Assembly (NCBI RefSeq): GCF_027947535.2
Contig: NZ_JAAGKO020000035.1
Location: forward strand, 1-64,000
From: Streptantibioticus silvisoli
GTDB lineage: Bacteria > Actinomycetota > Actinomycetes > Streptomycetales > Streptomycetaceae
Direction of reading: 5' to 3'
Length of the DNA: 64,000 nucleotides
Shown: in pieces, positions 1-64,000 of the stretch
How positions within the stretch are numbered: position 1 is the first letter of the stretch
Layout of the letters: every line of letters starts with the position of its first letter
The notes under the pieces: model-generated
What the model was told of the DNA's origin: nothing
Seen by the model: only the letters and a program-made list of their open reading frames with translations
Database searches by the model: none
Translations under genes and position numbers: made by a program

Positions 1-105
1 GGAGTGCCCGGGGCACCCCCGCGGGCTGGACGGGGGCTGGGTGCCCGGCCCCGGGGCGGAAGATGCCCCGGGGCGGGGCGGAGCAGGTTGCCGGGCGGGC
101 CGGCG

Positions 106-861
106 TCAGTTCCCCAGGTTGGAGCCGCCGTTGAGTGAGATCACCTGGCCGGTGAGGCAGCTGGTGGCCGGGTCGGTCAGGAAGCCCACCGCGCGGGCCA
201 GGTCCTCGGGCTCGCTGGCCCGGCCCACCGGTATCCGGCCGACCATCTGGTCCCACATCTGCTGGGGGATGCCGGAGGTCGACTCGGTGCGCACCAGGCC
301 GGCGGACAGCACGTTCACCGTGATGTTGTGCGGCGCGCTGTCCTTGGCGACGTACAGGGCGTAGGTGTTCATCGCCGCCTTGGCGGTGGAGTGCGCCAGC
401 ATCATGGGCGAGGCCGGGCCGCGGTGGGCGTCGCTGGAGAGGTAGACGATGTGTCCGCGGCCGCGGGCGGTCAGGTGCGGCAGCGCAGCCCGGGTCGGGT
501 GGAAGACCGCGGCCAGCTCGTCGTTGACCTTGGCGGCGAAGTCGGACCACTCCACGGTGGTCACCGAGCCCATGCCGAGGCCGACGTTGGCGTTGCAGAC
601 CAGTACGTCCAGGCCGCCGAACTCGCTGACCGCCCGCTCCACCAGGGCGGCGGCGGCGTCCGGGTCGGTGACGTCGGCGGCGTGCGCGACGGCGGTGCCT
701 CCGAGGTCGGCGATCTCCTTGACCAGCGCCTGGGCCGCCTCGTGGCTGGTGCGGTGGTTGACGACCACGTTCAGTCCGCGGCCGGCCAGTTCCTTCGCGA
801 TGGCGGCACCGATGCCGCGGGCACTGCCGGTGACGATCGCGGTACGTGGGTTGTCGGGCAT
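106..861 (-). CDS. SDR-family ketoreductase-like protein lacking the catalytic Tyr
   Basis: A 251-residue short-chain dehydrogenase/reductase, the usual length for FabG-type 3-oxoacyl-ACP reductases and polyketide ketoreductases. The NAD(P)-binding motif TGSARGIG is at residues 11-18 and the catalytic Ser region (YLSSD) at about 140-144. The family motif YxxxK reads HSTAK at 157-161, so the catalytic Tyr is His while the Lys is kept; the codon is CAC. The start at 861 follows a strong GGAGG site. It lies downstream of, and parallel to, the methyltransferase and acyltransferase genes (202-bp gap), which suggests a role in the same aromatic polyketide pathway. Either the enzyme uses another acid or it is no longer a reductase. 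Family assignment is secure; the substrate is unknown. Confidence 0.88.
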   Translation of the reverse strand: MPDNPRTAIVTGSARGIGAAIAKELAGRGLNVVVNHRTSHEAAQALVKEIADLGGTAVAHAADVTDPDAAAALVERAVSEFGGLDVLVCNANVGLGMGSVTTVEWSDFAAKVNDELAAVFHPTRAALPHLTARGRGHIVYLSSDAHRGPASPMMLAHSTAKAAMNTYALYVAKDSAPHNITVNVLSAGLVRTESTSGIPQQMWDQMVGRIPVGRASEPEDLARAVGFLTDPATSCLTGQVISLNGGSNLGN

Positions 862-1061
862 GGGAAGGATTCCTCCGTTGCGAGAAAAAAGGGAACGTGG
901 TGCCGTCAGGGTGGCGGCGGGCGTGGTGTCGGCGGGGGTGCTGGCGGTACGGGGTGATGGCGTCGGGGTGATGGCGTCGGGGTGAGGTGGCTTCGGGGTG
1001 AGGTGGTGCCGGGGCCGGAGGTCGGCCCCACCGTCGGGACGATAGTGCCGGGGGGCTTCGC

Positions 1062-2306
1062 TCAGGGGCGTCTTGCCGCGAACAGCCGGAAACCCTGCAC
1101 CAGTTGCCGTGATTGCTGCGGGATGAGTCCGGCTGTCCGGGTCAGCGCGTCGAGTTCGGCGCCGGTGCGGCTGCGGCCGCCGCTGGTGACGAGCATCATC
1201 AACAGGTCGATCGCTGCCGAGACCTCGGTCGGCGCGGCCTGGCTGGTCGGGCGTTCCACCAGCAGGACGACCGCGCCCGGCTTCATCGCGGCGGCGCAGT
1301 TGCGCAGCACGGTGGCGGCCCGCTCGTCGTCGTGGTTGATCAGCACCCGGGACAGCAGGTAGGCGTCGGCGCCGGCCGGTACCTCCTGGAACATGTCGCC
1401 GGCCACCACCTGGCACCGGTCGGCCAGGTGGTGGCGGGCCAGGTATTCGGTGGCGGTGGCGGTGGTCTCCGGCAGTTCGTGCAGCAGCCCTTCGGTGTTC
1501 GGGTGCTCGCGCAGGATCTCGGCGAGCAGTTCGCCGTTGCCACCGCCGATGTCGGCGATCCGGGCGCAGCCGGTGAAGTCCCAGACTTTCGCGACGTGCT
1601 GGAAGAGGACCTGGCCGCTGTTCATGGCCGAGTTGAAGCGGTCGCCGGCCTGCGGGTGGTCGGCCATGTACGAGTACAGGTCCTGGCCGTGGACCCGGGC
1701 GAAGGAGGGTTCGCCGGTGCGCACGGTGTGGGGCAGGTGGGCCCAGACGGGGTAGAACTCCTCGCCGACCAGGCGGACGTAGTCGCGGACCGAGCCGGGC
1801 ACGCCGGGTCGTAGCGTCTCGCCGGTCGCGGTCAGCCGGTAACCCTGGGCCGGGCTGCCCGCGCACACCTGGAGTGCGACGAGGTAGTCCAGCAGGCGGC
1901 GCAGCGCGTCGGGTTCGGTCTTCGTGGCACCGGCGAGTTCCTGGACGGTGGTGGCACCGGCCGCCAGGTGTTCGGGCAGTTCGAGGGTGACGGCGGTGTG
2001 GACCGCCGCGCCGGCCCAGGCCCCGACGACGAGGCCGAGCATGCGCTGGACCGCGGCACCGGGACCGGGGTTGTCGGAGCCGTTGGGGCCTTCGGGGGTC
2101 GGTCTGTCAGCGCCGGGACCGTCGGCGGCCGCCCCCTCGGCGGTCGGGGGTGGGGTCGCCGGTCTGTCAGCGGCCGCACCGTTGTTCGCCGGGGGCGGGG
2201 TGCCCGGACCGTCGGTGACCGGTGGGGTCGCCGGGCCGGCTGCCGACAGTGGGGTGCGCGGTCCGTCGGCGGTGGCCGGGGGCGGGGTGGTCTCGTTCTC
2301 GCTCAT
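1062..2306 (-). CDS. SAM-dependent O-methyltransferase (DnrK/acetylserotonin-OMT family)
   Basis: A 414-residue protein. Residues from about 85 onward match class I O-methyltransferases with an N-terminal winged-helix dimerisation domain and a C-terminal Rossmann fold. The SAM-binding motif DIGGGNGELL is visible, as is the family segment LLSRVLINHDDERA. The first 85 residues are a Pro/Thr/Ala/Gly-rich low-complexity extension not normal in this family (typical length about 340-350). Start ATG at 2306 has GGAGAG upstream and overlaps the stop of the acyltransferase gene (ATGA), so the two are translationally coupled. Members of this family methylate hydroxyls of aromatic polyketides, for example DnrK; methylation of a polyketide phenol here is inference from context. 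Confidence 0.9.
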   Translation of the reverse strand: MSENETTPPPATADGPRTPLSAAGPATPPVTDGPGTPPPANNGAAADRPATPPPTAEGAAADGPGADRPTPEGPNGSDNPGPGAAVQRMLGLVVGAWAGAAVHTAVTLELPEHLAAGATTVQELAGATKTEPDALRRLLDYLVALQVCAGSPAQGYRLTATGETLRPGVPGSVRDYVRLVGEEFYPVWAHLPHTVRTGEPSFARVHGQDLYSYMADHPQAGDRFNSAMNSGQVLFQHVAKVWDFTGCARIADIGGGNGELLAEILREHPNTEGLLHELPETTATATEYLARHHLADRCQVVAGDMFQEVPAGADAYLLSRVLINHDDERAATVLRNCAAAMKPGAVVLLVERPTSQAAPTEVSAAIDLLMMLVTSGGRSRTGAELDALTRTAGLIPQQSRQLVQGFRLFAARRP

Positions 2307-3379
2307 CGTGTCTCTCCTGACGGGTCGGTCGCCTCGTCGTGCGGGGCGGGCGGCGGGTTGAGTTTCCAGCCCTGGTCGCGGAGGCGGTCCACCGCGGCCA
2401 GGAGGTGACGGCGGTCGTGCCGCGGGCCCAGGGGCCGGGCCGGGAGCAGCGGCACGACCGCGGAGTGCCCGGCGCGTACGCGGGGGTGGCGGCGGGCGAG
2501 CGAGGTGAGCCCTTGCCCGGGGCCGGTCTCGATCAGCAGCAGGTCCTCGCCGGTCAGCAACGCGTCCAGCGCCGGCCCGAACAGGACGGGTTCGACGGGA
2601 TGACCCGCCCAGAACCGGGGGCTGAGCGCGAGGTCGACGGTGAGCGGGGCCGCGGCGAACGCCGACCACAGTGCGACGGCCGGCGGGCGCAGTGTCACCC
2701 CCTGGTAGGGCTCGGTGCTGATCGCCGGGCGCAGGGCGGGGCTGTGGAAGGCGGTGGTGGCCTTCACCGGCACCGCGGTCAGCCCGGCTTCCCGGATACG
2801 CGGCAGGGCCTCGGCCAGTGGTGCGGCGGGACCGGCCAGCATGGTCTGGCGGGGGCCGTTGACCGCGGCGATCACGACGTCGCCGTGCAGCCAGGGGGTG
2901 AGTTCCTCCACGGTCGCGGCCACCGCGAGCATCCCGCCGGGCGGCAGTGCGGCGATCCGGCGGGCCCGGTCCCACATCAGGCGCATGGCGTCCGCCGGAT
3001 CGAAGACCCCGGCCAGCGCCCCGGCGGCGAGTTCGCCCGCGCTGTGTCCGAGCAGCACGGCGGGCGGTGCGCCCCACGCGCGCAGCGTGGCACCGATCGC
3101 GTAGTCGACCGCGTACAGCAGGGGTTGGGCGCGGGTGACGTGGTCGGGTGGGACCGCGGGGTCGTCGGAGAGCCAGTCGGCGCGCAGTGTCCCGCCGTCC
3201 GTACCGAGTGCGGCGAAAAGGGTGTCCATGGTGGTGGTGAAGACGTCGTCCCAGCCGTAGAGGCCGGCGGCCATCCGCTGGTGCTGGGCGCCCTGTCCGG
3301 GCAGGAGGAACCCGATCCGCCGGGTCGGCCGGGCCTCTCGGGTCCCTCGGGTCTTTGTCGTGCGTGTCACCTGTCCCAT
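2303..3379 (-). CDS. Stand-alone acyltransferase (malonyl-CoA:ACP transacylase-like)
   Basis: A 358-residue free-standing AT. The sequence shows the N-terminal GQGAQ motif (about 28-32), the nucleophile elbow GHSAGE with Ser113, and the second catalytic residue in TAFHS (His212). The family loads acyl groups from CoA onto carrier proteins. The TAFH tetrad resembles the malonyl-type HAFH more than the methylmalonyl YASH. I chose ATG 3379 because GGGGAG lies six bases upstream; an in-frame TTG at 3385 is an alternative. Together with the divergent Ser-type KASIII gene at 3983 it resembles the DpsD/DpsC pair that handles the starter unit in daunorubicin biosynthesis. It may alternatively hydrolyse mis-primed acyl-ACP, as proposed for some members. 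Confidence 0.88.
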   Translation of the reverse strand: MGQVTRTTKTRGTREARPTRRIGFLLPGQGAQHQRMAAGLYGWDDVFTTTMDTLFAALGTDGGTLRADWLSDDPAVPPDHVTRAQPLLYAVDYAIGATLRAWGAPPAVLLGHSAGELAAGALAGVFDPADAMRLMWDRARRIAALPPGGMLAVAATVEELTPWLHGDVVIAAVNGPRQTMLAGPAAPLAEALPRIREAGLTAVPVKATTAFHSPALRPAISTEPYQGVTLRPPAVALWSAFAAAPLTVDLALSPRFWAGHPVEPVLFGPALDALLTGEDLLLIETGPGQGLTSLARRHPRVRAGHSAVVPLLPARPLGPRHDRRHLLAAVDRLRDQGWKLNPPPAPHDEATDPSGETR

Positions 3380-3982
3380 CGTCAACTCCCCTTGTGCGGC
3401 AGGCGGCGAAGCGACCCACTATGCGCACGGGGGCCTTGAGCGGGGCTAGAGGAGTGCGGGGACGGGATTCCGGGGGCGGGATTCCGGGACGCGGGGGGGG
3501 TGGGGGTGAGGGTGGGGTCTGGAGGCAAACGGGCGGGTACGGGGTGGGGCGGGTGGCTGGTTGCGGGGGCCACGGTGGGACGGTGGCGGGGTCGGTGTCG
3601 ACGGCGGGTATGGGAGACGTCGGCGTCGGGTTGCTGCGGGAGCCCGCCGAACCACCGGGTCGCAAGGGGGGACAGCGGCGGGTCGGGGAAGACAGCGGCG
3701 ACGAGTCTGCGTCGGGAGCCCGCCGGGCCACGGTGGAGGTGCCGGCGGTGGGTTCGGGAAACGTCAGCGGCAGGTCCGGGGCAGGGCCGACAGGATGCGG
3801 TGTGCCAACGGTGGTGGGATCAGCGGTGGGTCGGGAAGACGTGCGCGTCGGGACTGCGGGGGAAGCCTGCCGGCCCCCGCGCCACCGCCTACCAGCCACC
3901 GGACCACCGGACCACCGGCGTTCCAGTGGGGTTCCAGGCGGTTTCCAGGTTGCTTCGAGTCGGGGCGCCGACAGTGGGCGGT
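3380..3982. repeat. Divergent intergenic region with imperfect repeats of about 74 bp
   Basis: This 603-bp region separates the divergent AT and KASIII genes, is strongly G-rich on the plus strand and has no convincing gene. About four degenerate units start near 3602, 3676, 3747 and 3823. Their shared core is GGCGGGT..GGGAGAC followed by CGTCGGG, and in units 1, 2 and 4 by GCGGGAGCCCGCC-like sequence, which can itself fold. Promoters for both flanking genes should lie here, but I cannot point to them. Unit boundaries were read by eye and are approximate. Confidence 0.5.
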
Positions 3983-5038
3983 ATGAGGTTCGATGATCTG
4001 TATGTGGCCGGTGCTGCCTCGTGGCTGCCGTCGGCGGTGACGGTGGACGAGGCGATCGCGGACGGCAGTTGCGATCCGGCCGCTGCCCGGCGTTGCGGCG
4101 CGAAGGCGGTGACGGTGGCCGGTGCCGGTGAGTGCGCTACCGGTATGGCGGCCCGTGCGGCCCGTGTCGCGTTGGAGCGGGCCGCGGTCGCGGCCGGGGA
4201 CGTGGGGTTGTTGCTGCACGCCACGCTCTATGACCAGGGGCACGATTTGTGGGGGGCGGCCAGCCATGTGCAGGCGTTGGCCTTGGCGGGTGAGCATCCG
4301 GCGTGTCCGGCGCTGGAGGTGCGGCAGGTCTCCAACGGTGGGATGGGCGCGGTGGAGTTGGCCGCGGCTTTCCTGCGGGCCGGGACCGGCCGGCCGGCGG
4401 CTTTGCTGACGGCCGGTGATGTGTTCTGCCCGCCGGGGTTCGACCGCTGGCGCAGTGATCCGGGCACGGTCTACGCGGACGGTGGTGCGGCTTTGGTGTT
4501 GAGCCGGGCCGGGGGGTTCGCGCGGCTGCGGTCGCTGGTGACGGTCTCGGAGCCCCGGCTGGAGGGTATGCACCGCGGTGATCATCCGTTCGCCCCGGCG
4601 GTCGACGGGCGGGTCCGGCGGGTCGATCTCGACGAGTGCAAGCGGCAGTTCCTGGCCCGGGCCGGGCGGGCCGCGGCGATCGCCCGGGTCTCCGGGGGCC
4701 AGCGGCGGGCGCTGAACGGTGCGTTGGAACAGGCCGGTCTCACGGTGGCCGGGATCGACGCCTTCGTCCTGCCGCATCTGGGCCGGCGCCGTTTGGAAGC
4801 GGGGTTCTTCCAGCCGTTCGGTATCGCACCGGAACGCTCCACGTGCGACTGGGGCCGGGGGGTGGGCCATCTCGGTGGCGGTGACCAGTTCGCGGGGCTG
4901 GCCCATCTGGTGGAGTCCAAACGGGTGAGCTCGGGTGATCGGGTGTTACTGGCCGGGATCGGCGCGGGGTTCACCTGGTCGGCGGCGGTCCTGGAGATCG
5001 TCGAGGTCCCGTCCTGGCCGGAACAGGCATCACGCTGA
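3983..5038 (+). CDS. DpsC-like 3-oxoacyl-ACP synthase III homologue with active-site Ser
   Basis: A 351-residue KASIII (FabH-superfamily) protein. Where FabH has the catalytic Cys, this protein has Ser117 (VSNGGMGAVELA). The residues I recall as catalytic in the daunorubicin starter enzyme DpsC (Ser118, His198, His297, Asp302) all fall here with an offset of one: Ser117, His197, His296 and Asp301 (GHLGGGDQ). This argues for a genuine DpsC-type starter-unit or acyl-transfer enzyme rather than a dead KAS. A TTA codon at 4946-4948 suggests dependence on the bldA tRNA. Start ATG 3983 is the first giving a normal FabH N-terminus; no strong ribosome-binding site is seen. The gene is divergent from the AT gene. 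Confidence 0.9.
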   Translation: MRFDDLYVAGAASWLPSAVTVDEAIADGSCDPAAARRCGAKAVTVAGAGECATGMAARAARVALERAAVAAGDVGLLLHATLYDQGHDLWGAASHVQALALAGEHPACPALEVRQVSNGGMGAVELAAAFLRAGTGRPAALLTAGDVFCPPGFDRWRSDPGTVYADGGAALVLSRAGGFARLRSLVTVSEPRLEGMHRGDHPFAPAVDGRVRRVDLDECKRQFLARAGRAAAIARVSGGQRRALNGALEQAGLTVAGIDAFVLPHLGRRRLEAGFFQPFGIAPERSTCDWGRGVGHLGGGDQFAGLAHLVESKRVSSGDRVLLAGIGAGFTWSAAVLEIVEVPSWPEQASR

Positions 5039-5202
5039 AGGAGGACGGGGCGGACGGTGGGCGGAGCGAGCGGTAGGTGGGTGGGCGGCGGACGGACGGA
5101 CGGCGGGGCGGCGGACGGGGCACCGAACCGTCGGCCACGTCCCGGTAGTCCGCGGGGGCGAGGACCCTGTTCCGGCGCGGGAGCGGTACGGGCGGCGCCG
5201 GT

Positions 5203-6161
5203 TCAGCGTGGCGCGGGCCGGAACAGCGCGTCGTCGTGGTCCGGGAAGACCACCGGCATCACGCGGCGGAAGGCGGCGGCCTCCGCGCTCTCCGCCAGCT
5301 CCCGGCACAGCGTCTGCGGCCAGTATCAGAAGCCGCGGGAGGCCAGCAGCCGTTCCAGATAGGCACCGAACGAGTACCCCGTGTCGTACAACTCCTCGCC
5401 GAAGTAGTGGTAGTGGACGGAGTCGAAGGGGGGAAGGAACGCCACGCAGGCCTCGGGGACGAACATGTCGAAGGGTTTGACGGGCCGGTACTCCTGGTCC
5501 TCGGGCGAGTGCCAGGTGACGCCGCGCCAGTCACCGAACACCTCCCGCTGCGGCGGGAGGTTGACGAGGCCCTGGTCCGACAGGCGGCAGCCCGCTGGAC
5601 GGCCGGACGCGCCGCCCACGCAGCGCCCGAACGGCGTTCGCCTCGGCGGCGCGCTCGAAGGGGTCGCCGGGGTCGCTGACGGACAGTCCGTCGCCGTGGT
5701 CGGTACCGGCCACGGGGCCCGTGCGCTGCTGGATGACGTGGGTGAGCTCGTGGGCCAGCGTGTGCTCGTCGGAGCCGCCGCGGCCGAGCACGACGTGCTC
5801 GCCGGAGGTGTAGGCGCGGGCACCGATCTCCGCGGCCGAGCGGACCGCGGCGGAGTCGTCGTGGATCCGCACGCCGCCGAAGTCGGCGCCCAGGCGGGCC
5901 TCCATGTCCGCCCGCGTGTCGTCGGCCAGCGGACGGCCCGGCGACCGCAGCACCCGGTGGACCGCGTACCGCTGTACGGGGGGGCTCCGACTGCCGCTGC
6001 CGCTGGAGGAGTTGGACAACGGCCGCGTTGCCTATGGTGCGCTGCAACGTGCCGACCGCCCCGGAGAGCGGCGGCACGGGCTGCTGCCGTGCGGTTGGTC
6101 GGCCCCGGTCACGGTGCTCGGACTTGCCCTGCGACTGCTGGTCGTGCGCGTACACATCCAC
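5203..6161 (-). pseudogene. DUF4157 (eCIS-core metalloprotease-like) protein, two frameshifts and one in-frame stop
   Basis: The N-terminal part matches Streptomyces DUF4157 proteins: a short Arg/Gln-rich leader with LQRTIGNAAV, then RSPGRPLADDTRADMEARLG and the HExxH-like helix HELTHVIQQ, ending GLSVSDPGDPFERAAEANAVRAL. It is spread over three reading frames. The first shift falls at a run of seven G at 5978-5984, the second just after the ANAVRAL segment near 5620-5640. The third frame continues to a TGA at 5326-5328, and coding-like sequence (LCRELAESAEAAAFRRVM) carries on in that frame to a TGA at 5203-5205. DUF4157 proteins are often associated with extracellular contractile injection systems. 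The C-terminal part is unrecognised. Homopolymer sequencing errors could mimic the frameshifts but not the stop. Confidence 0.75.
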
Positions 6162-6454
6162 CCCCTGGACCGGCGGTTCGAGCCGTGGTCGCGGCGCGTC
6201 AGAACCGGTTTACGACGACCCCGGGGCGGGGGCAAGAACCGCGAGGGCAGTGTCGGAGGCAGGCGTCGCCGGGCCGGCCGGCCGCTCCGGCGGGAACGGC
6301 CGGCAGAACGCGACGGGGGCACCTCCCGGCCGGAGGCCGGAGGAGCAGGGTACCGAAGCGTTCCCGGACAGCCGGTGTCATCGGGACGCTCGGGCAACCC
6401 GGCGAAGTGCCGCGCCGAGCGCCGCGAGCCCGCCAGGATCCGCCGGACACGTCG

Positions 6455-7030
6455 CTAGAAGCGACCGGCCCCCGGCGTGGCCGCGGGGTGCCACTCGCGG
6501 CGGAGGAGGCCGAAGACCCAGGAGTCGGAGACGTCGCCGTTGACGACGCAGTCCTCGCGGAGGGTGCCTTCGCGGACGAAGCCGAGCTTCTCCAGCACCC
6601 GGGCGGACGCCACGTTGCGGGTGTCGGTCTCGGCCTGGACACGGTTGAGGTCCAGGGTGTCGAACGCCCACCGCAGGACGGCGTGCGCGGTCTCCGTGGC
6701 GTAGCCGTGGCCCCACGCGGCGGCGTCGAAGACGTAGCCCAGGGACGCGCTGCGGAAGTCGGGGTTCCAGTTGGTCAGGCCGCACCAGCCGAGAAACGCG
6801 CCGTCGCTGACGCGGTCGACGGCCACCCGCGCTCCCGTGCCCTCCTCCTCGATCGTGCGGCAGACCGCGATGAAGCGCTGGGCGCGGGCCGGTTCGCTCC
6901 ACGGCGGGGAGTCCCAGTACCGCAGCACATGGGCACTGCTGTGCAGCGCGTAGAGCGGCGTCTCGTCGGCATCGGTGAACGGCCGCAGTCGCAGGCGGGC
7001 GGTGTGCAGCTCGGGGGTGGGCAATGTCAT
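6455..7030 (-). CDS. GNAT-family N-acetyltransferase (RimJ/RimL type)
   Basis: A 191-residue protein that opens like ribosomal-protein-alanine or general acetyltransferases (LHTARLRLRPFTDADETPL). It contains the acetyl-CoA pyrophosphate-binding stretch (AAWGHGYATETAHAVLRWAF) and the terminal TRNVASARVLEKLGFVREG segment conserved in the RimJ/RimL group. These enzymes transfer acetyl groups from acetyl-CoA to protein N-termini or small amines; the substrate here is unknown. ATG 7030 has AGGA eight bases upstream; ATG 7039 would add three residues but overlaps that site. No operon partner is evident. Confidence 0.9.
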   Translation of the reverse strand: MTLPTPELHTARLRLRPFTDADETPLYALHSSAHVLRYWDSPPWSEPARAQRFIAVCRTIEEEGTGARVAVDRVSDGAFLGWCGLTNWNPDFRSASLGYVFDAAAWGHGYATETAHAVLRWAFDTLDLNRVQAETDTRNVASARVLEKLGFVREGTLREDCVVNGDVSDSWVFGLLRREWHPAATPGAGRF

Positions 7031-7814
7031 GCGGAGCATCCTGCCGCGTCACACGCACCCGGGACCAACCGTTTGTCCCCACGGCCCGGAGCTCGTACGT
7101 CCCCGGTGACGTCGCCCGGACGTTCCGGGGCGCGTACGTCCCCGGTGACGCCGAACGCGCCGGACGGGCGGTGAGCCCGGAAATTCCAGGCCGGCAGGGC
7201 GAACGAACGGCGGCCGTACCGGCGCACTCTCGGGATGCCGACCGGCATCGTCCCGTACCCGTACCCGGCCGCGGACGGATGGAGGCGGGCCGACCAGCAC
7301 CGGGCCGGCCGGTGTCGCCGGGGGCGCGCTCGCCGGTCTGCGTCCTCGTCCGAGCCGGAGATCACGCAGGCGGCCCCGGTTCACAAAGCGGAGGAACTCA
7401 CCCACCGCCGACTCGACGTCCATGGACACGCACCCGGTCAACCGGACCGGCATCGTCACCGTCGCAGGGGTCGCTGCCACCTGTCTGAAGACGGCCCGCT
7501 GCCGGTCGGCGAGCCCGGGCAGACCCGGCGCAGCGGCGGCTGGACCGGGCCCGCTACCGGACGCTGCGGGGTCGGCCGGTCCGGCTGCGCGGGCCCGAGG
7601 CGGCGGCACGGGACTGACGCCGGCGCCGCGTTCCGCCCCACTGAGCCAGACTCCGTTCTCGCGGACAGAGCCGGTGCGGGCATGCGACACCCGCACGAGA
7701 ACCTCCGGCGTGGCACCCGCACGGGGGTGCCGGTCTCGGCCCCCTTTCGGTGCCCGCAGACCGGTGCGGTACCCGCAGACCGGTGCGGACCCGCGGGTCG
7801 GTGCGGGCGGGGTG
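7031..7814. other. 784-bp stretch without a recognisable gene; two small repeats
   Basis: Open frames here have no recognisable domain and look like GC-driven shadows. Two repeats are visible. An 18-bp direct repeat (CGTACGTCCCCGGTGACG) occurs at 7094-7111 and 7133-7150. A tandem array of 18-19-bp units (core CGGTGCGGTACCCGCAGAC) runs from 7747 to 7809, just downstream of the SARP stop codon. A minus-strand stretch near 7400-7520 reads somewhat protein-like (VESAVGEFLRFVNRGRL), but I cannot assign it. Confidence 0.45.
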
Positions 7815-8636
7815 TCAGGAGACGGCGATCAGTCTGCCGGGGGTGGCTGCTGTGCCGGTGGGTTCGCTGTCGAGGGCGGGGTCGCAGACGAGTAGCGCGA
7901 GGTGCAGGTCGCGCAGGCGTGAGGAGGGGTCCAGGCCGAGTTCGTTGATGAGTGCGGCGCGAAGGCGCTGGTAGACGCCGAGGGCCTGTGCTGTGCGGCC
8001 CGAGCGGTGCAGGGCGAGCATCAGGTGGGCGTGGAGGTTTTCGTTGAGGGGGAACTCCACGACGAGTGAGGACAGTTCGCCGATGGCCTGGTGGTGGCGG
8101 CCCAGGCGCAGGTCTGCTTCGATGCGTTGTTCCAGGGCCACCAGGCGGCTCTCGCGCAGCCGTACCGTTTCGGCCTCCAGCAGTGGGCCGGGGGTGACGT
8201 CGACCAGGACGTCGTCGCGCCACAGGGCGAGTGCCTCGCTGAGGGTGTCGGCGGCCTTCTCGTTCTCCCCGCGGGCCAGGGCCTGCCGGCCCTGGACGCA
8301 CAGCTGGTCGAAGCGGCGCAGGTCCATCGCGTCGCCGGACAGGTGGAGGCGGTATCCGCCGGGCCAGGTCGACAGCACCCGCTTGGCCTCCACCATCCCG
8401 CCGGGCAGGACCTTCGCCAGGAGCTTCCGCAGCAGCAGGATGTACGTCTGCAGGGTCGTGGCCGCGCTCGGCGGCGGCTGTTCGCCCCACAGCTCCCTCA
8501 TCAGCGCCGGGGTGGAGACCACGTGGTTGGCGTGGAGCACCAACAGGGCCAGCACCTTCCGCGGCTTGGGAGCCGTGGGAACGGTCGAGCGGCCGTTGAC
8601 TTTCACATCGAGCGTCCCAAGAACCCTGGCTATCAC
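7815..8636 (-). CDS. SARP-family transcriptional activator
   Basis: A 273-residue Streptomyces antibiotic regulatory protein. It has an N-terminal OmpR-like winged helix (LGTLDVKVNGRSTVPTAPKP, then LWGEQPPPSAATTLQTYILL) and a bacterial transcriptional activation domain (GRHHQAIGELSSLV, FPLNENLHAHLMLALHRSGR, ALGVYQRLR). Length and domain layout are those of ActII-ORF4/DnrI/RedD-type activators. I chose GTG 8636, which directly precedes the first strand of the DNA-binding domain, with GGGGG upstream. Longer in-frame extension gives atypical residues. SARPs bind heptameric direct repeats at -35 regions of biosynthetic genes. Given its position, this one probably controlled the polyketide genes at the left edge; control of the NRPS operon is possible. 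Confidence 0.92.
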   Translation of the reverse strand: MIARVLGTLDVKVNGRSTVPTAPKPRKVLALLVLHANHVVSTPALMRELWGEQPPPSAATTLQTYILLLRKLLAKVLPGGMVEAKRVLSTWPGGYRLHLSGDAMDLRRFDQLCVQGRQALARGENEKAADTLSEALALWRDDVLVDVTPGPLLEAETVRLRESRLVALEQRIEADLRLGRHHQAIGELSSLVVEFPLNENLHAHLMLALHRSGRTAQALGVYQRLRAALINELGLDPSSRLRDLHLALLVCDPALDSEPTGTAATPGRLIAVS

Positions 8637-9080
8637 TACGCCCCCTGAATCGGATAATCCGTCGGCCACAGTCGCCGAATTCCCAAGTTGAGCACGATCG
8701 CGAAATGATTCAGCACGCCCGAGAACGGGACACCAACTCACGAATATATTTACCCCGCACACATATTCGGGGGGAATTTGTTTTCGGCGTTCTGTGTTCA
8801 CGCCATTTCATACCCCGGAAGCACCGGGCCGAACCCGAAGATAGCACGTTTTTTTGATTTCAAGACCCCCCGAGCACACCTCACGCGACATCACACACGG
8901 TAGTCAATTCCCGGCCCCGAACAACACCCCTACGACACCCCAGCACCCGCACACCGACCACCCGACACCAGTACCCGCAGCACCCCGACGACGACTCGGT
9001 GGCCCGGCGACAGCCCGACGCGGGCACGCCAGCGAGCGGTCGCCGGCGCGAATGAGGCGAGGCAACGCGTGATCGACCGG
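8637..9080. promoter_or_regulatory. AT-richer leader and probable promoter region of the SARP gene
   Basis: The 220 bp upstream of the SARP start (about 8640-8860) are clearly lower in GC than the surroundings, with runs such as TTTTTTTGATTTC and AATTTGTTTTC, as expected for a regulator promoter. The rest up to 9080 is C-rich, lacks a gene and abuts the ketosynthase remnant. I could not fix -35 and -10 boxes with confidence. Confidence 0.4.
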
Positions 9081-9463
9081 TCACCGCCTGCCATGGTCAC
9101 TCACGACCGCGTACTCGCGTCCCCGAACTCATCGAACACCCAACCGCACTCCCGATCACCACCCCACCCCCTCCCCCGCGATCCGGGCATCCACCAACCG
9201 CAACTCCCGACGGCCTCCCGCGCGGCGACCACCGCCATCTGCGCCGCCCCGTCCATCCGCCGCACCTCACGCGGCGACAGCCTGTGATCAACCGGATCAA
9301 CATCAGCCTCCGCCGCAACACGCGGACTAAACCCACCCCCATCAAAAAGCGTTATTCCCCACACCGCCGACCGACCCGAAGGAGCAAACCCCCAAAACGC
9401 TTTCCTGTCACTCTCTCCCGGAGCCACCACACCAGTACCCGTCAGCACAACCCAAGGCACCAT
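9081..9463 (-). pseudogene. Truncated type II PKS ketosynthase (KS-alpha), N-terminal fragment in three frames
   Basis: From ATG 9463, preceded by GGGGAGGGGG, the translation VVLTGTGVVAPGESDRKAFW, TLFDGGGFSPRVAAEADVD and LSPREVRRMDGAAQMAVVAA follows the N-terminus of actinomycete KS-alpha subunits closely. After about 85 residues the match moves to a second frame (VVIGSAVGCSMS). It then moves to a third frame (EYAVVSDHGRR) that ends in TGA at 9081-9083. The catalytic Cys and His regions are absent. This is therefore a decayed N-terminal third of a minimal-PKS ketosynthase, on the same strand as the SARP gene downstream. It supports the reading that the left of the window belonged to an aromatic polyketide cluster. 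Confidence 0.8.
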
Positions 9464-10191
9464 CCCACCCCCTCCCCGGGACAATAGAACAATCAACGGC
9501 CGCCCCTGCAAATCCGGCACACCCGAGACTCCCCGCACCACCTAGAGAACACCTCGAAAACCACTGGAGACAAACGGAACCCACACCCATCCACCGCCCT
9601 AAACCCCCTGACACGAAACCCGACCCACCGCGACGACAACGCGATCAACCGGAACTACGGGTCCCGCCCCCGGACCAGCCTCACCAGCACAACAGCAGCC
9701 CCCACCGAACACACCACCAGCCCCGGGCCGCTCAGCCCCCTACTCCGCCGCCCTGCCACCGCAGCCCTCCCGCGCGTCACCGCAGGCCGCCCCGGCAGCG
9801 GGCGGCCGAGCGCGCCGCCCTGGAGAACCCCAGCGGCAGAAGAACGCCCGTTGCCCGGCCAGACAGGTACCTCAACCCCCCAGTGGGAACCCACGGCAGC
9901 TCCGTCCCGAGGCGGACACACCGCCTGGGCAGCCGGAATGGGCGAACGGGGCACCCGCCGGAGCAGGGACGGCCACAACAGTGGCGTGCGGTACGCCCGC
10001 TGGGGCTGAGGGCGTTCGGGACGCACTCCGGAACGGGCCGGGAACACTCCGGAGCGGAGTGCGGGCCGGTTTCCGGGAGGCGGCCGAAAAGCGCCGTCGT
10101 CCGGTATGACTAATACCGGGCCGGTTTGCGGAGTGGTTCCGATGAGCAGATCGGGTGCGCCAAGTCGTACGCGCAGCCGAGGAGTTCGTCC
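9464..10191. other. 728-bp stretch without a gene
   Basis: C-rich sequence between the ketosynthase remnant and the oxygenase gene. Open frames on both strands encode Arg/Pro-rich peptides with no recognisable family. A promoter for the downstream oxygenase is expected in the last 150 bp; GTATGACTAATACC at about 10103-10116 is locally AT-richer and could include it. Confidence 0.35.
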
Positions 10192-11715
10192 ATGGACCGC
10201 ACCGTTCCCGCCGACTCCCCCGTACCGGCCCCGCGCGGACCCGCCCCGGACGCACACGGACCCCGTCCGGACACACCGGGCTCCCCCGGCCGACCGGAAC
10301 CAGGCCCCGGCGACGTCTCGTTCCGGCGGGCACTGGGCGAATGGCGCATCGGGCTGGTCGCCTGGCGGCTGCTGGTCCTCCAGGCGGCGCATCCGCACGT
10401 CTCCGCCGGCATGGAGAAGCAGTCCACCTACCGCGGACACCCCTGGCGGCGGATCGAGCACACCCTCGGCAGCGGGCGACGGCTGTTCCACTCCGACGCC
10501 GACACCCTGCGCCGCGAGATCGCCCGGCTGGAGCGCGCGCACCGGCGCATCGAGGGCACCGACGAGCAGGGGCGCGGCTACTCGGCGTTGGATCCGGCCA
10601 CCCGGGTGTGGGTCATGGTCACCCTCTACGAATGCGTCACCGCCGTCGGGGAGTTGTCGGGCGACCCCTACAGCACGGCCGAACTCGACGCGCTCTACCG
10701 GGAGTTCCACGAGGTCGTGCTCGCGTTCGGGCTGCCGGACTCGTTGGTGCCCGCGACCGCCGCCGACGTGCCGGCGTATGTCGAGCGGACGGTGGCGGAA
10801 ACCCTGGAGCACGGCACGGCGGCCCGCTACCTCCTGCACGGCATCCTGCGCGAGGCGCCGTGCCCGCGCCGGCTGCGCCCGGTCCGCCTGCTGTGGCCAC
10901 TGCTGCGGCTGGTGGTAGCCCGCATCCTGGCCGACCTCACCCTCGCCGACCTGCCCGCCTCCTACCGCACTCGCTTCGCACTGCGCCGCACCCGCCGCGC
11001 CGCACTGCTGTCCTGGGTCATGCACCACGGCGCCCGCGCGCTGGTGACCCGGCTGCCGGACCGTATGCGCTACCGCGCGCACACCGCCCCGGGCGACCCG
11101 GCCACCGCCACGGAAGCGGCAACGGCACCGGCCACAGTGATCCCGGGCCAGCAACGGACCGCAGGGCGACGCCGGCAGCGGGACGCGCGGCGGCCCAGGC
11201 TCGACACGTTCTTCCGCCAGGTGCTGGACCAGACCGGCGACGGCTTCGTCGACGCCGAGGACCTGCGGGCGATGGCACACAACGTCTGCTGGCAACTCGA
11301 ACTCGACGACGCCGGGGAAGCGTCGGTCCACGCCGCGTTCTCCGCCTGGTGGGAGCAGATCCGCACCACCATGGACACCGACGGCGACGGACGGGTCGAC
11401 CGCACGGAGTTCATCACCGCCACGATGGCCGGCTGCGACCACGACCCCGACTATCTGAACCGCGGCCCACGGCTGGCCGCGCAAGCCGTCTTCGACGCCG
11501 CGGACACCGACGGGGACGGCCACCTCGACGCCGCCGAGTACACCGTCATGTTCGGCACCCGGGTCCACCCGGCGGAACTCGCCCACGGATTCCGCCAACT
11601 GGACGGCGACGGAGACGGCCGCATCACTCGCGAGGAATTCCTGAACGGCTTCACCGACTTCTTCACCGCCCGCTCCAACTCGGCAGCCGGCCACCAACTC
11701 CTCGGCCGCGCCTGA
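10192..11715 (+). CDS. MpaB/DUF2236-family oxygenase fused to four C-terminal EF-hands
   Basis: A 507-residue protein with two parts. Residues about 40-290 match the MpaB'/rubber-oxygenase-type catalytic domain (DUF2236): LVAWRLLVLQAAHPHVSAGM, then TRVWVMVTLYECVTAV, with the His residues used for haem in characterised members. After a basic linker, residues about 335-505 hold four EF-hand loops: DQTGDGFVDAED, DTDGDGRVDRTE, DTDGDGHLDAAE and DGDGDGRITREE, arranged like calerythrin/calmodulin-type pairs. Start ATG 10192 has GAGGAG upstream. DUF2236 proteins in actinomycetes are usually single-domain, so fusion to a calcium sensor suggests calcium-gated oxygenase activity. No signal peptide is seen; the substrate is unknown. 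Confidence 0.82.
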   Translation: MDRTVPADSPVPAPRGPAPDAHGPRPDTPGSPGRPEPGPGDVSFRRALGEWRIGLVAWRLLVLQAAHPHVSAGMEKQSTYRGHPWRRIEHTLGSGRRLFHSDADTLRREIARLERAHRRIEGTDEQGRGYSALDPATRVWVMVTLYECVTAVGELSGDPYSTAELDALYREFHEVVLAFGLPDSLVPATAADVPAYVERTVAETLEHGTAARYLLHGILREAPCPRRLRPVRLLWPLLRLVVARILADLTLADLPASYRTRFALRRTRRAALLSWVMHHGARALVTRLPDRMRYRAHTAPGDPATATEAATAPATVIPGQQRTAGRRRQRDARRPRLDTFFRQVLDQTGDGFVDAEDLRAMAHNVCWQLELDDAGEASVHAAFSAWWEQIRTTMDTDGDGRVDRTEFITATMAGCDHDPDYLNRGPRLAAQAVFDAADTDGDGHLDAAEYTVMFGTRVHPAELAHGFRQLDGDGDGRITREEFLNGFTDFFTARSNSAAGHQLLGRA

Positions 11716-11732
11716 GCGGGAAGCACCCGGGC

Positions 11733-11852
11733 ACGGAGCACGCACCGACAGAACAGCCGCGAACGGAGCACTCACGCTCGGAACACTCCCGCACGGAGCA
11801 CTCACGCACAGAACACTCCCGCACGGAACACTCCCGCACGGAGCGCGAATAC
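11733..11852. repeat. Tandem array of eight 15-bp units
   Basis: Eight head-to-tail 15-bp units with consensus ACGGAACACTCCCGC. The first two and the last are degenerate and the five in the middle are nearly identical. The array lies 17 bp after the stop of the oxygenase gene and 185 bp before the chitinase start. The unit length is a multiple of three, and one forward frame reads TEHSR repeatedly, but that frame has no start with a ribosome-binding site and overlaps the oxygenase in another frame, so I treat the array as non-coding. Confidence 0.85.
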
Positions 11853-11956
11853 GCGGAAAGCACCGAGCCGACTGAAACGGGGAGGCCGAGGGCCGCAAGG
11901 GAGTGGGCGGCATTCCGCTTGGTCTGGTTCTCTTGACGGCGCAACAGGCGGACGCT

Positions 11957-11970
11957 TTGGTATGTACCAA
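11957..11970. promoter_or_regulatory. 14-bp palindrome upstream of the chitinase gene
   Basis: TTGGTATGTACCAA is a perfect inverted repeat (6-bp arms, TG centre) 67 bp upstream of the chitinase start. A TTGACG hexamer at 11933-11938 could be a -35 box, though no good -10 lies 17 bp further. Chitinase genes in Streptomyces are controlled by DasR and by direct repeats; this palindrome does not match the DasR consensus well, so the cognate regulator is open. Confidence 0.4.
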
Positions 11971-12037
11971 CTCGGCCCGCGCGGCACCAACACCCACCAC
12001 TCCAGGCCCGAGGCATCCCCAGAAGGGGTACTCAGTC

Positions 12038-13750
12038 ATGAATCTCACGCGGTTTGCGGCTTCCGTCTGCGCCCTCGCCCTCGCCGCCACCGGTGCCGCC
12101 GTCGCTCTGGCGCCGGCCGGCAGCGCCGCGACGGCGAGCAGCGTCTACTCCGTGGCTCCCTATGTCGACATGTCCAACAGCCAGGAAGGACTGCTCGACA
12201 CAGCTGTCACCGGACACAAGCTCAAGGCATACACGGCGGCTTTCGTGCTCGGCGAAGGGTGCACCCAGATCTGGGGTGACACCCTCCCGATCGGCAACGA
12301 CTCCTTCACCGACCCCGAGATCGCCAAGGCCAAGTCCGAGGGTGCCTCCGTCATCATCTCCTCCGGCGGGGCCAGCGGCGAAGCGCTCGCCTGGACGTGC
12401 TCCACGCAGAGCAGCATCGACGCCGGGTACCAGGCCCTCATCAACGACTACGGCGTCACCCAGCTCGACTTCGACATCGAAGGCGCCGCCATCGCGGACA
12501 CCGGCGCCGCGGCCCGCCAGATGCAGGCGATGAAGGACCTCAAGGCGTCCAACCCCGGCCTGCAGTTCTCCATGACCCTGCCGGTGCTGACCAGCGGCCT
12601 GACCAGCGACGGCGTCAACATCCTCAAGGCCGCCAAGAGCGCGGGCATCAAGATCGACGTCGTCAACATCATGGCGATGGACTACTACGCGGGCACGGGC
12701 ACCGAGATGGGCCAGGGCGCGGTCAGCGCGGCCAAGGCGACGCTGGCGCAGATGCAGTCCGTCGACCCCGGTTACACCTACGCCAACCTCGGGATCACCC
12801 CGATGATCGGCAAGAACGACGACGGTTCGACGTTCACCCTGGCCGACGCCCAGACCGTGGAGAACTTCGCCGCGCAGAACGGCGTCGGACGGCTCGCGTT
12901 CTGGGCCGCGACCCGGGACCAGGCCTGCGGCGGAAGCGCCAACTCGCTGCCCACGTGCAGTGAGATCAGCCAGAACAGCCTCGCGTTCACGGACGCGTTC
13001 GTGCCGTACGAGGGCAGCGGAGGCGGTGGCGGCGGGGGCACCACCAGTGACTTCTCCCTGTCCCTGTCACCGGGCTCCGCCTCGGTCGCCCAGGGCGGTT
13101 CCGCGACCGCGACCGTCGGCACCGCCGTCACCACGGGCAGCGCCGAATCCGTCAGCCTCTCCGCGTCCGGTGCGCCTGCCGGAGTCAGCGTCTCCTTCAG
13201 CCCTGCCTCCGTAACGTCGGGCGGCAGCTCGACGCTGAAAGCGACGGTCGGAGCCTCCGTCGCCGCGGGCAGCTACCCCATCACCGTCACCGGCAGCGCC
13301 ACGAGCGGCAGCCACAGCGCGACCTACACCCTCACCGTCACCTCCACCGGCGGTGGAGGAGGCGGCGGCGGCTCCCTGACCAACGCCGGCTTCGAGACCG
13401 GCAGCCTGAGCCCGTGGACCTGCACCGGTGGCGCAGCGGTGGTCTCCAGCCCGGTCCACAGCGGCAGCCACGCACTCCAGGTCACCCCGAGCGCCAGCAG
13501 CACTGCGGAATGCGACCAGACCGTCACCCTCTCCCCCAACCACACCTACACGCTCACCGGTTGGGTCCAGGGCCCCTACGCCTACCTCGGAGTCAGCGGC
13601 GGCGCCACCGCCAGCGCCTGGTCCGACCTCACCAGCTGGAACCAGCTGACGGTCGGCTTCACCACGGGCAGCAGCGGAACCGTCACCGTCTACGTCCACG
13701 GCTGGTACGGCCAATCCAGCGTGACCGCCGACGACTTCACCCTCGGCTAG
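12038..13750 (+). CDS. Secreted GH18 chitinase with Ig-like and carbohydrate-binding domains
   Basis: A 570-residue exported enzyme. Residues 1-31 are a Sec signal peptide (basic N-region, Ala/Val-rich core, AGSAA cleavage site). The catalytic domain spans about 35-335 and carries the GH18 signature LDFDIEG, with Asp144, Asp146 and the proton donor Glu148, plus the downstream MAMDYYAG strand. Two Gly-rich linkers separate it from an Ig-like module (about 350-445) and a C-terminal beta-sandwich module (about 458-570; [12 protein letters not shown]) typical of carbohydrate-binding domains. It should hydrolyse chitin outside the cell. AGAAGGGG precedes the ATG. The layout resembles Streptomyces chitinase C-like enzymes with a two-module tail. 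Confidence 0.93.
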
Positions 13751-13765
13751 GCCGTTTCTCACCGA

Positions 13766-13930
13766 TCACCGTGCGGTCCGGAGGCGGACGGCGGCGACGT
13801 GGCGTGCGGCGAGGCAGCCACTTGACGCCTTGTCGTTTCGGATGGCGATGCCGTGCCATGGCGTCAAGCGGTTGATGCGGAGTCCGACGGTGTCGCGTCG
13901 GCGGTGGGCGGCCCGGTCGAAGTCGGCCGG
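13766..13930 (-). pseudogene. IS5-family transposase, C-terminal remnant
   Basis: The minus-strand translation FDRAAHRRRDTVGLRINRL followed by PWHGIAIRNDKASSGCLAA matches the C-terminal end of IS5-type DDE transposases (family pattern near the catalytic Glu: ...RxxxExxINRLKxxRxxATRYDK...LA). Only the last 50 or so residues remain and the catalytic Glu position is not obviously kept. A 9-bp inverted repeat (CTTGACGCC / GGCGTCAAG) at about 13823-13868 lies within it. This is a relic of an insertion between the chitinase and the AraC-type regulator genes. Confidence 0.65.
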
Positions 13931-14027
13931 GCCGCCGTCGGCGTGGCCCGCGCCGGCCCGCGCTGCGGCCGGCTTTCGGAAGCCGGGCCCGTCGACGGCC
14001 GTCCCTCCGGTCGAGGCTCGCCCGGGA

Positions 14028-15005
14028 TCACACCACCGCCGCGTCCGCGACGGAGCGGTAGTCGCTCGGCGAGGCGCCATAGGCGGCGCGAAAGGCCCGG
14101 GTGAAGGTGGGGTGGTCCTTGAAGCCCCAGCGTGCCGCGATCTGGTGGACGGGCACGTCGCGCAGCGCCTGATCGGCGAGGTCCCGGCGCGCGCGTTCGA
14201 GGCGCTGGTGGCGGATCCAGGCCGCGACGGTGGTGTCGCGCGCCGCGAAGAGGCGGTGCAGGTAGCTCAGCGAGATGTGGTGAGCGGCGGCAACGGTTCC
14301 CGGCGTCAGGCGGGGGTCGGGCAGTTGCTGCTGGATGAAGGTCTCGATCCGCATCAGCAGCGTGCGCCGGCGTGAGTCGTCCGGCACCGTGCCCTCGGCG
14401 TCGAGGTGATGGGCCACCACGGCGGTCATCAGGTCGCGGGCCACGGTACCGACCCGGGGAAGATCGGTCGGGCGGTAGTCGGCCGAGCACGTGGTCGTAC
14501 TGGTGAGGAACTGCCTCAGCAGTCCGCCGACACCCGTGGCCCCGGGCAGGGACCTCCCCAGCAGCCGCTCGATCCTGCCGACCGGCACTCCCAGGAACTC
14601 GCGGGGTAGGTGTGCGCGCACCATCGTCACCGGCCCGGCACCCGTGCCGAATCCCAGCCGGAAGGGCGTCGAGCTGTCGTACATCGCGAATTCCTGGCCG
14701 GTCAGCACGGTCTCCCGCCCCGCCTGACTGACCATGATGTCTCCGCTGAGGGCCGTGATGACGCAGAGCAGCTCCGGATCGTGCTGCCGGATCAGCCTGG
14801 GTGTCCGCACGACCTCGGAGGGAGAGCACGTCAGCTCCACCACGTCGACCTCGGCGAGATCCAGCATCCGCGCCGTCGCCAGGAACTCGTCGGGCTCCGC
14901 GCTGACGACCCGCATCGGGTGCTCGCTGTTGACGAAGATCTCGTTCAACGAACTCAGCCGATCCTGCGCCGGCAGATCCTCGGCGCGGAATACCACCTGC
15001 ATCAT
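14028..15005 (-). CDS. AraC-family transcriptional regulator
   Basis: A 325-residue regulator. Residues about 10-180 form an AraC-binding-like sensor domain of the FeaR/AraC_binding_2 type (DIMVSQAGRETVLTGQEFA, YDSSTPFRLGFG). The C-terminal 100 residues are the double helix-turn-helix (GTVAAAHHISLSYLHRLFAA, IRHQRLERARRDLAD, IAARWGFKDHPTFTRAFRAA). The start is ATG 15005 with CAGGGGGG upstream; a second ATG follows directly. It diverges from the hydrophobin-like gene at 15475 across a 469-bp gap and may regulate it. The effector is unknown. Confidence 0.92.
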   Translation of the reverse strand: MMQVVFRAEDLPAQDRLSSLNEIFVNSEHPMRVVSAEPDEFLATARMLDLAEVDVVELTCSPSEVVRTPRLIRQHDPELLCVITALSGDIMVSQAGRETVLTGQEFAMYDSSTPFRLGFGTGAGPVTMVRAHLPREFLGVPVGRIERLLGRSLPGATGVGGLLRQFLTSTTTCSADYRPTDLPRVGTVARDLMTAVVAHHLDAEGTVPDDSRRRTLLMRIETFIQQQLPDPRLTPGTVAAAHHISLSYLHRLFAARDTTVAAWIRHQRLERARRDLADQALRDVPVHQIAARWGFKDHPTFTRAFRAAYGASPSDYRSVADAAVV

Positions 15006-15474
15006 GCACCCCCCTGTCTTCAGCGTAACTGTTGTGATGGCTCCGGACTTCGTGCCTTCGCCCCATGGGCCCGCCCCGGACCGCAGCCGCGCACCGTGGC
15101 AGGCAGGGGTGGCGCCTCGCCTGCGCGCACCGGGCCACCGCGGCGCGAACCGGACGTCGGCCCGGCCGCCAGGGCACCGTCGGAACCCGGTACGCAACCG
15201 GGTTCTGTCCAGCGGACACCCGCCGACCGAGCCCGGCGGTCCTCCCCACCGGCGGCCGGCGCAACGACGTCACCCGGGTGATGCGGCAGGCACGACGGGT
15301 GCGGGGTGCGGGCGGTCGGAGGACAAGGGGGAGGAGTCCCAAGCGGCGGCCCCGCACTGCCTCCGCCGACCGGTACGGGCAGCACGGGCCGTGCTCCCCC
15401 CACCCCGGTGAACGTGTTCGCCCGCGTGGGCGACGCCGGGTATCCGGCGGCGGTCGACGGGCGAGGATCACCGC
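15006..15474. other. Divergent intergenic region, nothing recognised
   Basis: A 469-bp region between the AraC-type regulator and the hydrophobin-like gene. The first 40 bp next to the regulator are AT-richer (CAGCGTAACTGTTGTGATGG) and probably hold its promoter. No gene, RNA or clear operator was found in the rest. Confidence 0.4.
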
Positions 15475-15876
15475 ATGATCACTTCTTCCGTATACCGGCG
15501 CGTTGCCGCCGCTGTCGGGGCCGGCCTGCTGTCGACCATGGGGCTGGCCGTCTCCGCCGCGCCCGCGCACGCCACGCCCGCCGCCGCGCGCCCGGCCGCC
15601 GCGCCGGCCGGTCAAAACCTGTGCTGTCTGTCCACGGAGAGCCAGGACAAGCTCGACCCCGCCACCGCCGCCCTGCTGAAGGTCGAAGGCGTGTCGGCCT
15701 CGGCCTATCCGGGCAGTGTCGGCCTCGGTTGCCGTCCCCTCAGCCTGGTACCGATCGCGGATGGCAGCAGCTGCGGCAGCCAGCCGGTGGTGTGCGGCCG
15801 GTTCGACGGACTCGTGGCCCTGGGCTGTACCCCGGCGAGCCTCTCCCCGACGGCGGCGGAGAGCCGCCCCAGCTGA
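15475..15876 (+). CDS. Small secreted protein with a class I hydrophobin-like cysteine pattern
   Basis: A 133-residue protein. Residues 1-33 are a signal peptide (VYRR basic region, AAAVGAGLLSTMGLAVSA core, AHA cleavage). The mature part has six Cys: 50, 51, 86, 100, 107 and 118. Spacing fits fungal class I hydrophobins: CC, 34 residues, C4, 13 residues, C5, then 5 residues to position 106 (Val, where C6 is expected), C7 at 107, 10 residues, C8. Flanking residues also match (GLGCRPLSLV; QPVVCGRFDGLVALGCTP). The two missing Cys, C1 and C6, are disulfide partners in fungal proteins. A surface-active secreted protein is inferred. Start ATG 15475 has GAGGA upstream. A strong hairpin follows at 15905. 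Confidence 0.8.
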   Translation: MITSSVYRRVAAAVGAGLLSTMGLAVSAAPAHATPAAARPAAAPAGQNLCCLSTESQDKLDPATAALLKVEGVSASAYPGSVGLGCRPLSLVPIADGSSCGSQPVVCGRFDGLVALGCTPASLSPTAAESRPS

Positions 15877-15904
15877 AGAACGGCCGTGCCCGGTGGGCAG
15901 CGAC

Positions 15905-15938
15905 GAAGGCCGGCGCCTCCGTGGAGGCGTCGGCCTTC
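15905..15938. terminator. Intrinsic terminator-like hairpin after the hydrophobin-like gene
   Basis: GAAGGCCGGCGCCTCC, a 2-nt centre, then GGAGGCGTCGGCCTTC form a 16-bp stem with a single mismatch, 28 bp after the stop codon. No U-tract follows, as is common in Streptomyces. The palindrome could serve both the hydrophobin-like gene and the convergent pyruvate oxidase gene. Confidence 0.75.
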
Positions 15939-16242
15939 GAGCGTGCGGCAGGTGGCTCAGTCCCCGACGTCCTCGATGCCCTCGATGCCCTCGACGAGCA
16001 GCCACCGGCCCACTCGGGCGCTGACGCGGTCCGCCTTCACGCCCAACGGCGCGTCAACCGGCCGGCACGACACGAGGGATCGACCGGTCGCTCCGGCAGC
16101 GCGCCGCACCCACGACGCCGCACGCCCAAGTGCCGCCGCTCCCACGCCCGTTCGCCGCCGGCGCGTTCCCGGCCACCCCCGCCCCGGCCTCCCCGAGCGC
16201 CGCGCCGCGCACGGCGCTACCGCGTGGCCCCACCCTCCATCG

Positions 16243-17976
16243 TCAGTCCGTCTCGCCCGGGCTGCGCAGCATCTCCTTGACCTTGGCGATGGCGAAGCCC
16301 CAGCCCTGCTCGACCGTGGGCTTCGCGGGGACGGCGATCTCCTCGGGGTTGGTCAGTACGTCCAGCAGAACCGGGCCCGGCGTGGAGAAAGCCCTGTTCA
16401 CACCATCGATCAGCTCGCCGGAATGGGTGACCCGGATACCCGTGATGCCCAGGGCCGTGGCGACGGCGGCGAAGTCCGGGTTGTCGAGTTCGGTGCCGAA
16501 CTCGGGCAGTCCGACCTGCTCCTGCTCCAGCTTCACCATGCCCAGGCGCCGGTTGTCGAAGACGATGATCTTCACCGGCAGCCGGTGGGTGCGGATGGTG
16601 ATCAGATCGCCGAGCAGCATGCTCAGACCGCCGTCGCCGCAGAACGCCACCACCTGCCGGTCCCGGTCGAGGAACTGCGCACCGAGCGCCTGCGGCATGG
16701 CGTTGGCCATCGATCCCAGGTTGTAGGAACCCATCAGCCGGCGTTTCCCGTGCATCCGCACGAACCGGGAGAGCCACACCGTCGCCATCCCGGTGTCCGA
16801 GGTGAACACCGCGTCGTCGGCCGCCACTTCGTTGATCGCCAGAGCGAGTGCCTCGGGGCGTACCAGGTGTTCACGGTTGTCCAGTGCCGAGCGCACCTTG
16901 CCGACCAGCCCCCGGTCGTGGTCCGGGGCGGCCAGCCTGTGCTGCGCCTTCTGCCAGGTGGCGAAGCGTTCGCGGGCGCCGTCGAGGTGGGAGCGGTCCT
17001 CGCTCGGCTCGACCCGGTCCATCAGGGCGCGCAACGTGGGGCCGACGTCCGCGGTGAGCGCCACGTCGACCGGTACCCGGCGGCCGATGTGCTCGGCGAC
17101 GGTGTCGACCTGCACCACCTTCTTGCCGTCCGGATACCAGTCCCGGTAGGGGAAGTCGGTCCCCAGCAGTACCAGCGCGTCCGCGTGGTCCATCGCCCAG
17201 GCGGCGGCCGGATTGCCGATCAGACCGGTCTGGCCCACCTCGAACGGGTTGTCGCCCTCGAAGCCCTCCTTGGCCTTCAGCGTCAGCACCATCGGCGCCC
17301 CGAGCCGTTCCGCCAGCGCCAGGGTCTCCGTACGCGCTCCCCGCGCGCCCCTGCCGACCAGCAGGGTGACCCGGTCGGCGGAGTTGATCAGCTCGGCGGC
17401 CTCGTCCAGGGCCGGGTCGTCGGGCCGGCTGCTGGGCCGGGTCAGCGACAGCCGGGCCGGGCGGTCGTCGGGCACCTCCTGGTCGCCGACGTCGCCCGGC
17501 ACGGTCAGCACGGCCACCCCGCCGCGCCCGATCGCGCTGCGTACGGCGATCTCCAGGAGGCCGGGCAGCTGCGCCGGTGAGGTGATGGTGGCGCGGAAGA
17601 CGGCGACGTCGCGGAAGAGCAGGTCGTTGTCGACCTCCTGGAAGTAGTCGGTGCCGACGTCGGCGAGCGGTACCTGCCCGGCGATCGCCAGGACCGGGGT
17701 CCCGCTCTTGGCGGCGTCGTAGAGGCCGTTCAGCAGGTGGATCGAACCGGGGCCGACGGTGCCCATGCAGACCCCGATCGTGCCGCTGAGCTGCGACTGC
17801 GCACCGGCGGCGAAAGCTGCCGCCTCCTCGTGCCGGCAGCCCACCCACTCGACCGTCTCCGCCCGGCGGATGGCGTCGGTGAAGGGGTTGAGCGCGTCGC
17901 CGACCACGCCGAAGACATGCTTCACCTGAAGCTCTTCCAGCGCGTCGACGATCACTTGGGCGACGGTACGGGCCAT
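16243..17976 (-). CDS. poxB: Pyruvate oxidase/dehydrogenase (thiamine-diphosphate, quinone-type)
   Basis: A 577-residue TPP enzyme of PoxB length (about 572-580). The N-terminal Pyr domain carries the cofactor-activating Glu in GCRHEEAAAFAAGA. The central domain (about 185-330) is the FAD-binding type seen in pyruvate oxidases. The C-terminal PP domain shows the TPP motif starting CGDGGLSMLLGD and ending FDNRR. It decarboxylates pyruvate to acetate and CO2, passing electrons to quinone at the membrane in PoxB. GGAGG precedes ATG 17976. It lies downstream of the NRPS operon on the same strand with a 256-bp gap and a possible terminator, so it is probably a separate housekeeping unit. A related acetolactate-synthase-like activity cannot be excluded. 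Confidence 0.88.
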   Translation of the reverse strand: MARTVAQVIVDALEELQVKHVFGVVGDALNPFTDAIRRAETVEWVGCRHEEAAAFAAGAQSQLSGTIGVCMGTVGPGSIHLLNGLYDAAKSGTPVLAIAGQVPLADVGTDYFQEVDNDLLFRDVAVFRATITSPAQLPGLLEIAVRSAIGRGGVAVLTVPGDVGDQEVPDDRPARLSLTRPSSRPDDPALDEAAELINSADRVTLLVGRGARGARTETLALAERLGAPMVLTLKAKEGFEGDNPFEVGQTGLIGNPAAAWAMDHADALVLLGTDFPYRDWYPDGKKVVQVDTVAEHIGRRVPVDVALTADVGPTLRALMDRVEPSEDRSHLDGARERFATWQKAQHRLAAPDHDRGLVGKVRSALDNREHLVRPEALALAINEVAADDAVFTSDTGMATVWLSRFVRMHGKRRLMGSYNLGSMANAMPQALGAQFLDRDRQVVAFCGDGGLSMLLGDLITIRTHRLPVKIIVFDNRRLGMVKLEQEQVGLPEFGTELDNPDFAAVATALGITGIRVTHSGELIDGVNRAFSTPGPVLLDVLTNPEEIAVPAKPTVEQGWGFAIAKVKEMLRSPGETD

Positions 17977-18201
17977 CAACTGCCTCCGATACTTGAACGG
18001 TCGAGCGGCCTGTCCGGTACGGCAGCCGGGCGACTCCCGCGCTGACCTCCACCGGATCACCACCGGTACGCGCCTGCCCGGGTTTGCCGGCTTGATGTGG
18101 CTCCCGTCCTGATCGGGTTCCCGGACACCGGCGTGAGCGCTGCGCACTCCTACCATGCCGGTGGTGCGGCGGTGGCGCAGCGTCGTCACGGGCCGGGGAG
18201 A

Positions 18202-18219
18202 GCGACGGCCCGCCGTCGC
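18202..18219. terminator. GC-rich palindrome just downstream of the NRPS operon
   Basis: GCGACGGC-CC-GCCGTCGC is a perfect inverted repeat 13 bp beyond the stop codon of the MFS gene, the last gene of the operon. It may terminate the operon transcript. The two-base centre means the real RNA loop would open one or two pairs. Confidence 0.45.
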
Positions 18220-18232
18220 GGTCGGGACCGGG

Positions 18233-19522
18233 TCACGCGCCGCCGGACGGGGCCGAGGCGGTGGCGACCGGGAGCAGGGTGAGGCGGCTCATGCGGCGCA
18301 GCGGGGAGAGGGTGAGCAGGACGCCGGGCAGCAGGGCGGCGCCGGCCACCCACCACAGCGCCGCGCGGGGGCCGATCAGGGAGCCCAGCGACCCCCCGGC
18401 CAGCGCGCCCAGCGGGATCACGCCGAACATCAGGAACCGCATGGTCGCCGAGATGCGCCCCAGCATGCCGCGCGGGACGTGCTGCTGGCGGAAGCTGCTG
18501 ACCACCACGTTGTAGACGATCATCCCGGCCACCGGTACCGCGGCCCCCACGACGAACAGGGCCAGCGCGGGGCCGCGGGCCGTGAGCGGGACCAGGAGTC
18601 CGAAGGGGGCGGTGGCGGCCAGGCTGAGCCGGGCCACCCGGGCCTCGCCGAGCCGGCCGGCCAGCGGGACGGCGGCGAGGGCGCCGAGTACCCCGCCGGT
18701 GCCGCCGACCGCCATCAGCACGCCGACCGTGCCGGCCGGCAGGTGGACCGTGCGGACGAGGAAGATCACGAGCAGCGTCTCGGTGGCGGTCGCCGTCAGG
18801 TTCGTCAACGCGGCCACCAGGGTGAACCGCCGCAGCAGCCGGTCGCCCAGCACGAACCGCAGCCCCTCGCGCACCGCCCGGCGCACGGGTTCTGGGCGGC
18901 CGCCGCGGAGCCGGGCGGCGCCGGCCGGGGCCGGGGAGGCCAGCAGGCAGGCGGCGGAGACGGCGAAGGAGACGGCGTCCACCAGCAGCCCCGCCGCCGC
19001 GCCGAACACCTGCGTCAGCAGGCCGCCCAGGCTCGGCCCGGCGATCTGCGCGCCGGACTCGCTGCCCTGAAGGCGCGCGTTGGCACCGACCAGGCGGTCC
19101 TCCGCGACGACCAGCGGCAGGTACACCTGGTAGGCGGTGGAGAAGAAGACGCCGGCCAGGCCCAGCACGAAGGCGGCCACCAGCACCTGGCCGAAGGTCA
19201 GCACGCCCGCCGCCGCCGCGACCGGCACCCCGACCACGGCGAGCGCCGAGAGCAGGTCGCACCACAGCATCACCCGCCGCGGATCCCACCGGTCCACCCA
19301 CGCGCCGGCCGGCAGGCCGACCAGCAGCCACGGCAACCACTGCGCGGCGGCGATCAGCCCGATCTGGAAGGCGCTGGAGCGCAGGGTCAGCGTGGCCAGC
19401 AGCGGCAGCGCGACCGACGTGACGGCGGTGCCGACCTTGCTGGTCGTCTCCCCCGCCCACAGCAACCGGAATCCGCGTCCGGGCGGCGTCCCGCCCGGGG
19501 CCCGCGGCTCGTGCGACTCCAT
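18233..19522 (-). CDS. MFS transporter (probable exporter of the NRPS product)
   Basis: A 429-residue major-facilitator protein of the MFS_3/enterobactin-exporter-like type. It opens with FRLLWAGETTSKVGTAVTSV, has about ten to twelve hydrophobic segments and contains the loop motif GAWVDRWDPRRVML after the second helix. ATG 19522 has a very strong AAGGAGGAGG site. It is the last gene of the minus-strand NRPS run, 309 bp after the flavin reductase gene. Export of, or self-resistance to, the peptide is the likely role by context; sequence alone does not give the substrate. Confidence 0.88.
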   Translation of the reverse strand: MESHEPRAPGGTPPGRGFRLLWAGETTSKVGTAVTSVALPLLATLTLRSSAFQIGLIAAAQWLPWLLVGLPAGAWVDRWDPRRVMLWCDLLSALAVVGVPVAAAAGVLTFGQVLVAAFVLGLAGVFFSTAYQVYLPLVVAEDRLVGANARLQGSESGAQIAGPSLGGLLTQVFGAAAGLLVDAVSFAVSAACLLASPAPAGAARLRGGRPEPVRRAVREGLRFVLGDRLLRRFTLVAALTNLTATATETLLVIFLVRTVHLPAGTVGVLMAVGGTGGVLGALAAVPLAGRLGEARVARLSLAATAPFGLLVPLTARGPALALFVVGAAVPVAGMIVYNVVVSSFRQQHVPRGMLGRISATMRFLMFGVIPLGALAGGSLGSLIGPRAALWWVAGAALLPGVLLTLSPLRRMSRLTLLPVATASAPSGGA

Positions 19523-19618
19523 CTCGGTCCTCCTCCTTCGGCGCCGGGGCACTCCCGGCACCACGGGTACGCCGGGCATCCCGCCCGCCGGTCACCACAC
19601 CGTCGTTCGGACTGCGCA

Positions 19619-19785
19619 CCGGTCGTACGATCACCCCATCGGCCGTACGGTCACGGCCTCGTCGTGCGGTCACACCTGCGGTCAGGTCCTACGGTCGCGC
19701 CTTCGGTCATACGATCAGCCGACCGCCATCCGGTCACACCTCCGCCGTCAGCACAGCGTCATCCGTACGGTCGGCACGGCGCCGT
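19619..19785. repeat. Scattered short CGGTCA-type repeats upstream of the exporter gene
   Basis: About eight copies of a degenerate C(G)GTCA(C) element (for example CCGTACGGTCACGG near 19640 and TGCGGTCACACC near 19662) lie irregularly over 165 bp between the flavin reductase and MFS genes. They could be operator sites or simply low-complexity drift. Read by eye only. Confidence 0.35.
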
Positions 19786-19831
19786 CCGCGCTGTAAAGCC
19801 CACCGCCGTCCGGTCCCGGCCGCGCCACGCC

Positions 19832-20515
19832 TCACCGTTGGGCCGCCGCCGCCAGGACGCCCGCGGTGAAGAAGGCCCGGGCCTCGACAGGGCGTCCGGT
19901 GCTGTCGCAGGTGGCGGGCTCGCCGGGGCGGGCGGCCGGCGGGCGGTCGCGAGGTCCGGCCGGGAGACCCGTCACCGCCGACCGGTCGGGGCGGCCGGGG
20001 CCGCGGCCGAGCAGCAGCCCGCCCCACTCCATGTCTAGGTGGCGGGCGGTCCTGCGCAGCATCCCGGCGAGCGGATCGGCGTCCGCGGGGTCCGGCGACG
20101 CGCAGGAGCTGACCGCCCACATCGTCTTGCCGCGCATCCGCTCGCGGTAGGCCAGGTCGGCCCGGTCCATCCAGCGCGACCAGTGGTCGAGGTAGAGCTT
20201 GGTGGCCGCCGAGACCGTGTACCAGTACAGCGGGGAGACGATCACCAGGTCGGTCGCCTCCAACGTCGCCTCCAGCAGGACCCGTTCGTGGCGGTCCCCG
20301 GCGCCGGCGGTACCGGCCGGCGTGCCGCGGGCGTCCTCGAACGCGGGCAGCGGGTGGTCGGCCAGCCGCAGCCAGCGGCGGGCGGCGCGGTCCGGCAGAC
20401 CGTCCGCGGCCCGGCGGGCCAGGGCCTCCGTGGAGCCGCCGGGACGGCCGCCGCCCAGGACGAACAGGAAGCGCGCGCCGGGGCCGGGCGGAACGGAGTG
20501 TGTCGGTGGTGGCAT
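19832..20515 (-). CDS. NAD(P)H-dependent FMN reductase (flavodoxin-like)
   Basis: A 227-residue flavodoxin-fold protein. The N-terminal phosphate loop GGGRPGGSTEALARRAADGL and the segment SPLYWYTVSAATKLYLDHWS are typical of NADPH-dependent FMN reductases and flavodoxin-like quinone reductases. The C-terminal 50 residues are a Pro/Arg-rich tail. It lies 141 bp downstream of the luciferase-like monooxygenase and very probably supplies reduced FMN to that enzyme, a common pairing in two-component flavin systems. The start at ATG 20515 has GAGGAG upstream. Confidence 0.87.
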   Translation of the reverse strand: MPPPTHSVPPGPGARFLFVLGGGRPGGSTEALARRAADGLPDRAARRWLRLADHPLPAFEDARGTPAGTAGAGDRHERVLLEATLEATDLVIVSPLYWYTVSAATKLYLDHWSRWMDRADLAYRERMRGKTMWAVSSCASPDPADADPLAGMLRRTARHLDMEWGGLLLGRGPGRPDRSAVTGLPAGPRDRPPAARPGEPATCDSTGRPVEARAFFTAGVLAAAAQR

Positions 20516-20656
20516 GGTGCTCTCCTCGCTGGAAGCCGAAGCAAGCCGGGAAAGACCGGGAGTGGTGGAGCCGTGCGCGAAGCAGGAAGGTCCGGCTGGG
20601 ACGCGCGGGCGTACCGCGCGGTGCGCACCGGGGCGGTCGGGCGGCGGCGTGCGCGG

Positions 20657-21742
20657 TCAGGCGACGGCGCCGGCCGGGACCCGCTGCTCGACGGTGCGGC
20701 GCAGCGTGTCGAGGTGCTCCAGGCCGGCCAGCACCGCGTCGTCCGGCAGGCCGAAGTCGATGAGGCAGGCGATCTCGTCCACCCCGGCGGCGCGCACCGC
20801 GTCCACCAGGTCCATCGCCTTGTCGACGGTGCCGAGCAGTCCGCTGTGCCGGTAATACCGTTCGAAGGACTGGGCGACCAGGAAGTCCACGTCCTCCCGG
20901 CGCAGTTTCGACGGGTCCATCCGGCGGCGCGAACCGGTGCGGGAGCGCTGCGAGGTGAGGGTGAGTTCGACCGAGCTGCGCAGGTAGTCCGACAGCGGGG
21001 CGCGGACCGCCTCGCGGACGGTGTCGTCGTCCTCGCCGAGGTAGGTGTGCACCATGAGCGCCACGTGGCCGGGCCGGCCGTCGGCGTCGGGGCGGTCGGC
21101 CACGGCCTGCCGGTAGGCGGCGATCTTCTCGGCGAGCTGGTCGAGGTCCTGGCCCAGCAGGTGGGTCAGCACGCCGGAGCCGGCCCGCCCGGCGTCCCGG
21201 AAGGTCTCGGTGTTGCCGGCGCTGGTGACCCAGACGGGCAGTTCGCGGCGGACCGGCGGCGGGAAGGTGCTGATGCTGCGTTCGGTGCCGGCGCCGTCGA
21301 CGACGTCCATCGGGCGGCCGCGCCACAGTTCGCGTACCTGCTGGGCGGTCTCCAGGGTGATGCGGCGGCGGTCCTGGTACGCCTCGGGGCGCAGCGCGAA
21401 GTCCGTGCTGTGCCAGCCGGAGGCGAACGACAGCCCGACCCGGCCGCCGGACAGGTTGTCCACCACGGCCCACTCCTCGGCGATGCGGGCCGGGTGGTGC
21501 AGCGGGGCCACGACGCTGCCGGCCCGGATCTGGACGCGTTCGGTCGCCACCGCGAGGGCCGCCCCCAGGACGGACGGGTTGGGGTAGAGGCCGCCGAAGG
21601 CGTGGAAGTGCCGTTCGGGCGTCCACACCGCGCTGAAGCCGTGGGTGTCGGCGAACCGGGCGCCCTCCAGCAGTAAGCGGTAGCGGTCGCCGGAGTTGTC
21701 GTTGGCGCTGTCGTTGGCGAAGTAGAACAGGCTGAAGTCCAT
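20657..21742 (-). CDS. LLM-class FMN-dependent monooxygenase (NRPS-associated MupA type)
   Basis: A 361-residue bacterial-luciferase-like TIM-barrel protein of the class found next to or inside NRPS/PKS clusters. The sequence begins MDFSLFYFANDSAND and continues with FSAVWTPERHFHAFGGLYPN, ERVQIRAGSVVAPLHHPARI and WVTSAGNTETFRDAGRAG, all hallmarks of this family. Members hydroxylate or oxidise carrier-bound intermediates using reduced FMN and oxygen. A TTA codon at residue 23 (21674-21676) makes translation bldA-dependent. AAGGAG precedes ATG 21742. The adjacent FMN reductase is the likely flavin supplier. The position oxidised in the peptide is unknown. Confidence 0.92.
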   Translation of the reverse strand: MDFSLFYFANDSANDNSGDRYRLLLEGARFADTHGFSAVWTPERHFHAFGGLYPNPSVLGAALAVATERVQIRAGSVVAPLHHPARIAEEWAVVDNLSGGRVGLSFASGWHSTDFALRPEAYQDRRRITLETAQQVRELWRGRPMDVVDGAGTERSISTFPPPVRRELPVWVTSAGNTETFRDAGRAGSGVLTHLLGQDLDQLAEKIAAYRQAVADRPDADGRPGHVALMVHTYLGEDDDTVREAVRAPLSDYLRSSVELTLTSQRSRTGSRRRMDPSKLRREDVDFLVAQSFERYYRHSGLLGTVDKAMDLVDAVRAAGVDEIACLIDFGLPDDAVLAGLEHLDTLRRTVEQRVPAGAVA

Positions 21743-21795
21743 GGTGGCTCCTTGGTGGCGGGGGGACGTTTCGGAGCGGGTGCGGTGCGGTGCGG

Positions 21796-23418
21796 TCAGC
21801 CGACCGGGAGCAGGCGGGTCGGCGCGGCGGCGGGTGCCGGTGCGGGCGTGGGGGTCGGGTCGGCCGTCAGGTCGCGTCGCAGCGCGGGGCGGTCGATCTT
21901 GCCGTTGGGGTTGAGCGGCAGGCGCTCCAGGTGCACGAGGCGGCGCGGGACCATGTGCGGCGGGACGTGGGCGCGCAGCCAGCCGCGGGCCGCGGCGCGC
22001 TCCAGCGGCTCGCCGGTGTAACAGGCCACCGCCTCCAGGCCGTTGGTGCCGGGCAGCGCGAGGACGACGGCCTCCTCGACGGCGGGGTGGCGGCGCAGCG
22101 CCGTCTCGATCTCGCCCAGTTCGACGCGGTAGCCGCGCAGCTTGACCTGGTTGTCGAGCCGGCCCAGGTGCAGCAGCGTGCCCTGCTCCCGGCGCACCCG
22201 GTCCCCGGTGCGGTAGTAGTGCGCGTCGGTGAGCGGGCCGCCGCGGTGGATCTCGGTGCGGCCGTCCTCGTGGGTGAGGAAGCGCTCGTTGTCGTCGTCC
22301 GGGTCGAGGTAGCCGTCGAAGCGCTGGACGCCGCGCACGCACAGTTCGCCCTCGTCGGCCGGGTGGCCGTCCTCGTCGAGCACGAGGTGGTCGAGCGTGT
22401 CGTAGACGGGTCCGATGGGCACGGTGTCGTTGCTGGTGGCCGGCCACTGCTGCGGGTCGCGGGGCAGCCGGTAGGCGGTGCAGGCGACGGTCAGCTCGGT
22501 GGGGCCGTAGACGTTGTCGATGACCGCGCCGGGGGCGACGTCGTGCCACGCCCTGGCCTGACGGTACGTCAACTGCTCGCCGATGAAGACCCCGTGGCGC
22601 AGCGCCGGGGCCTGGCCGGCCGGCAGGTTGCCCAGTGCGGCGCTGACCGAGACCAGGGAGGGCACCGAGAACCAGTGGGTGATGGCCTGGCGGGTGAGGT
22701 ATTCGACCGGGGTCAGCAGGTCCGTGCGCTGCGGGACCACCAGCGTGGCTCCGGCGCCCCAGGTGACGAACAGGTCGTGCACCGAGGGGTCGAAGGTCAG
22801 GTCGAAGGTGTGCGAGGTGCGGTCGCCGGGGCCGACGCGGAACCGCTCGATGTTGCGGGCGACGTACGCCGAGGCGTTGCGGTGCCGGACGGGCACGCCC
22901 TTGGGCCGGCCGGTGGAGCCGGAGGTGAACAGCACGTACGCCACGTCGTCGGCGGCCGCCCGGGCCGGCGGCGGCACCGGCAGGTCCGCCGGGGCGGGCG
23001 CGGTGACCTCCTCGTCGGTGAGCACCAGTTCCACCGGCACGGTGCCGTCGGCGGCGTACCCCTCGGGCGGCAGCGCGGACCGCTCGGCCACCAGGACATC
23101 GGTCCGGGCGAGTCGGCACACCGTGCGGTTGCGGGCGGCCGGGTAGCCGGGGTTGAGCGGGGTGACGGTGGCGCCCAGGCGCTGCGCCGCGAGGTAGCCG
23201 GCGAACGCGGTGAGGCTGCGGGAGGCCAGCAGCGCGACCCGGGCCGGGGGCGCGCCGCCGTGCGCCCGCACGATCCGGCCGGACAGCACTTCGGCGTACC
23301 GCTCCAACTGCCGGTAGGAGTACGCCGTACCGTCCAGCTCCAGGGCCGGCGCGTCCGGGTGGGCGGCGGCCGAGCGCGCGAACCAGTCGTACAGGGCGGT
23401 GGTGGTCGGGCCGGTCAC
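21796..23418 (-). CDS. Stand-alone NRPS adenylation protein (A5)
   Basis: A 540-residue free-standing adenylation domain without a carrier domain. Core motifs are visible: A3 FTSGSTGRPKG, A4 FDLTFDPSVHD, A5 NVYGPTELTVAC, A7 YYRTGDRV, A8 LDNQVKLRGYRVELGEIE and A10 NPNGKIDR. Hand alignment to GrsA gives a tentative specificity string D-P-H-F-V-I-V-V-A-K, which I cannot match to a known substrate. The GTG start overlaps the upstream thioesterase stop (GTGA). The nearest carrier without its own A domain is the T-E protein two genes upstream, so this A most likely loads that T. A DltA-like role is less likely given the flanking T-E, thioesterase and C genes. Confidence 0.9.
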   Translation of the reverse strand: MTGPTTTALYDWFARSAAAHPDAPALELDGTAYSYRQLERYAEVLSGRIVRAHGGAPPARVALLASRSLTAFAGYLAAQRLGATVTPLNPGYPAARNRTVCRLARTDVLVAERSALPPEGYAADGTVPVELVLTDEEVTAPAPADLPVPPPARAAADDVAYVLFTSGSTGRPKGVPVRHRNASAYVARNIERFRVGPGDRTSHTFDLTFDPSVHDLFVTWGAGATLVVPQRTDLLTPVEYLTRQAITHWFSVPSLVSVSAALGNLPAGQAPALRHGVFIGEQLTYRQARAWHDVAPGAVIDNVYGPTELTVACTAYRLPRDPQQWPATSNDTVPIGPVYDTLDHLVLDEDGHPADEGELCVRGVQRFDGYLDPDDDNERFLTHEDGRTEIHRGGPLTDAHYYRTGDRVRREQGTLLHLGRLDNQVKLRGYRVELGEIETALRRHPAVEEAVVLALPGTNGLEAVACYTGEPLERAAARGWLRAHVPPHMVPRRLVHLERLPLNPNGKIDRPALRRDLTADPTPTPAPAPAAAPTRLLPVG

Positions 23419-24149
23419 GGGCACACCTCGATCGGTCGGGCGGTCAGCTGCCGCAGCCGGTCGGCCACGGGTGCGACGCGGGTGAACAGGAAGTCGTGCG
23501 AGCCGTCGAACTCCTCGCGGTGCACCGGGCCGGTGGTGTACCGGCCCCAGTCCGCGATGCCTTCGCCGTACGGCGCGGACGGGTCGCCGGTGGCCGTCCA
23601 CACGTGGACCGGCGCGTCGGTCAGCGCGGCGGGTTCGGGCTTGTAGGCGTCGATGGCCCGGTAGTCGGTGCGCCACTGGTCGATCAGGACGCCCAGCAGC
23701 GCCGGGTCGCCGGCCAGCCCGTCGGGGGCCGTGCCGCCGGTGACCTTGCGCAGCACCGTCGCGTCGTCGAAGCCGTCGTCAGCGTGCAACGGCAGGCGGT
23801 GTGGGGGCAGTTGGGCGGCCACGACCAGGGTGCAGGCGGTTTCGGGGGCCGAGAGCGCCAGCAGGCGCACCAGTTCGAGGGCGATGTAGGCGCCCAGGCT
23901 GTGGCCGGCGACGATCAGGCGGGCGGGCAGCGGGCCGGCGGTCAGGCGGGCGGCGAGTTCCTCGGCCCGTCGCGGGATCGGCAGGCTCCCGCCGCGGCCG
24001 GCCGGGCTGGGCCGGCGCACGGCGACCGACACCGGTACGGGGGCGAGCGCCGCGGTCAGCGGGCGTACCGCCCGTGCGGTGCCGGCGATGCCGGGTACCA
24101 CCACCACGGCGGTGTCGCAGGGCGGCAGCGCCGGGTGCAGCCCGATCAC
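23415..24149 (-). CDS. Alpha/beta-hydrolase thioesterase
   Basis: A 244-residue thioesterase with the nucleophile elbow GHSLG (Ser84) and a C-terminal His in GSHDFLF. The size and ELVRLLALS/DDGFDDATVLRKVTGG region fit type II or NRPS release thioesterases. It is translationally coupled on both sides: its GTG overlaps the T-E stop, and its stop overlaps the A5 start. It could act in trans to release the peptide from T5 or to clear misloaded carriers. Since no NRPS protein in the operon ends in an integrated TE, product release by this enzyme is a reasonable inference. Confidence 0.9.
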   Translation of the reverse strand: MIGLHPALPPCDTAVVVVPGIAGTARAVRPLTAALAPVPVSVAVRRPSPAGRGGSLPIPRRAEELAARLTAGPLPARLIVAGHSLGAYIALELVRLLALSAPETACTLVVAAQLPPHRLPLHADDGFDDATVLRKVTGGTAPDGLAGDPALLGVLIDQWRTDYRAIDAYKPEPAALTDAPVHVWTATGDPSAPYGEGIADWGRYTTGPVHREEFDGSHDFLFTRVAPVADRLRQLTARPIEVCP

Positions 24150-25633
24150 GCCTCCTCCCGGGGTCCGGCGGCGATCGACTCCAGCGCCGCGGCGTAGGCG
24201 TCGGCGAGCTCCTGCGCGCGCTGCCCGTCGGGGGCGGCGCCGTCGCAGGTCAGCACGGTGACCAGGTGGGCGCCGTTGACGGCGGCGTGCACCTCCACGG
24301 GGTGGGTGAGGTGGTTGTCGGGGTGGCGGTCGTCGGCGAAGGTCTCCTCGGCCTCCGCGAACATCTCCTGCGGCCGTTCGGTGAACCGGCCCAGGTAGTT
24401 GACCAGCGCCGCGGGCACGGTCCGGGTCGCGACGCCGCCGTCCGGGTCGTGCAGGGCGTGGTCGGCGGACTTCACCAGCCGCTCCGCCGGGCCGCCGGGG
24501 GCCAGCCGCACGGTGCGCAGGTCGGTGAACCATCCGGTGGTCCGGCTGATGTCGGTGCCGGCGCCGGCCTGGTCGCGGCCGTGCCGCTCGATGTCGCAGG
24601 CGACCAGGTCGGTGCCGTACACCTGGGCGACGGCGGTGGTCACCGCGGCCAGCACCACCGAGTCCATCCCGGTGCCCAGGTCGCGGCGGGCCAGCTCCAG
24701 CAGGGTGGCGGTCAGGTCCGCCGGGGTCCGCACGCGCGCCGTGGTGGCGCGGGAGAAGGGCTCGCCGCCGTTGTCCAGCCGTCCCCAGGGCGCCCAGGGC
24801 AGGCCGCCGCCCGCGGTCGGCGGGCCGGGCACCGGCCGGGTGGCGCCGATCCGCTGGGCCCACACACCGTAGGGCGTGGTCGCCTGCTGCCCGGGCTGTT
24901 CGCGGGCGGGACGGCGGCAGGCGGCGGCCAGTTCGCCGCGCAGGATCCGCCAGGAGGCGCTGTCGACGGCGAGGTGGTGGGCGGTCAGGAACAGCCGGCG
25001 GCCGGCCGGCCCCAGGTCGAGCAGCGCGCCGCGGACCGTGGGTCCGCCGACCGGGTCGAGGGAGCGCTGCAACCGCGTCGTCTCCCGCAGGACCGCCTCG
25101 GCGCGCTCCCGTTCGGTGCCGCCGGACAGGTCGAGCCGCTCCAGGGTGAAGCCCGCGTCGGCGGCCAGCCGCAGCCGGGAGCCGTCCAGCCGCAGCCGGA
25201 AGGAGTCGTGCGGGTCCAGCACGGCCGGCAGCGCCTGCGCCAGCACCTCGGCGTCCAGGTCGTCCTCCACCCGCCACAGCACCGCCTGCGTGACGTACCG
25301 CGGGTGCGGCTGGCGGGTGCACAGCTGCTGCTGGGCGAACGTCAGCGGGATGCCGTCGGTGACCTCGGCCTCGACGAGCGGGGCGGTCGCCGCGGTCACC
25401 CGGGCGGCCAGTTCGGCGACCGTCTGGTTCTCGATGAGGTCCAGCGGCGTGTAGTCCAGTCCCTCCTCACGGGCCAGCGCGATCGTCTCCAGGATGAGCA
25501 GCGAGTCGCCGCCCAGGTCGAAGAAGTTGTCCGCGGGGCCGACCGGTGTCCCGTCGAGCACCTCCGACCACACGGCGGCCAGCAGTTCCTCGATCGCGTC
25601 CGTCTGCGGCCGCACGTCCGTTGCCATGTCCAT
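24146..25633 (-). CDS. NRPS T-E didomain (carrier protein plus epimerisation domain)
   Basis: A 495-residue protein. Residues about 10-85 are a peptidyl carrier domain with the phosphopantetheine site LGGDSL (Ser44). The rest is of condensation fold but carries epimerisation-type motifs: HHLAVDSASW (219-228), DIERHGRD with Glu349, SRTTGWFTD (363-371) and NYLGRF. These correspond to the E2, E3, E4 and E6 motifs, and the His and Glu needed for alpha-proton exchange are present. It should epimerise a carrier-bound residue to the D form. Start ATG 25633 has GGAGGGG upstream. It has neither A nor C domain, so it must be served by stand-alone A5 and C4. Confidence 0.88.
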   Translation of the reverse strand: MDMATDVRPQTDAIEELLAAVWSEVLDGTPVGPADNFFDLGGDSLLILETIALAREEGLDYTPLDLIENQTVAELAARVTAATAPLVEAEVTDGIPLTFAQQQLCTRQPHPRYVTQAVLWRVEDDLDAEVLAQALPAVLDPHDSFRLRLDGSRLRLAADAGFTLERLDLSGGTERERAEAVLRETTRLQRSLDPVGGPTVRGALLDLGPAGRRLFLTAHHLAVDSASWRILRGELAAACRRPAREQPGQQATTPYGVWAQRIGATRPVPGPPTAGGGLPWAPWGRLDNGGEPFSRATTARVRTPADLTATLLELARRDLGTGMDSVVLAAVTTAVAQVYGTDLVACDIERHGRDQAGAGTDISRTTGWFTDLRTVRLAPGGPAERLVKSADHALHDPDGGVATRTVPAALVNYLGRFTERPQEMFAEAEETFADDRHPDNHLTHPVEVHAAVNGAHLVTVLTCDGAAPDGQRAQELADAYAAALESIAAGPREEA

Positions 25634-25685
25634 GGGTTCCCCTCCAGCTTCGTGTTCCCGCGTCGTGGTGAGGTCGCGCACGCCG

Positions 25686-27653
25686 TCAGCGGGCGACGAG
25701 CCGTACCGGCAGGTCGTCGAGCCCGAAATTGATGATCGAGGTGTTGTGCCGGGGCGTTCCGGCCGGTTCGATCGCGCGTGCCCGGGCGCGCAGCGTGGTG
25801 AAGATCGCCGACAGCTCGGCCTTGGCGAGGGCGGCGCCCACGCAGTAGTGCGGTCCGAAGCCGAGCCCGAGGTGGCGGTTGGGGCTGCGGTCGAGCAGCA
25901 GTTCCGCCGGGCGGTCGAAGCGCTCCGGGTCGTGGTTGGCCGCCCAGGTCCACACCACGACCTTCTCGCCGGCCCGGACGCGGATGCCGCCCAGTTCGGT
26001 CTCGCACGCCGCGGTGCGCAGTACGTGCAGTCCGGAGGAGGTCCAGCGCAGCAGTTCGTCGACCGCGTCGTCCATCTCCACCGTGCCGTCCCACAGCGCG
26101 GCGAACTGGTCGGGGTGGCGCAGCAGGGCGAGCATGCCCATCGCGGCGGTGTGCCGGACGGTCTGCACGCCGCCGACCAGGATGTTGTCGAGGTTGAGCA
26201 CGACCTCCTCCAGCGGCAGCCGCGCGCCGTCCACGGTGTGCGTCGCCAGCGTCCCGGCCAGCCCGCCGCCCGGCCGGGCCCGGTGCCGTACCGCGTGGCC
26301 GAACAGGTAGCGGATCAACTCCTGGTGGCCCGCCTGCCGTTCGTGCGCCGTGGTGCCGAGGAACGCCGCGTCGCTGAGGGCCACCACGCGGCCGCGGTCG
26401 GCGACCGGGATGTCGAGCAGGTCGCACATGACGGCCACCGGCACCGGCGAGATGAGGTCCACGAAGTTGACCTCACCGCCGTCGAGCCCGCGGCGTACCG
26501 CGTCCTCGGTGAGCTGGGCCAGGCGTGGCGCGTACCCGGCGGTACTGCGGGTGTTGAAGAACGGTGCGACGGGGTGGCGGAACGTGCGGTGCGCCGGGCC
26601 GTCGCACATCGCCATCATCCGTCCGGCGCCGGCCGGTGCCGCGCCGCCCGGCGAGGAGCCCAGCAGCGAACCGCCGGTCGAGCTGAAGGTGGCGCCGTCG
26701 CCGAGGACCTGCATCGCCAGTTCGTAGGACAGCACGGACCACACCGGTCCGTCGCCGGGGACGACGGTCCGGCACACCGGGGACGCCGAGCGCAGCGCGT
26801 CCACCCGGGCGGCCACGTCCGGGCCCTGCCAGAACAGGGTGTCGGACAGGTCGGGTGAGGTCGCCGGCGCCGCGGGCGCGGGGGCCGGGGCCGCGGCGGC
26901 CAGGGCGCGCAGCGGCTCCAGCGGGCCGGCGGTGGCGGGCGATGCCAGTACGTGGCCGCCCTCGACCAGGGCGACGGCCGGGGTTCCGCCCGCCACCTCG
27001 GCCCAGGCGGCCAGGTCGTCGGCGTCCACCAGCGGGTCGCCGGTCCCGGCGACCGCCAGCACCGCGACGGCCGGCAGCGGTCCGGGGCGGTGCCGGTAGG
27101 TGCGGCACAGCTCCAGGTCGGCGCCGATGACCTCCAGGGTCATGGCGGCCAGTTCCGGGTCCTGGCCGAGGACCGTGTCGAACCCGGTGGCAGCCAGCAG
27201 CCCGGCCGCGTCGAGCCGCTCGGGCAGCTGCTCGGCCCACACCTGCGGCGCCTTGACCGAGGCGGGCACGAGGAACCGCGGCAGGTGGCCGGCCGGCAGC
27301 GCGCGGGCGACCTCGTAGGCCAGCAGGCCGCCGAAGCTCTGCCCGTAGATGCCGAAGTCCACCCCCGCGGTGTGCGGCAGCAGGGCCGCGGTGACCTGGG
27401 CGACCAGCGTGTCGAAGTCGGCCGGCAGCGGCTCGTGCAGCCGCGCGCCGCGGCCGGGCAGCCGCAGCGCCCACACCTCGGTGTCCCGCGGCAGGGCCCC
27501 GGCCAGGGTGGCGAACGCCGAGACGTCGCCGCCGGCGTGCGGGAAGCAGAACAGCCGGGTCCGGGCGCCGGGCCGCGGGCGCAGGACCATGAACCAGTCG
27601 TCGACCACGTGCGGGCGGTCCGTCCGCTGTGGGGTGCGGATGTGCGTGGTCAT
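25686..27653 (-). CDS. Thioesterase-cytochrome P450 fusion protein
   Basis: A 655-residue two-domain enzyme. Residues about 15-255 are a type II thioesterase: RLFCFPHAGGDVSAF, nucleophile GQSFGG (Ser106) and His234 in EGGHV. An Ala/Pro linker (about 254-265) joins a cytochrome P450 (about 270-655) with ExxR at ELLR (533-536) and the haem-ligand loop LGFGPHYCVG (Cys604). The I-helix reads GGVQT (494-498), with Gln replacing the usual Asp/Glu and Thr498 kept. Paired separate enzymes of these types make beta-hydroxy amino acids on stand-alone A-T proteins (OxyD with Bhp, NovI). A covalent fusion suggests hydroxylation and release on one protein. ATG 27653 overlaps the upstream C gene. Confidence 0.9.
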   Translation of the reverse strand: MTTHIRTPQRTDRPHVVDDWFMVLRPRPGARTRLFCFPHAGGDVSAFATLAGALPRDTEVWALRLPGRGARLHEPLPADFDTLVAQVTAALLPHTAGVDFGIYGQSFGGLLAYEVARALPAGHLPRFLVPASVKAPQVWAEQLPERLDAAGLLAATGFDTVLGQDPELAAMTLEVIGADLELCRTYRHRPGPLPAVAVLAVAGTGDPLVDADDLAAWAEVAGGTPAVALVEGGHVLASPATAGPLEPLRALAAAAPAPAPAAPATSPDLSDTLFWQGPDVAARVDALRSASPVCRTVVPGDGPVWSVLSYELAMQVLGDGATFSSTGGSLLGSSPGGAAPAGAGRMMAMCDGPAHRTFRHPVAPFFNTRSTAGYAPRLAQLTEDAVRRGLDGGEVNFVDLISPVPVAVMCDLLDIPVADRGRVVALSDAAFLGTTAHERQAGHQELIRYLFGHAVRHRARPGGGLAGTLATHTVDGARLPLEEVVLNLDNILVGGVQTVRHTAAMGMLALLRHPDQFAALWDGTVEMDDAVDELLRWTSSGLHVLRTAACETELGGIRVRAGEKVVVWTWAANHDPERFDRPAELLLDRSPNRHLGLGFGPHYCVGAALAKAELSAIFTTLRARARAIEPAGTPRHNTSIINFGLDDLPVRLVAR

Positions 27654-29128
27654 CGTCGACCGTCCTGTTCCGGTGCGTCGTCGGGGCCCGCGCCGGCGGG
27701 CAGGAAAGCGGCCAGCGGTGCGTCCGGCTGCCGGCACAGCGCGGCCAGCACCCGGGCGTACGCGTCACGGAACCCGTCGGCCGCCGCCGCGGAGTACCGC
27801 GCGGCGTCCACCGTCAAGCTGCCGCGCAGGGTGCCGTCGGTGTCGTGCAGCAGGTCGAGTTCGAGGTCGAACCGGGGGCTGTCGTCGTTGCCGATCGGGC
27901 ACTCGTCCACCCGCAGGCCGTGCCAGCGCGCGGCCGATCCGCCCACGTCGTGCGCGGACACCAGCTGGAACATCACCTGCGCCAGCGGGCGCTGCCCGGC
28001 GCGGCGGGGGACGCCGAGGGCCTTGACGATCCGGTCGAAGGGAAGCAGGTCGTGGTCGAGGCCGTCGGCCACCGCGGCGCGCACCGCGCGGGCGGCGCCG
28101 GCGAACGACCAGCGCGGGTCGAGGTCCATCCGCAGCGGCATCAGGTTCACGAAGTAGCCGACCACGTCGTCGAGTTGGGGGAAGGCCCGGCCGCTGCTGG
28201 GCACCCCGGCGACGACGTCGCGCGACCCGCCGGCCGCCGCGAGCCAGACCAGGAAGGCGGTGAAGGTCACCGCGAACGGGGTGAGGTCGTACCGCACAGC
28301 GACCGATGCGACGGCGGCGGTGGTCGGCCCGGGCAGGTCGAAGTGCAGGGAGCGGCCGCCCTGCTGCCCGGTGGCCGCGTCCGGCGGCGGGGCCGACCGT
28401 TCGGGGGCGCCGTGCAGGGTGCGGCACCAGTGCTCCACGGCCCGTTCGTGGCGCCGGGTGCGCGTCATCAGCGTCGTCTGCCACAGCGCGAAGTCGCCGT
28501 AGCCGTGCGGCAGCACGGGCAGGTCGGCGGTCGGACCGCCGGCCGCCTGCGAGTACAGCGCGGCCAGGTCGCGCAGCGCGATGCGCATGGACCAGCCGTC
28601 GACGACCAGGTGGTGCCAGACCAGCAGCAGCACGTGGTCATCAGCGGCCAGCCGCAGCAGCCGGGCGCGCAGCAGCGGTTCGACGGCCAGGTCGAACGGG
28701 ACGGCCATCTCCTCGCGGGCCACCCGCTGGATCTCCGCGTCGGCCGGCGCGGTCCCCGGGCCGCCGACCGGGCGCAGTTCCACCGGGGTGCCCGCGGGAC
28801 GGATCACGGCGTGCGGGCGACCGCGGCGGGCGACCACGTTGGTCCGCAGCACCGTGTGCCGGTCGGCCAGCGCGGTCAGCGCCGTGCCGAGGGCCGCGGT
28901 GTCCAACGGGCCGTGCGTCCGCAGGCCGACGCACACGTTGTAGGTGGTGGAGTCCGGGTGCAGCTGCTGGAGGAACCACAGCTGGCGCTGGCCCTCGGAC
29001 AGCGGCATCTCGCCGTCGGCGTCCGAGCCGGTGGGCAGCACGTCGTGCGCGGCGACCTGCGGTTCGCCCAGCGCGGCGAGCAGGTCGCGGACCGCCTCGT
29101 CGGCGTCCACCTGCGGGTGCGCGCTCAC
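27650..29128 (-). CDS. Stand-alone NRPS condensation protein (C4)
   Basis: A 492-residue free-standing condensation domain. It begins the canonical fold with MPLSEGQRQLWFLQQLHPDS and contains the active-site motif HHLVVDGWS, with intact second His and Asp, then DVVAGVPSSGRAFPQLDDVV and GYFVNLMPLR. No A or T domain is attached. GTG 29128 overlaps the A-T stop (GTGA), and its own stop overlaps the TE-P450 start (ATGA). It could join the T4-bound intermediate to the residue on T5. Being physically separate, it is a split-module component acting in trans. The N-terminal 40 residues before the fold may be a docking region. Confidence 0.92.
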   Translation of the reverse strand: MSAHPQVDADEAVRDLLAALGEPQVAAHDVLPTGSDADGEMPLSEGQRQLWFLQQLHPDSTTYNVCVGLRTHGPLDTAALGTALTALADRHTVLRTNVVARRGRPHAVIRPAGTPVELRPVGGPGTAPADAEIQRVAREEMAVPFDLAVEPLLRARLLRLAADDHVLLLVWHHLVVDGWSMRIALRDLAALYSQAAGGPTADLPVLPHGYGDFALWQTTLMTRTRRHERAVEHWCRTLHGAPERSAPPPDAATGQQGGRSLHFDLPGPTTAAVASVAVRYDLTPFAVTFTAFLVWLAAAGGSRDVVAGVPSSGRAFPQLDDVVGYFVNLMPLRMDLDPRWSFAGAARAVRAAVADGLDHDLLPFDRIVKALGVPRRAGQRPLAQVMFQLVSAHDVGGSAARWHGLRVDECPIGNDDSPRFDLELDLLHDTDGTLRGSLTVDAARYSAAAADGFRDAYARVLAALCRQPDAPLAAFLPAGAGPDDAPEQDGRR

Positions 29129-31020
29129 CGCGACAGCCTCTCCAGCAGGCCGGGCAGGTCGGGCTCGGCACCTTCGGCGGCGATCGTGGCGCGTACCGCG
29201 GTGGTGAAGTGGTCCAGGTCGCGCGATCCCACCAGCGAGGCGAGGGTGACGTTGACCCCGAGCGCGGCCCGCAGTACGTGCACCAGGCGCACGGCCAGCA
29301 GCGAATGGCCGCCCAGCGCCGCGAAGTTGTCGGCGCCGCGCACCTGCTCGACGCCCAGCAGTTTCGCCCAGGTCAGGCCGATCAGGTCGCGCAGCGGGTC
29401 GGCCGGCTCCGGCGGCAGGTCCTCGGCGGCGGTCGGGGCGTCGTCGTGCGGGACGGGCAGCGCCGCGCGGTCGAGCTTGCCGTTGGCGGTCAGCGGCAGC
29501 GCCGGCAAGGTGGTGAAGGTGGCGGGGACGAGGTAGGCGGGCAGCCGGTCGGCCAGGAAGGCGCGCAGGGCGGCCGGGTCGGCCGGGGTACCGTCCCGGG
29601 TGGCCAGGTGGGCCGCGAGGCGCTTGTCGCCGGCGGCCGGTTCCCACACCGTCACCGCGCACGCGGTGACGTCCGGGTGCGCAGCGAGCGTCACCTCGAT
29701 CTCACCGGGTTCGACGCGCCGGCCGCGGATCTTGGCCTGGTTGTCCCGCCGGCCGATGAACTCATAGGCGCCGTCGGGCAGTTGCCGTACCAGGTCGCCG
29801 GTGCGGTACATCCGGGCGCCGGGCAGCGGGCTGAACGGGTCGGGGACGAAGGCGCGCGCGGTCAGGCCGGGGCGGTGGTGGTAGCCGTGGGCGAGGGCGG
29901 GGCCGCTGACGTACAGCTCCCCGGTCACGCCGCTCGGGCAGGGCCGCAGGTTCTCGTCGAGCACCCGCACGGTGCGGTCGCCGACCGGGGTGCCGATGGG
30001 GATGCGCCCGTCGGCCAGGTCGGCCTCGCGCACCGGCCGGACCGTGCTGAAGACGGTGGTCTCCGACGGCCCGTAGCAGTTCACCAGCCGGGTGCCCGGG
30101 TGGCGGCGGGCGACCTGCCGGGTGTGTTGCGGTGAGACCGCCTCGCCGCCGAAGAGCAGGTGGCGCGGGGCGGTGACGTCGCCGGTGTCGCCGTGCGCCA
30201 GCAGGTTGAAGGCCGCCGTGGTCAAGAACATCACGGTGACTCCGTGCTCGGCCGCGCAGCGCACCGTGGCCAGCGGGTCACCGGTGTCGTGCGCCGGGAC
30301 GACGACCCGTCCGCCGGTCAGCAGCGCCGGGTACAGGTCGATCAGGTGGCCGTCCCAGGCCAGCGCGCAGTGCAGCAGGGAGATGGAGTCCGGCCCCCAC
30401 ATGGCGTAGTCGGTGCCCGCGAAGAACCCCGGGACGGCCCGGTGCGGGACGAGGGTGCCCTTCGGCGTGCCGGTCGAGCCGGAGGTGTAGGTGACGTAGA
30501 CGGTGTCGTCCGCCCGCACCACCAGGTCCGGCGCGGTGGCCGGCTGCCGGTCCACGCTGCCGTCGGCCACGTCCAGGACGCGGACCCCGAAGTTGGCTGC
30601 GGTGGCCGGGTCGGCGCTGACCACGACGGCCGCGCCGGCGTCCTGCACGCAGTGCACGAGGCGGGCGTGGTGGACGTGCGGCTCCAACGGCAGGTAGGCC
30701 GCCGCCGCCTTCAGCACGCCGAGCATGGCCGCCACGCACTCGGTGGAGCGCGACAGGTGCAGGCCGACGGTGTCGCCCGGCCGCACCCCGGCGGCCCGCA
30801 GCCAGTGCGCGAACCGGTTGGCGCGTGCGTCCAGTTCGGCGTAGGTCAGCAGGCCGCCGCCGACCTGGGTGAGGGCCACCGCGTCGGGGCTGCGGCGTAC
30901 CTGCTCCTCGAACCAGGCGGGGATGGTGCCCTCCCGCCCCGGGGTGGCGGGCAGGGCGTTGGCGGCTGCCGGGTTCGCGGCCGCCGCCACGGCCGGCGGT
31001 GCCGGGGTCTCGACGCTCAT
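29125..31020 (-). CDS. NRPS A-T didomain (A4-T4)
   Basis: A 631-residue protein. The adenylation domain spans about 30-530 with A3 YTSGSTGTPKG, A4 region LAWDGHLIDLYPALL, A5 NCYGPSETTVFS, A7 MYRTGDLV and A10 LTANGKLDR. The carrier domain (about 550-620) has the site LGGHSL. Hand alignment to GrsA gives D-G-I-F-L-G-C-V-F-K. That is close to the string for A2 in the first NRPS (D-G-L-F-V-G-G-V-F-K), so both may select related, possibly branched or hydrophobic, residues. ATG 31020 overlaps the MbtH stop. Stand-alone A-T proteins next to a P450 and thioesterase often load an amino acid for beta-hydroxylation, which fits the TE-P450 two genes downstream. Confidence 0.93.
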   Translation of the reverse strand: MSVETPAPPAVAAAANPAAANALPATPGREGTIPAWFEEQVRRSPDAVALTQVGGGLLTYAELDARANRFAHWLRAAGVRPGDTVGLHLSRSTECVAAMLGVLKAAAAYLPLEPHVHHARLVHCVQDAGAAVVVSADPATAANFGVRVLDVADGSVDRQPATAPDLVVRADDTVYVTYTSGSTGTPKGTLVPHRAVPGFFAGTDYAMWGPDSISLLHCALAWDGHLIDLYPALLTGGRVVVPAHDTGDPLATVRCAAEHGVTVMFLTTAAFNLLAHGDTGDVTAPRHLLFGGEAVSPQHTRQVARRHPGTRLVNCYGPSETTVFSTVRPVREADLADGRIPIGTPVGDRTVRVLDENLRPCPSGVTGELYVSGPALAHGYHHRPGLTARAFVPDPFSPLPGARMYRTGDLVRQLPDGAYEFIGRRDNQAKIRGRRVEPGEIEVTLAAHPDVTACAVTVWEPAAGDKRLAAHLATRDGTPADPAALRAFLADRLPAYLVPATFTTLPALPLTANGKLDRAALPVPHDDAPTAAEDLPPEPADPLRDLIGLTWAKLLGVEQVRGADNFAALGGHSLLAVRLVHVLRAALGVNVTLASLVGSRDLDHFTTAVRATIAAEGAEPDLPGLLERLSR

Positions 31021-31235
31021 CGCACGCCCTCCTCGGCACGCCGGCGCTCCACGGACTCCCGCAGGCTGCGGGGGCGGATGTCCGGCCAGATGGCCTCGAT
31101 CCGCTCCAGGCACCGCTCCTCGGACCCGGTGGTCCCCTCGGCCGTCCAGCCGTTCGGCAGCGGGACCCCGGCGGGCCACAGGGAGTACTGCTCCTCGTCG
31201 TTGACGACCACGTCGAAGGTGGTGAAGGCGTCCAT
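31017..31235 (-). CDS. MbtH-like protein
   Basis: A 72-residue MbtH-family chaperone and activator of adenylation domains. The family signature is intact: VVVNDEEQYSLWPAGVPLP, GWTAEG, then CLERIEAIWPDIRPRSLRE, including the conserved Trp residues. It binds A domains and is often essential for their activity. Two starts compete: GTG 31244 sits inside the AAGGAG site, whereas ATG 31235 has that site eight bases upstream, so I chose the latter. The stop overlaps the A4-T4 start, so MbtH and A4-T4 are coupled, which hints that A4 at least is MbtH-dependent. Confidence 0.96.
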   Translation of the reverse strand: MDAFTTFDVVVNDEEQYSLWPAGVPLPNGWTAEGTTGSEERCLERIEAIWPDIRPRSLRESVERRRAEEGVR

Positions 31236-31240
31236 GTCGG

Positions 31241-35797
<4,557 letters not shown>

Positions 35798-35825
35798 GAT
35801 CACTCCAATCGGACGGTGGGGGGTC

Positions 35826-38800
35826 TCAGGCCAGCCGGGCGGCGAGGGCGGAGACGGTCTTGCAGGCGAAGATCAGCCGCGGCGGTACCTCGGTGCCGAG
35901 CTCGCGGGCCAGCACCAGGGCCAGCCGCACCGCGCGCAGCGAGTCGCCGCCGAGCCCGAAGAAGTTGTCCTGCGTGCCGAAGTCGTCGATGCCCAGCACC
36001 TGGGACCAGGCCCGGAAGATCGTGCGTTCCAGCTCCGTGTCGCCCTTGGCCGGCGGGGCCGCCACACCGGTGGTGGGCGCGGTGGCGGCCGCCGGTGCGG
36101 ACAGCGCCTTGCGGTCGACCTTGCCGTTGGCGGTCAGCGGCAGCGCGGCCAGCACCGTGAAGGTGGCCGGCAGCATGTGGTCGGGCAGCAGCGCGGCCAA
36201 GTGGGCGCGCAGTTCCGCCGTCCCCGGCGCCGCCCCGGCGTCCTTGGCCGTCAGGTGGGCGGCGAGGCGCTTGTCGCCCGGCGCCGGTTCGTGGACGACG
36301 ACCACGCAGGAGCCGACCGCGGGGTGCGTCGCCAGGGCGTTCTCGATCTCGCCCAGCTCGACGCGGTAGCCCCTGATCTTGATCTGGTTGTCCCGGCGCC
36401 CCGCGAACTCGTAGGCGCCGCGGGGCAGTTGACGTACCAGATCGCCGGTGCGGTACATCCGGGCGCCGGGCATCGGGCTGAACGGGTCGGGGACGAAGGC
36501 GCGCGCGGTCAGGCCCGGCCGGTCGTGGTAGCCGTGGCCGACGGCCGGGCCGCCGATGTAGAGCTCCCCGGTGCCGCCGGGCGGGCAGGGCCGCAGTGAC
36601 CCGTCCAGTACCCGGGTGACGCGGTCGCCGACGTCCCGGCCGACCGGGACCTGGCCGCCGGCCAGGTCCGCCGGCCGCAGGACGTCGACGGTGGCGAACA
36701 CCGTGGTCTCCGACGGGCCGTAGCCGTAGGCGATCCGCAGCCCCGGTGCCGCCTCCAGCACGCGCCGGAAGTGGTCGGCCGGTACCGCGTCGCCGCCGAC
36801 CACCAGGCAGCGCAGTCCGGCCAGCAGGCCGGGTTCCGCGACGGCCACCGCGCCGAGCGCCGCCGGGCTCAGGAACAGGTCGGTCGCGCCGTGGTCCGCG
36901 GCGGTGCGGGCGACCGCGAGCGGGTCGTCGTCACCGGGCCCGCAGACGACGGTCCGCCCGCCGGTCATCAGCGCCGGGTACAGGTCCAGCACGTGGCCGT
37001 CCCAGGACAGCGCCGAGTGCAGGACCGAGGTCGAACCCGGGCCCCAGCCGGCGTACTCGGCGTCGCGGAAGAAGCCGGGGATCGCGCGGTGCGGCACCAG
37101 CGTGCCCTTCGGCGTGCCCGTCGAGCCCGAGGTGTACGGCAGGTAGACCCCGTCCTCGGCGGTCACCGCCACCCCCACCGGATCGGCCGGGCAGCGCTCC
37201 GGCGTGCCGTCGAGCACGTCGAGCACCCGGGCGCCCAGGCCGGCCGCCACCGCCGGATCGGTGCTGACCACCACGGCGGGGCCGGTGTCGCGCACGCACA
37301 GCGCGAGCCGGTCGCGGTGGAGGTGCGGCTCCAGCGGCAGGTAGGCGGCGCCGGCCTTCAGCACCCCCAGCATCACCGCCACCCAGCGCGCCGACCGCGG
37401 CAGGTGCAGGCCGACGGTGTCCCCCACCCGCACGCCGGCGTCCCGCAGCCAGTGGGCGAACCGGTTGGCCCGCGCGTCCAGTTCGGCGTACGACCACGCC
37501 CGGCCGCTGTCCGCCTCCAGCAGCGCCGGGGCGCCGGGGGTACGCCGCGCCCAGTCCTCGAAGACGGCCACCACCGTGTCGGCGACCACCGTGTCGGCCT
37601 CGGGCTCGCCGTCGCCGCCGATGGCGGTGTCGGGGCTCTCGGTCAGCCGGGCCAGCAGGTCGAGCCACTCCTGCCGCAGCCGCTCGACGCGCTCCCGGTC
37701 GTACAGGCCGGTGTCGTACTCGATCCAGCCCTGGAACCCGTCGCCGGACTCCTCGATCATCCAGGCCAGTTCGAACTTGGCCTCGGCGTGCGCGTGCAGC
37801 CGCCGGGTGCCGCTCGCCGGTCCGAGCCGCACCGGGCGGTCCGCGCCGGGGTGCAGTTCGAAGATCGTCTGGAACAGCGGGTCGGCGTCCGCGCGGCGAT
37901 CGTCCAGGACCGCGCCGACGATGGCGTCCAGCGGGGTGTCCTGGTGGGCGAACGCGTCGAAGGAGGCGTCCTTGACCTGTTCGACCAGCGCGCCGAACCC
38001 GCTGTCCGCCGCGAACCGCAACCGCAGCGGCACGAGGTTGACGAAGTAGCCGATCAGCCCTTCGAGTTCGGGCCGGCTGCGGGTGGTGACCGGGGTGCCG
38101 ACCACCAGGTCCCGCGCGCCGGTCACCCGGTGCAGCAGCGCCGCGTACCCGGCCAGCAGCACGGTGTACGGGGTCGAACGGGTCGAGCGGGCCAGCTCGC
38201 GCACCCGCCGGGCGGTACGCGGCGGCACGGTGAACCGCAGGCTGGCCGCGACCCGCTCCCCGCCGGCCGTGCGCGGGCGGTCGGTGGGCGGCGTGCTGAT
38301 CCGCGGCGCCCCCGCCAGCCGCTGCCGCCAGTGGTCGAGGTGCTCGCGCTGCGGGAGCGACTGCTGCCAGATGCTGTAGTCGGGATATCCGACCGGCAGT
38401 TCGGGCAACCGGGGCGCCCGGCCGGCCGCCGCGGCCTGGTACAGCTCCCCCAGGTCGCGTTCCAGCACCCCGAGCGAGGACTCGTCCCACACCAGGTGGT
38501 GGAAGACCGCCACCAGCGTGCTGCGGGCCTGCCCGTGCCGGATGAGCCGCATCCGCAGCAGCGGGCCGTCGGTGAGACGGAAGGGCTCGGCGGCGTCCGC
38601 GGCGACCAGGGCCTCGACGGCCGCGCCGTCGGCGTCCTCGGCCAGCTCGCTGACGGCCAGCGGCACCGCCGCGTACGGGCGCACGATCTGGCACGGTTCG
38701 CCGTCCTCGTCGCCGAAGACGGTGCGCAGCGCCTCGTGCCGGTCGATCAGCCCGCCCAGCGCCGCCCGCAGCGCCGCCGGGTCCACGGGCCCGTCCAGCT

Positions 38801-40802
38801 CGAAGACCCAGGGGATGTTGTACGCCGTGGTGTCCGGGTCCAGCTGGGTCAGCAGCCACAGGCCGCGTTGCAGGCCGGACAGCGGGGCGCGGGTCGCCCC
38901 GGTCCTGACCGGACCGGCCGCGCCGTCCGCCGCCCGCGAGCCGGCCGGGACCGCCGCGGCCATCGCCGCCGCCAGCCCGCGCAGCGTCGGCTCCTCGAAG
39001 ACGGTGACCGTCGCCTCGGCCCAGGGGGTCTCCAGGATCCGCCCGGCCACCCGCAGCGCGGTCAGCGAGTCGCCGCCCAGCAGGAAGAAGTTGTCGGTCG
39101 GCCCGATGTCGGTGATGCCGAGGACCTCGGACCAGATCTCCCGCAGCAGGCTCTCCAGCGCGTCGTCCGGCGGCTCCGCGGCGCCGGCCGTCCGGGGCGC
39201 GTCGGGTGCGGTGACGGACGGCGTCCCCGGCGCGTCGTCGCTCGGTACCCCGGCGGACGCGGCCTCCGGCGGGGCGCAGTGCTCCGCGCCGGCCGGCGGT
39301 GCGGCGTCGGCGACGGCCGCCGGTGCCTCACCCGGGACCGGGGCGCCCAGCGCGGCCCGGTCGACCTTGCCGCCCGCCGTCAGCGGCAGCGCCGGGACGA
39401 CGGTGAAGGAGGCCGGGACCATGTAGGCGGGCAGCAGCGCGGCCAGGTGCTCGCGCAGTTCCGCGGCGGTCGGCTCGGCGCCCCGCGGCGCGGTGACGTA
39501 GGCGGCCAGCCGCCGGTCGCCGGGCACCGGTTCGCGTACCCCGACGGCGCAGGTGAGCACCCGGGGGTGCCGGGCCAGGACGTTCTCCACCTCGCCCGGT
39601 TCGATCCGGTAGCCGCGGATCTTGACCTGGTCGTCCCGCCGGCCCGCGAACTCCACGGTGCCGTCCGGCAGCCGGCGCACCAGGTCGCCGGTGCGGTACA
39701 TCCGGGCGCCGGGCGCGGCACTGAACGGGTCGGGCAGGAACCGTTCGGCCGTCAGCCCCGGCCGGGCGACGTAGCCGGTCGCCAACGCCTCGCCGCCGAT
39801 GTAGAGTTCGCCGACATCGCCCGCTTCGGCCGGGCACAGCGCCGCGTCGAGCACGTGGGCGGTGCGCGGTCCGAGGGCCCGTCCGATCGGCACCGGCAGG
39901 TCGGCGCCCTGGCCGCGCACCTCGTGCACCAGGCTGGTGATCACCGTCTCGGTGGGACCGTAGGCGTTGAGCAGCCGCACCCCGGTCTCGCGCTCCCAGC
40001 GTTCGGCGGAGGCGGCAGGCATGGTGTCGCTGCCGCAGACCATCAGCCGCAACGAGGCGAGGTCGGCGCGGACGTGGGGCAGGACGGCGGTGAACTCCTG
40101 CCAGTAGCCGGCGGGCAGGTTCATGACGGTGACCTGCTCCCGGCGCACCAGCGCGGCCAGGTCGCGCGGCGCCGGGGTGCGGTGCTCCCCGATCACCAGC
40201 CGTGCCCCCGCGGTCAGTGCTCCCAGGACCTGCTCGACCCACACGTCGACATAGGGGGCGCTGAACTGCAGCACGACGTCGTCCGGGGTGAGGGCGAAGG
40301 TCTCGCGCACCGCTGCCAGGTGCCGTTCCAGGGCGCCGCGTCCGACGGCCACCCCCTTGGGCTCCCCGGTCGTACCGGAGGTGTGCACGATGTACGCCAG
40401 CGCCTGCTCGGGCGGCGCGGCCCAGGTGTCCGGCCGCCCGGCGCCCGGCCGGTGCGGCTCGGTCTCGCGCACCGGCGGCAGCAGCACGGCGTCGCAGCGC
40501 TCGGCGATCCGCTCATTGCGCGCGGCGGGCGCGGCGGGATCGAGCGCCAGCCAGGGGATTCCGGCGCGTAACGCGGCGACCAGGGCGATCACGTGGTCGA
40601 CCCGGTCCGCCGACCGCACGGCGACCGTTCCGCCCGGTGGTGCCGCCGCGGCCATCCGGCCTGCGAGGATCGCGCTGAGCCGGTCGAGTGTTCCGTAGGT
40701 CACCGTACGACCGGGGGAACAGATCGCGGTTCGCTCGGGGGCACCCCGGGCGAAACCGGATAACAGATCGGGACAGGAAGACGAACGCGTCATCTCAGCC
40801 AT
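35826..40802 (-). CDS. NRPS, domains A-T-C-A-T (A1-T1-C1-A2-T2), loading plus first elongation module
   Basis: A 1658-residue synthetase and the first gene of the operon. A1 spans about 10-485 (HTSGTTGEPKG at 140-150), T1 about 550-620 (Ser579), C1 about 640-1080 (HHLVWDESS), A2 about 1110-1570 and T2 about 1580-1655. Lack of an N-terminal C domain marks it as the initiation protein. The hand-aligned A1 code D-V-E-N-M-C-A-I-T-K has Glu at position 239, common in A domains for basic residues; the A2 code is D-G-L-F-V-G-G-V-F-K. A Pro/Ala linker of about 55 residues separates A1 and T1. Two TTA codons (residues 14 and 78) lie near the start, implying bldA control of the operon. ATG 40793 is an alternative start. 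Confidence 0.95.
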   Translation of the reverse strand: MAEMTRSSSCPDLLSGFARGAPERTAICSPGRTVTYGTLDRLSAILAGRMAAAAPPGGTVAVRSADRVDHVIALVAALRAGIPWLALDPAAPAARNERIAERCDAVLLPPVRETEPHRPGAGRPDTWAAPPEQALAYIVHTSGTTGEPKGVAVGRGALERHLAAVRETFALTPDDVVLQFSAPYVDVWVEQVLGALTAGARLVIGEHRTPAPRDLAALVRREQVTVMNLPAGYWQEFTAVLPHVRADLASLRLMVCGSDTMPAASAERWERETGVRLLNAYGPTETVITSLVHEVRGQGADLPVPIGRALGPRTAHVLDAALCPAEAGDVGELYIGGEALATGYVARPGLTAERFLPDPFSAAPGARMYRTGDLVRRLPDGTVEFAGRRDDQVKIRGYRIEPGEVENVLARHPRVLTCAVGVREPVPGDRRLAAYVTAPRGAEPTAAELREHLAALLPAYMVPASFTVVPALPLTAGGKVDRAALGAPVPGEAPAAVADAAPPAGAEHCAPPEAASAGVPSDDAPGTPSVTAPDAPRTAGAAEPPDDALESLLREIWSEVLGITDIGPTDNFFLLGGDSLTALRVAGRILETPWAEATVTVFEEPTLRGLAAAMAAAVPAGSRAADGAAGPVRTGATRAPLSGLQRGLWLLTQLDPDTTAYNIPWVFELDGPVDPAALRAALGGLIDRHEALRTVFGDEDGEPCQIVRPYAAVPLAVSELAEDADGAAVEALVAADAAEPFRLTDGPLLRMRLIRHGQARSTLVAVFHHLVWDESSLGVLERDLGELYQAAAAGRAPRLPELPVGYPDYSIWQQSLPQREHLDHWRQRLAGAPRISTPPTDRPRTAGGERVAASLRFTVPPRTARRVRELARSTRSTPYTVLLAGYAALLHRVTGARDLVVGTPVTTRSRPELEGLIGYFVNLVPLRLRFAADSGFGALVEQVKDASFDAFAHQDTPLDAIVGAVLDDRRADADPLFQTIFELHPGADRPVRLGPASGTRRLHAHAEAKFELAWMIEESGDGFQGWIEYDTGLYDRERVERLRQEWLDLLARLTESPDTAIGGDGEPEADTVVADTVVAVFEDWARRTPGAPALLEADSGRAWSYAELDARANRFAHWLRDAGVRVGDTVGLHLPRSARWVAVMLGVLKAGAAYLPLEPHLHRDRLALCVRDTGPAVVVSTDPAVAAGLGARVLDVLDGTPERCPADPVGVAVTAEDGVYLPYTSGSTGTPKGTLVPHRAIPGFFRDAEYAGWGPGSTSVLHSALSWDGHVLDLYPALMTGGRTVVCGPGDDDPLAVARTAADHGATDLFLSPAALGAVAVAEPGLLAGLRCLVVGGDAVPADHFRRVLEAAPGLRIAYGYGPSETTVFATVDVLRPADLAGGQVPVGRDVGDRVTRVLDGSLRPCPPGGTGELYIGGPAVGHGYHDRPGLTARAFVPDPFSPMPGARMYRTGDLVRQLPRGAYEFAGRRDNQIKIRGYRVELGEIENALATHPAVGSCVVVVHEPAPGDKRLAAHLTAKDAGAAPGTAELRAHLAALLPDHMLPATFTVLAALPLTANGKVDRKALSAPAAATAPTTGVAAPPAKGDTELERTIFRAWSQVLGIDDFGTQDNFFGLGGDSLRAVRLALVLARELGTEVPPRLIFACKTVSALAARLA

Positions 40803-40942
40803 GCCGAAAAGCTATGCGCGTCCCGCCGTGAAACAGGCAGTCCGTCCGGCAGTCGTGCGGCAGTTGGGACTGCCGTCGCCCACCGGGGCGACGAAAGCGC
40901 CGCCGGCCGGCCCGCCGCGCCGCCGGTTTGCAGTGTGCCGGT

Positions 40943-41310
40943 ATGAACCACCAACAGCGTCCCGTCGGGTCCGGATTCACCGCGTCCTGCACGGTCGAGG
41001 AGGTCGTCGCGGGAATCGGCCTGAGCGGCAAGAACGTCGTGATCACCGGTGGACCTGCCGGCATCGGCCTGGAAGTCACCCGTGCCCTGGCCCGGGCCGG
41101 CGGGCCGCGACCATCGTGTTCGCGGCCACCAGCCCCCTGCTCGCCGACATCGGCGGGGTCCGCCTCAGGAGCAGCGGCATCCCGGAACTGGACGACGAGC
41201 GGCGGCCTTTCGACCCGCGGCATTCCGACTCGGCCGTCACCTCGCATTCCATCGACCCGGCGTCCGCCCGGCAGCTGTGGGAGCTGAGCGAAGCCCTGGT
41301 CACCGCGTAA
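40943..41310 (+). pseudogene. SDR-family oxidoreductase with its middle deleted
   Basis: The first 50 or so residues from ATG 40943 match SDR proteins of the retinol-dehydrogenase-like type: QRPVGSGFTASCTVEEVV, then NVVITGGPAGIGLEVTRALA with the cofactor motif GGxxxGIG. Right after ALARAGG the reading frame changes, and the remaining sequence matches the C-terminus of the same family (IVFAATSPLLADIGGVRL, HSIDPASARQLWELSEAL) to TAA 41310. The central 170-200 residues, including the catalytic Tyr/Lys, are missing. A single internal deletion that also shifts the frame explains the structure. It starts 140 bp from, and divergent to, the first NRPS gene. Confidence 0.8.
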
Positions 41311-41689
41311 TCCGCGTGCCGTCACGGGTCCGGCCGGCGGGCCGGCGCAACGCCGCCCGTGCCCGCGCCCGGCGCGACGGTCTCCGCCGGCCGAGGCTTC
41401 GCCGGTGGGGTACGGCTCCTGGGCGCCGGGCTCCGACGACGTGCCAGGAGCCCGCCGGCGGGCAGGGCGGCGTGACGGGGTGTCGGCTTCGGCGCCTCCC
41501 CGCCCACCGGCGAACTCGCCCTTCCCGGGTCCGGCGAGGCCGGCGGCGGGCCGCACCGCCCGGCGTGCCGCCAATTCCGTCCGCGACGTTGTGATCAAGT
41601 AACTGCGGTGAGTAATATCTTAGAGCTTGGCTTTACTACTCCGGAGGGGTAGGAGAATTTACCCTTTCGCGACAACGGGGGTAAATGAA
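41311..41689. other. Gap holding the promoter of the Cys-rich membrane protein gene
   Basis: The first 270 bp are GC-rich with no gene recognised. The last 100 bp are AT-rich and hold the promoter listed separately. No RNA gene was seen. Confidence 0.4.
41589..41618 (+). promoter_or_regulatory. Sigma-70-like promoter for the Cys-rich membrane protein gene
   Basis: TTGTGA at 41589-41594 and TAATAT at 41613-41618 are separated by 18 bp in an unusually AT-rich stretch, 72 bp before the ATG at 41690. This is a good match to the HrdB-type consensus and the clearest promoter in this part of the window. Confidence 0.6.
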
Positions 41690-42265
41690 ATGACCGAGCC
41701 TTTGGGCATTGCGGGAACCGTCTTAGGCCTGCTGGGAAAAGTCAAAGGCCTGTTCGAGGGTTCCGACAAAAAGACACTCGTCACCTCCATGCTCACGGCG
41801 GTGCTGACCGTCGCCGTGATCGCCGCCGGCTATCTGGTGGTCGGCCACCACGCCACCCCCGGCTCCCAGGAAGTGAAGCTGGGCGGGCTGGATCTCGGCG
41901 GCTACTGCGCGTCGTACTCCTACGACGACAACGACGAGGACTTCTGCTCCTCGGCGATCGATCTCGACAAAGCCTGCTCCTGGCAGTGGTCCATCCCGCT
42001 GCGCGCGAAGGGCACCGGCATCGACAGCACCCAGTGCTACTCGTCCTCGGGAAAACGCCGCGGCGGAATAAAGGACATGACGGGATACTGCGAGGCCACC
42101 TTCAAAGGAAGCGCCGACGTCGAGGCGAGCTCGGCGGGGAACAAGTGGGTGTGCCGGACGAAGATCGACAAAGCAGCGGCCTGCGATTGGCAATACCAGA
42201 AGAATGATCCGCTGGCCCGCGAAGAGGGCGGCCTCTGGTACTGCTACGCGCGGGCGAAGGTGTAG
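41690..42265 (+). CDS. Single-pass membrane protein with a duplicated Cys-rich extracellular domain
   Basis: A 191-residue protein of unknown function. A short cytoplasmic N-terminus (1-32) precedes one membrane helix (about 33-52) and an exported part. That part holds two copies of a Cys motif. Copy 1 has Cys at 73, 86, 96 and 116; copy 2 has Cys at 134, 155, 165 and 185. The last two spacings (10 and 20) are identical in both, with GYC at the start and DKACSWQW or KAAACDWQY around the third Cys. Two disulfides per copy are likely. The motif resembles Cys/Trp modules I associate with the outer parts of some actinomycete membrane proteins. A TTA codon lies at 41723-41725. The mRNA leader carries a GGGGGT site. 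Confidence 0.8.
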   Translation: MTEPLGIAGTVLGLLGKVKGLFEGSDKKTLVTSMLTAVLTVAVIAAGYLVVGHHATPGSQEVKLGGLDLGGYCASYSYDDNDEDFCSSAIDLDKACSWQWSIPLRAKGTGIDSTQCYSSSGKRRGGIKDMTGYCEATFKGSADVEASSAGNKWVCRTKIDKAAACDWQYQKNDPLAREEGGLWYCYARAKV

Positions 42266-43271
42266 CGCCCCGGCAGATCGAGGCGTCCCCCGCGCCGCCG
42301 TGAGCGGACCCTCCGCGGTCGGACCCCTTGCCGCCGGCGTTGCCCGGCCGGCCGGATCGGAGCACGGCGGCCTGAGCCGCCGCGAGCGCGGCAACGCCCG
42401 CGTTCCTGCGGCAGCCGGAGCTCGGCACCGACGCGCGGGCACACGGCAAGGGCCGCGCCGCGACCGGCGCCGAACCGGCGGATGCCCGGCCGGCCGGGGT
42501 CGGCGGGGGCGTGGTCACGCGGTCCGCCCCCGGGTTCGGCCGCCGCGGCGGTGGGACGGAAGCGCAGGCCGCAGAAGGGACCTTGCGCCGGGTCGGGTGC
42601 CCGCCGGAGGATCTCGGCCGGGGACAGCCCCGGCGCCGCGTCGAGCGCTTCCGCCACCGCGGCCCGTACGGTCTGCCGGACGAAGGCGTACACCCGCTCG
42701 GGCGCCGCGGTGCGGAACGCCTCCGGCGCGGTGCGCCGCGGCGTCGGTCCGGACCGTCACCCCGGTGCCGTCCGGCTCCACGGACCGCACCCGCCCGCCC
42801 CGGCGCACGCGTACACCCGCCCGTTCGCACCGTCGCGCCAGGGCGTCGGGGGTTCCCCTGACGTCGATCACGCCGCCGTCGCGCTGGGCGCCGCGGGCCG
42901 GGGACGCGACGGCTCCGGGCGTGCGGAGGCACACGGGTACGTGCCCGGGCCCCGCACGCCCATCCGGCGCCGGCCGGTGCGCCCGGCCGCTCCCCGGCGG
43001 CGTTTCGGACCGCGCCGGGCCCTGTGAAGGGTCCTCCACGGTCCATTCACGCGGACCGGACGGGCCCGCGCGCCCGGCGGGAAACCGGTCCCCACCGGCG
43101 CTTTCCCGACAATGATCGCGGCCTTCCGGCCACCGGGGGCCGCGTGACGGGCCGCTCCCAGGAAACTCCCAGCTTTCTCCCGGGGCTCGTCCAGACGCGG
43201 CAACCATAGTGAGTCGACGCCCGGTTCAGGGAGCCGTGCGCCACCGCTGTCCCCTCTCCGCGAAGGAAGCC
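42266..43271. other. 1-kb gene-poor region with a possible FAD-oxidoreductase remnant
   Basis: No intact gene is seen. On the minus strand about 42740-42890 the translation DGGVIDVRGTPDALARRCER, then GVRVRRGGRVRSVEPDGTGV resembles the middle of sarcosine-oxidase/DadA-like FAD oxidoreductases. No nucleotide-binding N-terminus is present, and frames change on both sides. A second minus-strand stretch (42590-42690, VYAFVRQTVRAAVAEALDAA) also looks protein-like but is unassigned. I read this as a heavily decayed gene or genes. Confidence 0.4.
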
Positions 43272-45782
43272 ATGACGCCCAGTCCCGAGACCGCCGTACC
43301 ACCGGACGTCCATCCCGACCGGGCACCCGGCCCCGAGGGGGACCCGGCGGGCCGCGGCCGCCCGCAGTGGCAGGTGTGGCGCTCGCCGCAGGACCAGCCG
43401 CGGTGGGCGCGACCCGCGCTCCTGGTGATCGCCGCCTTCGCCGCGGCGCTGTTCTCCTGGAACATCGCCACCGCCGGCTACTCCATGTTCTACAGCGACA
43501 GCGTCAAGAGCATGTCGGTGAGCTGGAAGGCGTGGCTGTTCGGCGCGATGGACCCGGGTGCCACGATCACCCTGGACAAGATCTCCGGATCGTTCGCGAT
43601 CCAGGCGCTGTTCGCGCGGGTGCTCGGCTTCCACCAGTGGTCGGTGGCGCTTCCGCAGTGCGTCGAGGGCGTGATCGCCGTACTGGTGATCTACCGCCTC
43701 GTGCGCCGCTGGTCCGGCGAGGCCGCGGGCCTGACGGCCGCCGCGCTGCTGGCCCTGACGCCGGTGTGCGCCTCGATGTTCGGGCACCCGATGGAGGACG
43801 GCGCGCTGGTCTGCTGCCTGGTGCTGGCCGCCGACCGCTTCCAGGCGGCGGTCGTGCAGGGCCGGCTGCGGTCACTGGTTTGGGCCGGGGTCTGGGTGGG
43901 CGTCGGCTTCCAGATGAAGATGATGCAGGCCTGGATGGTGCTGCCCGCCTTCGCGCTGGCCTACCTGCTGGTCGCCCCCGGACGCCTGCGCCGCCGCACC
44001 TGGCACGTGCTGGTGGCCGGCGCGGTGTGCTTCGCGGTGTCGGTGAGCTGGGTGCTCATGATGACCGTCGTCCCCGCCAAGGACCGCCCGTACGTCGACG
44101 GCTCCACCGACAACAGCGCGATCGCCATGGTCTTCGGCTACAACGGCCTGGACCGCTTCGGCGTCCACATCAAGGGTGCGATCAACGGCATGGGGCCGGG
44201 CGCCGCCGGCGGCGGGCACGGCGGGCGGTCCCCCTTCGGCGCCCCCGGTGCCGCGGGCTCGGGCACCGGTGCGCCGGGCGGCGCGGCCGGCGGTACGGGC
44301 CGCACGGGTGCCTTCGGCACGCCGGGCGGGGCGGGCGCGTTCGGCGGTTCGGGAGCGCCCGGCGGCTCCGGTGCGCCCGGCGGCTCCGGTGCCGCGCAGG
44401 GCGGCTTCACCGGCGGCGCGTGGGCACGGGGCGGCTTCACCGGGGGCGACGCCTCCGCGCGGGGCGGCTTCACCGGGATGCCGGGCGGCCGCGGCGGCGC
44501 GGGCGGCATGTTCGGGGGCGGCGACAAGTGGACCAAGCTGTTCGAGGGCAGGTTCGCCGCGCAGATCGGCTGGACGCTGCCGTTCGCGCTGATGGTGACG
44601 GCGCTGGGCCTGTGGTGGCGCCGCCGGGCCGGGCGCACGGACGTGCTGCGCGGCGGGTTCGTCACCTACGGCGCCTGGCTGGTCGTGGTCGGCGCGGTCT
44701 TCAGCGACATGGACTCGATCCCGCACACCGCGTACATGGCCACACTGGCCCCGGCGCTGGCCGCGCTGTGCGGCGCCGGCTCGGTGCTGCTGTGGCGCAC
44801 CTACCGGGCCGGCCGGCGCGCCGCCTGGGCGCTTCCGGCCGTCGTCGCCGTGCAGGCCGGGTGGACCTGGCACCTGTGGAGCGCCTCGGCCTCCTTCGCG
44901 TCGTGGCTGCGCTGGCTGTCGCTGGTCCTGTCGGTGGCGGGCGTCGTCGCGCTGGTCGCCGGCCGGCTGACCGGCCGCACCCGCACCCGGTTGACCGCCG
45001 TCGCCCTGCTGGCCGCCCTGGCCACGGCCTTCACCGGCAGCGTCGCCTGGTCCGCCTCGGCGTTCGACCCGGCGGACGGCGGCAGCGCGTTCGACGCCGA
45101 GGCCGGGCCGAGCGCCGCCGGCGGGTTCGGCGGGTTCGGCGGCGCGGGCGGGTTCCCGGGCGCCGGGTCCGCGGCCGGCCGGCCGGGCGCGACGGGCGGG
45201 CGGGGCGCGGCCGGGGCGCCGGGCGCCTCGGGGATGCCGGGCGCTTCGGGGGCCCATGGCGTGCCCGCCTTCCCCGGGGCTTCGGCGGCCGGCGGCGGCA
45301 AGGGAGCGGGGGCCCGCGGCTTCAGCGGGATGACCGCGCCCACCTCGATGACGTCGGACGAGAAGAAGCTGTGGTCCTACGTCTCGGCGCGCCGGGACGG
45401 CGCCGAGTATCCGCTGACCACCGTCGGCTGGCGGCAGGCCGAGCCGTACATCCTGTTCACCGGGCAGAAGGTGCTGCCGATCGGCGGCTTCTCCGGCGGC
45501 GTCGCCCAGCCGACGCTCGCCGCGTTCGAGCAACTGGTGCGCCAGGGCAAGGTGCGCTACGTCCTCACCCAGAGCGGGGGCGGCGGCATGGGCATGATGG
45601 GCGGCGGCAGCGGCGGCTCGTCCCAGGCGATCAGCTCCTGGGCGCAGCAGCACTGCACCGAGGTGCCGTCCACCGCGTACGGGGTCGCGCAGTCCTCCGG
45701 CGCCTCCGCGCAGGCCGGCGGGTTCGCCGCGATGATGGGCGGCGGCTCCGGCACCCTGCGTCGCTGCACCGCCTCCTCCTGA
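43272..45782 (+). CDS. GT39/ArnT-like membrane glycosyltransferase with Gly-rich loops
   Basis: An 836-residue polytopic protein. A cytoplasmic Pro-rich start (about 55 residues) is followed by eight or more membrane helices. The family-like segments (ATAGYSMFYSDSVKSMSVSW, KISGSFAIQALFARVLGFHQ, FGHPMEDGALVCCLVLAADR) match actinomycete members of the PMT/GT39-like family that use polyprenyl-phosphate sugars. Two long Gly/Ala/Ser/Pro low-complexity regions interrupt it, at about 305-420 and 615-700, with repeated GGFTGG and GAPGGSGAPGG runs. The C-terminal extracellular domain of about 130 residues is more ordered and ends Gly/Met-rich. AAGGA lies just before ATG 43272. Acceptor and sugar are unknown. 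Confidence 0.82.
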   Translation: MTPSPETAVPPDVHPDRAPGPEGDPAGRGRPQWQVWRSPQDQPRWARPALLVIAAFAAALFSWNIATAGYSMFYSDSVKSMSVSWKAWLFGAMDPGATITLDKISGSFAIQALFARVLGFHQWSVALPQCVEGVIAVLVIYRLVRRWSGEAAGLTAAALLALTPVCASMFGHPMEDGALVCCLVLAADRFQAAVVQGRLRSLVWAGVWVGVGFQMKMMQAWMVLPAFALAYLLVAPGRLRRRTWHVLVAGAVCFAVSVSWVLMMTVVPAKDRPYVDGSTDNSAIAMVFGYNGLDRFGVHIKGAINGMGPGAAGGGHGGRSPFGAPGAAGSGTGAPGGAAGGTGRTGAFGTPGGAGAFGGSGAPGGSGAPGGSGAAQGGFTGGAWARGGFTGGDASARGGFTGMPGGRGGAGGMFGGGDKWTKLFEGRFAAQIGWTLPFALMVTALGLWWRRRAGRTDVLRGGFVTYGAWLVVVGAVFSDMDSIPHTAYMATLAPALAALCGAGSVLLWRTYRAGRRAAWALPAVVAVQAGWTWHLWSASASFASWLRWLSLVLSVAGVVALVAGRLTGRTRTRLTAVALLAALATAFTGSVAWSASAFDPADGGSAFDAEAGPSAAGGFGGFGGAGGFPGAGSAAGRPGATGGRGAAGAPGASGMPGASGAHGVPAFPGASAAGGGKGAGARGFSGMTAPTSMTSDEKKLWSYVSARRDGAEYPLTTVGWRQAEPYILFTGQKVLPIGGFSGGVAQPTLAAFEQLVRQGKVRYVLTQSGGGGMGMMGGGSGGSSQAISSWAQQHCTEVPSTAYGVAQSSGASAQAGGFAAMMGGGSGTLRRCTASS

Positions 45783-46146
45783 CCCGCGGGGGCGGGCCGC
45801 GCACCGGCCCGCCCCCGACCGGCCGCGGCGCCCCCTTCGGCCCGGGACACCGCTCCCGGCGACGTCCGAGGTCAGGGGGTGCGCCGACCGCGCGGCCCAG
45901 CGGTGCCGCGGTCCGCGTCACGGCCCCCTCGGGCCGGGCGTGCAGAGGAACGGAACCGCGCGACCGTACGGCGAGCGTGCGGTCGTGCGGCTCTTGTCGG
46001 CGCGGCGGGTGGCGTGCCGGACGCCGGACTGGTGGACGGCGGCACACCCACCGGTCGGGCCGGGCCGGGAGAACCGCTCAACCCACGGCGAGCGTGCGGT
46101 CGCACGGAGGCACTGGGGCACAGGGGCACAGGGGCACCTCAACCCG
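45783..46146. repeat. Convergent intergenic region with short direct repeats
   Basis: Between the GT39-like gene and the convergent SDR gene. The 18-mer ACGGCGAGCGTGCGGTCG occurs at about 45969 and again near 46085, and GGGGCACA is repeated three times at about 46115-46138. No gene or clear terminator was recognised. Confidence 0.45.
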
Positions 46147-46872
46147 TCACCACGGCACGACCCCGTTGTCGTCGAACAGCTGGCCGGTGGGGCCGTCGTC
46201 GGGCAGCGTCGCCAGCCGGATGGCGATCGCCGCGCCCTGTGCGGGGGTCTGCGTCCCGCTGAACCCGTTGAGGTCGGTGGCCACGTAGCCGGGGCAGGCG
46301 TTGTTGATCAGGATGCCGGTGCCGCTCAGCTCCTTGGCGTACTGGACGGTGACGGCGTTGAGGTAGGTCTTGGTCGGCGCGTATCCCCCGCTGATCCCTC
46401 CGAGGTCGGCACCGGGCGCGGTCTGAAGGGCCAGGGAACCGACATGGCTGGACTGGTTGACGATCCGCGGGTGCGCGGAGGCGCGCAGCAGCGGCAGCAT
46501 CGCGTTGGTGACCCGGATGACGCCGATGACGTTGGTCTCCACCAGCCGCCGCACGGTCGCGAGGTCGAGGCCCGACGGCTCTTCCGGCCAGCCGCCGGCG
46601 ACACCGGCGTTGTTGACCAGCACGTCGAGCCGGCCCACCCGCTCCCCGATCAGCCGCACCGCGGCGGTCACGCTCTCGTCGTCGGTCACGTCCAGGGGCA
46701 CGCCGAACGCGTCGGCACCGGCCGCGCGCAGTTTCGCCACGGCGTCCGCCCCGCGCCGCCCGTCCCGGGCGCCGACACCGACGCTCCAGCCCAACGCGCC
46801 CAGCCCGGCCGCGATCTCGAAGCCGATTCCCTTGTTCGCGCCGGTGACCAGCGCGATCGTCTTGTCACTCAT
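46147..46872 (-). CDS. SDR-family oxidoreductase (carbonyl-reductase-like)
   Basis: A 241-residue classical SDR with the cofactor site TGANKGIG, structural NNAG, catalytic Ser in NQSSHVGS, and YxxxK in YAPTK. It resembles bacterial homologues of carbonyl reductase 1 and general SDRs that reduce aldehydes or ketones with NADPH. It diverges from a LysR-type regulator at 46978 across 105 bp, the classic arrangement for a LysR regulator and its target. No strong ribosome-binding site precedes ATG 46872; an in-frame ATG at 46884 would add four residues. Confidence 0.92.
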   Translation of the reverse strand: MSDKTIALVTGANKGIGFEIAAGLGALGWSVGVGARDGRRGADAVAKLRAAGADAFGVPLDVTDDESVTAAVRLIGERVGRLDVLVNNAGVAGGWPEEPSGLDLATVRRLVETNVIGVIRVTNAMLPLLRASAHPRIVNQSSHVGSLALQTAPGADLGGISGGYAPTKTYLNAVTVQYAKELSGTGILINNACPGYVATDLNGFSGTQTPAQGAAIAIRLATLPDDGPTGQLFDDNGVVPW

Positions 46873-46977
46873 GACGTCGAGCATGTCCGCACACCGGCCG
46901 GGGACCAACACCGTCCCGGTAACGCAGCGATACCCGGGCGGCATCGATCGGCCGGCCGCCGCGGATACCGTGGCGGC

Positions 46978-47886
46978 ATGGAGATACGCGAGCTGCGGTA
47001 CTTCGTCGCCATCGCCGAGGAACTGCACTTCGGCAGGGCCGCCCAGCGTCTGGAGATCGCCCAGCCGCCGCTGTCCCGCGCGATCACCCGGCTCGAACGG
47101 CGGCTCGGGGTCACGTTGCTGGAGCGCACCAGCCGCAAGGTCACGCTCACCGAGGCCGGGGCGGTGCTGCTGGGCGAGGGCCGCGCGATCCTCGGCGCGG
47201 TGGCCGCGGCCGAACGGCGTACCCAGCAGGCCGCGGCACGGCGCCCCCGCCTCGCCCTCGCCGTCAAATCCGGCACCGGCGGCGAACTGCTGGCGGAACT
47301 GCTCGACGCCTACCGCGCGGAGCCCGGCGCGGCCACCGTCGACCTGCTGCTCTGCGAGGCGCACCAGCAACAGGAACTGCTGCGGGACGGGCGGGCCGAC
47401 GTGGCCCTGCTGCACCTGCCGTTCGATGCGACGACCGGGCTCGACACCGAGACCCTGTACACCGAGGGGCAGGTGGCGATCGTGCCGGCCTCCCACCCGC
47501 TCGCCGGCCGCTCCCAGGTCCGCATGGCCGAGGTCGCCGCGTTGCCGGAGCTGCCGATGGCCCGCTGGCCCGGCCCCGGCGGCGGCTACCCGGAGGGGCC
47601 GGGGGCAGAGGTACGCAACCTGACCCAGCTCTTCCAGCTCATCGCGCTCGGCCGGACCACCGCGATCATGCCCGAGTCCGCCGCCACCGACCTGCGCCGG
47701 GACCTCACCACCGTGCCGGTGCTGGACGCCCCGCCGGTGGCCACGGTGATCGCCTGGCCGTCGCAGAGCCGGCTTCGCATGGTCGCCGACCTGGTCCGCG
47801 TGGCGACACGTCTTCGACCGGCTGCTCCCCCTCCGCCCGCAGCGGCGCGGGAAGTGCTTCCGGGCTGCGACGACGGGACGTACTGA
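46978..47886 (+). CDS. LysR-family transcriptional regulator
   Basis: A 302-residue LysR-type protein. The N-terminal winged helix is clear: MEIRELRYFVAIAEELHFGR, AAQRLEIAQPPLSRAITRLE, RTSRKVTLTEAGAVLL. It is followed by a periplasmic-binding-type effector domain from about residue 90. It probably controls the divergent SDR gene and itself from the 105-bp gap between them. No clear T-N11-A operator was identified by eye. The inducer is unknown. Confidence 0.93.
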   Translation: MEIRELRYFVAIAEELHFGRAAQRLEIAQPPLSRAITRLERRLGVTLLERTSRKVTLTEAGAVLLGEGRAILGAVAAAERRTQQAAARRPRLALAVKSGTGGELLAELLDAYRAEPGAATVDLLLCEAHQQQELLRDGRADVALLHLPFDATTGLDTETLYTEGQVAIVPASHPLAGRSQVRMAEVAALPELPMARWPGPGGGYPEGPGAEVRNLTQLFQLIALGRTTAIMPESAATDLRRDLTTVPVLDAPPVATVIAWPSQSRLRMVADLVRVATRLRPAAPPPPAAAREVLPGCDDGTY

Positions 47887-47940
47887 CGGTCCGGCACGCG
47901 GCAGCGGGGAGGCACTTCCCGGGCGGGGCAGCCACGGGCC

Positions 47941-48116
47941 CGGCGAAGGACACCGACGAGCCGGGTCCCGGGGGTACGCGTCGCAGGCGGTGACCGGGGA
48001 CCGGGCGAAGGACACGCGGGCCCCGCGGTACGCCTTACGGGCGGCGGCCGGGGACCCGGCGAAGGACACGCACGGACCGGGTCCACGGGTACGCCGAGCA
48101 GGTGGCGGCCGGGGGA
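47941..48116. repeat. Three imperfect tandem units of 53-61 bp
   Basis: Units begin near 47941, 48003 and 48058. Each starts with GGCGAAGGACAC and ends with GGCCGGGGA or a close variant, with a GGTACGC element in the middle. They fill the convergent gap between the LysR gene and rph. The repeats are not obviously coding and might fold as a set of similar stem-loops. Confidence 0.6.
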
Positions 48117-48179
48117 GGCCGACACCCGCTCGGCGTTGTTCGGCCGGGGGCTACCGCTGGGGCTTCCCGCTGCGGCCGG

Positions 48180-50777
48180 TCACGGCAGGATCTCGATGTA
48201 TCCGTCGGTTCCGTGCACGCGGATCCGCTGCCCGTCGCGGATCAGCCGGGTGGCCCGCTCCACGCCCACGACGGCCGGCAGGCCGTACTCCCGGGCGATC
48301 ACCGCGCCATGCGTCATCAGGCCGCCGACCTCCGTCACCAGACCCGCGATTCCGACGAACAGCGGCGACCAGCTGGGGTCCGTGAACGTCGTGACCAGGA
48401 TGTCGCCCGCTTCGAGATCGGCCTGGGCCATGTCGAGGACGACCCGGGCCCTTCCCTCGATGGTCCCGGCGGAGACCGGCAGGCCGACCAGGGCGCCGGC
48501 CGGCACGTCGTCGCGCCGGTAGGCCCCGGTGAGGGCCTCACCGTCCGAGGTGAGCACCCGCGGCGGGGTGAGCGCGTGGTACGACCGGAACGCGTCCTTG
48601 CGCTGTCGGACGAGCCGGTCGTCCACCCGGTTGGAGCGCACGACGTCGTGGAATTCCTGGAACGTGAGGTAGAAGACGTCCTCCCTCGCAGCGAGCACGC
48701 CGGCCCGCACGAGGCGCTCGGCCTCCTCCAGCAGGGCCTGCTTGTAGACGAAGTAGCGGCTGATGATGTTGTACTTCGGGTACTCCCGGTACCCGATGAA
48801 GGTACGGACCCGGTCGATCATCCGCTTGGCCTCCTCGGCCTTGCGCTCCCCGTCCGGCAGGGCCCGCAGCCGGGCCAGCACGTCCTGTTCCTTCTTCTCC
48901 GCCTTGCGCCGCCCCTGCTCGAAGCGCTCCTCGGCGGCGCCCGGCCCGAAGTTCCTGACGTTGTCGAGGATCACGGGCACGAGCGTGGTGGGGCGCTCAC
49001 GCCACCGCGGCCTCGTGATGTCGATCTCGCCGACGCAGCGCATGCCGTACCGGTCGAGGTAGGCCACGATGGCGTCCCGCGCCGCGCTCCCGCCCGCGAG
49101 CGTCGCCAGCTCGTCCAGGAAGCCCTCGTCCTCGACGCCCGCCAGGAACGCCACCACCTGCGGCCACGGGCGGATCACGTCGGCGACGTCGAGCAGCGCC
49201 AGTCCCATCTCGGACGTGACGTTGCCGGGGGCGGACAGTGTGAGCGTGTCGGCAACGTTCTTCTCGCCCAGCCACTCCCCCAGCTTGTCGTTGAGCCACC
49301 ACGTGGCCTCCATCCCCGCCATGATCGCCTGAAGGCTCAGCGGATCGGTCAGGACCCGCTTGTGCTCCTCGAAGGCCTCCAGCAGGAAGTCGAACAGCGC
49401 CGGGCCGGTCTTCGCCCGGATGCCCCGCTCCAGGGCGGCGACGGACGCCCGGCTGCGCTCGATCAGCCCGGTGACGACGGCCGGATCGGTCTCGATCGGG
49501 GCGGGCGCACCGCCGGCCGGCGGCCCCCCGGGGCCCGCGTCCGGGAGCGACGGGACGAAGTCGTCGCGGTCCAGGACGGTCTCCAGCGCGTCCCTGACCA
49601 GCGGATCGCCCCTTCCCATGAGCTCCAGCAGGCCGGCGCGGCTGGCGGGTGAGGCCAGGCGCCGGGTGACGTCGACGAACAGCCGCCCGCCGGCCGTGTG
49701 CATCGGCGCCATGGCCGTCAGCTGCCACACGGAGAGCCCCAGGGGCCTCATCGGGTCGGTCATCATCTGGGCGTGGCCGACGGAGACGTAGACGTGCGGG
49801 TCCTGGTCGCCGGCCTCGGGGATGGGGAACAGCGTGGTGATCGGCCGGCTCTGAACGATGTGGAAACCCTCATCGACCAGGCACCACTCGATGTCCTGCG
49901 GGCGGCCGAAGTGCGCCTCGATCCGCCGCCCGAGCTGCACGAGCCGCACCACCTGCGCGTCCGTCAGCGCCGGCTGCTCCTGCCGCCGCGCGTCGACCGC
50001 CACGTCCTGCGTACCGCCGGCCGGCAGGGCGTGAACGGCACGCTGTTTGACGGCGATCGCCCTGGTGACGACTTCGCCGTGCCGCACCGTGAAGACGTCC
50101 GGGTTCACCAGTCCGGAGACCAGGGCCTCGCCGAGACCGAGGCCGGCGTCCACGGTGGCGGTCTTCCGGTGGCCCGTGACGGGGTCGGCCGTGAACAGGA
50201 CGCCGGCCGCGTGCGGGAAGACCATCCGCTGCACGACGACGGCCATGTGGACCGTACGGTGGTCGATGCCGTTGCGCTGGCGGTAGGCCACCGCCCGCTC
50301 GGTGAACAGCGAGGCCCAGCACCGGCTGACGTGCCGGAGGACCTCCGCCGGCCCCATGACGTTCAGGTACGTGTCCTGCTGGCCGGCGAACGAGGCCGTC
50401 GGCAGGTCCTCCGCCGTGGCGCTGGACCGGACGGCGTAAGCGGCCTGCTCGCCGAACCGGGCGAGCGCGCCGGTGATCGCCGCCGCGAGATCGCCCGGGA
50501 CGGCGACCTCTTCGACGGTCCGGCGAATCCGCTCGCTGAGCGTGCGGATCGCCTCCCGGTCGTCCGGGTCCAGGCGCGACAACTGATCGATCCGGTCGCC
50601 GATCGACGGCTCCTGCGCCATGATCCGCCGGAAGGCGTTCGTCGTCACGCAGAAGCCGTCCGGCACGCGGACGCCGTCGATCCGCGACAGCCCGCCCAGG
50701 TGGGCGCCCTTGCCGCCGACGACCGCGACCTGCGTCTCGTCCACCTCGTGAAGATCCCGCACGTACTGCTCGGTCAT
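48180..50777 (-). CDS. rph: Rifampin phosphotransferase
   Basis: An 865-residue protein of exactly Rph size. The N-terminal ATP-grasp-like domain (about 10-310) contains VGGKGAHLGGL and AYAVRSSATAEDLPTASFAG. A large helical rifamycin-binding middle domain follows. The C-terminal swivelling His domain contains GGLMTHGAVIAREYG with His823 (Listeria Rph uses His825). It uses ATP to phosphorylate the C21 hydroxyl of rifamycins, giving resistance. Identification rests on length, the residues around the His, and a rifamycin-associated element upstream at 51103-51122. Phosphoenolpyruvate synthase is the main alternative but differs in length and His motif. ATG 50777 overlaps the stop of a 90-codon leader ORF (ATGA). 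Confidence 0.92.
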   Translation of the reverse strand: MTEQYVRDLHEVDETQVAVVGGKGAHLGGLSRIDGVRVPDGFCVTTNAFRRIMAQEPSIGDRIDQLSRLDPDDREAIRTLSERIRRTVEEVAVPGDLAAAITGALARFGEQAAYAVRSSATAEDLPTASFAGQQDTYLNVMGPAEVLRHVSRCWASLFTERAVAYRQRNGIDHRTVHMAVVVQRMVFPHAAGVLFTADPVTGHRKTATVDAGLGLGEALVSGLVNPDVFTVRHGEVVTRAIAVKQRAVHALPAGGTQDVAVDARRQEQPALTDAQVVRLVQLGRRIEAHFGRPQDIEWCLVDEGFHIVQSRPITTLFPIPEAGDQDPHVYVSVGHAQMMTDPMRPLGLSVWQLTAMAPMHTAGGRLFVDVTRRLASPASRAGLLELMGRGDPLVRDALETVLDRDDFVPSLPDAGPGGPPAGGAPAPIETDPAVVTGLIERSRASVAALERGIRAKTGPALFDFLLEAFEEHKRVLTDPLSLQAIMAGMEATWWLNDKLGEWLGEKNVADTLTLSAPGNVTSEMGLALLDVADVIRPWPQVVAFLAGVEDEGFLDELATLAGGSAARDAIVAYLDRYGMRCVGEIDITRPRWRERPTTLVPVILDNVRNFGPGAAEERFEQGRRKAEKKEQDVLARLRALPDGERKAEEAKRMIDRVRTFIGYREYPKYNIISRYFVYKQALLEEAERLVRAGVLAAREDVFYLTFQEFHDVVRSNRVDDRLVRQRKDAFRSYHALTPPRVLTSDGEALTGAYRRDDVPAGALVGLPVSAGTIEGRARVVLDMAQADLEAGDILVTTFTDPSWSPLFVGIAGLVTEVGGLMTHGAVIAREYGLPAVVGVERATRLIRDGQRIRVHGTDGYIEILP

Positions 50778-51046
50778 CGCGACACCCCCGGGGCAGCCGT
50801 GTCCCGTCGCACCGCACCGGCCGATCGCTGCACCGGCGCCGCCGGCTGCGTCGAACCTCCTGTCAGACCCGCCCTGGTCTCCGGCCGCCCTCCCGTCGAC
50901 CGGTCGGCCGACCGCTCCAGCCTCCCGGACCGCGCACACCCCCGCACCGCCCCGAACGTCCGCATCCCCATCCGCACCTGCGCTTCCGATCCCCTCGCTG
51001 GTTCGACGTCACCGCGTCCCCCGTACGTCGACAACAACACCCGCAC
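50774..51046 (-). pseudogene. 90-codon leader ORF: truncated rifamycin/macrolide-type glycosyltransferase start, coupled to rph
   Basis: From GTG 51046 (GAGGG seven bases upstream) the first 17 residues, VRVLLSTYGGRGDVEPA, match the start of actinomycete GT1 glycosyltransferases of the rifamycin/macrolide-inactivating type. The following 70 residues do not resemble the enzyme. The frame stays open and ends in TGA 50774-50776, overlapping the rph ATG by 4 bp. It therefore looks like the 5' end of a lost glycosyltransferase gene whose deletion placed its expression signals in front of rph. It may now act as a coupled leader. No function for the peptide is claimed. Confidence 0.6.
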
Positions 51047-51102
51047 GTCGTGCCCTCATTTCCGCAGGTTGTAGCCTCGGCCGCCGATTCTGCGCCACCA
51101 CC

Positions 51103-51122
51103 GGGGCCTTGCCGCAAGCCCC
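51103..51122. promoter_or_regulatory. Rifamycin-associated element (RAE)
   Basis: GGGGCCTTGCCGCAAGCCCC is the exact reverse complement of the RAE consensus as I recall it (GGGGCTTGCGGCAAGGCCCC), the palindrome found upstream of actinomycete rifamycin-inactivating genes (rph, rgt, rox, arr) and needed for rifamycin induction. It lies 325 bp upstream of rph and 56 bp upstream of the leader ORF. The palindrome presents TTGCSG hexamers on both strands. On the minus strand TTGCGG is followed 19 bp later by CAGAAT, a plausible rph promoter. Confidence 0.9.
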
Positions 51123-51137
51123 CCTACGCGCTATAAC
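51109..51137 (+). promoter_or_regulatory. Plus-strand promoter whose -35 lies inside the RAE
   Basis: TTGCCG (51109-51114, within the RAE) and TATAAC (51132-51137) are spaced by exactly 17 bp. Transcription would run away from rph into the stem-loop at 51140-51188 and then antisense to the transposase remnant. Whether it is active, and whether rifamycins induce it, cannot be told from sequence. Confidence 0.45.
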
Positions 51138-51139
51138 TT

Positions 51140-51188
51140 AGGAGTGGCGAGGAGAGAGATCTCCTCGCCGTTGTGTTTTGCCACTCCT
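51140..51188. other. Nested stem-loop next to the RAE
   Basis: An inner hairpin GGCGAGGAGA / TCTCCTCGCC (51146-51155 and 51160-51169) has a GAGA tetraloop in the plus-strand RNA. It is enclosed by AGGAGTGGC / GCCACTCCT (51140-51148 and 51180-51188), which shares three bases with the inner stem, so the two pairings compete. It could be a terminator for minus-strand transcription coming out of the transposase remnant, an end structure of that element, or a 5' leader of the plus-strand transcript. Confidence 0.5.
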
Positions 51189-51261
51189 CTTTGGCCGTTC
51201 CCCCCTTCGGCGTCTTGTCTTTTCACGCTGTGACTTCTGCCGCCCGCCGGAACGGCGAGCT

Positions 51262-51730
51262 TCACGCGAAGCGGGACGCGGCGCTGGCCCGGGCGAATGT
51301 CCTGTCGGCCCTACGGATGCAACGGCCGCGGGCCCAGGCGTTCCCCGGCCCACGGATGTACCAGCCGCAGGTAGTGCCGGGCCCGGAGCCGTGGGGCACG
51401 CCACGTCGCATGATGGCGGGTTCGATCCCGCGTTGCCGCGGCAGGCGACGACGGTACGTGTCGAGGCGTAACCGCGGTCGGCCAACAGCTGACATGGCCG
51501 GTGGCGAGGACGGCCGGCCCTGCCCCGGACGTGCGGTGCCGCGTCGAGCAACGGCAGCGGCTACGTGACGTCGTCCCGGTTGCCGGCGGTGAGCACGGTG
51601 GCGGGCGGGGCGGTCAACCCCCGGGGCAGCCGGTACCGCACCCCGTCCACCAGCCGGCGCCAGCACGTCACCCGCGACCCGCGCCCACAGGTCGTCCGAT
51701 ACCAGCCAAGTCGGCTCCTTCTCCTCCCCC
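51262..51730 (-). pseudogene. IS5-family transposase pseudogene
   Basis: Fragments of one DDE transposase are read in several minus-strand frames, in the right order. They are EKEPTWLVSDDLWARV (N-terminus), GLTAPPATVLTAGNRDDVT, GRAGRPRHRPCQLLADRGYA (the strand around the second catalytic Asp), GIEPAIMRRGVPHGSGPGT and ADRTFARA (the region of the catalytic Glu). At about 470 bp it is roughly half the normal gene, so internal sequence is deleted and frames are shifted. It lies next to the RAE and may have taken part in the rearrangement there. Confidence 0.75.
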
Positions 51731-51950
51731 ATGACCCGACCAACGAGCCAACCGGGCCCCGGACATGGGCAAACAGGCGCCTTGTCGGTCGCTCCGCCGA
51801 CGCCCACGACGTCTCAATCCGGATAGCGCCGGGATCCGACCTTCGGCCGCCTTCAACTCGGCTTGCTGTCAATGGAGTTGATGGAAACCAGTCGCACTCA
51901 AGAAGCGGGTCGGCGTAGGTTTCCGCCCGGACCGACGAGAAGGGGAAACC

Positions 51951-52169
51951 ATGCGCAAGGCAGTAGCAGCATTCGCGGTGGCCGCCACGGTCGTCGCGAC
52001 CGGTGTGTTGTTCGCGCCGGCCGCAAGCGCCGCGACCTATGGCTGCCGCGGTTCGCAGATCGACACCTACCCGGTGAAGACCGAGGGAGGAACCCAGTAC
52101 GGTGTCCCGGTGCAGCGAGTCGACCTACGAGGAGTCGCAGACATGGTCGGTCGTCCGAGCACGCGTTGA
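51951..52169 (+). pseudogene. Small secreted Cys-containing protein, truncated
   Basis: From ATG 51951 (GAGAAGGGGA upstream) a clear signal peptide runs to ASA (residues 1-28). It is followed by ATYGCRGSQIDTYPVKTEGG, the start of a family of small secreted Streptomyces proteins that I recall as about 90 residues with a paired Cys near the C-terminus. After residue 50 the sequence no longer fits, and the 72-residue ORF ends at TGA 52167-52169 without the second Cys. A frameshift or deletion around 52100-52110 is likely. The function of the family is unknown to me. Confidence 0.6.
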
Positions 52170-52307
52170 CGTTGCGGGCCGTTGTCGGCCCGTCATCGCG
52201 TGCTGCCTTCGGTTCGGCGACACAGCGACCGTTCCCTGCCTGAATCACCCGGCACACCTGGTGTGCGCCGGGGACGGGCCTCGCCGCCGGCAATCCGAAG
52301 GGCCTCC

Positions 52308-53771
52308 GTGCCGTCCACTCCCTCTTCCTCCTCCCCTGCAACTGCTCCCGGTTCCGGTCGATCCGTTGCGCCGAGCCTGTGGCGCGATCGCGACTTCCGC
52401 AGACTCTGGGCGGGTCAGACGGCCTCCCAACTCGGCGAACAGACCACGCTGATCGTTCTCCCGCTCTACGCCGTCCTGGCGCTCAACGCCGGCGCCGGCG
52501 AGTTGGGCGTGCTGCGCGCGGTGGGACAGGTGCCGGTCCTGTTGCTCTCGCTCCTCGCCGGCGCCTGGGTGGACCGGTGGCGGACCCGCACGGTCATGGT
52601 GATGACGGACGCCGGCCGGTCCCTGGTACTGGGCGCCGCCGCCGTGGCCGGTCTGCTCGGCCGGCTCGGTCTGCCCGCGCTGCTGGTGGTCGCCCTCGCC
52701 GCCGGGGCGCTGTCCGTGTTCTTCGACGTGGCGTACCAGGCGTCTCTCGTACGGCTGGTGGAACGCGGCCAGTTGCTCCGGGGCAACAGCGCGCTCGAGG
52801 GCAGCCGGTCCGCAGCGCAGATCGGCGGGCCCGCCCTCGGCGGCGCGTTGGTGTCACTGCTGTCGGCGCCGATCGCCGCGGTCTGCGGCGCGGTGTTCTT
52901 CGCGCTGTCGTTCCTGTCGCTCCGGCGGATGCGCCGGACCGAGTCGGTTCCGGAACGCCCGGACCGTTCCCGTCGGGTGGGGCGGCGGATTCATGAGGGC
53001 CTCCGCTTCGTCGTCGGCGACACCTCGTTGCGGACCGTGTGCCTCGCCTCGGCCGCCTTCCAGTTCTCCTTCGCGGCCATGATGACCGTCTATCTGCTCT
53101 TCCTGCCGCGGCAACTGCACCTGCCGGGCGCCGCGGTCGGGCTGGCGCTCGCGGTGACGGGGCCGGGCGCGCTGCTGGGTTCGATGCTGGCCGCGCGGTT
53201 GCCGGGCCGGTTCGGTCATGGCGCGGTGCTCGTGTTCGCGGCGGCACTCGGCGACGGCGTGTTCCTGGCGGTGCCCGCGCTGCACGGCTCCTCGGCGGTG
53301 ACGGTCTGCGCGCTCCTGGCGATCGCCTTCGTGTTCGGGACCGCCGGGCAGTTGGTGAACGTCACGGTCATGGCGATACGGCAGACCGTCACTCCGGACG
53401 GGATGCAGGCCCGCGTGGCCGCGACCATATCGTTCGTCGGCATGGGGATGGCGCCACCCGGCTCCCTGCTCGGCGGGTTCCTCCCGATGGAGTGGGGGTT
53501 GCGCACCAGCCTGCTGGTGACGGCCGTGGGCATGCTGTCGTCACCGGTGCTGATGGCTCTGTCCCCGCTCGCCCGCCTGGGCCGGACGCTTCCGGCCGCG
53601 CGGAACGCGCCTCCGCCGGCCGGCCGCACCGAGCTGCCGGAGTCCGGCGGCCACCCATCCCCCTACGCCCGCCTGCGCCTGATCCGGCTGCGCGGGGGCT
53701 TCAGGGCCGGCGGCCGCGGAAGGTGCGGCGCAGGTCGCTCACCCAGGCGGCGGGGTTCTCCCAGGGGATGA
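52308..53771 (+). CDS. MFS transporter
   Basis: A 487-residue MFS_3-type transporter. It opens with APSLWRDRDFRRLWAGQTAS and has the loop AGAWVDRWRTRTVMVMTDAG. The body has about twelve hydrophobic segments, followed by a basic hydrophilic tail of about 60 residues. Its layout resembles the exporter at 18233, but the two are clearly diverged. Start GTG 52308 has AAGGG five bases upstream. The last 71 bp overlap the 3' end of the convergent epoxide hydrolase gene, so the Arg/Gly-rich tail may be the result of stop-codon loss. The substrate is unknown. Confidence 0.88.
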   Translation: MPSTPSSSSPATAPGSGRSVAPSLWRDRDFRRLWAGQTASQLGEQTTLIVLPLYAVLALNAGAGELGVLRAVGQVPVLLLSLLAGAWVDRWRTRTVMVMTDAGRSLVLGAAAVAGLLGRLGLPALLVVALAAGALSVFFDVAYQASLVRLVERGQLLRGNSALEGSRSAAQIGGPALGGALVSLLSAPIAAVCGAVFFALSFLSLRRMRRTESVPERPDRSRRVGRRIHEGLRFVVGDTSLRTVCLASAAFQFSFAAMMTVYLLFLPRQLHLPGAAVGLALAVTGPGALLGSMLAARLPGRFGHGAVLVFAAALGDGVFLAVPALHGSSAVTVCALLAIAFVFGTAGQLVNVTVMAIRQTVTPDGMQARVAATISFVGMGMAPPGSLLGGFLPMEWGLRTSLLVTAVGMLSSPVLMALSPLARLGRTLPAARNAPPPAGRTELPESGGHPSPYARLRLIRLRGGFRAGGRGRCGAGRSPRRRGSPRG

Positions 53772-54936
53772 AGTGGCCGCCGTGGTCATGGGCGTTGACG
53801 TTGACGTGGTTGAACCAAGCGGCCTGCGGGCCGGACGTGAACGCCTGGACGCGCTCGTCGGCGGTGTGGATGCCGGGCGGGTTCTCGTACGTGACGAAGG
53901 TGAGGCCGACCGGGGCCTGCACGACCGGGGTGCGGTCGTGGGACGGGGACCAGGGGTAGCGGTTGGCGTTGGCGTAGTAACGCATCGACGTGGCGATGGA
54001 GTTGTTCACCCAGTAGATCGTGGCGTGGGTGAGCAGGTCGTCCTTGCTGAAGACGGACTCGATGTCGCCGCCGTTGTCGCTCCAGGCGTTCCACCGCTCC
54101 AGCAGCCAGGCGAGCAGTCCGGCGGGTGAGTCGCTCAGCCCGTGGGCCAGGGTGGCGCCGTCGAGCATGTGCACGGCGAGGTGGGATGCCGAGCGGTGGT
54201 CCATCTCGATGATGCGGGCCCGGACGTCGGCGGGCTGGTCGTCGGTGAGGGGCCGGCTCTGGGCGAGGTCCCACGCGCGCGGGCCGGTGAAGAAGTCGAG
54301 GCGCAGTCCGGAGCCGATGTGGATTCCGTACAGCTCGTCGGCGTACTTGTGGCCGAGCTGGCTGGAGATGAGCCCGCCGATGTCGCAACCCCCCGCGGCG
54401 TACTTCTCGTAGCCCAGGGTCTCGGTCATCAGCGAGTGCCAGAGGTCGGAGACCTTCCAGAAGTTGACGTCCGGAAAGCCGGTGAGCGGGCCGGGGAAAC
54501 CGAAGCCGGGCAGGGACGGCACGATGACGTCGAACGCGTCGGCGGGGTCACCGCCGAACGCGGCCGGGTCGGCGAGCGGGTCGATCACCTTCGACCAGTG
54601 CCAGAACGTCCACGGCCAGCCGTGGGTGAGGATCAACGGGATCGGGCGCGGGCCGCGGCCGGGCTTGCGCATGAAGTGCACCGGGACGCCGGCGACGCTC
54701 ACCCGGTAGTGCTCGTAGGCGTTGATGGCGGCCTCGGCCTTGCGCCAGTCGTAGCCGTCCCGCCAGTGGGCGACCAGCTCACGAAGACAGCTGTCCGGGA
54801 CGCCGTAGGACCAGTCCTCGTTCCCCTCGTCCAGCGGCGGACGGGTCAGCGTGAGCCGGGCGCGCAAGTCGTCGAGGACGTCGTCGGACACATGGATCGG
54901 GGTGGGTTCCAGGGGAAATCCCTGCGGGGCGGTCAT
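53701..54936 (-). CDS. Epoxide hydrolase (alpha/beta-hydrolase, microsomal-EH-like N-terminal domain)
   Basis: A 411-residue enzyme with the EHN domain typical of microsomal-type epoxide hydrolases (residues about 8-110). The oxyanion-hole motif is HGWPW (105-109), the nucleophile elbow GGCDIGG has Asp185, and the catalytic His388 is in HDHGGHF. It should open epoxides through an Asp-ester intermediate. The usual Trp after the nucleophile is Ile. ATG 54936 has GAGGAG upstream. No pathway partner is obvious. Its 3' end overlaps the convergent MFS gene by 71 bp. Confidence 0.92.
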   Translation of the reverse strand: MTAPQGFPLEPTPIHVSDDVLDDLRARLTLTRPPLDEGNEDWSYGVPDSCLRELVAHWRDGYDWRKAEAAINAYEHYRVSVAGVPVHFMRKPGRGPRPIPLILTHGWPWTFWHWSKVIDPLADPAAFGGDPADAFDVIVPSLPGFGFPGPLTGFPDVNFWKVSDLWHSLMTETLGYEKYAAGGCDIGGLISSQLGHKYADELYGIHIGSGLRLDFFTGPRAWDLAQSRPLTDDQPADVRARIIEMDHRSASHLAVHMLDGATLAHGLSDSPAGLLAWLLERWNAWSDNGGDIESVFSKDDLLTHATIYWVNNSIATSMRYYANANRYPWSPSHDRTPVVQAPVGLTFVTYENPPGIHTADERVQAFTSGPQAAWFNHVNVNAHDHGGHFIPWENPAAWVSDLRRTFRGRRP

Positions 54937-55220
54937 GTCGTGGCTCCTCACTGCGAGCGGGGAATGCGAAAGGAATTTACTGTCGAACGCCTCCTCCCCG
55001 GCGCCGGACGCGGAAACAGGCCGAAAAGGTGGGTCCCCGAAACCCCTCGCGCACGCGACGCCCGCGCCCGCACGCACGCGCCCGTACGCGCCGCACGTTC
55101 GTGAACGCCCCCGCAGGCCCGACCGCACCCGTACACGCCCGCGTGCCCATGCCCGCACGCCTGTGCACGCCCTCGCGCCGCCCGGACCGCCACCGCCAGG
55201 ACCGCCCGCCGCCTCCCCCG
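54937..55220. other. Intergenic stretch of alternating CG/CA dinucleotides
   Basis: Between the epoxide hydrolase start and the Nudix stop. Positions about 55040-55165 are rich in alternating purine-pyrimidine runs (CGCACGCGACG, GCACGCACGCGCC, GTACGCGCCGCACG), which favour Z-DNA. No gene was recognised. An AT-richer stretch at 54960-54985 probably contains the epoxide hydrolase promoter. Confidence 0.4.
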
Positions 55221-55763
55221 TCACAGGAGCGTCAGGTGTTCCAGGGCGAGGTAGGCCGCGGCGGTGTCGGTCATTCCGCCGGTGCGGAGCACGCCGGTGC
55301 GGAACTCGTCCAGGGTGAGGGTGACGACCTCGATGAACTCCGTGCCCTGCGGGGTCGGTTCGGTGACCTTGACGCAGTCGGTGGCGAGGAAGGCGAAGCG
55401 GCGGGCGCTGGAGTAGGCGTCGTGCCAGTACTGTCCGACCGGTCGGACTTCGCCCTGGTAACCGGTCTCTTCCAGCAGTTCCCTGGCGACGGCCCGGGCC
55501 GGCTGCTCGCCGGGTTCGATGAAGCCGCCCGGCAGTTCGGACATCACGCGGTCGGGCCCTGGCCGGTACTGGCGGGCCAGGATGACGCGCCGGTCCGGGG
55601 TGAGGGCGAGCACCGCGCCGGCCGGGCCCTCGCGCTTGAGGTAGAACTCCTCCCGCCTGCCGTCGGGCAGCTCGAACGCGACGCGGTCCACGGAGCGGCC
55701 GAACTCGCTGAAGACGGTGCTGCGTTCGATCTCGCGCCATGACGCCGCGGTGTTGATCGTCAT
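55221..55763 (-). CDS. Nudix hydrolase (ADP-ribose pyrophosphatase-like)
   Basis: A 180-residue Nudix protein. The Nudix box is complete: GGFIEPGEQPARAVARELLE followed by ETGY, with the metal-binding Glu residues present. The upstream strand VILARQYRPGPDRVMSELPG fits the ADP-ribose pyrophosphatase/NudF-like subgroup, which hydrolyses nucleotide-sugar diphosphates. The start at ATG 55763 has only a weak ribosome-binding site. It is on the same strand as the MDR oxidoreductase, 107 bp downstream of that gene's stop. Confidence 0.92.
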   Translation of the reverse strand: MTINTAASWREIERSTVFSEFGRSVDRVAFELPDGRREEFYLKREGPAGAVLALTPDRRVILARQYRPGPDRVMSELPGGFIEPGEQPARAVARELLEETGYQGEVRPVGQYWHDAYSSARRFAFLATDCVKVTEPTPQGTEFIEVVTLTLDEFRTGVLRTGGMTDTAAAYLALEHLTLL

Positions 55764-55870
55764 GGACAGGACTGTACGTCCCCTGGCCGGCCCGGAATGC
55801 CCACCGGTGCCCCGCCGAGACAGCCACCGGAGACGTCGGTGGACGGCTCGTTCCGGACGACCTGGACGAC

Positions 55871-56881
55871 CTAGCCGACCGTCAGCACGATCTTGCCCCG
55901 GATGTGTCCTCGGGCGGCGCGTTCGTGGGCTGCCCGGGCGTCCGCCAGCGCGAACGTGCTGTCGATCGCGACGCGGACCGTGCCCGCGTCGAGCAGGCGT
56001 CCCAGTTCGGCGAGTTGCGCGCCGTTCGAGCGGACCTGGGCCATGGAGACGGTGACGCCGAGCTTCGCGATCTCCTCCTCGTCGAAGTCGCCGTAGAACA
56101 CGGGGAAGTGGGCGCCGCCGCGCTTGAGCGTGTGCAGGAGGCGCTTGCTGTCGGGGCCGCCGACGGTGTCGAGGACGAGGTCGACGTCGCGCACGAGTTC
56201 CTCGGGACGGCTCTTGGTGTAGTCGATGAACCGGTCGGCGCCGAGTCCGTTCAGGAACGACGCGTGCGCGCCCGACGCCACCGCGATGACCGACGCGCCC
56301 TTCCACTTCGCCAGTTGCAGCGCGAAGTGCCCCACGCCACCCGCCGCGCCGTTGACGAGCACCGTCGTGCCGGCGTCGAGTGCCGTCGGGCGGTGCGGGC
56401 CCGGCTGGAAGGGCGAGGGGTGGTCGTGTCCGGCCTCGATCAGGAACTGCCACGCCGTCAGCCCGGCCATCGGCGCCCCGGCGGCGTGCACGTGGTCGAT
56501 GCCGGCCGGCTTGCGGGCGAGGTCCGACGCGGGCGCGGCCACGTACTCGGCGTACGCGCCGCCGTGGAAGCCGGGGAAACGCAGCAGGCCGAAGACCTCA
56601 TCACCCACGGCCAGGCCGTCCACGTCCGCGGCGACGGCCTCGACAACGCCCGACACGTCCGTCCCGGGTATCACCGGCAGGCCGACCGTCGACTCCGGCC
56701 GCCCGGGCATCCTGGTCAGCCCGCCCCGCAGGTACCAGTCCGGCGGATTGACGCCGACCGCGTGAACGCGGACCAGCACCTCCCCCGGCCCCGGCTCCGG
56801 CATCGGCGCCTCGTCGTAACGCAGCACTTCAGGGCCGCCGTGCTCATGGAGCCGGACCGCCCTCATCGTGTTTTTCGGCAT
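55871..56881 (-). CDS. Zinc-free MDR oxidoreductase (quinone-oxidoreductase-like)
   Basis: A 336-residue medium-chain dehydrogenase/reductase. The N-terminal GroES-like domain (MRAVRLHEHGGPEVLRYDEA, VHAVGVNPPDWYLRGG) lacks the zinc ligands of alcohol dehydrogenases. The Rossmann domain has NGAAGGVGHFALQLAKWKGA. Such enzymes reduce quinones or activated alkenes with NADPH. ATG 56881 has AGGAG upstream. It diverges from a TetR regulator at 57006, and the gap holds repeated operator-like sequences, so repression by that TetR is likely. Confidence 0.93.
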   Translation of the reverse strand: MPKNTMRAVRLHEHGGPEVLRYDEAPMPEPGPGEVLVRVHAVGVNPPDWYLRGGLTRMPGRPESTVGLPVIPGTDVSGVVEAVAADVDGLAVGDEVFGLLRFPGFHGGAYAEYVAAPASDLARKPAGIDHVHAAGAPMAGLTAWQFLIEAGHDHPSPFQPGPHRPTALDAGTTVLVNGAAGGVGHFALQLAKWKGASVIAVASGAHASFLNGLGADRFIDYTKSRPEELVRDVDLVLDTVGGPDSKRLLHTLKRGGAHFPVFYGDFDEEEIAKLGVTVSMAQVRSNGAQLAELGRLLDAGTVRVAIDSTFALADARAAHERAARGHIRGKIVLTVG

Positions 56882-56907
56882 CGTTTTCTCCTGCCCGTGC
56901 TGCGGGA

Positions 56908-56990
56908 TAGGCTTATCCGGATCAGCGCTCCACATAAGTGGACCACTGATCCGAATATATGGACCACCGATCCGGATAGTCAAGCCGGAT
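56908..56990. promoter_or_regulatory. Operator region between the MDR and TetR genes
   Basis: A 19-bp direct repeat, TGGACCACTGATCCGAATA (56939-56957) and TGGACCACCGATCCGGATA (56960-56978), has a 21-bp period (two helical turns) and two mismatches. The core ATCCGGAT also occurs as a palindrome at about 56914-56921, and CCGGATAGTC occurs twice at 56972-56992. This density between divergent genes is typical of autoregulated TetR operators. Confidence 0.75.
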
Positions 56991-57005
56991 AGTCACGAGG
57001 GACAG

Positions 57006-57593
57006 ATGCGGGCCGACGCCAGGAAGAACCGGGACCACCTGCTCGCGGTAGCGGGCACCGCCATCAGCGAGCAGGGCGTCGACGTATCGCTGCGCGACAT
57101 CGCGCGCCGGGCCGACGTCGGGCTCGCGACGCTGCTGCGCCACTTCCCGACGCGCGAGGAGCTGCTCGTCGCCCTGCTCCGCACGAGCTTCGACGAACTG
57201 ACGGCCAGGGCGGGCGAGTTCGAGACGTCGAGCTCGCCCGAGGACGCTCTCGTCTCGTGGCTGCGCGACTGCCTCGCGTGGACGACGGAGTTTCGGGGCG
57301 TGACCGTGTTGATGGCAGCCGCCATCGAGGACACCGAGTCCGCACTCCACGCCTCGTGCGTCACCATGCGCGCGGCCGGCGCGCGGCTGCTCACCCGTGC
57401 CCAGGCCGCGGGCACGGCGCGGACCGACGTCGACGGCACCGATCTGTTCGCGCTGGTCGCCGCGCTCGCGTGGCTCAGCGACCAGCCCCCGCTCACCCCA
57501 CGCGTCGACCACCTGTTCGACGTGGTCGCGAACGCGATCCTGACGAATCCGGCGGGCACCGACACCGGGAGGACGCCGCCCCCGGGGCCGTAG
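57006..57593 (+). CDS. TetR-family transcriptional regulator
   Basis: A 195-residue TetR-type repressor. The N-terminal helix-turn-helix is clear (LAVAGTAISEQGVDVSLRDI, ARRADVGLATLLRHFPTREE), followed by a helical ligand domain. GAGGGA precedes ATG 57006; an upstream in-frame extension to 56868 runs into the operator region and was not used. It most likely represses the divergent MDR oxidoreductase gene. The C-terminal 12 residues are Pro/Gly-rich. Confidence 0.93.
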   Translation: MRADARKNRDHLLAVAGTAISEQGVDVSLRDIARRADVGLATLLRHFPTREELLVALLRTSFDELTARAGEFETSSSPEDALVSWLRDCLAWTTEFRGVTVLMAAAIEDTESALHASCVTMRAAGARLLTRAQAAGTARTDVDGTDLFALVAALAWLSDQPPLTPRVDHLFDVVANAILTNPAGTDTGRTPPPGP

Positions 57594-57828
57594 CCGAACT
57601 CGTCCGCCCACCCGGACCGGCACCTCTCCGCGGCGCTCAGGTAACGGAGCGGCGCGGGGCCGGCAGGCGTACGCGGTCGCGGGAACAGTCCGGGCCCGGT
57701 CGGCATCCGCCGGTCCGCCGTCATGACGTCCGGCCGGGCGGAAACCGCCTGGCCGGACGAAGGCACCGGATCACCGTTCCCCCTGCCGTGCGGGTGCCGT
57801 TCCGGCGGTCGGGGACGGATGAGGAGCG

Positions 57829-58863
57829 TCAGGGACGGATGAGGACCTTCAGCGCCTCCCGGTCGGCCATGGCCCGGTAGCCGTCGGGCACCCCGTCCAG
57901 GTCCACGGTGCGGTCGAAGACCCGGCCGGGCTCGACCGTGCCGTCGAGGACGTCGGGGAGCAGTTCCTCGATGTAGGCGCGGGCCGGGGCCACACCGCCG
58001 GTCAGGGTGACGTTGCGCATGAAGAGGGAGGAGTCCATGGGGACGTCGGAGTATTGCGGGGCGCCGACGCGGCTGACCGTGCCGCCGGAGCGCACCACGC
58101 CGAAGGCGGTGTCGACCGCCGCCTTGAGGCCGACGCACTCCAGGACGGTGTGGGTACCGTCACCGCCGGTCAGCTCCCGGACCTTCTCGACGCCTTCCTC
58201 ACCCCGCTCGGCGACGACATCGGTAGCGCCGAAGTCCAGGCCGAGGTCGGTACGGTCCTTGTGCCGGCCCATGAGGATGATCCGCTCGGCACCGAGCCGC
58301 TTGGCGGCCAGCACCGCGGACAGGCCCACCGCGCCGTCCCCGATCACCGTGACCGTCGTGCGCGGGCCGACCCCGGCGGCCACCGCGCAGTGGTGACCGG
58401 TGGAGAACACGTCCGACAGCGTCAGCAGCGACGGCAGCAGCGCGGAGTCCTCGCCGACCGGCAGCTTCACCAGCGTGCCCTGGGCCTGCGGCACGCGTAC
58501 CGCCTCACCCTGACCGCCGTCGACACCGTCCGCGCCCCAGCCGCCACCGTGCCGGCAGGACGTCTGGAGCCCTTCCTGGCAGAAGTCGCAGGTGTTGTCG
58601 GACCATACGAACGGCGCCACCACGATGTCGCCGCGCCCGAGCCCGGAGACCTCCTTGCCGGTCTCCTCCACCACGCCCAGGAACTCGTGCCCTATCCGGG
58701 CACCCTGCTCCGAGGCCGGTTTGGAGCCGTAGGGCCACAGGTCGCTGCCGCATACGCAGGAACGCAGCACGCGCACCACCGCGTCCGTGGGCTGCCGGAT
58801 CGCCGGGTCGGGAACGTCCTCCACCCGCACGTCACCGGCACCGTAGATGAGGGTTGCTCGCAT
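57829..58863 (-). CDS. Zinc-dependent alcohol dehydrogenase (threonine-dehydrogenase-like MDR)
   Basis: A 344-residue MDR enzyme with the catalytic zinc site (SCVCGSDLW, GHEFLG) and the structural-zinc Cys cluster (NTCDFCQEGLQTSC). The Rossmann motif is VIGDGAVGLSAVLAAKRLGA. Such enzymes oxidise alcohols or reduce aldehydes with NAD(P). AAGGA precedes ATG 58863. It lies downstream of the HTH-WD40 gene on the same strand but is separated from it by a long palindrome at 58991, so it is probably a separate transcript. The substrate is unknown. Confidence 0.93.
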   Translation of the reverse strand: MRATLIYGAGDVRVEDVPDPAIRQPTDAVVRVLRSCVCGSDLWPYGSKPASEQGARIGHEFLGVVEETGKEVSGLGRGDIVVAPFVWSDNTCDFCQEGLQTSCRHGGGWGADGVDGGQGEAVRVPQAQGTLVKLPVGEDSALLPSLLTLSDVFSTGHHCAVAAGVGPRTTVTVIGDGAVGLSAVLAAKRLGAERIILMGRHKDRTDLGLDFGATDVVAERGEEGVEKVRELTGGDGTHTVLECVGLKAAVDTAFGVVRSGGTVSRVGAPQYSDVPMDSSLFMRNVTLTGGVAPARAYIEELLPDVLDGTVEPGRVFDRTVDLDGVPDGYRAMADREALKVLIRP

Positions 58864-58990
58864 CAGCTGTCCTTCGTCCTTGCTCGATCGGTTCACTGTC
58901 AGTGATCGGTCCCCTCGGCGCAACGGCCGATGGGCACCGGGTGCCCCGTCGCGGGCGGGGGCACTCGTTGTCGTCGACACGATCGTCCTA

Positions 58991-59020
58991 CCCGGTCCTG
59001 GTCCCGGGACCAGGACCGGG
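58991..59020. terminator. 30-bp perfect palindrome
   Basis: CCCGGTCCTGGTCCC is followed immediately by its exact reverse complement. It lies 121 bp downstream of the WD40 gene stop (minus strand) and 127 bp upstream of the alcohol dehydrogenase start. As RNA it gives a very stable stem and is likely a terminator for the WD40 gene; as DNA it could be an operator of the dehydrogenase gene. Confidence 0.6.
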
Positions 59021-59141
59021 ACCGGGTCAGGTGCTCGCGGCTCCGTCCGCACGCGGAGGCAGCGTCCCCGGCGCGGGAGCAGCGTTACCGGCGCGGAGGC
59101 GCGGGACACTCGGAGGTGAGCCGGCCGTCGCGCGGGCCCGG

Positions 59142-60478
59142 TCATCGCGGGCATACCGGTCCGCCCGGCAGGACGAGAGACCGGTGCAGGAGGGCGGGGT
59201 CGTCGGCCACGATCGCGCAGATCTCGCCGACCGCCGTGCCGGGGTCGGGCAGTGCGACGTTCCACAGCTGTATCGGGTCGTTGCCGTCCTTGGTCACCAG
59301 GGTGCGGCCGTCCGGGGCGAACTCCATCCACCGCACGTCGGCGCTGTCCACCAGGGCGGTCCGCAGATGCCCGGTGGCCACGTCCCACAGCCGCACTCCG
59401 GAGCCGGTGGTGGCGGTGGCCAGTGTGCCGCCGTCCGGGCTGAAGGCCGCGAGGTCGGTACTGCCGGTGACCGGGGCGGTGAGCGCCTCGTCGGTGTCGG
59501 TGTTCCACAGGGCGACACCGCCCTCGCCGGCCACCGCCAGGGTTCCGCCGGCCGGGGCGAACACCGCCGTGCGGACGGCCCCCACCCCGCCGAGGTCGTG
59601 CGATCGCCACCCGCTGGTATTCCACAACACCACCGCGTCGCCGACGTCGATCAGGGCCTGCCCGTCCGGGCTGAAGTGCAGTGATCCACCCTGCCCTTGC
59701 GGGTGGAGGACCCGCGGGTCCGGCGGGTTCAGGGAGGTGGTGTCCCACACCGACACCGGGCAGTCGCCCGGACCGCCGGCCGCCAGGAACGTCCCTTCGG
59801 GCGAGAAGACGACCGAGTCGACGGCGCACGGGGTCCGCAGGCTTTGCACCAGGTCGCCGTTGGAGGCGTCGAACACCTTGACGGAGTCGGACGCACCCGG
59901 ACCCCGCAGCGCGACGGCCAGCAGGTCGTCGCCGCCGAACACCGGCACTCCCGCCTGCCCGCCGCTGGTGATGACGCGTATCGCCCGTCCGGTGTCCCGG
60001 TTCCACAGCTCCACCCGGGTGCTGCCGCCCGTGGTGCAGCGGACGGCGAGGGTGTGGCCCCGCGGCGCGAAGACCAGGGCCGACACCCGGCCGGTCGCGG
60101 TCAGGTCCCGCAGCCGACGGCTGTCGCGCACGTCCCACAGTCCGACGGTGGGACCGTCGGCCGTGGCCAGGGTCCGTCCGTCCGGGGCGAACGCCATGGG
60201 CGCCGCCGGCGGCAGAACCCGCACGGCCCGGTGCCACCGCTGCTCCCAGTCCGCGGGGCTGCCGCCGCAGGCCGCGGCGTAGGCGAGCAGGACCGGCAGG
60301 CTCGGCAGCCGCTCCCCGCCCGCCGCCTGCGACAGGGTGCTGGCGGCGTAACCGGATTCCCGGGCCATCCGCTGGTAGGTGGGGCTGCCCGCCGTGACCC
60401 GCAACTCGCGCAGCTCCTGGGCCAGCCGCCGCACCGGCCCGTCATCGGGGCCAGGGGTTTCTCCGGACGTCCTGCCAT
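59142..60478 (-). pseudogene. HTH-WD40 repeat protein with a one-base frameshift near the start
   Basis: The body (about 430 residues) has an N-terminal helix-turn-helix of the type ELRELRVTAGSPTYQRMARE, then GYAASTLSQAAGGERLPSLP. A WD40 beta-propeller of about seven blades follows (repeats of FAPDGRTLATADGP...VGLWD). Streptomyces has many such HTH/WD40 fusions with regulatory or signalling roles. The natural start is ATG 60478, with AAAGGGG eight bases upstream, giving MAGRPEKPLAP. That frame is displaced by one base from the rest at the run CCCC (minus strand) at 60447-60450. The total length is 1337 bp, one short of a multiple of three, so a single-base deletion or sequencing error explains it. 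Confidence 0.75.
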
Positions 60479-61124
60479 GGGGGCGGCCCCTTTCTCTCGA
60501 CTTCTCCCGTCGCGCGGCTCGTCCCCCGACGGCGGCCGACCACCCGTCGGAAACGGACTCCCACCCGCGGCCGCCACGGTCCGGGGTCGCGCCGACCCCG
60601 TCATGGTCCGGGGCCACGACAGCGGTACGGCGCACCAGTCTCGCGGCGCGGGCGGCGGAGGACGGCCGGCGGGATCGACATTCGGCCGCGGGGGATCGCG
60701 AAGGCGGTCGGGCGGCGGGGGCGTCGGTTCCGGGGCGCCGCATCCCGCCGGGGACCGGTGCCTGGCCGCCCCCTGCCGTCTCGCGGACGCGGTGGTGGCT
60801 GGCCCGGCCGGCGCCGGAAGAGCGCACGGGCGAAGGCAGCGGTGGGGTCCGGTGCGGTCAGGGCCGCGTCGGAGAAACGCACAGCGGCCCGGGCAACGCC
60901 GGGGGAACGCACGGGCGAAGGCACCGGAGGCCCACCGGACGCCCCCGGAGGCTCACCGGACGACGCCGGCCCGCGGCACCGGCGGGGTTGGCGCGAAGCG
61001 GCCGACGTCACCGTTCCCGACCGACCGCGAGCGCGAACGTTGGAGCCCCGCCCCGGATGCGATCAGGACGATCCCAGCAGTACGTCCCGGCGCCCACTCA
61101 TCGGCCGAGGACCGGCTGGTCGGG
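60479..61124. other. 646-bp stretch without a recognised gene
   Basis: Between the HTH-WD40 gene start and the monooxygenase stop. Short direct repeats are present: CGCACGGGCGAAGGCA near 60823 and near 60909, and CACCGGACG(C/A)C with GGAGGC nearby at 60930-60965. Open frames are Arg/Pro-rich shadows. Confidence 0.35.
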
Positions 61125-62660
61125 TCAGCCGATCGCGGCGAGGTGGTCCGTCACCGCCCGGGCGTCGCCGGCGTCGGAGATCAGCCCGATGTGGCCGTCG
61201 GGGCGGATCAGCACGAGGGTGCGGTCGGACGCGTGGTAGGCGGTCGCGAGGTGGCCTGCGGTGTCGGCGATCTCGTCGGGCCCGGTCGGCCGCTCGACGA
61301 CGTGGAGGGTCCTCAGGGCGGGCCGGAGCGGGTCGGCCGCGTTCACGGGCCCGAACGCCAGCAGGGTGAACCGTCCGCCGCGGGTCAGCTCGAACAGGCG
61401 GCGTTCACCGTCGATCGTGGCCAGCTTCGTCGCGTCCGGGGCGCGGTCGCCGGCCCGGAGCGCCGCCGCGTCGTCACGGTCGTCGCGCGCCAGGGCGGAG
61501 CCGCGGTATCCCACGTCGAGCTGGATCGTGCTCGCGTCGCGGCGGGTGGGGATGGCGTTGTCCTCGAGCGCCTGTCTGAGGCGTGTGTTGGAGAGTTCGA
61601 GGACGTGGGCCGCGACCGGTCGGCGCTCGGCTTCGTAGCTGTCGAGCAGGTCGGGTGAAGCACCGTCGTGCGCGACCGCGGCGAGTTTCCACCCGAGGTT
61701 GTGCGCGTCCTGGATGCCGGTGTTCATGCCCTGCCCGCCGGCTGGCGAGTGGATGTGCGCCGCGTCGCCGGCGAGGAAGACGTTTCCGTCGCGGTAGCGG
61801 TCGGCGAGACGGATGTTGGCACGCCACAGCGACGACCACTGCGGTTCGTGGAGGCGGATGTCGGTGCGGCCGGTGCGCCGCTCCAGGATCGCCCGCAGGT
61901 GCGTGAGGCCAAGCCCGGGGTGCTCACCGGGTGCGATGCCGGCCGCGTACTGGAACAGGTCGGTCGACGGCAGCGGGCAGAGGCTGAGGATGCCCTCGTG
62001 ATGCTGCCATGCGTGCCAGCGGTCGCGGTCGAGGCCGTCGACCGCGAGGTCGGCGATGATCATACGGACCTCGTCGCGCGTCTCGCCGGTGAACGGGATT
62101 CCGGCCTGTTTGCGGACGGTGCTGTGGCCGCCGTCGCAGCCGACCAGCCACCGTGCCGTGACGGTCTCGGCCTCGCCGCCCGCGACGACCTGCGCGGTCA
62201 CGCCGTCCTCCGACTGTTCGAAGCCGGCCAGAGCCGTACCGAACTCGACCGCGCCGCCGAACTCCGCCAACCGCGACCGGAGCGCTTCCTCGACCCGCCA
62301 TTCGGGCGTGATCAGGCTCGCCGCCCACGGGATGTCGGGACGGTTCGCCAGCTCCTCGGGTACGGCGCCGCCCCGCGTGACCCGTCCGTCGGGCGCGGTC
62401 GAGTGCATGGGCATCGCCAGCCAGCCGTTGGCGAGCACGCGGTCGACGATCCCGAGGTCGTCGAACACTTCGAGGGAGCGCGGCTGGACGCCCTTGCCGC
62501 GCGAACCCGGCTGCGGGCCGGCAGCCGCCTCGATCAGCCGGAAGGAGACGCCACGACGGGCGAACTCGCAGGCCAGCGTCAGGCCGGTCGGGCCGGCGCC
62601 CACGATCAGGACGGTCGGGCCGTTCCGCGCCTGCGGACTCGTCGTCGTCATGCCGGGCAT
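61125..62660 (-). CDS. FAD-dependent aromatic monooxygenase (group A flavoprotein hydroxylase)
   Basis: A 511-residue flavoprotein hydroxylase of the PheA/TetX/aromatic-polyketide-hydroxylase superfamily. It shows the FAD motif VLIVGAGPTGLTLACEFARR, the DG motif VGCDGGHSTVRKQAG and the GD motif VFLAGDAAHIHSPAGGQGMN. A C-terminal thioredoxin-like extension (about 400-511) is typical of the larger members. These enzymes hydroxylate phenols or perform Baeyer-Villiger oxidations with NADPH and oxygen. ATG 62660 has GGAG five bases upstream; ATG 62651 is possible. It diverges from a TetR gene with a palindromic operator between them, which points to inducible detoxification or catabolism. The substrate is unknown. 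Confidence 0.92.
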   Translation of the reverse strand: MPGMTTTSPQARNGPTVLIVGAGPTGLTLACEFARRGVSFRLIEAAAGPQPGSRGKGVQPRSLEVFDDLGIVDRVLANGWLAMPMHSTAPDGRVTRGGAVPEELANRPDIPWAASLITPEWRVEEALRSRLAEFGGAVEFGTALAGFEQSEDGVTAQVVAGGEAETVTARWLVGCDGGHSTVRKQAGIPFTGETRDEVRMIIADLAVDGLDRDRWHAWQHHEGILSLCPLPSTDLFQYAAGIAPGEHPGLGLTHLRAILERRTGRTDIRLHEPQWSSLWRANIRLADRYRDGNVFLAGDAAHIHSPAGGQGMNTGIQDAHNLGWKLAAVAHDGASPDLLDSYEAERRPVAAHVLELSNTRLRQALEDNAIPTRRDASTIQLDVGYRGSALARDDRDDAAALRAGDRAPDATKLATIDGERRLFELTRGGRFTLLAFGPVNAADPLRPALRTLHVVERPTGPDEIADTAGHLATAYHASDRTLVLIRPDGHIGLISDAGDARAVTDHLAAIG

Positions 62661-62686
62661 CGCGTCTCCACTACAAGAAAGGAATG

Positions 62687-62701
62687 ACTGTCTTCGACAG
62701 T
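62687..62701. promoter_or_regulatory. Palindromic operator between the monooxygenase and TetR genes
   Basis: ACTGTC-TTC-GACAGT is a perfect 6-bp inverted repeat with a 3-bp spacer, in an AT-richer divergent promoter region, 26 bp from the monooxygenase start and 44 bp from the TetR start. Size and placement fit a TetR operator that would control both genes. Confidence 0.7.
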
Positions 62702-62745
62702 ACGTGGAGTTGCGGAAGAAAGGCAAGTCTTTCTATCGTCGGACG

Positions 62746-63369
62746 GTGACCACCAAGGTGTCCGAGCCGGCGCGGCGTCGCCGGCACGGCGAGCAACTCG
62801 AGTCCGCGATCCTCGCCGCCGGCTGGGAGGAGCTGATCGACGCCGGGTACGCCCGTCTGACCATGGCCTCCATCGCGGCGCGGGCCCGCACGAGCGAGCC
62901 GGTGCTGTACCGCCGCTGGGCGAACAAGGACCAGCTCGTGCTCGCCGCGCTCGATCGCCACCGGGACGCCCACCCGGTCGCCGTGCCCGACACCGGCACC
63001 CTGCGCGGCGACCTGCTCGCGGGGCTGACGGCCGTGAGCGAGGCCCTCGCCGGCTTCTTCGCCATCGCCGCGGGCGCCGCGTTCTCGGGGCTGCTGGCCG
63101 ACACCGGGATGAGCCCCGCGCAGATCCGCGAGCAGGTCATGGGCGACCAACTGCTCCCGCAGCGACGGCCCGTCTACCAGCGCGCGCACGCCCGGGGCGA
63201 GATTGATCTCGAACGCGTTCCGCCGACCGTGCTCGCCATGCCGTTCGACCTGGTCCGCCACGATCTGCTGATGGACCTCAAGCCACTGGCCCCCGAACGC
63301 ATCCGGTCGATCGTCGACGACCTCTTCCTGCCCCTCGCCGGGCTCGGCGGTCCGCACAGGCGGTCGTGA
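62746..63369 (+). CDS. TetR-family transcriptional regulator
   Basis: A 207-residue TetR protein. The helix-turn-helix reads ILAAGWEELIDAGYARLTMA, then SIAARARTSEPVLYRRWANK, followed by a C-terminal ligand domain of the TetR_C_16-like type. I chose GTG 62746, which gives a normal N-terminus with a basic stretch before helix 1. The ribosome-binding site is weak. It probably represses the divergent FAD monooxygenase gene. Its inducer would be the monooxygenase substrate or a mimic. Confidence 0.9.
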   Translation: MTTKVSEPARRRRHGEQLESAILAAGWEELIDAGYARLTMASIAARARTSEPVLYRRWANKDQLVLAALDRHRDAHPVAVPDTGTLRGDLLAGLTAVSEALAGFFAIAAGAAFSGLLADTGMSPAQIREQVMGDQLLPQRRPVYQRAHARGEIDLERVPPTVLAMPFDLVRHDLLMDLKPLAPERIRSIVDDLFLPLAGLGGPHRRS

Positions 63370-63379
63370 ATGGTCGGGT

Positions 63380-63720
63380 GAGTCCGCGGGCGGCGGGCGA
63401 TGACGGGCAGAATCTCGCGCCTTCGCGGTTCACGGGTGGTTGGTGTGGGGGTGGTGGCCGTTGTCGCCGAACAGGGCGCCGGGTCGTCTGCGCGGGGTGG
63501 CCACGGCGGCCGGCAACGGCCGGGATGCCGTCGATCGGGGCCGGAGTCCGGGTGATGTCGTTGAGGGTGGCCGCGGTTGAGGGTGACCTTGAGCGGGGTG
63601 CCGCGTCCGTCGCGCAGGTGGTGTTCGCCCCCGTCTTCCTGGCGGCCGACCGGTGGCGGGCCGGACCGTCCGGCAAGTCCTCCGCCTGCTCGCCGACGTC
63701 CCACGTCGTGCGGTTCGGGA
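63380..63720 (-). pseudogene. IS5-family transposase remnant
   Basis: In two minus-strand frames the translation follows the middle of an IS5-type transposase: ARKTGANTTC (family RRKTGSKHHL), DGRGTPLKVTLNRGHP, TLNDITRTPAPIDGIPAVAG, then REGARFCPSSPAARG (family REILPVISRKG). The N-terminal third and the catalytic Glu region are missing, and at least one frameshift separates the parts. It lies 11 bp beyond the TetR stop. Confidence 0.7.
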
Positions 63721-64000
63721 GCGACAAGTCGAGCACCGGAGCCTCGGCGTCGTGGTGACCCAGGCGAGGGTAGAGGCGTGAGGCGGCGCCCGGCGGGAGC
63801 GCCGGGCTCAGCCGAAATCGCCGATTTGTGCCCTGCTTCCTCCCTGGTGGCCGACCAGCACACCACCCACCCCGGCTCGTTCCACCGGTCCACCCGATGA
63901 CGGTGACCATGCCCACCAGCGCCTGGGCAACCCCACCGTGGGCCGGCACCGGCACGGCGTCGGCATGCTCCTCACCGGAGTGGCCTCGGCCGTCCCCCTG
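63721..64000. other. Window end, no gene recognised
   Basis: The last 280 bp hold no complete gene I can support. An ATG at 63897 opens a frame that runs off the window without recognisable motifs. Confidence 0.3.

Follow-up and report, generated by a model that had tools for sequence, protein, structure and literature searches.

The locus

The window analysed here, a stretch of 64,000 nucleotides at the start of a 94.6 kb contig of Streptantibioticus silvisoli, carries a gene for a small cysteine-rich protein that stands alone between a divergently transcribed gene for an AraC-family regulator and a convergent gene for a thiamine pyrophosphate (TPP)-dependent enzyme, with no hydrolase operon around it (Table 1). 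The reading frame has the base composition of a coding sequence, with G+C fractions of 0.69/0.66/0.87 by codon position, and the protein's N-terminus, read by eye, has typical n-, h- and c-regions; neither a sigma-70-like promoter nor a terminator was seen near the gene. A profile search of the S. silvisoli genome finds one copy of the domain that this gene encodes.

Several features of the window lie farther away. Upstream there is a gene for a GH18/CBM4_9 protein, preceded by a tandem array with a 15/30-bp unit (11733-11842), and about 4 kb from the hydrophobin gene an MPAB/latex-clearing-protein oxygenase domain (PF09995) is joined to EF-hand repeats (10126-11715, plus strand), an uncommon-looking combination. 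On the other side, genes for an AMP-binding enzyme, a condensation/carrier protein and a P450 (21796-26999, minus strand) probably belong to a non-ribosomal peptide cluster.

Table 1. Features of the hydrophobin-homologue locus (window coordinates) and of three hydrolase operons in related genomes (coordinates of the locus named)
Feature	Position	Strand	Basis or remark
AraC-family regulator, divergent; candidate regulator only	14028..15197	-	PF12833, PF14525
GAGG, Shine-Dalgarno-like	15463..15466	+	8 nt before ATG; inferred by reading the sequence
Six-cysteine hydrophobin homologue, coding sequence	15475..15876	+	133 aa, single exon, ATG to TGA
Putative Sec signal peptide, residues 1-33, ending AHA/T	15475..15573	+	by eye: Arg-Arg, hydrophobic stretch, A-x-A
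Ala43 codon, at SC16 Cys1 position	15601..15603	+	spacing in SC16 alignment; 7 residues before C2
Hydrophobin domain, residues 46-120	15610..15834	+	PF01185 positions 4-78 of 79
Cys50-Cys51 (C2C3)	15622..15627	+	alignment
Cys86 (C4), expected partner C3	15730..15732	+	alignment; pairing inferred from RodA
Cys100 (C5), expected partner C2	15772..15774	+	alignment; pairing inferred
Val106 codon, at Cys6 position	15790..15792	+	SC16 alignment
Cys107 (C7), expected partner C8	15793..15795	+	alignment; pairing inferred
Cys118 (C8)	15826..15828	+	alignment
TPP-dependent enzyme, convergent; bacterial context	16243..18189	-	PF02775/PF02776/PF00205
Hydrophobin-PL3-GH12, same direction	L016 9747-11813	+	
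Hydrophobin-PL3-GH12, same direction	L017 9639-11710	+	
Hydrophobin-PL3-GH12, same direction	L018 9645-11740	-	reverse-complement coordinates

Homology to hydrophobins

An initial annotation, made from the sequence alone, had seen in this protein the cysteine pattern of a class I hydrophobin, and profile, pairwise sequence and predicted fold now agree on that likeness, pointing in particular to the basidiomycete proteins; a resemblance confined to the cysteine spacing, which would have refuted the annotation, is not what they give. In Pfam, the protein matches the Hydrophobin family, PF01185, with an E-value of 3.8e-12 and a score of 47.1 bits against a curated cut-off of 23 bits; at E-values up to 10 no other Pfam family is matched, and NCBIfam holds nothing that matches meaningfully. 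A sequence search of solved structures ranks SC16 of Schizophyllum commune first (E 2e-11), and a profile built from eight bacterial members finds SC16 at 1.2e-12, followed by the hydrophobins of Phanerochaete (2.5e-9), Serpula (3.4e-7) and Wallemia (3e-4). The ascomycete protein MPG1 appears at E 4 with this profile, and the significant matches among solved structures are all to basidiomycete class I proteins.

Is this more than a matter of cysteine spacing? A bacterial, cysteine-rich secreted protein might have reached a hydrophobin-like spacing by convergence, and such an origin would be compatible with the presence of six cysteines, not eight, and with the fact that we found no previously described bacterial members. 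When the cysteines are replaced by X or S, the Pfam match is lost; the X-masked protein, however, still finds SC16 at E 6e-4, and none of seven shuffles of the mature part in which the cysteines were held fixed matches PF01185. Because the match survives masking of the cysteines and the cysteine-preserving shuffles lose the Pfam match, the resemblance to hydrophobins extends beyond the spacing, and it includes two blocks conserved with hydrophobins, VGLxC-P and GLVxxGCxP. These results, the E-values of ∼1e-11 to 1e-12 for PF01185 and SC16, and the predicted fold all argue against convergence, which we consider highly improbable. By sequence comparison, then, the window protein is homologous to hydrophobins, beyond mere likeness of cysteine spacing.

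The fold was predicted with AlphaFold2 from a shallow bacterial alignment, giving a model with a mean pLDDT of 62 and values of 70-80, or moderate confidence, over most of the domain. In the model, the C3-C4 interval contains a helix and the cysteines are surrounded by strands, and at this moderate confidence the whole forms the four-stranded β-barrel with loops that is expected of class I. In a Foldseek search, the top five matches are basidiomycete hydrophobins, with noise after them, and SC16 is found with an E-value of 2e-5 and a probability of 1.0. The model superposes on SC16 (VIA-align Z 10.6, rmsd 2.1 Å over 74 residues, 40% identity), the match spanning model residues 44-125, and the window protein is thus predicted to have a hydrophobin fold of a class IB-like kind.

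A missing cysteine pair

The cysteines of the window protein lie at residues 50, 51, 86, 100, 107 and 118, exactly as spaced in the initial annotation: CC-x34-C-x13-C-x6-C-x10-C, with Val106 immediately before Cys107. The intervals of x34, x13, x6 and x10 align with those of SC16 and other hydrophobins and satisfy class I inter-cysteine spacing, whereas the eight cysteines and four disulfides that define a canonical class I hydrophobin are not all present. Since C1 and C6 are absent, we class the protein as a variant with six cysteines rather than a canonical hydrophobin.

In RodA, as in every other hydrophobin that has been studied, the disulfides pair C1-C6, C2-C5, C3-C4 and C7-C8 (PMC7389560). 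The two absent cysteines are therefore bonded partners, as the initial annotation had noted, and the six that are left make up three complete pairs; by analogy with RodA, the window protein would have the disulfides C2-C5, C3-C4 and C7-C8. The same two cysteines are missing from all six other intact bacterial copies described below, and their absence may go back to one ancestral event common to all bacterial copies. The suggestion that the loss was concerted is not a strong argument, and we regard it as suggestive only, since two random losses among eight cysteines would strike bonded partners in 4/28 of cases. In RodA, removal of the single cysteine C5 is enough to prevent secretion and rodlet formation (PMC7389560), so a protein with three bridges may fold or assemble differently.

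Distribution and condition of the bacterial copies

The systematic search for PF01185 was confined to Actinomycetota. Besides S. silvisoli, nine of the 393 Streptomyces genomes drawn (∼2%) carry the domain, among them Streptomyces mashuensis JCM 4059 and S. morookaense DSM 40503, and a draw of 395 genomes across the family Streptomycetaceae yielded 3 carriers. Among 396 genomes sampled across the phylum and 395 across the class, PF01185 was found only in S. silvisoli itself, and it was found in none of 14 control genomes. A contig search with the window protein alone gave no match, and one with an alignment recovered S. mashuensis and S. morookaense.

Six of the nine Streptomyces copies are intact (G806, G307, G293, G1022, G1030 and G849), and each of these exceeds the Pfam cut-off; the bacterial copies are mutually divergent, at about 30% identity, and the G293 homologue has a slightly negative GRAVY value. 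The other three copies are fragments or damaged. In G948, C7 is lost and no in-frame ATG or GTG precedes the domain; in G1014 the N-terminal half alone remains, and in G1057 the C-terminal half alone. The G1014 fragment (L010, minus strand, ∼1318-1611 in reverse-complement coordinates) has an extra upstream cysteine, in the arrangement GC-x11-HC, before it runs into a stop, and its source may be a transfer of its own in which C1 was retained; it is followed by an apparent IS5-type transposase, judged by eye. At the G1057 locus (L007, ∼1402-1614) there is a short, secreted-looking protein that retains, of a hydrophobin, just the C-terminal third (VTCQNNTTNGLVSIGCSPISVL).

With three of ten copies damaged, counting that of the window, the gene is dispensable. 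Might it, then, be a functionless relic of transfer that is heading for loss? The truncated or damaged copies, one of which is followed by what seems to be an insertion sequence, and the sporadic occurrence of the gene would fit such a history. In the window, however, the reading frame is intact, with a start codon, a Shine-Dalgarno-like element, a signal-like N-terminus and all six cysteines in place, and two closely related bacterial copies differ over 142 codons with dN 0.036 and dS 0.166 (dN/dS ∼0.22), so that purifying selection has acted between them. Moreover, three species have kept the gene in translational coupling to a pectate lyase gene. A relic is, in our estimation, improbable.

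Origin of the gene

How did a hydrophobin gene come to be in a streptomycete? Fungal contamination is ruled out, as the gene is a single high-GC3 frame on its contig, between the AraC-family regulator and the TPP enzyme, and has relatives in nine other genomes. Searches for carriage of the gene by plasmids, phages or viruses found no match in plasmids, phages or IMG/VR.

The initial annotation had named inter-kingdom transfer and convergence as possible sources, and the profile, cysteine-masking, shuffle and fold evidence favours transfer. We favour, as the probable direction, a transfer from Basidiomycota to streptomycetes, because one bacterial family among those searched has the protein as against thousands of fungal members, and because the bacterial proteins most resemble a single fungal subgroup. 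A tree of the short domain, of the kind that the initial annotation had proposed, has 12 rows; it separates the bacterial rows from the others at weak support (63/78), is nearly unresolved elsewhere and is unrooted. The direction of transfer and the number of events are therefore judged from phylogenetic distribution and not from a rooted tree.

A transfer in the other direction, from bacteria to fungi, or an ancient family lost in most bacteria, would be in keeping with a tree that cannot be rooted and with the divergence of the bacterial copies. Against both histories, the only bacteria with the domain among those searched are Streptomycetaceae, with no match in the controls and no others in the phylum and class draws; fungal hydrophobins number >7,000 in a survey (PMC12375992); and the bacterial copies are nearest to class IB. 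We judge these two histories taken together to be very doubtful, and transfer from a fungus to a streptomycete remains our favoured reading.

Neighbourhoods and proposed function

In three of the relatives (G1022, G1030 and G849), the hydrophobin stop codon and the start codon of a gene for a PL3 pectate lyase lie within a shared 4 bp (ATGA), and a gene for a GH12 glycoside hydrolase follows 13-30 bp after the PL3 gene. The overlap suggests that hydrophobin and lyase are produced jointly, and the operon as a whole suggests a conditioning of plant surfaces. The arrangement is not universal; in G791 (L035), a PL3-GH12 pair has no hydrophobin gene in front of it.

Fungal hydrophobins that coat a polymer can recruit hydrolases to it, as has been described for RolA and CutL1 (PMC9394342) and for MPG1 and cutinase 2 (PMC4855151), and this makes hydrolase recruitment the simplest way to account for the bacterial operon; by analogy, the model might extend to the window protein. 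For that protein, we infer secretion, assembly, film formation and a biological role along the following lines. A streptomycete ancestor would have acquired a class IB (basidiomycete) hydrophobin gene from a fungus, and the bacterial lineage would have come to do without the C1-C6 disulfide while keeping C2-C5, C3-C4 and C7-C8, which would still frame a small β-barrel. The C7-C8 segment, GRFDGLVALG, would be the counterpart of the aggregation-prone loop of class I proteins. Once exported, the protein would most likely gather at interfaces between hydrophobic and hydrophilic phases and form an amphipathic film. Its likeliest use would be to condition the surface of a substrate that is insoluble or hydrophobic, giving hyphae and exported hydrolases a place to adhere and act, much as fungal RolA and MPG1 serve cutinases. 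Overall, it is likely that the window protein is a secreted, single-domain class IB homologue of fungal derivation, with three disulfides, that forms an interface film conditioning a substrate surface.

The main functional alternative, that a true hydrophobin homologue coats the aerial hyphae or spores of the organism itself, alongside the chaplins, starts from the facts that streptomycetes grow aerial hyphae and that fungal class I hydrophobins do just this in fungi (PMC3983194). The S. silvisoli genome encodes a full chaplin set, with 12 chaplin domains, so a hydrophobic coat is available for such a protein to join, perhaps on top of another function. However, the window shows no recognisable chaplin or developmental gene next to the hydrophobin gene, and in the neighbourhoods of the relatives, where a minority of the neighbours were searched for family membership, there is no shared developmental partner. 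The gene is also patchy, occurring in ∼2% of Streptomyces although nearly all raise aerial hyphae, and in three relatives it belongs to the operon with pectate lyase and GH12. A role in the aerial coat therefore seems unlikely to us, and substrate conditioning is the reading that we carry forward.

For the bacterial proteins as a group, we tentatively propose, at a little less than even confidence, that they are true hydrophobins captured from basidiomycetes, with a three-disulfide core, which spread in the Streptomycetaceae and in some species became translationally coupled to a PL3 pectate lyase and a GH12 glucanase, as a module that conditions the surface of plant material.

Implications

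Hydrophobins have been described as restricted to filamentous fungi (PMC3983194), and the bacterial entries in a 2025 structural survey are BslA and YweA only, which have another fold (PMC12375992). In the freely accessible literature that we searched, no bacterial PF01185 protein is reported; some of these proteins may already bear automatic tags in sequence databases. If there is indeed a homologous bacterial family, it would be a clear instance of a structural material protein passing from fungus to bacterium, and the two groups involved both grow as hyphae. It also poses a question that is directly testable: is a hydrophobin able to fold and to assemble when it has three disulfides rather than four? 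The production of fungal hydrophobins in bacteria is limited by disulfide formation, which makes the answer useful as well. And since streptomycetes are genetically tractable, the function of a hydrophobin could be compared in them with that of the chaplins.

Comparison with known systems

The Streptomyces chaplins (PF03777), which these filamentous bacteria secrete as surface-active coat proteins, are unrelated in sequence, and the window protein has no PF03777 match. BslA and YweA of Bacillus share with hydrophobins a name, 'bacterial hydrophobin', and an interfacial film; however, their fold is immunoglobulin-like (PMC12375992) and they are non-homologous, whereas the window protein is predicted to have the fold of fungal hydrophobins. 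In Pfam it does not match the BslA family, and its fold search returned hydrophobins.

The class IA proteins RolA/RodA of Aspergillus and MPG1 of Magnaporthe resemble the proposed mode of action, in that a surface film retains hydrolases (PMC9394342, PMC4855151). They belong to the ascomycete branch, which the bacterial profile barely matches, and their partners are cutinases, in contrast to the PL3 and GH12 enzymes of the bacteria. Closer in sequence and structure are the hydrophobins of Phanerochaete carnosa (6e98), Serpula lacrymans (5w0y) and Wallemia (6e9m), which match the bacterial copies in both profile and fold; they differ from the window protein in having eight cysteines, and their identity to it is below that of SC16.

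SC16 itself (class IB; PDB 2nbh, 7s7s, 7s86) shares with the window protein its domain, its inter-cysteine spacing, the C3-C4 helix and the VGLxC-PLS and GLVxxGCTP blocks, with 36-40% identity over the aligned core. It differs in having all eight cysteines, where the window protein has Ala43 and Val106 at C1 and C6, and in its fungal as opposed to bacterial host. Among solved structures, profile and fold searches alike thus place the window protein closest to basidiomycete members, and it is this that assigns it to class IB.
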